Below are positions 1 to 32,421 of a stretch of 32,421 bases of DNA, piece by piece. Below the pieces are notes generated by a model. That model was given only the letters and a program-made list of their open reading frames with translations, did no database searches and had not been told where the DNA came from. Positions within the stretch are counted from its first letter, which is position 1. Every line of letters begins with the position of its first letter. A program made the position numbers and the translations under genes. Location: assembly GCA_025928885.1 (NCBI GenBank), contig JAICIM010000008.1:1-32421 (forward strand), in the 5' to 3' direction. The DNA is from Ktedonobacteraceae bacterium (lineage in GTDB: Bacteria > Chloroflexota > Ktedonobacteria > Ktedonobacterales > Ktedonobacteraceae).

Positions 1-165
1 CAGCGTTCTTTTTTCCGCCCGAAAGCCATGCAAGCATTTTTACAGAAGCAAGAAAAGGATATGCTTCCCCGCTTTTTCTCTCCCTACACAGCTACCTTAG
101 CGTATCTTTTGCTCTTCCTTCTCGCTCTTATTGGCCTGTTCGCCTGGTGGGCAATCTTCAAATAA
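1..165 (+). CDS. C-terminal part of a short HlyD-N-terminus-like membrane protein (5' end outside window)
   Basis: The frame is open from base 1 and ends at TAA 163-165, giving 54 visible residues. They start with a polar stretch containing FRPKAMQAF and LPRFFSPYTA, followed by a hydrophobic segment (about residues 33-53, LAYLLLFLLALIGLFAWW) and the end IFK. In HlyD/membrane-fusion adaptors, an FR.xAL...LP.F.SP segment leads into the single membrane helix. Here the protein stops just after that helix, so the periplasmic-type barrel and coiled coil are missing. The C39 exporter starts 60 bp downstream, so the two are probably co-transcribed. It may be a dedicated small membrane partner or a truncated adaptor. 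The family link is a pattern judgement only. Confidence 0.55.
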   Translation, partial: QRSFFRPKAMQAFLQKQEKDMLPRFFSPYTATLAYLLLFLLALIGLFAWWAIFK

Positions 166-225
166 ACACATCATCTCAATAGTGTAAGCAAATGTCAGGC
201 TGCCTGGCTCATACAGGAGGTTACA

Positions 226-2406
226 ATGTTTAAGCGCAAAGTACCAGAAATCTTACAAATGAACGCCGTGGAATGTGGAGCTGCCTGCCTGGCAATGATT
301 CTCAGCTATTATGGGCGAAAAACAAGCATCTCGGAGCTACATCAACATGCTAACCCTGGTCGCGATGGGCTTTCAGCCCTCAGTATTGCGCAAACGGCAC
401 GCCACTATGGTCTCAAGGTGCGAACGATCTCGCTGGCCGTCAATGACTTTCGCTTCATTCCTCTGCCCGCCATTGTCTACTGGGAATTCAACCATTATCT
501 GGTCGTCGAGCGCTGGTCTCCCTCTTTTGTAGATGTGATCGATCCTGCTGTTGGTCGCAAACGCCTGACCACCGAGGAGTTCGACGTTGGCTTTACAGGC
601 ATTGTCTTTCTCTTTGAGCCTGGCACCATGTTTGATACCAGCAAGCGCAAGCAGAAGATCTCGTTACAGACATATTTGCTACAATACTTCAAACAATCTC
701 CTTTCACGTTTTTGCAAATCCTTCTGGTCTCTCTCCTGCTGCAAGCATTTGGCCTGCTCATTCCTTTTGTGACCAAAATTATTATCGATCAGGTTCTCCC
801 CCACAGAATGATCGGCCTCCTTCCCCTGCTGGGAATCGGCCTCCCGCTGATCCTCCTTGCCGAACTGGTTACGATGCTTCTGCGCTCGTCGCTATTGATC
901 TACCTTCAGGCACGCGTCGATACCTCGCTTACCTCAAACTTTTTTGCCCACCTGTTGCAACTTCCCCTGCGCTTCTTTCAACTGCGTTCAAGTGGAGACA
1001 TCCTGGCACGTGTGGCAAGCAATACCGCCATTCGCGATCTCGTCAGTAACCAGTTGACCGCAACCATTCTGGATGGCAGCATGGTACTGGTCTATCTGGT
1101 GATCCTGCTCTCACAATCGCCTGTCTTCAGTGTATTGGCCCTCACCATCGGTCTGCTTCAGGTAATCTTACTGCTCGCCACCAATGGTTCCGTGCGCCGA
1201 CTGGCCCGCCGCGAGTTGGACGCAGTTGGGGAAACACAGGGCTATGTCACAGAGATGCTCACAGGCATCGAGACGCTCAAGGCTATCGGCGCGGAACAAA
1301 AAGCGTTTCAACGCTGGTCCAACTTCTTCGTCAAACAGCTCAATATCTCTGTACGCCTGAGCTATATAACCTCAATTATTGGTACATTCACCATGATTCT
1401 CAATATCATCGCCCCGCTTGCCCTGCTCTGGATAGGCGCGACGCTGATCCTCAACGGCTCCATGCAGACCGGCACCATGCTTGCACTGGGTGTGCTGGTC
1501 AGCGAATTTCTCTCGCCACTGACATCACTGGCAAACAGTGGACAGCTTTTACAGGTCACGCGCTCCCATATTGAGCGGCTTGCTGATGTGCTGGAAACGG
1601 AGCCAGAGCAATATAATCAGCCGGTGCAACAGGCTCCACGCCTGGCGGGCCAGATTACGCTGAACCAGGTTAATTTTCAATATACTGCTGACGCGCCAAA
1701 GGTGTTAGACGACATCACAATGACGATCGCGGCGGGGCAAAAAATCGCCATTGTGGGGCGCACCGGCTCGGGCAAAAGCACGCTTGGCAAGCTGCTGTTG
1801 GGCCTCTATCTTCCGACCGAAGGGGAGATCCTCTACGACGACATTCCCTTACAAAAGCTCGACTTTCAAACGGTGCGTACCCAGCTTGGGATTGTCATGC
1901 AGGATGCGCACACGTTCAGTGGATCGATCCGGCAAAATATCACTTTCAGCCATCCTGATATCTCGATGGAGCAAATAGAGAAGGCGGCGCGGGCAGCGGC
2001 CCTCTACGATGACATTCTCCAGATGCCGATGCGCTACGACACATTTATCGCAGAGGGTGGTTACGCGCTCTCGGGAGGACAACGCCAGCGCCTCGCCCTT
2101 GCCTGCGCCCTGGCCCACGAACCGACCATCTTGCTACTCGACGAAGCGACAAGCTCGCTCGATGTCATCACCGAACATATCATCGAGCAAAACCTGAAAG
2201 AGCTGCAATGCACTCAGATTATCATTGCCCATCGGCTCAGCACCATTCGTACAGCGGACTGCATCTTCGTGCTGGACGCAGGCAGGATCGTCGAAGCCGG
2301 CACCCATCAAGAGTTGCTGCAGAAGGATGGCTATTATGCCGAATTGATCCGCAACCAGCTGGGAGCAGAGCCAACTTCAGCAGGCGATCGGGTGGCAATC
2401 GAATAA
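226..2406 (+). CDS. Peptidase-containing ABC exporter (C39 bacteriocin-processing type)
   Basis: This is a 726-residue membrane exporter that should cleave double-glycine leaders and export the mature peptide. Domain order: C39 peptidase (residues about 5-135) with oxyanion Gln11, nucleophile Cys17 in MNAVECGAAC, His90 in FNHYLVV and Asp106 in IDPAVG; six-helix ABC membrane domain (about 155-440); and nucleotide-binding domain with Walker A GRTGSGKST (511-519), signature LSGGQ (615-619), Walker B ILLLDEA (Glu640) and switch His669. All catalytic residues of both enzymes are present, so it should be active. AGGAGG at 215-220 supports the ATG at 226. No double-glycine precursor peptide is visible downstream; the substrate gene may lie upstream of the window. 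Length is normal for the family. Confidence 0.93.
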   Translation: MFKRKVPEILQMNAVECGAACLAMILSYYGRKTSISELHQHANPGRDGLSALSIAQTARHYGLKVRTISLAVNDFRFIPLPAIVYWEFNHYLVVERWSPSFVDVIDPAVGRKRLTTEEFDVGFTGIVFLFEPGTMFDTSKRKQKISLQTYLLQYFKQSPFTFLQILLVSLLLQAFGLLIPFVTKIIIDQVLPHRMIGLLPLLGIGLPLILLAELVTMLLRSSLLIYLQARVDTSLTSNFFAHLLQLPLRFFQLRSSGDILARVASNTAIRDLVSNQLTATILDGSMVLVYLVILLSQSPVFSVLALTIGLLQVILLLATNGSVRRLARRELDAVGETQGYVTEMLTGIETLKAIGAEQKAFQRWSNFFVKQLNISVRLSYITSIIGTFTMILNIIAPLALLWIGATLILNGSMQTGTMLALGVLVSEFLSPLTSLANSGQLLQVTRSHIERLADVLETEPEQYNQPVQQAPRLAGQITLNQVNFQYTADAPKVLDDITMTIAAGQKIAIVGRTGSGKSTLGKLLLGLYLPTEGEILYDDIPLQKLDFQTVRTQLGIVMQDAHTFSGSIRQNITFSHPDISMEQIEKAARAAALYDDILQMPMRYDTFIAEGGYALSGGQRQRLALACALAHEPTILLLDEATSSLDVITEHIIEQNLKELQCTQIIIAHRLSTIRTADCIFVLDAGRIVEAGTHQELLQKDGYYAELIRNQLGAEPTSAGDRVAIE

Positions 2407-2438
2407 AACGTGAGTGTGGATCTTCGTGCTCACGTTTT
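2405..2438 (+). terminator. Rho-independent terminator of the ABC exporter
   Basis: AAAACGTGAG (2405-2414) pairs perfectly with CTCACGTTTT (2429-2438) across a 14-nt loop. It overlaps the stop codon of the exporter gene. The A-tract/T-tract flanks suit termination in either direction. Confidence 0.7.
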
Positions 2439-2471
2439 CAACGCCTTGATTGAAAAAGCTGCAAGAAAGTA

Positions 2472-2500
2472 TTGACGACCGGGGGGAGCTATGATATCAT
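2472..2500 (+). promoter_or_regulatory. Sigma-70-type promoter of the tRNA gene
   Basis: TTGACG (2472-2477), a 17-bp spacer and TATCAT (2495-2500). The expected start near 2507 leaves a 5' leader of about 70 nt before the mature tRNA. Confidence 0.65.
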
Positions 2501-2577
2501 GGTTGGCGTAGAGCAAAAGACATACTAGCTGGTTTTGCCGTTGGATATGTCTACAAGACCTCTACAGGCCAATTTAA

Positions 2578-2653
2578 GGCGGCTTAGCTCAGGCGGTAGA
2601 GCAAGGGACTCATAAGCCCTGTGTCACTGGTTCGAGTCCAGTAGCCGCTACCA
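2578..2653 (+). tRNA. tRNA with CAT anticodon (elongator Met, or Ile2 if lysidine-modified)
   Basis: A full cloverleaf can be drawn. The acceptor GGCGGCT pairs with AGCCGCT (first pair G.U). The D-stem is GCTC/GAGC, the anticodon loop CTCATAA, the variable loop GTGTC and the T-stem ACTGG/CCAGT with loop TTCGAGT. The discriminator is A and CCA is encoded. The anticodon stem closes with an A.G mismatch at 31/39. It is not an initiator: the D-stem is of elongator type and there is no GGG/CCC run at 29-31/39-41. Sequence alone does not settle Met versus Ile2. Confidence 0.93.
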
Positions 2654-2657
2654 ACAA

Positions 2658-2698
2658 GCCCTCGATCCTCTTATATAGTGGGTCGGGGGCGTTTTTTT
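2658..2698 (+). terminator. Terminator after the CAT tRNA
   Basis: GCCCTCGATCC (2658-2668) pairs with GGTCGGGGGC (2681-2690), with one bulged T and one G.U pair. A run of seven T follows. It lies directly behind the encoded CCA, so the tRNA forms its own transcription unit. Confidence 0.8.
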
Positions 2699-2730
2699 CT
2701 CTAACAAGCTGCCACCTCGAAAAAAGTCCC

Positions 2731-3663
2731 ATGAGTGAAAAGCTGGAAATCATATTGAAACAACAGACTCTACCTGATGATGAAATTGCAACTGCTCATC
2801 TCAAAGAGAATATCGTCACCTCTGCTAAAAGCTCCAGACAGCAGCTTCTCAAGTGGGTGGGCAATAAACAGCGCTTCGCCAGAGAGATCATCGCCTATTT
2901 TCCTACTGACTATGGGACATATTTTGAACCTTTCCTGGGCAGCGGGGCCGTCTGGGGCGCGTTAGAACCTGCAAGGGCGATAGTATCCGATGCGTTTGCG
3001 CCGCTTGTGGAGATCTGGCAAACCCTGCAAGGCGATCCAGAACAATTGAAGCACTGGTATACAGAGCGCTGGCACAACATGATGGATGGGGAGAAAGTGG
3101 CGGGCTACGAACGTATTAAAGCATCATATAATGCTGCTCCCAATGGGGCCGACCTCCTCTTGCTCTGTCGCGCCTGCTATGGCGGCGTCGTGCGCTTTCG
3201 CAAAAGAGACGGCTATATGTCCACTCCCTGCGGCGCTCACCGGCCCATACCACCCACAAATTTTGCCAGCCGCGTCGATAGCTGGCATGCCCTGACAAAA
3301 AACGCCACCATCGCTCATATGGACTATGCCACGGCGATGCAGCTGGCTCAACCAGGCGATATCGTCTATTGCGATCCCCCCTATAGCTTCAGCCAGACCA
3401 TTTTATATGGCGCACAATCCTTTCAGCTCACCGATCTTTTTGCAGCAATTCAGCACTGCAAAGCTCGTGGCGTCCGCGTCATCCTGAGTATCGACGGGAC
3501 AAAACGATCGGGCAATACCATCTGTAATATCCCTATTCCAGAGAACCTCTTTGAACGTGAGGTGCTTGTCAATTGCGGGCATTCGATGTTGAAACGATTT
3601 CAAATGGATGGCAAGACGATGCAAGATGAAGAGGTAGCAGACAGGCTCTTACTGACCTACTAG
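2731..3663 (+). CDS. D12-class (Dam-like) N6-adenine DNA methyltransferase, orphan
   Basis: A 310-residue SAM-dependent DNA adenine methylase. LLKWVGNKQR (about residues 39-48) is the K-W-x-G-x-K signature of the Dam/D12 family. FEPFLGSGAVW (about 69-79) is the SAM-binding motif I, and IVYCDPPYSF (about 211-220) carries the catalytic DPPY. The order motif I, target-recognition region, motif IV is that of alpha-class enzymes. No restriction gene lies beside it, so it is an orphan methylase: an epigenetic or repair role, or a selfish-element remnant. It begins 33 bp after a tRNA terminator, a common landing place for mobile DNA. The ribosome site before the ATG is weak; a start slightly downstream is possible. 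The recognition site cannot be read from the sequence. Confidence 0.88.
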   Translation: MSEKLEIILKQQTLPDDEIATAHLKENIVTSAKSSRQQLLKWVGNKQRFAREIIAYFPTDYGTYFEPFLGSGAVWGALEPARAIVSDAFAPLVEIWQTLQGDPEQLKHWYTERWHNMMDGEKVAGYERIKASYNAAPNGADLLLLCRACYGGVVRFRKRDGYMSTPCGAHRPIPPTNFASRVDSWHALTKNATIAHMDYATAMQLAQPGDIVYCDPPYSFSQTILYGAQSFQLTDLFAAIQHCKARGVRVILSIDGTKRSGNTICNIPIPENLFEREVLVNCGHSMLKRFQMDGKTMQDEEVADRLLLTY

Positions 3664-3766
3664 CGGCGATAGTACGGCTCCTGGCGTGGTGAAACTTTTC
3701 TCAGCCATATGACGTAGAGAAAGTGAGATCGTTTTCGGCCACGACCAAAATAAAAGGATTTTTTCC

Positions 3767-4165
3767 ATGTCTGATGTCGATGAAGCTTCAGGGACCTCTC
3801 AACCTGAGATCAAAACGATTCTTGTGGTGGAGGATGATGCTGATGTTGGTGAGTTCTTTGCCCTCGCGTTAAAACAAGAAACACCCTATCAAAGCCTCCT
3901 GGTTTCCAATGGTTTTGAGGCGTTGAAATTGGTCAACACCATCAAGCCGAACCTCTTCGTTCTGGATTATCAGTTGCCCAGCATGAACGGCCTTGAACTG
4001 TATGACCACCTCCACACCATTCCAGGGCTAGAAGATGTCCCGGCCCTGTTCATGAGCGCCAATCTGCCCACTGGAGAACTAAAAAAACGTCGTGTCTACT
4101 ATATTAAAAAGCCATTTGAGCTGGAGGAGCTGCTACAAACCATCGAAAATTTATTAGCAGAATAA
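3767..4165 (+). CDS. Stand-alone response-regulator receiver protein (CheY-like)
   Basis: 132 residues, a single receiver domain with no output domain. The acidic pair is Asp23-Asp24 (VVEDDAD), the phosphoacceptor is Asp67 in LFVLDYQLP, the switch residue Ser97 is in FMSANL and the conserved Lys115 is in KKPF. AAAAGGA lies upstream of the ATG. It should be phosphorylated by a histidine kinase and work by protein contact or as a relay; no kinase gene is in the window. Neighbours give no pathway. The gene is monocistronic and ends at the hairpin terminator 4229-4286. Confidence 0.9.
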   Translation: MSDVDEASGTSQPEIKTILVVEDDADVGEFFALALKQETPYQSLLVSNGFEALKLVNTIKPNLFVLDYQLPSMNGLELYDHLHTIPGLEDVPALFMSANLPTGELKKRRVYYIKKPFELEELLQTIENLLAE

Positions 4166-4228
4166 CGCGTCCATTCGACATGGAACACTGCTTCATTTTG
4201 AACCTGTTTTTATAATGTGTTATAAGCT

Positions 4229-4286
4229 GGTACTCCACCGCCACATGAGTTGCCACTTAGTATACCTCTGGTGGAGTACCATTTTT
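4229..4286 (+). terminator. Hairpin terminator between receiver gene and convergent NUDIX gene
   Basis: GGTACTCCACC (4229-4239) and GGTGGAGTACC (4270-4280) are a perfect 11-bp inverted repeat with a 30-nt loop, followed by ATTTTT. The long loop is unusual for a terminator. Position between two convergent genes supports the call. Confidence 0.6.
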
Positions 4287-4318
4287 CGGCCCACTACGAC
4301 GCCCCACCCAAACTGCTC

Positions 4319-4984
4319 TCATCTATCAAAAAATGCTCGCAGATCTCCCCTCCAAACACGGAACGCTTCTGGAATACGCGGTCTATGGCCCGGATCTATG
4401 TTCGAGGGCAGGTCGTGCTCGGCAAACCAACTGCAATCCAGCACCTCCTGCACGTGCGAGGGGGGCGTGATGACATCGATATGCGCCAGGGGACGACAGA
4501 GAAACAGGATATGATAAAGATGGTGGCGCGAGCGCGTCCCATACAGGCGCGAGTCGTTGATCCCCACCAGCACAACCGGCTCACAGCTGACGCCGGTCTC
4601 CTCCAACACCTCACGAACCGTCCCCTGGGCCGGCGACTCGCCAACATCCAGCCCTCCACCGGGAAACGCCCACAAACCGTTATCGGCCCGCCGAATCAAC
4701 AAAATCTTGCCATCATCGTCAATCACCGCTCCTTCGGCCACCGGAAACGGGGCTGGACGCGCAAAAACAGTGGCACGCAACGGCTCTAATGCCGCTGGCG
4801 GCTCTCCCGTTGCCAGCGCGAACAATTCCAGCGCCACATCCTGGATTTTGCGGTATGTATCGCGTTCGTAAATGTTGCTGGCACGCTGCAACCCCCCGGC
4901 GCTACAGTCGCGCAAAATATCCGCATATAGAGCCAGTTGCTGAGCAAACATCGCTTCTGGCTTTTCGTCATCACGGGCAGTCAT
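4319..4984 (-). CDS. NUDIX hydrolase with N-terminal NUDIX-associated domain
   Basis: 221 residues from the ATG at 4984, chosen because AGAAGGA precedes it; longer in-frame starts at 4999 and 5032 exist. The N-terminal about 70 residues (ALYADILRDCSAGGL, YRKIQDVALELFAL) match the helical module often found ahead of ADP-ribose/nucleoside-diphosphate NUDIX enzymes. The NUDIX box runs from GGGLDVGES to REVLEETGV, with the metal-binding REVLEE intact. It should cleave a nucleoside diphosphate linked to another group. The substrate cannot be told. It is divergent from a second NUDIX gene (start 5162), with about 180 bp of shared upstream region. Confidence 0.88.
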   Translation of the reverse strand: MTARDDEKPEAMFAQQLALYADILRDCSAGGLQRASNIYERDTYRKIQDVALELFALATGEPPAALEPLRATVFARPAPFPVAEGAVIDDDGKILLIRRADNGLWAFPGGGLDVGESPAQGTVREVLEETGVSCEPVVLVGINDSRLYGTRSRHHLYHILFLCRPLAHIDVITPPSHVQEVLDCSWFAEHDLPSNIDPGHRPRIPEAFRVWRGDLRAFFDR

Positions 4985-5161
4985 ATATCCTTCTTTCATG
5001 CAGTAATAGTAGTACGACAAACGACAGATCATTATAGAGTATAACAGATACGTTGTGCTGATATGGAAAGAGTGTGCATATGTTATACTCTTTATTGGAG
5101 AACTGTTGAGATGGTTCTTCTTTCTATTCCATTCTGTTGCGCAATAAGGAGAAAAATAGAT

Positions 5162-5596
5162 ATGGCTCGACGACCAATGGTAGGGGTTGGGGTCATCGTC
5201 ACCCGAGGCGATCAGCTGCTACTTATGAAACGGCACGGCTCCCACGGCAGCGGTACCTGGTCGATGCCAGGCGGACACCTGGAATTTGGGGAAACACCCC
5301 AGGAATGCGCCATGCGCGAGACATTTGAAGAGACCGGCATTACTATTGATAACGTTATTTTTCGCTCTATCACCAATGATGTCTTTGAGAAAGAGGAGAA
5401 GCACTATATCACGATCTGGATGGAAGGCCGCTATGTTTCGGGCGAGGCTATCATCAATGCGGCCTATGAAATGACGGAAGTAGGCTGGTTCTCCTGGGAC
5501 GCGCTGCCCAACCCGCTCTTCTTGCCCTTCCGCAATCTACTGGAGGGCGCAGGGATGCCTCCTTTTGCAAGGAAAAGCCTTGCCTCTGACAACTGA
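5162..5596 (+). CDS. NUDIX hydrolase (MutT/NUDT15-like, single domain)
   Basis: 144 residues from the ATG at 5162, preceded by AAGGAG at 5146-5151; an upstream in-frame ATG at 5063 has no ribosome site. The start GVGVIVTRGDQLLLMKR, then GTWSMPGGHLEFGET and the box end RETFEETGI, are a complete NUDIX motif of a small nucleotide-cleaning enzyme. The 3' part EVGWFSWDALPNPLF is the usual beta-strand/helix before the C-terminus. It stands alone downstream of a possible -10 element TATACT (5084-5089) without a convincing -35. Substrate unknown. Confidence 0.88.
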   Translation: MARRPMVGVGVIVTRGDQLLLMKRHGSHGSGTWSMPGGHLEFGETPQECAMRETFEETGITIDNVIFRSITNDVFEKEEKHYITIWMEGRYVSGEAIINAAYEMTEVGWFSWDALPNPLFLPFRNLLEGAGMPPFARKSLASDN

Positions 5597-5803
5597 AGAG
5601 GCGCTATTCTATAGATAATCGTAGCTGCCGCACCGTTTGCCATACGGCGAAAAGCATTGACGAAATCGCCAGGAGAGGCCATGCCGCTTTCTCTGTCATG
5701 AGTCACAATTAGCGATTCCCTCGTATAGAACGTATAATTACAAATGCGATTACAATTGATTCATACTCATTGCGCACATCTTTCTAGCGCAGAGGAGGCA
5801 GGG

Positions 5804-6142
5804 ATGGCTCAACAACGGGTCAAGGTCTTGCGCCGTCAGAGAATTTTCAACCGGGCAGTGTGGCAAAAGTCCAGTCGCTTTACGGTCAGCGGTCTGGTCA
5901 CGATGGGTATTGGCGTTGTCTTGATCAGCGCTGGTGCTGTACTCAATGCTGGCCCCTATTCGAGCAAAGGGCTGCTCATCGGCTTCGGCGCGATCATTGT
6001 CCTTATCGGCATTGTCAGATTGCTCATCGGCTTTATTAATCCAGCAATTCCCGAGGATCTCCAACCGCCAGTCATACCGGAGGAGGGCGTCGAACGTGTA
6101 GAAATTCTCCCGACTGTACCAGAGGAGGACGAATCCCTCTAA
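5804..6142 (+). CDS. Small two-helix membrane protein, unknown function
   Basis: 112 residues from the ATG at 5804, chosen because GAGGAGG (5792-5798) precedes it; the frame also opens at 5744. A basic N-terminus (VKVLRRQRIFNRAVWQK) is followed by two hydrophobic segments (about residues 27-48 and 53-75) and an acidic, proline-rich tail ending EEDESL. A consensus -10 TATAAT lies at 5733-5738 with a poor -35. The inside-positive rule puts both termini in the cytoplasm. I do not recognise the family, and the neighbours give no functional hint. The 207 bp between it and the NUDIX gene hold nothing else that I can support. Confidence 0.7.
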   Translation: MAQQRVKVLRRQRIFNRAVWQKSSRFTVSGLVTMGIGVVLISAGAVLNAGPYSSKGLLIGFGAIIVLIGIVRLLIGFINPAIPEDLQPPVIPEEGVERVEILPTVPEEDESL

Positions 6143-6227
6143 TCTAGCCGCTCGCAAAGAACATAGTAAGAGGAGCAAGGACGGAGCGGCCCTTACTCCT
6201 TTTTCATCCTGTATTCAATCCATCTCT

Positions 6228-7094
6228 TTATGCAAACGCCCCGAAGTAATGCTCAAAAAAACGTTCAGGCCGCACCTGCGTTGCCACCTCATGCGTCTTA
6301 CCTGCCTGCCAGTACGTTAGACCTGCCACTCGCTCGCTGGCAAGCTCTATTGTGACGGAGCCACGCTCAAACGTGCAGATATCGGGGGCAAACAGCGTGG
6401 TCGCGGCCAGTGGATCGTGAAAGGTCACGGTATCATTGTGTTGAAACCAGGCATCGGCGAAATCCAGCACAGGCCGCAACAGCTGCGTCTGACCACGCTG
6501 CCGAAACTGCTCGGTCTGCATCGTCACCTGCAACGTCACATCCAGCCCGATTGAGCGATGCAGAGGCGGCGCGGCGCGATAGACAATCGAGGTTGCGTGA
6601 GGATCGACAAGCGCATTCCACTCGCACGCACCAGGGCCACCACGCGAATAAATACCACACATCAATACCAGTCCTTTGAGCAGCGAGGGAATCTCGGGAT
6701 CGCTGCGAAAGAGCAGAGCAATATTGGTGAGCGGACCGATACACAGCAAGGTAATCTCCCCCGGATGCTGGCGAATCGTTTGACGCAAAAACTCAATCGC
6801 GGCCCCACGCGGGAAGGATGTCTCATGCTCCCAGCGATCGAGCGCCTTTGCCTGGGGAACATCTGGTTGTTTCTGAGCGATCAACAGCGGTTCTGACGCA
6901 CCAGGATAGATGGGAATCGCTTTGCCGGCCACTTTACACTGGACGCTCGCCAGCATCGCACGCTTTTCAACATCGCCGGTCACGGTGGTAATGCCAAGCA
7001 GTTCGCATTCAGGCTGTGCCAGCAGATAGGCCAGGCAGAGTGCATCATCGATATCGCTGCCAATATCGGTATCGAGTAAGACTTTGATCGACAT
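6228..7094 (-). CDS. Inosine/uridine-preferring nucleoside hydrolase family protein
   Basis: 288 residues from the ATG at 7094, with GGAGG (7106-7102 on the minus strand) 7 nt upstream; a longer frame reaches 7160 without a ribosome site. The N-terminus [15 protein letters not shown] (residues 5-19) is the Asp-rich calcium site of the family. [10 protein letters not shown] and [17 protein letters not shown] are further family signatures, and [13 protein letters not shown] (C-terminal third) gives the distal DP. It should hydrolyse the N-glycosidic bond of a ribonucleoside for salvage. It is divergent from the CCA-adding enzyme gene. An extended -10 (TGCTATGAT, minus strand, 7133-7125) lies about 30 bp upstream of the start. 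Confidence 0.9.
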
Positions 7095-7161
7095 AGGGGA
7101 ACCTCCATTGCTAGACGTAGGGTTATCATAGCACAAACAGAGGCTGGTTCCGGGCCACAAC

Positions 7162-7209
7162 GAGCGAGAGGTGCGGAGTGTTCCTCTCGCTCATCCGGCG
7201 AGCACTCCA
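7162..7209 (-). other. Two overlapping hairpins (mutually exclusive or pseudoknotted)
   Basis: Stem A: GAGCGAGAGG (7162-7171) with CCTCTCGCTC (7183-7192), 10 bp perfect. Stem B: GGAGTGTTC (7174-7182) with GAGCACTCC (7201-7209), 9 bp with one G.T. The left arm of B is in the loop of A, and the right arm of A is in the loop of B. The strand is uncertain; minus is listed because the nucleoside hydrolase start lies downstream of it on that strand. Confidence 0.5.
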
Positions 7210-7357
7210 TAAAATGAAGCGTCGCACCAGGAGGCAAAGCATGTTAAAATAAAGGTAAAGCTTTATTGAAAATTTCTTGTGCGTCGTTTTTTCATTGTTT
7301 ACCTCTGCCACGGCAAATCTGTACCACTATCCTCTTTATAGGAGCAATCCGACATGA

Positions 7358-7375
7358 TACAATAGTCCCATTGTA
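7358..7375. promoter_or_regulatory. Dyad TACAAT-N6-ATTGTA ahead of the CCA-adding gene
   Basis: TACAAT (7358-7363) and ATTGTA (7370-7375) are perfect half-sites in the likely promoter region, about 25 bp before the chosen start at 7399. TACAAT may itself be the -10. No good -35 is seen, so the role as operator is inferred. Confidence 0.35.
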
Positions 7376-7398
7376 ATATGGAGGCAGAAGGATACCGT

Positions 7399-8853
7399 AT
7401 GGTCTGGTCCAAGACAGTTTTCCAGACACGCGACGCAACACAACAGATACATAGTGCAGATATCAACAACAGCATGATAGATATTATTACAACGCTGGCG
7501 CATGAGTTTCGCGCCCGGCACAAACAATTGTATATGGTTGGTGGAACGGTGCGCGATGTCTTGCTTCATCGTGACGAATCCGCTGATGCGGATCTGGCGA
7601 CCGATGCACATCCTGATGAGATTAAGCGGCTGGTCGCGCCTACGAAGCCCAACGCTGTCGTCCTGGTTGGCGAACGCTTTGGGACGGTGCGCCTGCTCTA
7701 TAATGCCAATATTGTTGAGATTACCACGTTCCGCACCGAGCGCTACAATCCCGAATCGCGCAAACCAGAGGTCTGCTTCGGCACTGATCTGGAAGAAGAT
7801 CTGCGTCGTCGAGACTTTACCATCAACGCGCTGGCCCGTGATCCGCTGAACGGTCACATCATCGATCTCTTCGGCGGGCGGCGCGACCTGGAAGCCCATA
7901 TCTTACGCGCCGTTGGCGACGAGCCGGACAAGCGCTTCGACGAAGATCCACTCCGTCTCCTGCGTGCGGTCCGTTTCGCGGCCCAGCTGGATTTTTCGCT
8001 CGAAGCGGAGACACGTCTCTCCATTGCCCGTCAGGCAAGCAAGCTCCAGAAGATCAGTCGTGAGCGTATTCGCGACGAAATGAATAAGCTCCTCCTCTCG
8101 CAACATCCGGCTAAAGGTCTCGATCTACTTGTCGAGCTGGGCTTGATAGAGTGGATCGTCCCGGAAGTGTTGGAACTGCGCGGCGTGAGCCAGCAACCAC
8201 AACCTCGTGCTGTGGCCTCCAAAGATGTCTACACCCACGTGCTGCGCGTCGTCGAGCGTTCATCACCGCGCCTGGCGACACGTTGGAGCGCCTTGCTACA
8301 CGATATCGCCAAACCACGGACGCGCACGGTGGAAGATCATAAGGTCCATTTCTTCGGTCACGAGGACGTGGGCGCGTATATGGCGCGGGACATCCTGAAA
8401 CGGCTCCATTTCGACCGCGACTTTATCGAGAGCGTCTCGCGCATCGTGCGCCTGCATATGCGTGCCAACGCCTATTCGTCCGATTGGACCGATGGCGCGG
8501 TTCGACGTTTGATGCTGGACAGTAACGACGACCTGCACGATCTACTCGACCTGTCGCGGGCCGACATTACCAGCTATCGCGTTGACAAGGTGACGCGTGC
8601 AGTGGCCCGTGTCGCTGAACTGGCCGAGCGCTGCCAGCACTTGAAAGAAGAGGCCGAGCGCGTGCCGCTGAAGAGTCCTCTCGACGGCAACGAACTGATG
8701 CAACTCTTTGAGCGCGGCCCCGGCCCCTGGCTCCGTCCCATCAAAGAGCATCTGCTGAGCCTGGTTATCGATGGCATGCTCGCGCCCGACGACAAAGAGG
8801 AAGCCACCAGGATTGCCAGAGCATTGCTCGCCGAACAGGAGAAGCACAACTGA
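7399..8853 (+). CDS. cca: CCA tRNA nucleotidyltransferase with HD domain
   Basis: 484 residues from the ATG at 7399, preceded by AAGGA at 7388-7392; an ATG at 7378 is in frame but lacks a ribosome site. It adds or repairs the 3' CCA of tRNAs. Class II nucleotidyltransferase features: YMVGGTVRDVLL (about 45-56), catalytic Asp63 and Asp65 in SADADLATDA, flexible-loop RRRDFTINAL (136-145), and EDPLRLLRAVRFA (182-194) with the template-reading helix. The HD domain follows with His280, His301-Asp302 (LLHDIAK) and His321 (FFGHE), which can give phosphatase or phosphodiesterase activity. The enzyme is needed here because the two initiator tRNAs at 27449 and 27545 lack an encoded CCA. Whether it adds CCA or only part is not decidable by eye. 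Confidence 0.93.
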   Translation: MVWSKTVFQTRDATQQIHSADINNSMIDIITTLAHEFRARHKQLYMVGGTVRDVLLHRDESADADLATDAHPDEIKRLVAPTKPNAVVLVGERFGTVRLLYNANIVEITTFRTERYNPESRKPEVCFGTDLEEDLRRRDFTINALARDPLNGHIIDLFGGRRDLEAHILRAVGDEPDKRFDEDPLRLLRAVRFAAQLDFSLEAETRLSIARQASKLQKISRERIRDEMNKLLLSQHPAKGLDLLVELGLIEWIVPEVLELRGVSQQPQPRAVASKDVYTHVLRVVERSSPRLATRWSALLHDIAKPRTRTVEDHKVHFFGHEDVGAYMARDILKRLHFDRDFIESVSRIVRLHMRANAYSSDWTDGAVRRLMLDSNDDLHDLLDLSRADITSYRVDKVTRAVARVAELAERCQHLKEEAERVPLKSPLDGNELMQLFERGPGPWLRPIKEHLLSLVIDGMLAPDDKEEATRIARALLAEQEKHN

Positions 8854-8990
8854 TCACGCGCCTTGCTTCCTGATCATCAGGCGGCAGGTGCATATTCTAT
8901 TTGTTTTCGCCCGAAACGTAGCAACACAGCGTTCGTTCTCTTTTTGTTATCTCAATAATCGTCCATATGGTGGGTGCCAGGGAGAAAGAA

Positions 8991-9755
8991 ATGACAGCAT
9001 TACGCGACGATATTGTACAGTTTCTCAACACATACCTCGCGATCGACACATTTAGAGATTATTGTCCTAATGGGATGCAGGTCATCGGTCGCCCCGAAGT
9101 GAAACGTGTGGCGCTGGCCGTGAGCGCCAATCTGGAAAGCTTTCGTCAAGCGGCTGCCGGGAACGCGAACATGCTCATCACGCATCATGGCTTATTTTGG
9201 GAGAACATGCCCCGCGAGATCGGCACGATGATGAAGGCGCGTCTCAAAACGTTATTTGAACATGATATTACTTTATTGGGCTATCATCTCCCTCTCGATG
9301 CCCATGCCGAGCTAGGCAATAACGCGCTCTGGCTCAAACAGCTTGGCTTCACGCTGGAAGGGATTACGCTGGGTAGTACACGCGGCAAAGCGATTGGCGC
9401 GATTGGCACAGCCCCCGGTCGGCACATCCTGCCGGACCTGATCGAACAGGTAGCAACCGTCTCCGGCGCGACGCCGCGTGTCTACGAATATGGGCCGCGC
9501 ACGATTCGTCGTCTCGGCGTGGTCACAGGTGGTGGTCAGGGCTATCTGCTGGAAGCGATTGCACGCGGCTGCGATACCTTCCTGACTGGCGAGACCGGCG
9601 AACCAACCGAGGCGATTGCACGGGAAGAGGGAATTAATTTTATTGCGGCAGGCCATTATAATTCTGAAAAGATCGGCGTGCAGGCGCTGGGCGATCTGCT
9701 GCAAACACAGTTTGGCGTAGAAACATTCTTCTGTGATGTACCCAACGCGGTATAG
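8991..9755 (+). CDS. Nif3-like dinuclear metal-centre protein
   Basis: 254 residues from the ATG at 8991 (GGGAG upstream; an in-frame start at 8967 has none). Metal ligands typical of the Nif3/YbgI family are visible: LITHHGLFW (His65-His66), GYHLPLDAH (Asp103, His105), and near the C-terminus TGETGEP and AAGHYNSEKIG. At about 250 residues it is the short form without the inserted PII-like domain. The family forms hexameric toroids; it is annotated as GTP cyclohydrolase I type 2, but its cell role is unsettled. It is 22 bp upstream of the tail-anchored protein gene, so probably in one operon with it, and perhaps with cca, which ends 137 bp before. Confidence 0.9.
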   Translation: MTALRDDIVQFLNTYLAIDTFRDYCPNGMQVIGRPEVKRVALAVSANLESFRQAAAGNANMLITHHGLFWENMPREIGTMMKARLKTLFEHDITLLGYHLPLDAHAELGNNALWLKQLGFTLEGITLGSTRGKAIGAIGTAPGRHILPDLIEQVATVSGATPRVYEYGPRTIRRLGVVTGGGQGYLLEAIARGCDTFLTGETGEPTEAIAREEGINFIAAGHYNSEKIGVQALGDLLQTQFGVETFFCDVPNAV

Positions 9756-9776
9756 ACACAATGGAGGTCCTTTTAT

Positions 9777-10250
9777 ATGGCAAAAGACAAGACAACTGAG
9801 CAAAAACTGGCCGATGAGGCGACCAGAACAACCCCGGCTCCAACCAGCCAGCCGCGTAACAAGGGGAAAGGGAAGCGCAACGGACAGCAGCGCGTCGGCG
9901 GCACAGCAGTCCCTGGCGCGAAATCCACACTACCCAAGCCCGCCTCGACCAGCAGCAATCCCCAGCAGCAACAGCAAGATTACTCGAACCGCACCATGCG
10001 CCGCCAGATGGCGAGCAAAGGCCTCGGCCCCCAGAGCGAGGCAGAGCGCATGCAGGAAGCTCAGGAGAAACGCAAAAAGAAGATCGAACGCAAGAAGCTG
10101 CGCATTGAAGAGAAGCGCCAGGAGATTCGCAAATCGCTGCCTTCCGGCGGAACGAAACTCGGCAATAAAAATCTCTACTTCATCATCGGCACCGCCATCG
10201 CCATTGTGCTGCTGATCGTCATCTTCCTGCTCATCCGTCACCCATTCTAG
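9777..10250 (+). CDS. Basic, low-complexity, C-terminally anchored membrane protein
   Basis: 157 residues. GGAGG at 9763-9767 supports the start. Residues 1-65 are low complexity, rich in Thr, Pro, Gln, Lys. About 70-120 is a long charged helix (RMQEAQEKRKKKIERKKLR, then EEKRQEIRK), probably coiled coil. Residues about 133-154 form a single hydrophobic helix (LYFIIGTAIAIVLLIVIFLL) with only RHPF after it, so it is tail-anchored with the basic domain in the cytoplasm. The positive charge would suit binding to nucleic acid or anionic lipid, but no family is recognised. It follows nif3 by 22 bp. Confidence 0.7.
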   Translation: MAKDKTTEQKLADEATRTTPAPTSQPRNKGKGKRNGQQRVGGTAVPGAKSTLPKPASTSSNPQQQQQDYSNRTMRRQMASKGLGPQSEAERMQEAQEKRKKKIERKKLRIEEKRQEIRKSLPSGGTKLGNKNLYFIIGTAIAIVLLIVIFLLIRHPF

Positions 10251-10272
10251 TATCGTTGGGCCGTCGATCCAC

Positions 10273-10317
10273 GAATGAGAATAATGAAAGATTTGTATAT
10301 TTCCATTGTTCTCATTC
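10273..10317. repeat. Imperfect inverted repeat behind the tail-anchored protein gene
   Basis: GAATGAGAATAATGAAA (10273-10289) against TTTCCATTGTTCTCATTC (10300-10317): one wobble-type mismatch and one bulge. No T-tract follows. The arms contain TTTCATT-like words similar to the dyad next to lacI. Confidence 0.5.
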
Positions 10318-10398
10318 ATGTCGTGATCAAGCGATGCTACATTTCAATGATACTTTTGTTGAATTCACTGAAATGATGAATGCCCAGAGACGATATCC

Positions 10399-10453
10399 GG
10401 GAAAGAATTGCGTAGTTGCGCGACTTTATGGCGCAACTACGCAATTCTTTCCC
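10399..10453. repeat. Perfect 23-bp inverted repeat in the lacI upstream region
   Basis: 10399-10421 (GGGAAAGAATTG...) is exactly complementary to 10431-10453, with a 9-nt loop (10422-10430). No T-tract follows on either strand, so it is not an ordinary terminator. Possible roles are an RNA-stabilising hairpin, a cruciform or a small mobile repeat. Confidence 0.8.
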
Positions 10454-10519
10454 CCATTGGTTGGAAAAACTCATTATGGGTTTGTTTTATTTTCCACATA
10501 AAATTCATTGTAGAGGCTC

Positions 10520-10548
10520 TTGACAAAGCGACGCTAGCATATTATGAT
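10520..10548 (+). promoter_or_regulatory. Promoter of the lacI-type gene
   Basis: TTGACA (10520-10525), 17 bp, TATGAT (10543-10548). The start would be near 10555, inside the dyad that follows, which makes autorepression plausible. Confidence 0.75.
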
Positions 10549-10553
10549 GAATT

Positions 10554-10581
10554 TCAATGAAATAATAAATCTTTTCATTGA
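10554..10581. promoter_or_regulatory. Operator-like dyad TCAATGAAA / TTTCATTGA
   Basis: Perfect 9-bp half-sites at 10554-10562 and 10573-10581, separated by 10 bp and placed directly downstream of the -10. Related half-sites TTTCAATGA (10342-10350) and TTCACTGAAA (10364-10373) occur about 200 bp upstream. This suggests binding by the adjacent LacI-type regulator, perhaps with looping. The spacing is wider than in a typical LacI operator, so the binder is uncertain. Confidence 0.5.
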
Positions 10582-10628
10582 GCTATGCAGCGCAGGCGGA
10601 GCGAGAGCGTATCTGGAGAGAGTTTGAC

Positions 10629-11702
10629 ATGGCCAGTTCAGTGACTATCAAAGACGTAGCCTCACATGCCGATGTCTCGGTCGGCACCGTTTCACGCGTC
10701 TTTAATAACCATAGCAATGTGACAGACGAAATTCGGCAGCGCGTCCTCAAAGCGGCCTCAGAACTGGGGTATCATGGCCGCTCAACGCCCGACAATGCAG
10801 CGCGTCCCCCCACTCGTAGCCTGAAAGAGATCGGTTTTCTCTATTACTCTCACATTGATGCGAATGTAGAAAACAGCGTGGGGATCAATCCGTTCTGGTC
10901 ACATATCCTGCATGGTGCGGAAAACGAGGCGCGGAAGTCGAATATCAAAATGACCTATCGCTCCATCGGCGACGTAAGCTATTCGCAACAACTGCTGCTA
11001 AGCACGATTTATGATATGCGGCTGGGCGGTATCCTCTTAGTCGGGCCAACGGAACCGGAGGTTGTGAAAGTCATTCAGATGGCGAAACTACCGCTGGTGT
11101 TGGTCGATAATTATGTGCCACGCCTCTCCGTTGATGCCGTACTCTGTGACAATTTCGAGGGTGGGCGTGAAGCCGTCGAATATTTGATTCAGGCCGGACA
11201 TCGCCAGATAGCCTTCTTCGGCGGTCCCACGCTGCAAGGACCACGCCCCATCAATCAGATCTATCCCATCGAACGCCGCGCCGCTGGCTATCGCACCGCG
11301 CTGCTGGATGCCGGCATCCCCGTACGTTACGACCTCTACGAGTCGGGCGATCTGACGGCAGAGGGAGGCTATCTGGCCTGCCAGCGCCTTCTGGCAAAAG
11401 CGATCCCTTTCACCGCCATCTTTTGCGCCAATGATTCGACCGCCATAGGTGTCCTCAAAGCGCTGCACGATGCTGGCAAGAGCGTCCCCAAAGACGTTTC
11501 CTTGATCGGCTTCGATGATATCAGCACGACCGAGTATCTCTCACCAGCCCTCACCACTATTCGCGTCAACAAAGAGGCGCTGGGATCAACCGCCGTCAAA
11601 CATCTTGTAGCGCGAGCTAGCGATATGGATGCAGTGAGCGTTGCCAGCATCCTGGAAGTGGAACTGATCGAGCGCGATTCGGTTCGTCGCTTGACCGTGT
11701 AA
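10629..11702 (+). CDS. LacI-family transcriptional regulator of the sugar locus
   Basis: 357 residues from the ATG at 10629, preceded by GGAGAG; the frame opens earlier at a TTG (10578), which lies inside the operator-like dyad and is unlikely to be used. The helix-turn-helix is VTIKDVASHADVSVGTVSRV (about 5-24) with hinge helix VLKAASELGYHGR. The rest is a periplasmic-binding-protein-like sensor domain: GGILLVGPTE, GRE.VEYLIQAGHRQIAFFGG, FTAIFCANDSTAIGVLKAL, VSLIGFDDI. It should release DNA on binding a sugar or its derivative. It lies directly ahead of the binding protein, permeases and glycoside hydrolase, in the same direction, and probably controls them and itself. Confidence 0.92.
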   Translation: MASSVTIKDVASHADVSVGTVSRVFNNHSNVTDEIRQRVLKAASELGYHGRSTPDNAARPPTRSLKEIGFLYYSHIDANVENSVGINPFWSHILHGAENEARKSNIKMTYRSIGDVSYSQQLLLSTIYDMRLGGILLVGPTEPEVVKVIQMAKLPLVLVDNYVPRLSVDAVLCDNFEGGREAVEYLIQAGHRQIAFFGGPTLQGPRPINQIYPIERRAAGYRTALLDAGIPVRYDLYESGDLTAEGGYLACQRLLAKAIPFTAIFCANDSTAIGVLKALHDAGKSVPKDVSLIGFDDISTTEYLSPALTTIRVNKEALGSTAVKHLVARASDMDAVSVASILEVELIERDSVRRLTV

Positions 11703-11849
11703 CGGCGCACTTTAACAATTTCATAAACCCACCTCATCAGCAACGATAGCTGAAGTCATATCAGGTATTTCGTTTTATACATGCGTTGTTTTCCTGATAG
11801 GGAGTCACCGATCTTGTTTACCTATTTTTCTACACGAAGGAGTGAAACT

Positions 11850-13181
11850 ATGGACAATTCGATGACGCGGCGTCGCTTTATTACTCGCAGCGGTCAGGCC
11901 GTCGTAGGCAGCAGCCTGACCGGAGCTTTACTGGCTGCTTGTGGCGGCGGTGGCGGCGGTAACAGCAGTAATAGCTCATCTGGACCGGTCACCATAACGT
12001 ACGGATGGTGGAGCAACGGGCCGACAAAAGACAACTCAATGCTGGCCTGGGTGAAAGAATTTGAGAAAACGCACCCGAACATCAAGGTCAAGGCCGAAAT
12101 TTTGCCCTGGGCCAACTACTGGTCCAAGCTCCAGACGACGGTCGCTGGTGGCAACGCCTATGATATCGTCGGCATGGCCGGAGGTCAGGCAGCCCCCTAT
12201 TATAGTCAGGGTGCTCTCTACGATCTCAGCACTATGTCCGGCTACCAGGATGTCGCGAAAGGTCTCCAGGCAGACGCCGTGAAGCTCGGCAGCTGGGATG
12301 GCAAACAGTATTCACTACCAGTTGGTATTTATGTACCGCTGATTGGCTATAACAAGACGATGCTCAAGGCCGCTGGCATCCCCTTCCCCGATCCAGTCAA
12401 GCCAATGGAATTTGACGATTTCAAGAAAATGGCAGCCAAACTCGTGAAGCAGTCCGGCGGCAAATATACGCAGTACGCCATCAACATCGCCGACCTGGAC
12501 CCGCTGTGGACGGCCTTTGTACAGTTGGAGGGCGGTCAGGTCTACGATACTCCGGTCAATCCTAAAAAGATGACGCTCAATACGCCAGAGGGCATCAAAG
12601 GACTCACTCACTGGCAGAGTATCTACACCGAGCATCTCAGCCCGCCATTCGCGGAACAGGGCAGCGGTCCCTGGGGCAGTGGCGACATTGATAGCCTGCT
12701 CACCGATAAGGTTGCATTCGCCCGTATAGGAGCTTTTGACTTTGCACAGATCCAGGAGCAGAAGTTAGAAGATAAGATCGGAGCCATGCCCATCTTCGGT
12801 ATTAATGGCAAGCAGGTCACGCTGGGCAACGCCAACAGCTTCGGCATTTATAAGGGCAGCAAGTACACTGAGCAAGCCTGGGAGTTTATCAAATGGGTCA
12901 CATCGACCGACGCCGATAAGACTTTTGCAAAGATCAGCGACGTGCCTTCCAATACCGAGGCGTTCGATCAGATGAACTCCTATATCACACCCCAACAGTA
13001 CGTGCCGACGCTGACCTCTGCGATCAAAGGCTGGGGTCCCATCGTGATGACCCCCAATCCACAGTTTGGCACCGATCTTGGCAACATCTTGACCGATCTG
13101 GCAAACGGCAAGTTGACTCCTGCTCAGGCAGCCAGGCAGATGGAAGATAAAGGGAATGCAGATCTGGCAGCCAGCTCTTAA
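11850..13181 (+). CDS. Sugar ABC transporter solute-binding lipoprotein
   Basis: 443 residues from the ATG at 11850 (GAAGGAG at 11836-11842). The signal peptide has a twin-arginine motif (TRRRFIT, residues 6-12) and a lipobox LLAAC with Cys31, followed by a Gly/Ser/Asn linker, so it is a Tat-type lipoprotein on the outer face of the membrane. The mature part has the cluster-B (UgpB/MalE-like) fold: VTITYGWWSNGPTKDN, FEKTHPNIKVK, PVGIYVPLIGYNKTMLKAAG, GNANSFGIYKGSK, AWEFIKWV. It brings an oligosaccharide to the two permeases that follow. The nearby glycoside hydrolase hints at a beta-linked substrate. A hairpin behind the gene (13210-13237) may keep its mRNA in excess over the permease part. 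Confidence 0.92.
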   Translation: MDNSMTRRRFITRSGQAVVGSSLTGALLAACGGGGGGNSSNSSSGPVTITYGWWSNGPTKDNSMLAWVKEFEKTHPNIKVKAEILPWANYWSKLQTTVAGGNAYDIVGMAGGQAAPYYSQGALYDLSTMSGYQDVAKGLQADAVKLGSWDGKQYSLPVGIYVPLIGYNKTMLKAAGIPFPDPVKPMEFDDFKKMAAKLVKQSGGKYTQYAINIADLDPLWTAFVQLEGGQVYDTPVNPKKMTLNTPEGIKGLTHWQSIYTEHLSPPFAEQGSGPWGSGDIDSLLTDKVAFARIGAFDFAQIQEQKLEDKIGAMPIFGINGKQVTLGNANSFGIYKGSKYTEQAWEFIKWVTSTDADKTFAKISDVPSNTEAFDQMNSYITPQQYVPTLTSAIKGWGPIVMTPNPQFGTDLGNILTDLANGKLTPAQAARQMEDKGNADLAASS

Positions 13182-13209
13182 TCATACTCGTGATAATGGC
13201 ATCCATGCG

Positions 13210-13237
13210 CTCCTGTCGGGTAGATGCCCGGCAGGAG
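13210..13237 (+). other. Intercistronic hairpin after the binding-protein gene
   Basis: CTCCTGTCGGG (13210-13220) pairs with CCCGGCAGGAG (13227-13237) through 11 pairs with one G.T, closing a six-base loop. No T-tract follows. Such hairpins behind binding-protein genes commonly stabilise the upstream message or attenuate read-through. Confidence 0.65.
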
Positions 13238-13293
13238 TCTCCATACCTCTTGCACGTACATACTTCACTCAATAGATGACAAGGAGCTATATC

Positions 13294-14286
13294 ATGCTCA
13301 CGCTGTCGCGCTCAGAGGCGCATAACAGGCGACCTCCCCAGAAAGATAGAGGACCGATCTGGCGCTTCCTCCATAAAGAAGGGGTCTCGGGCTATCTCTT
13401 CATCTCGCCCTGGATCATCGGCTTCCTCCTGTTCTACCTGTATCCGCTGGCCAATACATTCTACGATAGCTTCACCGATTACAAGCTCTTCGGCGATCCA
13501 CAATGGATCGGGTTGAAAAATTATCAAAAGCTGCTCTTTCAGGATCAGATATTTCGAGACGCAGCGGGCCATATGCTGCTCTATGTCGTGCTGGCGACCG
13601 TCATCTATATCGTTGGCGGTCTAGGGCTGGCGCTGCTGCTCAATCGCGCCTTTCCGGGCAACCATTTTTTCCGCACCGTTTTTTACCTGCCAAGCCTGAT
13701 GGTGGGCGTAGCAATTGGCTCGATGTTCGTCCAGGTCTTCCAGTCCGGCGACTTTGGCCTGATGAACGAGGTACTCGGCATCTTCCATATCCCCCCGGTC
13801 AACTGGCTGAATAACTACGACCACCCCATCATGGGCCTGTTCGCACTGATCCTGGTCAATTTCTGGTTCGTGGGCGGCACCATGCTGATCTTCCTGGCTG
13901 GTCTGAAGGGCATCGCCGTATCCTACTACGAGGCGGCACGCATCGATGGGGCTGGTCCCTGGCAATGTTTCCGTTTCATCACCTTGCCACTCCTGACGCC
14001 GGTTATCGTGTTCAATATGATTATGACGCTGATTGGACATCTTCAGGTATTCGACACGCCCCTGATCTTCGCGGGCGGCGGCTCCGGCTCTATCGGCGTG
14101 TCTACCAGCGTGCTGGGATATCGCAATACCCTCTCCATGTTCCTGACCTATCTCTACCAGGAGGCGTTTGTCAATCACAACTACGGCTATGGTTCAGCAA
14201 TCGCGGTCGTCGTCTTTCTGATCACGCTGATACTAACTGGCGTGGTCCTCCTGGTCTTCCGTAGCTCCACTACAAGCAGTATCTAG
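13294..14286 (+). CDS. Sugar ABC transporter permease (MalF/UgpA type)
   Basis: 330 residues from the ATG at 13294, chosen because AAGGAG (13281-13286) precedes it; an ATG at 13276 is also in frame. Six or so membrane helices start at YLFISPWIIGFLLFYLYPL. The ATPase-docking EAA loop is YYEAARIDGAGPWQCFRFITLP (positions about 212-233), complete with the conserved G. It pairs with the second permease to form the CUT1 channel. No ATP-binding subunit is encoded in the cluster, so a shared MsmK/UgpC-like ATPase from elsewhere is expected. Confidence 0.92.
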   Translation: MLTLSRSEAHNRRPPQKDRGPIWRFLHKEGVSGYLFISPWIIGFLLFYLYPLANTFYDSFTDYKLFGDPQWIGLKNYQKLLFQDQIFRDAAGHMLLYVVLATVIYIVGGLGLALLLNRAFPGNHFFRTVFYLPSLMVGVAIGSMFVQVFQSGDFGLMNEVLGIFHIPPVNWLNNYDHPIMGLFALILVNFWFVGGTMLIFLAGLKGIAVSYYEAARIDGAGPWQCFRFITLPLLTPVIVFNMIMTLIGHLQVFDTPLIFAGGGSGSIGVSTSVLGYRNTLSMFLTYLYQEAFVNHNYGYGSAIAVVVFLITLILTGVVLLVFRSSTTSSI

Positions 14287-14303
14287 CCGGAGCGCGTGGC
14301 AAT

Positions 14304-15254
14304 ATGAAAGGACAGGTTATGCTTTCCAGACAGCAAAAATCACCCCAACCACCATTGACACCGGGGTATTCTTCTCTCAATACGCACACCGGACCGAGCC
14401 AGCGCGATAAAGGCCTCTACGAGCGGGGCCGCCGCTATCAACAATTGAGCAAGGTACTCATCTATATCATCCTTATTGTGGCGGCATTTATTGTGCTGCT
14501 GCCGTTTGCCTGGCTTATTTCAGCGTCGTTGAAGACGACGGCACAATACTACGCCGCGCCGATCCAATGGATACCCAATCCGTTTGTCTGGTCCAACTAT
14601 GGCGAGGCGTTCGGCGTGTATAGCTTTGCACGCTACATTCTCAATAGCGTGTTTCTGGCGGTCTATGCGATGGTCGTGAACACGATTGTCTCGTCGCTGG
14701 TGGCTTTCGGCTTTGCACGCTTCAAATTTCCCGGGCGCTCGTTTTTGTTCGTGCTGATGCTTTCAACGCTGATGTTACCATCACAGGCGCTCACTATTCC
14801 GCTGTACATCACCTTTAAGAACTTCGGTTGGATCGATACGTTTCTGCCAATCATGGTTCCGCAGCTCTTCGGCTCAGCTTTTAACATCTTTCTGTTTCGT
14901 CAGTTCTTTATGGATCTTCCACGCGAACTGGACGAGGCGGCCCGACTCGATGGATGCAGCAACCTGCGCATCTGGTGGAATATCATTCTGCCTCAGTCGA
15001 AGCCAGTCTTTATTGTCGTGGCGATCTTTACGTTTCTCTCAAGCTGGCGCGATGCATGGAACCCGCTGGTCTATTTGAGCAGCCAGAGCAACCGCACGAT
15101 TCCGCTGGGCCTGCTCTACTTTAGTAATGGCTATACGACTGTCTATCCCCAGATGATGGCGGCGACCGTCGTGGCACTGGCCGTCCCAGTCGTACTGTAT
15201 GCGATTGGGCAACGCTACATCGATAGCGGTGTTGCCATCGCCGAAATAAAATAA
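14304..15254 (+). CDS. Sugar ABC transporter permease (MalG/UgpE type)
   Basis: 316 residues; a start at 14319 is about as likely, because AAAGGAC lies between the two ATGs. A 45-residue basic N-terminal tail precedes six membrane helices starting at VLIYIILIVAAFIVLLPFAWL. PIQWIPNPFVWSNYGEAF is the typical MalG-class first loop. The EAA loop is ELDEAARLDGCSNLRIWWNIILP (about residues 210-232). It follows the first permease by 17 bp and precedes the glycoside hydrolase by 34 bp, so translation is probably coupled in one operon. Confidence 0.92.
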   Translation: MKGQVMLSRQQKSPQPPLTPGYSSLNTHTGPSQRDKGLYERGRRYQQLSKVLIYIILIVAAFIVLLPFAWLISASLKTTAQYYAAPIQWIPNPFVWSNYGEAFGVYSFARYILNSVFLAVYAMVVNTIVSSLVAFGFARFKFPGRSFLFVLMLSTLMLPSQALTIPLYITFKNFGWIDTFLPIMVPQLFGSAFNIFLFRQFFMDLPRELDEAARLDGCSNLRIWWNIILPQSKPVFIVVAIFTFLSSWRDAWNPLVYLSSQSNRTIPLGLLYFSNGYTTVYPQMMAATVVALAVPVVLYAIGQRYIDSGVAIAEIK

Positions 15255-15288
15255 ATGTCTTCTTGGCCAGGAGGCATCAAGGAAAACT

Positions 15289-18200
15289 ATGTCGTACACT
15301 CACCCGGGCGCGGATCATCCATCCACGCCCCTGCCTGTCATCGTCTTTCACGAACTATCATACCCACATCTCTATACAGAAACAACACTCGCCCGGCTCA
15401 TCCCAGGCGAGTTTCAAGTCGCAGGTGCCGCGGAGTTAGCAACGAAACTGGCTGAGGGTTGCCGCACGCTGATCTCGTTTCACGGCCCCTATTTCCCAAA
15501 AGAGGCATGGAGCACGATTCTGAGCTTCCTGGAAGCTGGCGGCAATCTGGTCGTTTTCGGCGGCATGCCCTTCACGCGCCCGATCCGCCCAGACGGCAAT
15601 CTCGAACCTGAGCAACAGACCTATACCGATCAACTCTATCTCGGCCCCTTCTTCCAGCTTGATTTGCCAGCGACGGACCTCCAGCTCGTCGCCGCTGAGA
15701 GCGCCGCGCTGCTCACTGATTACCCACTTTCGCTGACAGGCGACGAGGGGGAAGACATCTTCTGGTCCTGTTATCCCAGGCTATGCCAGGCCTCCGATCA
15801 CCCTGAAGATCTGGGATCAGGCGGGCCGCTGGATACTCTGTTGACACCACTCCTGTTCGTCACCGCTTCGTCTCCTTATGGCACGCTGCTCCGCGCTACA
15901 CCCGCGTTTTTGCTGGATCAACAGCACGGACGCTTCATGGGTGGACGCTGGCTGATCTCGGCATGGCAACCGGCCAGTGAGGAGAGATGGTGCCACAATG
16001 AAGAGGCAATTCGCCGCATGATCGCTCTGGCAAACGCCGGGTGTACGCTGGTGGATGTGCGCCCGACATTAGCATGCTATCGGCCTCACGAAGCTCCTTC
16101 ACTTGTCGTCTCAGCACGCTCCTTCGGTGAGCAAACGGCGGAGATACAGATCGATCTTACATTATACTCACCTTTCGCGGATCGTGAGCCACAACGCCTG
16201 AGTGTAACCCTGCCAGCCTCGACGCTTCGCCAGGAAACGACGGTAGCATTGCCAGCACAGCACCAACCGGGCCTCTATCGCATCGAGGGACACTATACGG
16301 TTGGCAACGGCTCTACGCTTTCGCTAGAAACGGGCTTCTGGCTCTGGGATAAGGCGCTGGTTGATAGCTCTCACGGCAAGCGCCTGACGGCGGGCAGAGA
16401 TTATTTCTATCAAAACGGCAAGATATTTCCCATCTTTGGCACAACATACATGGATAGTCGCGTACAGCGCAAGTTTCTACACCTGCCCAATCCGGCACGC
16501 TGGGACGCCGATTTCGCGGAGATGAAGGCGGCGGGCATCAATCTTATCCGCACGGGTATCTGGTCTGCCTGGCGCGAGTTGATGCCGACGGTCGGCGTGG
16601 CAAGCGAGGCGATGCTGCGGGCGATGGACGCCTTTGTATTGACGGCATGCAAACACAATCTCCAGGTCATCTTCACCTTCTTCACGTTCTTTCCGCCACC
16701 CTTTGAGGGCGAGAACTCCTGGCTCGATCCGCGCTCTCTCCAGAGCCAGCGCGACTTCATCGCTACTCTAACGCGCCGCTATGCAGATGTGCAGCTGCTC
16801 TCCTGGGACCTGATCAACGAGCCGAGCTTTGGCGATCCCAAACAGATCTTTGCGGAACGGGCCGTACCAAACTACGATCGCTTCGAGCAAGCGGCGTTTC
16901 GGCACTGGCTGGCCGAGCGCTATACCCTGACCGATCTACAACTGCGCTGGCGACAAACGTCCACTGATCTGACAAGCTGGGAACAGGTCACGCCTCCTGC
17001 TCTGAACGATTATAGCTTCTCGATCATAGATACCTCCGCGCACATCATGCTCAAAGTCATGGATTTCACGCACTTCTCGCAAGAGATGTTCGCGGCCTGG
17101 GCGGCAGACATGTATGCAACGATCCGCGCAACAGGCAATCATATGCTGATTGGCGTAGGCCAGGACGAGGGCAGGACGCGCCCGGCGCCGCAATTCTACG
17201 CTTCCTCCGTCGATTACACGACCACGCATCCCTGGTGGAACACCGACGATCTGCTCTGGGATATGTTGCTCGACAAGACGCTTGAGAAACCCAATCTGAT
17301 TCAGGAGACCGGCGTGATGCTGGTGCGCGATGTTGATGGCCGTCCCTGGCGTAGCGAGCAAGAGTGCGCGAACCTGCTTGAGCGCAAATTGATCACGGGC
17401 CTGATCGGGCGCGGGGCCGGACTGATTCAGTGGCTATGGCATATCAATAGCTACATGGATAACGACAACGAGAACAGTATCGGACTGGTGCGAGCCGATG
17501 GCAGCATCAAGCCCGAACTGGAGGCCATGCTCGGCTTTGGACAACTGATGCAGGCGCTGAAAGAGCAGCTTGTCGAGCCTGAGAGCATTCCCGACCTCTG
17601 GCTGGTGGTCCCCTATTCACAATGGTTCCTGCGCTCCGATCTCGCATTAGAAACCACGCGCCGCGCCATTCGCACGTTGGGTTATGATCTCGGCATCATC
17701 CCGCAGGTGGTGGGAGAGCATCAGTTGCAGGCTGCGCAACAAACGCAGCATCGCCCCCGCTTGCTGATCGTGCCGGGCGTGCAGACGTTTTCCGAACAGG
17801 CGTGGCAGATCTTGAACGGCTTTGTAGAAAACGGCTCAACGCTCTTTGTCAGCGGTACGATCACCCGCGATACCCACAATCTCGCGCTACGCCCTGATCT
17901 CTTCGCAGATCTTGAGAGCAATCTGGTCGAGCAACCAGTGAGCCGCCATGAAGCGCTGTACCTGCCCTCTGGTGAGAGATTGCACGTCACCTTTGGCGGC
18001 GCAAAGATAGGATATGTGCGAAAAAATCATAATCAGCTCATCACATTAGAGCAAGGGAGGGGTCGGATTATCTGGTCCGGCCTGCCGCTAGAGCTATCCG
18101 ACAGCCCAACTGCTCTACAGCCGATATACCAGCACGTGTTGGGAGAGGCTGGTTATGTGCGAGATGAGGCACAAGCAGAAAGCCCGCTGCTCATCGCCCG

Positions 18201-18375
18201 CAAACCGCTCAAAGCTGGCACGCTTATCCTGCTCGTCTCGGAAAGCGCCGAGCCTCAACGAGTGACGCTGGATGAAGGGAGCATCCACGTGGAGATAGCC
18301 TCTAATCGCGCCGGGGCTGTGATTGTGAGAAATGACGGGATGTTTGAGGTTTTTGGTGGGGTTGCGATTGTATAA
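15289..18375 (+). CDS. Large multidomain glycoside hydrolase (clan A, GH42/GH5-like beta-glycosidase)
   Basis: 1028 residues; GGAGG and AAGGAAAA precede the ATG. N-terminal about 250 residues resemble a glutamine-amidotransferase-like (GATase1) fold (TLISFHGPYFPKEAW, LEAGGNLVVFGGMPF). A beta-rich linker follows. A TIM barrel from about 360 to 720 begins DYFYQNGKIFPIFGTTYM. The likely acid/base Glu511 is in LINEPSFG and the likely nucleophile Glu673 in LIQETGVML. A second GATase1-like domain (about 760-900, LLIVPGVQTFSEQAW, GSTLFVSG) resembles the trimerisation domain of GH42 beta-galactosidases. No signal peptide is seen, so it should act in the cytoplasm on the sugar imported by the preceding transporter. 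The exact family and substrate are not certain. It ends the operon. Confidence 0.85.
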   Translation: MSYTHPGADHPSTPLPVIVFHELSYPHLYTETTLARLIPGEFQVAGAAELATKLAEGCRTLISFHGPYFPKEAWSTILSFLEAGGNLVVFGGMPFTRPIRPDGNLEPEQQTYTDQLYLGPFFQLDLPATDLQLVAAESAALLTDYPLSLTGDEGEDIFWSCYPRLCQASDHPEDLGSGGPLDTLLTPLLFVTASSPYGTLLRATPAFLLDQQHGRFMGGRWLISAWQPASEERWCHNEEAIRRMIALANAGCTLVDVRPTLACYRPHEAPSLVVSARSFGEQTAEIQIDLTLYSPFADREPQRLSVTLPASTLRQETTVALPAQHQPGLYRIEGHYTVGNGSTLSLETGFWLWDKALVDSSHGKRLTAGRDYFYQNGKIFPIFGTTYMDSRVQRKFLHLPNPARWDADFAEMKAAGINLIRTGIWSAWRELMPTVGVASEAMLRAMDAFVLTACKHNLQVIFTFFTFFPPPFEGENSWLDPRSLQSQRDFIATLTRRYADVQLLSWDLINEPSFGDPKQIFAERAVPNYDRFEQAAFRHWLAERYTLTDLQLRWRQTSTDLTSWEQVTPPALNDYSFSIIDTSAHIMLKVMDFTHFSQEMFAAWAADMYATIRATGNHMLIGVGQDEGRTRPAPQFYASSVDYTTTHPWWNTDDLLWDMLLDKTLEKPNLIQETGVMLVRDVDGRPWRSEQECANLLERKLITGLIGRGAGLIQWLWHINSYMDNDNENSIGLVRADGSIKPELEAMLGFGQLMQALKEQLVEPESIPDLWLVVPYSQWFLRSDLALETTRRAIRTLGYDLGIIPQVVGEHQLQAAQQTQHRPRLLIVPGVQTFSEQAWQILNGFVENGSTLFVSGTITRDTHNLALRPDLFADLESNLVEQPVSRHEALYLPSGERLHVTFGGAKIGYVRKNHNQLITLEQGRGRIIWSGLPLELSDSPTALQPIYQHVLGEAGYVRDEAQAESPLLIARKPLKAGTLILLVSESAEPQRVTLDEGSIHVEIASNRAGAVIVRNDGMFEVFGGVAIV

Positions 18376-18399
18376 GAAAGGTGAGTTGTAAGGCCCGAA

Positions 18400-18523
18400 T
18401 TGTACGGAAATGATTTACCGCACCTTATTTATTCTATGATTCATCCAACATCAAAATATCGCTAATTTATCATTTTTTGGATAAATCAGGATAAATGGGA
18501 CCTGAGAAATCATTTCCGTACAA
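18400..18523. repeat. 124-bp element with perfect 17-bp terminal inverted repeats
   Basis: TTGTACGGAAATGATTT (18400-18416) is the exact complement of 18507-18523. Between them are 90 AT-rich bases that themselves hold TTTATC/GATAAA words. It lies between the convergent glycoside hydrolase and reductase genes. It could be a MITE-like element or a long bidirectional terminator (TTTTT lies at 18526-18530). No clear target-site duplication is seen. Confidence 0.6.
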
Positions 18524-18569
18524 AGTTTTTCTATCTCTTCTACACGTTTTACATTTCTATCAGGGTCGG

Positions 18570-19616
18570 TTAAACGCCCTGACGGCCTAATGCCTGCTCT
18601 ACTATACGATCACGGCCACCGCCGGGTAAAGGATAAGGATAAACCGCTTTCAATAGAGTTAGCGAGTCGAGTAGCTCAATTTCTTCTTGCGCGAGAGACA
18701 CATCAGCGGCTTGTACGTTGTCAGAGAGTTGCTCAAGTGTGCCTGCCCCTAGAATCACCGAGGTGACATACGGCTTTGCCAGTATCCATGCCAGAGCGAC
18801 TTGAGCAGTGGTTGCCCCTCGTCGAGTTGCGATTTCACGCAGTTTTTCGACAACGACGTTCGCAGTTTCGCGATCAGAAGAGAAGGTGGAAAAAGACAAG
18901 CGTCCCTCTCGCCCGGCAATCGTACCTGTGGGATTCTCCTGAGTATATTTTCCACTCAAGAACCCGCTTGCCAGCGGACTATAGGTGAGCAATCCTAGAC
19001 CCACATGTTGTAAGAAAGGCGCAACCTCGTACTCTATGCCACGCTCTAATAGAGAATATTGCATCTGTCCGGCAACAAATGATGCATAACGCTCTTGTTG
19101 CTGGATTGCCAGGAAGCTGGCGGCCTGCCAGACCGTGAAATTGGAGAAGCCAATGTAACGCACGAGGCCGCGCTGAACCACATAATCGAGTCCACGGGCT
19201 GTCTCTTCATAGGGTGTGAGGGGATCAGGAATATGGAGATACAGGAGATCGATGTAGTCGGTGCCTAAACGCTTCAGACTGACCTCAACAGAGGCAATCA
19301 CATTGCGAAAAGAGAGTCCCGCGTCGATGAGCGCATTGCTCGTGCGCCGACCAATTTTCGTTGCGAGGACCACCTCTTTGCGCCGCACCCCCAACGCACG
19401 CCCCAGAATTTCTTCAGAAAGACCTCCTCCATACACATTTGAAGTATCGAAAAAGTTAATCCCAGCCTCGATACTGGCCGCGACAATAGCATTAGCCTGC
19501 TGTTGATCCACCATATGACCGGGACCCCCACGCTGTACTCCTTGCCCAAAATTCCCTGTACCTAACGCAAAACGCGATACAACCAGACCCGTTTTACCTA
19601 ACGTTGTATATTGCAT
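18570..19616 (-). CDS. Aldo/keto reductase
   Basis: 348 residues from the ATG at 19616, where the family N-terminus MQYTTLGKTGLVVSRFALGT begins; an upstream in-frame ATG at 19658 would add 14 unrelated residues. The catalytic tetrad is Asp57 (NFFDTSNVYG), Tyr62, Lys87 (LATKIG) and His128 (LLYLHIPDP). VRYIGFSNF and YSPLASGFLSGKY mark the NADPH-binding half. It should be a cytosolic NADPH-dependent oxidoreductase; the closest look is the YajO/YghZ-type group. It is divergent from a LysR-type gene with 160 bp between, the classic arrangement in which the regulator controls its neighbour. Confidence 0.92.
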   Translation of the reverse strand: MQYTTLGKTGLVVSRFALGTGNFGQGVQRGGPGHMVDQQQANAIVAASIEAGINFFDTSNVYGGGLSEEILGRALGVRRKEVVLATKIGRRTSNALIDAGLSFRNVIASVEVSLKRLGTDYIDLLYLHIPDPLTPYEETARGLDYVVQRGLVRYIGFSNFTVWQAASFLAIQQQERYASFVAGQMQYSLLERGIEYEVAPFLQHVGLGLLTYSPLASGFLSGKYTQENPTGTIAGREGRLSFSTFSSDRETANVVVEKLREIATRRGATTAQVALAWILAKPYVTSVILGAGTLEQLSDNVQAADVSLAQEEIELLDSLTLLKAVYPYPLPGGGRDRIVEQALGRQGV

Positions 19617-19733
19617 AACGGTTTTCTCTTCATTCCTCCAGCGTGAAATGCAGAGCAAATCACAGAGATATTTACATAGGATATGTCTAAAACACGCGCA
19701 AACTTCTTTCTCCTTGACTATACTGCTATACTG

Positions 19734-19763
19734 TTGTTATGTCCAATACATGTTTAGTATGAT
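19734..19763 (+). promoter_or_regulatory. Candidate lysR promoter in the divergent region
   Basis: TTGTTA (19734-19739), 18 bp, TATGAT (19758-19763). The start would be only a few bases before the ATG at 19777. An alternative -35 is TTGACT (19714-19719) with a weak -10. ATACATG occurs at 19746-19752 and again as the palindrome ATACATGTAT (19773-19782) over the start codon, a possible autoregulatory site. Confidence 0.4.
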
Positions 19764-19776
19764 CGCGAGATGATAC

Positions 19777-20733
19777 ATGTATACTCAGAATATCGACATT
19801 CGCCATTTGCGCTATTTTATAGCTGTAGCTGAGGAGCTTCACTTCAGTCGGGCAGCCGAAAAGTTACAGATCGCCCAACCGCCTTTAAGCTACCAGATTC
19901 GCCAGTTGGAGCAAACATTGGGAGTACAGCTTTTCGAGCGCAGTCATCATGCAGTGACGCTGACAAACGCGGGGCAGGTGCTACTGGAAGAGGCGCGTCT
20001 TGTGCTTGAACAGATGGAACGCGCTCTGGCGCGAACGCAGGATGCGCAAAAGGGGCTTGCTGGCGGGCTGGAGATCGGCTTTATCAATCGATTAAGCGCC
20101 ATTGATCTGACTATTCCTGATATCTTGCAACGCTATCATCAACGTTTTCCAGCAGTCAAGATACAGCTTCGAGAAATGTACATCCAGGAACAGCTTCAAG
20201 CGCTACAAGAACAACGGATACACATGGGATTTCTGGCAAATCATCAGCGCCTTCCCGAAGAGATCGCCTCGCTGGTCATACAACGCATTCCTTTTGCCGC
20301 TGTTCTCGCTCCACAACATCCACTCGCATCACTACCAGCAGTCCCACTCCGCTCTCTTCTCCGCGAATCGTTCATTTTCTGCCCACGTATGGAGATGAGT
20401 GGATTATATGATCGGGTCATTCAAATTTGCGGCTTCGATCCCCCCGTTGCACACGAACTAAGCGATTTAAGCATGGTGCTTGGATTGGTGGCCGCCAATC
20501 TCGGCGTCACACTGATGCCCGTCCCAGCAATCGTCCGGCGCGATCAGGGAGTCGTCTACCGCCCGCTTGCTGATAGTGATGCGGAGATCTTCACCGAGAC
20601 AATGCTTGTATGGCGTCACAGCGATGACTCTCCCCTGGTACAAAACTTTCTGACCGCCGCCCGGGAGGTGCTGAAACAGCGAGAGGATACAACCTCCGGT
20701 GATGACCCGCTGCACTTCTCAAGACTTGCCTAG
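19777..20733 (+). CDS. LysR-family transcriptional regulator
   Basis: 318 residues. The winged helix-turn-helix covers about residues 5-62: LRYFIAVAEELHFSRAAEKL, IAQPPLSYQIRQLEQTLGVQLFER. The effector domain follows (GLEIGFINRLSAIDL, LQEQRIHMGFLANH, VAANLGVTLMPVPAIV). It should bind the divergent intergenic region and regulate the aldo/keto reductase in response to a small molecule. Ribosome-binding sequence before the ATG is weak. Its 3' end overlaps the convergent transporter gene by 15 bp. Confidence 0.92.
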   Translation: MYTQNIDIRHLRYFIAVAEELHFSRAAEKLQIAQPPLSYQIRQLEQTLGVQLFERSHHAVTLTNAGQVLLEEARLVLEQMERALARTQDAQKGLAGGLEIGFINRLSAIDLTIPDILQRYHQRFPAVKIQLREMYIQEQLQALQEQRIHMGFLANHQRLPEEIASLVIQRIPFAAVLAPQHPLASLPAVPLRSLLRESFIFCPRMEMSGLYDRVIQICGFDPPVAHELSDLSMVLGLVAANLGVTLMPVPAIVRRDQGVVYRPLADSDAEIFTETMLVWRHSDDSPLVQNFLTAAREVLKQREDTTSGDDPLHFSRLA

Positions 20734-22086
20734 CGTGCAGAAGAAGGCGATGGTTGCAGCCGTCATAACCACGACGGTGAGCCAACCTACAATATTTAAC
20801 CAGCGATTATTCACGCGCTCTTTCATGATCTTGCTATTCATGGTGATTAGCATCAGCAGTAGGAGCAGAGGAGGGGCCAGCACGCCATTAATCACCGCCG
20901 ACCAGAAGAGCGCCACGATCGGATTGATGCCAACCAGCGAGATCACCATACCAATCAGCATGGCCAGGGCGATAATGACATAAAAGTGTTTGGCCCGGCG
21001 CGGCTTTTTCTCCAGGCCATAGTTCCACCCGAAGGCTTCCGCCAGGGCATAGGCTGCCGATCCGCTCAACACCGGAACCGCCAGACAGCCCGAACCGATC
21101 AGGCCCAGTGCGAGCAACAGGCTGGCAAAGGGTCCGGCAAGCGGGCGCAATGCTTGAGCGGCGTCTGTGGCGGATTGAACGTCGTGCTTGCCAGTTGTAA
21201 AGAGCGTGGCGGCAGTGGTAAAGATGATGGCATACATTACCAGATTCGAGACCAGCATCCCGACGATCACATCCCAGGAGGCAAAGCGCAACTCTTTGTC
21301 GGTTGTTCCTTTGCGTTGCCGCAGCGTCTTCTTCCCTTTGCTGATCTTCTCCTCTACCTCCTGATCGCTCTGCCAGAAGAACAGATAGGGAGAAATGGTC
21401 GTGCCTAAAATCGCCACCAGACTGGTAATAAAGGTTGCGTTCCAGTGAAAGCTGGGCAGAAACGTTCCCTGTAAGGCTGCTAGAGGGTTGGGGTGGGCAA
21501 AGAAGACGCAGGCAACATAGGCAAAGAGGGTGAGGGTGAGCCAGCGAAAGATGTTGGCGATGAAACGATACGATCCCCAAATTTGCAGGGCAAGCAGGAT
21601 GATAGTCACCGGCACAATAAATACGGGAACCGGCAATGGGATCAACAAATTGAACGCGCTGGCAATCGCGCCGAGATCGGCCCCCGCGTTGATCGTATTG
21701 GCGAGAAAGAGAGCAAACACTACTGGATAGAGAATCCAGGGGGAATATGAGCGTTTGAGCACGCCAGCCAACCCCTGTCCGGTCACCATGCCAACTTTGG
21801 CGCAAAGGTATTGGATCACCGTCATCAAGGGGAAGGTCAGCAGAGAGGTCCAGAGCAGGCTATAGCCAAGCGAGGCACCGGTGGAGGTATAGGTGCCAAT
21901 GCCGGAAGGGTCATCATCGGACGCCCCTGTGATGAGGCCGGGGCCAAGAATTTTCAGAAATTGCTTCAATGATGCATTGTGCTTTGATTCAGCTGCCTGT
22001 AGCGTACCAGTCCCGGCAGCGGGTTCTTTATGCGGGATCAGGGGTTCATCGGTCTCGCCGGTAGGGGTAGATGGAAAATTGCTCAT
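20719..22086 (-). CDS. NRAMP-related divalent metal transporter with altered metal site
   Basis: 455 residues from the ATG at 22086 (GGGAG upstream); the frame extends to 22161 without support. About 11 membrane helices begin with ILGPGLITGASDDDPSGIG. Helix 1 has DPSG (59-62) where canonical Mn/Fe NRAMPs have DPGN. Helix 6 has GTTISPY (228-234) where canonical ones have a conserved Met-Pro-His. These replacements match the NRAMP-related branch that includes magnesium transporters (NRMT), in which the Met that selects transition metals is lost. Mg2+ or broad divalent uptake is therefore more likely than strict Mn/Fe. The N-terminal 40 residues are polar and cytoplasmic. It overlaps the convergent lysR end by 15 bp. 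Confidence 0.88.
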   Translation of the reverse strand: MSNFPSTPTGETDEPLIPHKEPAAGTGTLQAAESKHNASLKQFLKILGPGLITGASDDDPSGIGTYTSTGASLGYSLLWTSLLTFPLMTVIQYLCAKVGMVTGQGLAGVLKRSYSPWILYPVVFALFLANTINAGADLGAIASAFNLLIPLPVPVFIVPVTIILLALQIWGSYRFIANIFRWLTLTLFAYVACVFFAHPNPLAALQGTFLPSFHWNATFITSLVAILGTTISPYLFFWQSDQEVEEKISKGKKTLRQRKGTTDKELRFASWDVIVGMLVSNLVMYAIIFTTAATLFTTGKHDVQSATDAAQALRPLAGPFASLLLALGLIGSGCLAVPVLSGSAAYALAEAFGWNYGLEKKPRRAKHFYVIIALAMLIGMVISLVGINPIVALFWSAVINGVLAPPLLLLLMLITMNSKIMKERVNNRWLNIVGWLTVVVMTAATIAFFCTLGKS

Positions 22087-22252
22087 AATCGCTATTGCTC
22101 CCTTTTCTATGTGGGCAGATGAGGTGGATGTGCCGATGGCTACTGCATGCCCGCTCCTCATCTATTCCTTCTACTTGATACACGGTCCAGGTTGTCTCGC
22201 CGCTTCAGAGGGGATTAGCGAAAAGTATTTAGCCAAAAAGCATCAAATTCTC

Positions 22253-22282
22253 TTGACAGTCAAGCTGTATTAGCCTTATACT
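22253..22282 (+). promoter_or_regulatory. Promoter of the restriction-modification operon, with dyad over the -35
   Basis: TTGACA (22253-22258), 18 bp, TATACT (22277-22282); the start would be near 22289, about 34 nt before the ATG. CTTGAC-A-GTCAAG (22252-22264) is a perfect dyad covering the -35, a fitting place for repression. Confidence 0.72.
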
Positions 22283-22322
22283 TTATCTTGAAATATGAGC
22301 AAGAAGGGATTAGAAGTATTAA

Positions 22323-23585
22323 ATGAAAAAAATTTCAGATATTAAGGGAAATAATGAAGAAACAGCAATAGCTCAGATGAAATTTGACGGGGCAGAGAAT
22401 GAGGTTCTCACTGTTGCGCAAAAGCGAAAATACAATGTTTTAGATGTAAAGGAAGCAAAAAAAATTTCCTTGATCTGGCTTCAACATATGCAACTGGAAA
22501 ATGTTGTCGGCTTTGGCTTACCAGAAGTTGATGATCGTTACCATATATGGCGCGTGCCTCTTCTCAATGTCGTCACGAAAGAACGTATTGGAGAAGTGGT
22601 CATAGATGCATATACCTCTCTTATTCTGGAAGACAAATCTACCTCTCAAGCGACCTTAGAGGGACGTTTACTGGGAAGAAAAGATACCGAACCACTCAAG
22701 CCGGCCTCATCCAAAGAAAAATACAAGCTTTCCACCTTGCGCAATACCATCGCATTAGGCGACAGCGAAGAGATTTTACAAGATTTACCGGCAGGAAGTA
22801 TCGATTTAGTTTTCACCTCCCCACCTTACTATAACGCTCGTCCCGAGTATACAGATTATATAACATATGAAGAATATCTGTTAAAATTACGAAAAATCAT
22901 TCATAATACGCATCGAGTCCTGGCTGAGGGAAGATTTTTTGTCATTAATGTGGCTCCAGTCCTGATTAGACGTGCCAGCCGTAGTGAGGCATCTAAAAGA
23001 ATAGCCGTTCCGTTTGATGTTCATCAGATCTTCATACAAGAAGGGTTCGATTTCATCGAGGATATTATCTGGGCAAAGCCTGAAGGAGCTGGATGGGCCA
23101 CCGGACGAGGACGCCGCTTTGCAGCAGACCGTAATCCGCTACAATACAAAGCAGTCCCTGTGACAGAATACATCCTCGTATATAGAAAGCATACCAACAA
23201 GCTAATCGACTGGAATATACGCTCTCATCCCGATTCAAAGCTGGTAGAGGCTTCCCGTGTAGCTGATGGTTATGAGCGCACCAATATTTGGAGCATTACT
23301 CCTGCCCATGATCCACGTCATCCTGCTATTTTTCCTGTAGAACTTGCCGAAAAAGTTATTCAATACTATTCCTTTAAAAGAGACGTAGTGCTTGATCCTT
23401 TTGCTGGCATCGGAACCGTTGGCGAGGCAGCAATAAAACTGGATCGCCGCTTTGCTCTCATCGAGCAAGATCCCAATTACTTTTCCGTTCTGCGCGAGAA
23501 GATAAAGAATGGATTGGGTACAGAGGCAAGAAGCGTCTTCACTATCAATTGTGAGCCTATCCAGGTTGAGGAGAGGCTTTTCTAG
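22323..23585 (+). CDS. Beta-class DNA methyltransferase (SPPY, probably N4-cytosine) of a type II R-M system, with extra N-terminal module
   Basis: 420 residues. The order of motifs is catalytic first, SAM site last: IDLVFTSPPYYNARPEY (Ser166-Tyr169), then VVLDPFAGIGTVGEA (Asp358-Gly364). SPPY before FxGxG is the beta class, typical of N4-cytosine methylases such as M.CfrBI. Residues about 30-115 form an additional domain with EAKKISLIWLQHMQLEN, HIWRVPL and ERIGEVVIDAYTSLILED, which resembles PepSY-like or small cyanobacterial-type hypothetical proteins rather than a methylase part. It is 8 bp upstream of the endonuclease gene. The pair is AT-richer than flanking genes, which suggests transfer. 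Confidence 0.87.
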   Translation: MKKISDIKGNNEETAIAQMKFDGAENEVLTVAQKRKYNVLDVKEAKKISLIWLQHMQLENVVGFGLPEVDDRYHIWRVPLLNVVTKERIGEVVIDAYTSLILEDKSTSQATLEGRLLGRKDTEPLKPASSKEKYKLSTLRNTIALGDSEEILQDLPAGSIDLVFTSPPYYNARPEYTDYITYEEYLLKLRKIIHNTHRVLAEGRFFVINVAPVLIRRASRSEASKRIAVPFDVHQIFIQEGFDFIEDIIWAKPEGAGWATGRGRRFAADRNPLQYKAVPVTEYILVYRKHTNKLIDWNIRSHPDSKLVEASRVADGYERTNIWSITPAHDPRHPAIFPVELAEKVIQYYSFKRDVVLDPFAGIGTVGEAAIKLDRRFALIEQDPNYFSVLREKIKNGLGTEARSVFTINCEPIQVEERLF

Positions 23586-23593
23586 AGGATTTT

Positions 23594-24796
23594 ATGCCTA
23601 AAAAGCCCAACAAAGAGAATCAACTCAGCGAGTTATTAGGGCCGGAAGCACTCAAGTTGCTGACCGGCAATAGTACTGATTTCATCCGGCAAATTGGCTT
23701 CGACGTAATACGAGGTATTCTGCTGGATATCCTTACCGGAAAAAATGTCAGAGACTCGACCGAAGCACTTACGCGTGGACGTATTGCTGCACTCAATATA
23801 GCCCTCACGAGCTTTTTTCTACGCAATGAAGCTCAGTCTCCAGGTTTTATAAAAAATCTTCCGCTGCTAGCATCAAATGTTCTTGCCAAAAGAAGAATAT
23901 CAAAGTCTGAACGCTGGCTTGCCAACTGGATGCTAGGTTTAACTGGTAAATCTTTCCAGAATGTGTTGAGAGACAATAACACATTGATAGACGCATACCG
24001 CGACCGTTACATAGAGACCTGTGAGGAAATCATCGCAAAGAACAAAGCTGTTTACGGTGAACTTACAGGAACACTAAAATTAAGTACAGGGAGAAGTGAA
24101 GAGCAATCCGTAGTATATCAAGAGACAGAAACACAAATTGATTGGTTGTGGTTATTATATTTGCTGAATACTATCGGTTCGCAAACATTAACCATTCGTG
24201 GATCAGAAAAGTCCTCCTATGGCAAATTATTTGAAAAGCTGGTATTAGGTTCATTACTGAGTATTCTAGGGTTTCAATATGAACCATCTAGAAATATAGG
24301 AGAGGGAGTTTTCTGGCTTTCCACCCAGGGAGAAAAACGCGAAAGTGATGCCACATTACTGTATAAGCTGGGACAGGGTGTGCGCTTTGACATTGGTTTT
24401 ATCGGCAGAGGCAATTCTGAAATATCTCTGGACAAAGTATCGCGCTTCCAGCGACAAGAAGAGATACGAGGAAGAAGCTGGTATATGGCTACAATTATCA
24501 TTGTTGACCGTCTGGGAGAAGACAGTAAGGTAGAAAAACAGGCAAAAGAAATCAACGGCGACATTGTACAGATGAGCGCCAGTTATTGGCCCCAGGAAGT
24601 TGCTCGTCTTTTAAAGGCGCGGCTTCAATTTGAGCATGAGCTAGTCAGTATGAAAGATGCAGAGGTCGAAGACTATCTGAAAGAGCGTTTGCAAACAGTT
24701 CCCATTGAAAGTTTTATTAATACCTTGCCAGTAGAAGAAATCGTCGGGGAAAAACAGCTATCGTTTGACGATATTACAGGCAATGATAGTATTTGA
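23594..24796 (+). CDS. Type II restriction endonuclease, CfrBI-like
   Basis: 400 residues, with AGAGGA before the ATG. It sits directly behind the methylase in one operon, which is the strongest evidence of role. The C-terminal half (SSYGKLFEKLVLGSLLSILG, residues about 207-226, and DATLLYKLGQGVRFDIGFIG, 252-271) resembles my recollection of the CfrBI endonuclease family. Asp266 followed by Glu276 and Asp280-Lys281 are candidates for the nuclease site, though no textbook PD-(D/E)xK is clear. CfrBI cuts CCWWGG; whether this enzyme does is inference. By hand count, GC is about 38% at 23941-24000 against 60% at 25501-25560 in ftsH. Confidence 0.72.
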   Translation: MPKKPNKENQLSELLGPEALKLLTGNSTDFIRQIGFDVIRGILLDILTGKNVRDSTEALTRGRIAALNIALTSFFLRNEAQSPGFIKNLPLLASNVLAKRRISKSERWLANWMLGLTGKSFQNVLRDNNTLIDAYRDRYIETCEEIIAKNKAVYGELTGTLKLSTGRSEEQSVVYQETETQIDWLWLLYLLNTIGSQTLTIRGSEKSSYGKLFEKLVLGSLLSILGFQYEPSRNIGEGVFWLSTQGEKRESDATLLYKLGQGVRFDIGFIGRGNSEISLDKVSRFQRQEEIRGRSWYMATIIIVDRLGEDSKVEKQAKEINGDIVQMSASYWPQEVARLLKARLQFEHELVSMKDAEVEDYLKERLQTVPIESFINTLPVEEIVGEKQLSFDDITGNDSI

Positions 24797-24800
24797 GTTA

Positions 24801-24859
24801 ACAATCCATAAAAAATCCCTGGTGAAATTGATATTCACCAGGGATTTTTTATGGATTGT
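24801..24859. terminator. Convergent bidirectional terminator with a 26-bp perfect stem
   Basis: 24801-24826 is exactly complementary to 24834-24859, with a 7-nt loop. The core CCCTGGTGAA/TTCACCAGGG is flanked by A6 and T6, so a T-tract exists on both strands. It closes the R-M operon from the left and ftsH from the right; the ftsH stop codon is at 24861-24863. Confidence 0.9.
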
Positions 24860-24860
24860 A

Positions 24861-26858
<1,998 letters not shown>

Positions 26859-27228
26859 CGGTTCAGACCTGCTTTCTTCTTCTGTCAAGGCTTCCAATGG
26901 AAGATTCTAAAAACAGAGAGTGGATCTAGCAACACAGAATAACGATTTCTCTAGTATATTACACGGACATCTGTTTTTCGTCCACCTCCCTATTTTTTCC
27001 TTCGTAGAAAAGCAGGCGGGAATCCGGGACAGGCAGAGTATACTAGAGGTATGCTATGAATACGTTTCAGCTTAACAAAGGTTTCACCCCATTGTCCTAT
27101 GCTTCTACGATAACTCAGTTGAACTTCTAAATAATAGAGAACATATTGTATAGACGTTACGAATCGTAGATTCGTGTACCCAATGAGAGAACATACTTTG
27201 ACAGGAGAGCCAGGGGCGGGAAACCGTT

Positions 27229-27411
27229 ATGCCTCATCGTTGGTATAGATTACTACAATAATGCAAGCCATTTTATTCCCCCACCATTTGCCCAGACCGC
27301 GATGCACGAGTGCTCTACGACCTGCTAATCGATCCTGAGAGCGGCGGCTGATTGTCGGAGCATTTGGTCTATCTGGTACGAAATTTACAAATCAGTTGGA
27401 GAAGTACTTGA
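27229..27411 (+). pseudogene. Degenerate N-terminal fragment of a caspase-like (C14) protein
   Basis: Three frame segments join into one caspase-like N-terminus: MPHRWY (from 27229), then one frame over GIDYYNNASHF followed by IPPPFAQTA, then DARVLYDLLIDPESGG, a TGA codon, and LSEHLVYLVRNLQIS. This follows the usual order of bacterial caspase-fold proteins: MPxRWALLVGI..Y, then DA.AL..LL.DP..GGY....V.LL. At least two frameshifts and one stop are needed, and it ends where the tRNA promoter begins. It explains most of the 490-bp gap between ftsH and the tRNAs. The rest (26960-27228) shows only short repeats: AGAGAACATA twice, and ACGAATC-GTA-GATTCGT at 27159-27175. The family call is from pattern memory. 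Confidence 0.5.
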
Positions 27412-27436
27412 CAGACCACAACGAATGTAGTATTCT
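27408..27436 (+). promoter_or_regulatory. Promoter of the tandem initiator tRNAs
   Basis: TTGACA (27408-27413), 17 bp, TATTCT (27431-27436). The start would be close to 27443, only a few bases before the first tRNA. It overlaps the end of the caspase-like remnant. Confidence 0.72.
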
Positions 27437-27448
27437 GTACATGTCCGA

Positions 27449-27521
27449 CGCGGGGTGGAGCAGTGGTTAGCTCGTTGGGCTCATAACCCAAAGGTCGGAG
27501 GTTCGAGTCCTCCCCCCGCTA
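27449..27521 (+). tRNA. Initiator tRNA-fMet (CAT), copy 1, no encoded CCA
   Basis: Acceptor CGCGGGG/CCCCGCT leaves position 1 unpaired (C1.U72). The D-stem GAGC/GCTC gives the A11-U24 pair of bacterial initiators. The anticodon stem TTGGG/CCCAA has the three G-C pairs required for start selection, and the loop is CTCATAA. The T-stem is GGAGG/CCTCC and the discriminator A. TCA, not CCA, follows, so the 3' end must be added by the CCA enzyme. Confidence 0.95.
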
Positions 27522-27544
27522 TCATCACTTGACGGACAACACGA

Positions 27545-27617
27545 CGCGGGATAGAGCAGTGGTTAGCTCGTCGGGCTCATAACCCGGAGGTCGCAGGTTC
27601 GAGTCCTGTTCCCGCTA
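27545..27617 (+). tRNA. Initiator tRNA-fMet (CAT), copy 2, no encoded CCA
   Basis: Same plan as copy 1, 23 bp downstream: acceptor CGCGGGA/TCCCGCT with C1.U72, A11-U24, anticodon stem TCGGG/CCCGG, loop CTCATAA, T-stem GCAGG/CCTGT and discriminator A followed by TAA. Several compensatory changes against copy 1 (7:66, anticodon stem, T-stem) show that it is an old, functional duplicate, probably on the same transcript. Confidence 0.95.
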
Positions 27618-27723
27618 TAAACCACTTTTTACCGTTCGTATAAGTTTATTGGCGTTCGTTTCACGCTCAACTCTTCAGAGTTTGTTCGTAGATGGGCGCC
27701 ATTTTTCATGACAATTCGTCGAC

Positions 27724-27835
27724 GTTGCTACACGGGTTGCTACACAGCGCCCATTTCCTCACCTTCGGCTGACAGATCACTTCTCCCAAAAAGTGTCGTT
27801 GGATATGTAGCAACCGTATAGCAACGCTATTTTTT
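27724..27835. repeat. Inverted/direct repeat cluster built on GTTGCTACA, behind the tRNAs
   Basis: GTTGCTACAC occurs twice in tandem (27724-27745). An inverted, slightly changed copy (TGTAGCAACCGTATAGCAAC, 27806-27825) lies 60 bp later and is followed by T6. It may be a long-loop terminator, or recombinase-type sites left by an element integrated next to the tRNAs. No integrase gene is in the window. Confidence 0.45.
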
Positions 27836-27986
27836 AAGCGAGTGTTTTCTTCTTAAATTTTCCCGCTCGGTGAATCTCATAAACTGGCTCGTAAAACCAT
27901 TCGAGACAGATATAACAGTGATGGATTATAACATTTTTCTTTGACATTTCCAGGCTTTTTGTGTAGCAATCTAGAATTTTGGGAGC

Positions 27987-28029
27987 TGACAGGGGCGGGC
28001 GAGAAGACGTCTCTCGCCCGCCCCTGTCA
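27987..28029. repeat. GC-rich perfect 18-bp inverted repeat
   Basis: TGACAGGGGCGGGCGAGA (27987-28004) is exactly complementary to 28012-28029, with a 7-nt loop. It is followed by A5, not T, and lies 50 bp behind the end of the minus-strand EthD gene. On the minus strand there is no T-tract behind it either, so it is a strong hairpin of unknown use. The region 27836-27986 shows nothing else convincing. Confidence 0.7.
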
Positions 28030-28079
28030 AAAAGGGAAGGAAGATGCAAAAGAGGTTGCTTGTGTCCTCGGGCGCACTT

Positions 28080-28394
28080 CTAGACTTCTTCCACCTCATA
28101 TACTATGCCCCGGAATCTGGTGCTGCTAGCTATGCCTAAATTGGTGGCATCTTGCGCAGTAGCCTGACCTTGAGGCGATTGGAACGCCTGCTGGAGCGCC
28201 TCTATGCTGTCCCACTCTAACTCAGCTATCCAGTAATAGGGTTCTTCTCCACGAACGGCAGTCGCGTGATGGCCAATCGTGTAGCGTCGCAGGCCAGGTA
28301 ATTGTTTGATCAATGGGATCTGCACGTCGCGATAGTGGCGCTCAAAGGCCTCGGGATCTTGTGGCGTATTCCAAAGCACAAGAAATTTGACCAT
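28080..28394 (-). CDS. EthD-domain protein
   Basis: 104 residues, with GGAGG 6 nt before the ATG. VKFLVLWNTPQDPEAFERHY and HIPL-like QIPLIKQLPGLRRY at the start, WIAELEWDSIEALQQAFQSP in the middle and a C-terminal beta strand give the dimeric ferredoxin-like fold of EthD proteins. Members occur with oxidative degradation and polyketide-type genes; a catalytic role is often unclear. It is 27 bp downstream of the MFS exporter gene on the same strand, so it is probably co-transcribed with it and may detoxify or bind the same compound. Confidence 0.88.
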   Translation of the reverse strand: MVKFLVLWNTPQDPEAFERHYRDVQIPLIKQLPGLRRYTIGHHATAVRGEEPYYWIAELEWDSIEALQQAFQSPQGQATAQDATNLGIASSTRFRGIVYEVEEV

Positions 28395-28421
28395 ATAGTC
28401 CTCCCTGGTATGTTCTACAAA

Positions 28422-29924
28422 TTATCGTGGTGTCGCTTCCTGAAGGGCTGTAACACTCATCTTCTCCTGGGCTGGATCATTCTGCCCTTTTTTGGGAGAT
28501 CGCAGCAGCGAGACAGACAGCAATGTCGCGATTGCCATCACCACAAGAGCCGATACTGATACGACAAAGGCTCGTCCATAGGGCAGAGCGGACAGGCGAG
28601 CAATCTGTCCGGGGGTGGTGGACCCCAACACTTCGAAGAAGATGACTCCTATCACTGCGACTCCTATGGCGTTAGAAAGCTGAACTGCGGTCGTCAATAA
28701 GCCTGAAGCTGCACCGGCATCCTGAGATCGGATATCGCTCAACACGACGTTCATCAGAGGGGCGCCGATCATACCTCCACCCAGACCGAAGACCAGCAGA
28801 GGCAGGAGCAATTGATCCTGCGGTATTCGCATTCCAGCTTGTAACACAGCCATGATGATCCAAAGTTCTCCTATGCCCATCACCAGCGCCCCGCTACGCA
28901 GCACCCACTTGCCTCCTATGAGGGACACAACACGTGGGACCAGCAGTGAAGTGAAGAAGAAACCCAGGCCTATAGGCAGGTAAGTTAGCCCGGCAACCAG
29001 GGGTGAGAAGCCAAGCCCAAATTGCAGGTAGAGTGCGAGTGTAAAGAACAGAGCGCCATTGGCACTATAAAAAACCAGGGCCGTGAGCATGCCTAAAACA
29101 AAGTTGCGCTGTCGGAACAGAGCAAGCGGTACGAGTGGCGAGCCTCCCTGTCGAGTCAAACGGTGCTCATAGAACACAAAGAGCGCTAACACTGGCACTG
29201 ACAAGAACAGAGCAAGGAAGATCCACAGGGGCCAACCAAGATCATGTCCTTCGATCAGTGGATAGGCCAGCAAGAAGAGTCCCACCGTCAAGATCCCCAC
29301 CCCTATCAGATCCAGGCGGCGAGCACCAGGCTGGGCGAACTCGCGAACCAGAGGAATAGATGCCAGCAAAGTCAGAACGCCAACGGGAACGTTGATGAAA
29401 AAGATGCTACGCCAGCCTACATCGAAAACATTACTACCAATGAGGAGGCCTCCGACGATTTGCCCGGCGATGGACGCCAGGCCGAGAGTCGCCCCGTAAC
29501 AACCTAGCGCAATGACGCGTTGTGGACCGGAAAATGTGACCTGAATAAGCGCGATAACCTGGGGTATCATCAACGCAGCAGAACACCCTTGCACAAGCCG
29601 GAAGACAATCAGCATAGTGGCGTTGGGGGCGAAACCACAGAGCAGAGAAGTCAGCGTAAAACTGAGTACGCCCCATTGAAAGAGTCGTTTGCGTCCGTAC
29701 AGGTCGCCCAGTCGCCCTCCTGTGATGAGCAGCACCGCATAGCAGAGAGTATAACCGGCGATGACCAGCTCAACCTGTGCGAAGGTGCTGTGCAAACTCT
29801 GCTGAATCGAGGGGATACCAACATTCACCACAAACATGTCCAGCGTCCCCATAAAGGTGCCGGCGAGAATGACGAGTAATGACCACCAGCGCCGTGAGGA
29901 AACTGGTTTCTCAAGAATGTGCAT
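28422..29924 (-). CDS. MFS drug exporter (DHA2, EmrB/QacA type, 14 TM)
   Basis: 500 residues from the ATG at 29924, with AAAGG upstream; the open frame runs on to 30227 but those residues are polar and unlike the family. The first helix is WWSLLVILAGTFMGTLDMFVVNVG with the DHA2-type LD..VVNVA motif. Motif A is GRLGDLYGRKRLF. About 14 hydrophobic segments follow, and the C-terminal tail is charged. It should export a drug or metabolite by proton antiport. The two direct GGTCAAAGGTC words just before the ATG overlap the ribosome site. It is divergent from the sigma-factor gene. Confidence 0.92.
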   Translation of the reverse strand: MHILEKPVSSRRWWSLLVILAGTFMGTLDMFVVNVGIPSIQQSLHSTFAQVELVIAGYTLCYAVLLITGGRLGDLYGRKRLFQWGVLSFTLTSLLCGFAPNATMLIVFRLVQGCSAALMIPQVIALIQVTFSGPQRVIALGCYGATLGLASIAGQIVGGLLIGSNVFDVGWRSIFFINVPVGVLTLLASIPLVREFAQPGARRLDLIGVGILTVGLFLLAYPLIEGHDLGWPLWIFLALFLSVPVLALFVFYEHRLTRQGGSPLVPLALFRQRNFVLGMLTALVFYSANGALFFTLALYLQFGLGFSPLVAGLTYLPIGLGFFFTSLLVPRVVSLIGGKWVLRSGALVMGIGELWIIMAVLQAGMRIPQDQLLLPLLVFGLGGGMIGAPLMNVVLSDIRSQDAGAASGLLTTAVQLSNAIGVAVIGVIFFEVLGSTTPGQIARLSALPYGRAFVVSVSALVVMAIATLLSVSLLRSPKKGQNDPAQEKMSVTALQEATPR

Positions 29925-29938
29925 GACCTTTGACCTTT

Positions 29939-30169
29939 CTATCGTTTGAACTCGATGAGATCCGATAGATCCCCTCTGCGATTTGATTGATCTGAACCAT
30001 GAATACCATCTCCTTCTTCTGGTAGGATCGTGCTTGTTTCCCAATAGATACTCATGAAACTGTCGTGAAGAGCAAAACGGTGCGGTCTGAGAGGAGGTAT
30101 TTTCAGCTTGCTCTGACAGATGACACCCACGATTTTGGAACACTTGGACAAGGAGCAAAGAACCTGCAC
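29939..30169 (-). CDS. Possible small ORF ahead of the MFS gene, carrying the mirrored peptide
   Basis: Up to 76 residues (GTG start, no clear ribosome site), ending 14 bp before the MFS start. It contains KIPPLRPHRFALHDSF (minus strand, 30104-30057), nearly the same as in the ORF at 30230 on the other strand. Between the copies, differences in this stretch are synonymous or conservative (L/I), which is what a coding sequence would show. No family recognised. It may be a leader peptide or a decayed duplicate. Confidence 0.3.
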   Translation of the reverse strand: MQVLCSLSKCSKIVGVICQSKLKIPPLRPHRFALHDSFMSIYWETSTILPEEGDGIHGSDQSNRRGDLSDLIEFKR

Positions 30170-30309
30170 CGTGTGGTAAAATGAGCGTGTTTAGCGCAAG
30201 AGTATCGCAGCAGTGGCCTGTTTGCATTGATGAGCCAATTCAAGGATGCACATGCTGAGCAGAAAATACCTCCCATCAGACCGCACCGTTTTGCTCTTCA
30301 CGACAGTTT
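30057..30309. repeat. 48-bp near-perfect inverted duplication in the MFS/sigma divergent region
   Basis: 30057-30104 and the complement of 30262-30309 agree at 46 of 48 positions. Beyond the outer ends the similarity continues for about 17 bp at lower identity. The arms are 157 bp apart and lie symmetrically in front of the two divergent genes. They may be duplicated control regions, peptide-coding repeats or the ends of a small mobile element. Confidence 0.9.
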
Positions 30310-30415
30310 TATAAGTAGCTATCCGCCTGGGGACGCTCCGATGAGAGTGGGCGAGCGAAGAGGGGTAGCATACTCAAGGAGAGCAGGTCGAAAAAGATGG
30401 GAACACATCCAATAG
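30230..30415 (+). CDS. Possible small ORF ahead of the sigma gene, carrying the mirrored peptide
   Basis: 61 residues from the ATG at 30230, ending inside the sigma-factor gene (19-bp overlap with its start at 30397). KIPPIRPHRFALHDSF is shared with the ORF on the opposite strand at 29939. The rest (arginine-rich tail RRAGRKRWEHIQ) is not shared. The overlap would allow translational coupling to the sigma factor. No ribosome site is convincing, and no family is recognised. Confidence 0.3.
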   Translation: MSQFKDAHAEQKIPPIRPHRFALHDSFISSYPPGDAPMRVGERRGVAYSRRAGRKRWEHIQ

Positions 30416-31557
30416 CCCGGACAGGTGCGAGAGTCCCAGCAAACAGAACTCTCCCCAAAAACATGGCGACCAGAGGAAGTAGTGTGACAGAGAAACACAG
30501 GAAGACTGATCACGTTCATGAGGCTCTGATCACAGAGGTTGCTGCCCATAGCCAGTCTGAGAGCGGCCCCTTGATAGAACCCTATCGCAGGGAGTTACTT
30601 CTGCACTGTTATCGCCTTCTGGGATCGTTGCACGATGCCGAGGATGCGGTGCAAGAAACCATGCTGCGGGCCTGGAGACATTTTGACACATTTACGGATC
30701 GGGGTCCGGGATCGTTGCGTACCTGGCTGTACACGATTGCGACCAATACGAGCCTCGACACGCTCAAGAAACGCTCGTCGCGCACGCTGCCAACCACAAC
30801 CTCTTCTGCGTCGGACCCATTACTTCCGATTGCTCCCAGGAGTGCCGAGACCCTTTGGCTTGAGCCTTTCCCTGACAGTTGTCTGGCCTCGGCGCAGGAG
30901 CAGACGGAGAACCCGGAGGCACGCTATACCAGGTACGAGAGCGTTTCATTGGCCTTCCTCACGGCTCTTCAGTTGCTGCCCCCTCGCCAACGAGCCATCT
31001 TGCTGCTCTCAGATGTGCTGGACTGGCGTGCGAGCGAGGTTGCGCACCTCCTTGAGATCTCGGTAGGAGCGGTGAAAAGCGCTCTGCGCCGCGCCAGGGT
31101 GACGTTGGAGAAAAACTATCAACGCCAGCAGCCTGAGAGGGTGCAATTCGGTTGCACGGATGCCTCCATCAACTCGTTGCTCTCGCGCTATCTGCACGCG
31201 TGGGAAACTGACGATGTGGATGGACTCGTGGCGCTGCTGAAAGAAGACGCGACATTTTCTATGCCACCAGTTCCTTCGTGGTATCAGGGACGAGAAGCCA
31301 TTCGCACCATCCTGCTTGCCGCAGTCTTCCCGTCTGGCGTGCAGAAGCGATGGCGTTTATATTTGACACGTGCCAATGGACAGCCAGCAGTGGCTTTGTA
31401 TCGAGCCGATGAAGCGACGGGGGCCTATCGAGCATTCGGGATTCAAGTCATCACACTTGATGATGTGCGGCTTCCCAGGCAGATTGCTGAGATAACGGCT
31501 TTCCTCGGTCAGGAACTGGTCACCTCCTTCGGATTCCCGCTTCAACTCTGCCACTAA
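30397..31557 (+). CDS. ECF-type sigma-70 factor with SnoaL-like C-terminal domain (TIGR02960-like)
   Basis: 386 residues. Region 2 spans about 50-105: YRRELLLHCYRLLGSLHDAE, VQETMLRAWRHF, LRTWLYTIATNTSLDTL. A linker carries LWLEPFPDS, typical of the long sigma group often named SigX5/TIGR02960. Region 4 (about 188-245) is LQLLPPRQRAILLLSDVLDW, then ASEVAHLLEISVGAVKSALRRAR. The last 130 residues (LLSRYLHAWETDDVDGLVALL, FSMPPVPSWYQGREAIRTIL) form a SnoaL/NTF2-like domain, which in related ECF groups senses ligands or replaces an anti-sigma factor. No anti-sigma gene is adjacent. It is divergent from the MFS exporter. The start at 30397 is preferred over 30460, but the ribosome site is imperfect. 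Confidence 0.88.
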   Translation: MGTHPIARTGARVPANRTLPKNMATRGSSVTEKHRKTDHVHEALITEVAAHSQSESGPLIEPYRRELLLHCYRLLGSLHDAEDAVQETMLRAWRHFDTFTDRGPGSLRTWLYTIATNTSLDTLKKRSSRTLPTTTSSASDPLLPIAPRSAETLWLEPFPDSCLASAQEQTENPEARYTRYESVSLAFLTALQLLPPRQRAILLLSDVLDWRASEVAHLLEISVGAVKSALRRARVTLEKNYQRQQPERVQFGCTDASINSLLSRYLHAWETDDVDGLVALLKEDATFSMPPVPSWYQGREAIRTILLAAVFPSGVQKRWRLYLTRANGQPAVALYRADEATGAYRAFGIQVITLDDVRLPRQIAEITAFLGQELVTSFGFPLQLCH

Positions 31558-31607
31558 AAATACGATCCCGCGTTTGCACCTCATTGATTCTCCAAGCACA
31601 GCATTGC

Positions 31608-31637
31608 TTGACCGACGCTCTAGTACTAGAGTTGTAA
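31608..31637 (+). promoter_or_regulatory. Orphan promoter with a perfect 14-bp palindrome between -35 and -10
   Basis: TTGACC (31608-31613), 18 bp, TTGTAA (31632-31637). The palindrome CTCTAGTACTAGAG (31618-31631) fills the spacer, a typical place for a TetR-type operator. No intact gene follows on the plus strand; the short frame from 31638 has no ribosome site. The rest of 31558-31713 shows nothing else. Confidence 0.45.
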
Positions 31638-31713
31638 ATGATGAATGAAGAAAAATCATGTAAGGGCAAGATGGCATTGGAATTTGCAGGTATGTTCTCA
31701 ATGCACTTCTGTT

Positions 31714-32061
31714 TCACACAAGATCGACGTTCGGCAAGGTTGCAGCTTCTTCAAAAGAGAGATGGTCGGGGATGTACACAATGGTTTCTTCGTTCAAAAG
31801 CGCATATTCTGTCAGAAGCCCATCCAGTGTCCCACCGATCTGTGAGGCAAAATGAAAGCCTCCATCAGGGCCATCAATCCACGCCGGGATCTGTGCGGTC
31901 GGGTCCCATCCGCCAAAGGGGCCATCAATCCACTTCACGAGGGTGCTCACCGCAACCCGGTCACCAATCTTCGCGCGGGTGACGCCAGGGCCTATCGCCA
32001 CGATCTCGCCAGCCCCGTCACACAGTTGAATACCGCCCGGCTTGATCGCTAAGGGATACAT
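31714..32061 (-). pseudogene. Internal fragment of a zinc-type alcohol dehydrogenase / quinone oxidoreductase
   Basis: Residues from MYPLAIKPGGIQ (start 32061) through LCDGAGEIVAIGPGVTRAKI, GDRVAV, GGTLDGLLTEYALL and IPDHLSFEEAATLP are the GroES-like part of a medium-chain dehydrogenase. The normal first 50-60 residues are absent. The homology breaks right after AATLP and stops five codons later, so the whole NAD(P)-binding Rossmann domain is missing. A 51-bp in-frame tandem duplication (31868-31882 repeats at 31919-31933) adds a second WIDGP segment. The open frame continues 5' to 32232, but there it runs antisense to the regulator fragment. It is very probably non-functional. Confidence 0.7.
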
Positions 32062-32252
32062 GCTCTCACGATGCTCTCCGTGAAGTGGCCTATGGCGAAA
32101 TAGGTGAGAGCAGGCGACGCATCTTTTATCGCCGGGTGTTGCAACATCTACAAGCCGCTTCCGCTCCAGAAGCTCTAATCGCGCACTATGCGCGTTATGC
32201 CAAATTCCCTGCTCCAGTAGCAGTTGTAGCACATGAGCACATGATGAAATAG
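32046..32252 (+). pseudogene. C-terminal-type fragment of an ATPase-containing transcriptional regulator
   Basis: The frame between TGA (32043) and TAG (32250-32252) encodes HDALREVAYGEIGESRRRIF, then YRRVLQHLQ and LIAHYARYAK. This E.xY......RR..HRR...L pattern closes the AAA-type ATPase part of LuxR/BTAD-like regulators, where the arm just before the TPR region reads REvvY..l....R...HRRv...L. No N-terminal part is visible, and the fragment abuts the dehydrogenase fragment on the other strand at about 32060. It is a decayed remnant; the exact regulator family is uncertain. The remaining bases to the window end (32253-32421) hold no gene I can support. Confidence 0.5.
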
Positions 32253-32421
32253 TATCGACATTGACCGATGGGGGGAGGGGTTCTCAACATGAGAAAGAAT
32301 GGTGTGCTTATGCGCAAGAAAGCAAGTTTGGCTCGTTTCCATCCACCCAAAGCTGAGAAGAAGAGGGGCTGCTGATTTTCAAGAACGGCGGGTGGCCCGA
32401 ATGCCCAACATTATCCCGAGA

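Follow-up and report, generated by a model that had tools for sequence, protein, structure and literature searches.

The window, a 32,421-nt stretch of DNA from a member of the Ktedonobacteraceae, carries a divergently arranged pair of genes encoding an MFS transporter and a sigma factor, with two inverted arms in the interval between them (Table 1). The family belongs to the Ktedonobacteria, which are soil bacteria with large genomes. The sigma factor scored 343.1 bits against TIGR02960, for which the curated cut-off is 264.75, and was also matched by PF04542, PF08281 and PF12680. Translation of this gene probably begins at the GTG listed in the table, which stands behind a GAGGAAG sequence and is matched in relatives. 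The leader ahead of it is probably non-coding, although it lies within an open frame.

Table 1. Features in and around the interval between the divergent genes (positions within the window).
Feature	Position	Strand	Description
MFS transporter, DHA2/EmrB-like	28422..29924	-	divergent gene of the locus; likely start ATG 29924
29-codon ORF MVQINQIAEGIYRISSSSNDRKVKGHAHS	29911..30000	-	AAGGAG Shine-Dalgarno; 5' remnant of an ODP/metallo-beta-lactamase-fold gene; overlaps the MFS start
Left arm	30044..30108	+	inward reading AAACTGTCG..GCAAAACGGTGCGGTCTG toward the sigma gene; outward side toward the MFS gene; ancestral arm
Inner segment between the arms	30109..30257	+	has homologues at four further loci; reversed in Ktedonosporobacter rubrisoli (G004, L089)
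Extended -10, TGTGGTAAAAT	30172..30182	+	sigma-A-like; reads toward the sigma gene
Right arm	30258..30322	-	inverted copy, 91%; outward side toward the sigma gene; derived second arm
Sigma leader	30323..30483	+	similar over its first ~90 bp to outward flanking DNA at single-arm loci
SigX5-type sigma gene	30484..31557	+	TIGR02960; sigma70 regions 2 and 4 plus SnoaL-like domain; likely start GTG 30484; longest frame from ATG 30397

The inverted arms and the peptide reading

The two arms are 65 nt each, 91% complementary and 149 nt apart. The first-pass annotation had described a mirrored 48-bp block here; two bases differ within it (CCT/CCC and CTC/ATC), and a TTC/TTT difference falls at the block edge. 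The block exists as described, but its extent is larger, comprising the 65-bp arms and apparently some leader DNA duplicated outside them. In a search within the genome the arm self-match had an E value of 5.9e-19, which excludes chance, and a strong hairpin is predicted at the arms (z = -12.9). The element has a conserved core of about 45 bp, within which AAACTGT is repeated directly at a distance of 18 bp. No relevant known RNA was identified in the block by an Rfam search. The sigma and MFS coding regions also share 14 nt in inverted orientation (30955-30968 and 29888-29901), which is likely due to chance.

Both copies had been read as encoding a peptide in a frame directed at the nearer gene, and paired leader peptides had been proposed. 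The peptides are present as stated, KIPPLRPHRFALHDSF on the minus strand at 30056-30103 and KIPPIRPHRFALHDSF on the plus strand at 30263-30310, in open frames that read toward the genes. The minus-strand frame ends at 29939, just ahead of the MFS start codon. The plus-strand frame, which stops at 30415, had been said to overlap the sigma start; it reaches only the first ATG of the longest sigma frame, and with the probable start at the GTG this overlap disappears. Expression of the MFS and sigma genes under the control of paired leader peptides from both arms is scarcely credible. When the same frame was translated in all arm-bearing loci, the open frames ranged from 25 to 231 codons with no common start, stop or length, and 1-nt deletions beside the core shift the frame (Dictyobacter kobayashii left arm, G021). 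The variable core positions fall on codon positions 1, 2 and 3 in numbers of 2, 1 and 2 in the five long loci, and 6, 4 and 5 in all eight, without a bias toward third positions. The RPHSFAL reading is kept in relatives because the DNA core is conserved, and a ribosome site is not evident ahead of either frame. The KIPP frame on the minus strand amounts to the left arm and the ODP gene remnant read out of frame.

Distribution of the arm and its genes

A sequence model of the arm was searched in 47 genomes of the class, with matches considered confident at E < 1e-3. All 31 confident matches lay in genomes of the window's family, next to a SigX5-type sigma gene or what remains of one. An exact-pattern scan of 84,980 species returned nine stretches, in Ktedonobacteria only, and the pattern was not found among the viral contigs scanned in the same way. 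SigX5 loci that have decayed retain the arm, with only the SnoaL part left in G020 (L022/L112) and a truncated sigma gene in G016 (L152, C1:4101319). At the K. racemifer C7 locus an IS605-type gene lies between the arm and the sigma gene. One weak match in the K. rubrisoli genome (L154, C1:7221404, E = 0.014) lies before a luciferase-like gene with no adjacent sigma gene; it is a possible distant member of the regulon.

These data bear on the suggestion that the block is a MITE or transposon end, which the first-pass annotation had raised as the finding that would overturn its own reading if copies proved to be scattered. The geometry resembles that of inverted terminal repeats and the hairpin is strong. 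However, confident copies away from SigX5 genes or their remnants were never found, viral contigs held none, no target duplication was evident, and the ancestral state is a single arm in fixed orientation. A mobile-element origin is thus very improbable. MITE membership, which implies multiple copies at unrelated sites, was rejected on the location of the confident matches.

A tree of forty SigX5/TIGR02960 genes from 29 genomes of the family resolved two clades with support of 100/100, and the arm-bearing loci are confined to one of them. The arm was found in none of the 17 members of the sister clade. Within the arm clade, which has 23 members, clear arms were present in 19, and a diverged single arm lay at the same place in the other four (G012, G018, G022 and G028). 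Single-arm loci carry the arm in one constant orientation, some 240-300 bp ahead of the sigma domain, and a divergent gene lies beyond it. On the tree, loci with two arms are intermixed with loci that have one, which requires at least four changes. One arm in fixed orientation is ancestral, and a second, inverted arm was added later, several times.

A sigma-A-like extended -10 motif, TGnTAnAAT, is found repeatedly in the stretch that separates the arm from the sigma gene, at a comparable relative position. In the direction of the sigma gene it is exact in 13 of the 23 loci and degenerate in several more; roughly one would be expected by an arithmetic estimate. A generic sigma-70 promoter and terminator scan returned nothing here and no good -35 was seen, so the -35 would be weak or absent. 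Read inward, each arm contains TGTCG-n17-CGGTC, with ECF-like spacing; the putative spacer, GCAAAACTGTG, is better conserved than the presumed -35, an unusual pattern in a promoter. At one EthD locus (L101) the distance from the arm to the EthD start is short. This gene context favours promotion outward from the arm rather than inward, a direction that motif conservation does not settle.

The divergent partners of single-arm loci encode luciferase-like oxidoreductases, SDR, EthD and DUF899 proteins, and those of two-arm loci encode MFS, SDR, ODP-type metallo-beta-lactamase-fold and RibD_C or alpha/beta hydrolase proteins. The DNA to the left of the window's left arm has a 96-bp match of 92% in K. 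racemifer, and in that species an intact ODP-type metallo-beta-lactamase-fold gene (243 residues) begins shortly beyond the arm. The window keeps only the ribosome site and the first 15 or so codons of this gene, within the 29-codon ORF. An efflux gene thus now occupies a control region (arm, leader and ribosome site) retained from an enzyme gene: MFS has replaced ODP as the target gene and is fused to the ribosome site and opening codons of its predecessor.

The second arm and the inner segment

A second, inverted arm lies between the inner promoter and the sigma gene at five related loci: the window, two in K. racemifer, and one each in K. rubrisoli and D. kobayashii. The DNA on the sigma side of this arm is 86-93% identical among the five, which indicates a single origin of the second arm in these loci. 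The sigma-side leader weakly matches, collinearly from the arm boundary, the target-side leader of other loci (E = 0.0028 with L088, a luciferase-like locus, and 0.12 with D. kobayashii, against 3.3 for the best shuffled control). This suggests that the duplicated unit in window-type loci was larger than the arms and included some leader DNA. The other two-arm loci (contig 282 of the window's own genome, G000; G020/G016; G004 a; and K. racemifer C7) differ in spacings and flanks and look independent.

The spacing between arm cores ranges from 12 to 187 bp. On contig 282 of the window's genome (L004/L084, 6259-6361), the arms stand almost back to back before another SigX5 gene, with 12 nt between the cores; they form a near-perfect hairpin and share a private sequence, GTCGTCGTC. 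A further variant was observed in G019 (L025/L074, C691, about 868-1020), where two direct copies with the palindromes TGCGGTCAGACCGCA and TCAGACCGCAGCGGTCTGA flank a TATAAT.

Positions that vary between loci are identical in both arms of one locus (TGAAG, GGAGAG, GTAAAG, GTCGTC and the window's T-to-G change). When the arm pairings were permuted the true pairing ranked third of 120, which is only moderately significant. Variants that are private to a locus, fall at weakly conserved positions and are present in both of its arms suggest conversion between the arms.

The 149-bp inner segment of K. rubrisoli was 81-89% identical to those of the other four loci when inverted, and 49-52% identical when aligned directly. 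Against K. racemifer, whose C10a locus holds the closest sigma relative (98/90), the values were 89% inverted and 49% direct. The flanks are collinear and in the normal orientation, at 87% identity over about 205 bp on the sigma side and 78% over 207 bp on the SDR side relative to D. kobayashii. The inner arm ends are exchanged in K. rubrisoli (CTGCTTG / CTGCTCA), as predicted by a crossover within the arms, and the -10 motif is flipped along with the segment and lies antisense to the sigma gene. The comparison used one assembly per species, and the apparent inversion may be an assembly error.

Interpretation and comparison with known systems

Taken together, it is reasonably likely that the block is a cis-regulatory element of one SigX5 ECF clade in the Ktedonobacteraceae and of the divergent metabolic or efflux gene, duplicated in mirror image. 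Its ancestral copy stands in fixed orientation between the divergent and sigma genes, upstream of a conserved sigma-A-like -10 reading toward the latter. A subset of loci, the window among them, has a second, inverted copy between this promoter and the sigma gene, with the result that a near-identical copy faces each gene. The element could act as promoter or operator in the control of the divergent target by the sigma factor (or a partner), in which case the inverted copy would place the sigma gene under the same control and establish autoregulation. Recombination between the near-identical arms would keep them alike and might occasionally invert the inner promoter, as in K. rubrisoli. The cis-regulatory reading is supported by the restriction of confident matches to SigX5-type genes or remnants, and by a divergent partner that varies while the arm stays. 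The weak L154 match without a neighbouring sigma gene counts against it, as do the lack of a match to the published ECF41 promoter and the apparent absence of autoregulation in SigG1 (see below). The earlier proposal of a regulatory module copied for both directions was largely right, in that the arm precedes members of one SigX5 clade and a subset of these has the second, inverted arm.

The K. rubrisoli locus raises the question of a dedicated phase-variation switch, with the 65-bp arms as substrate of a recombinase that would turn the inner promoter toward either the sigma gene or the divergent gene. The inverted segment, its collinear flanks, the swapped last bases of the arms and a promoter-like -10 that flips with the segment are all consistent with this. 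However, the segment is inverted in one locus of five and two orientations within one species were not seen. Because the arm is single in many loci, its origin is not that of a recombination site. A Pfam scan of the window proteins, covering part of the ORFs, found no recombinase, and ordinary homologous recombination would suffice. We consider such a switch rather unlikely. Control of this Chloroflexota sigma gene by an invertible promoter derived from the regulatory element of the sigma factor itself, switching between expression of the sigma factor and of the divergent target, is unlikely as well; the case for a true switch comes from one inverted locus. If it were true, the mirror copy would both serve the two genes and let the promoter between them flip.

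It is also quite unlikely that the arms are a dual operator, at which a dimeric regulator binds both copies and loops the inner promoter for repression or activation. The arms that bracket the inner promoter in two-arm loci, the G019 variant (L025) with two direct copies around TATAAT, and the AAACTGT repeat within the core would suit such an arrangement. Many loci are single-armed, however, the distance between arm cores is far from constant, and no regulator gene other than the sigma factor is conserved nearby.

The preferred cis-regulatory reading provides a regulatory element tied by comparison to SigX5 sigma genes of Ktedonobacteria; a literature search found no regulatory map of SigX5 (ECF plus SnoaL) sigma factors in this class. 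It also illustrates how a divergent control region, once duplicated in mirror image, can change from a one-way to a symmetric arrangement and can seed an invertible promoter.

Among known systems, the closest parallels include ECF41 factors with their COE target promoters, where genes next to the sigma gene are addressed by way of a motif that precedes the target and, in some cases, the sigma gene as well (Wecke et al. 2012, PMC3426412). The published ECF41 promoter is TGTCACA-n16-CGTC, and the proteins carry YVGPWLPEP in the linker and NPDKL at the C-terminus (PMC7730460). The present locus is similar in combining an ECF sigma factor that has a fused SnoaL-like C-terminal domain with a neighbouring oxidoreductase-type target and a conserved upstream motif. 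It differs in that the window sigma factor is of the TIGR02960/SigX5 type, the block is conserved over a greater length and a promoter stands between inverted copies of it. Neither YVGPWLPEP nor NPDKL occurs in the window sigma protein and TGTCACA-n16-CGTC is absent from 29900-30500; ECF41 identity was rejected on the absence of these protein and promoter motifs.

The ECF56 factor SigG1 of Streptomyces tsukubaensis has an anti-sigma partner, RsfG, and a CCG / CCCTCC motif, and leaves its own promoter unbound (PMC7730460). SigG1 is likewise an ECF factor with a SnoaL_2 domain, but the conserved partner here is a divergent metabolic or efflux gene rather than an anti-sigma gene. Unlike in invertons, the opposite orientations were seen between species only, the arms also occur as a stand-alone, putatively regulatory element, and no cognate invertase was found among the window proteins scanned. 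As in invertons, for example those of the Bacteroidales (PMC8748976), inverted repeats flank a promoter-like sequence, here 65-bp arms (91%) around the extended -10, and both orientations are present among related loci, with K. rubrisoli set against the other four.
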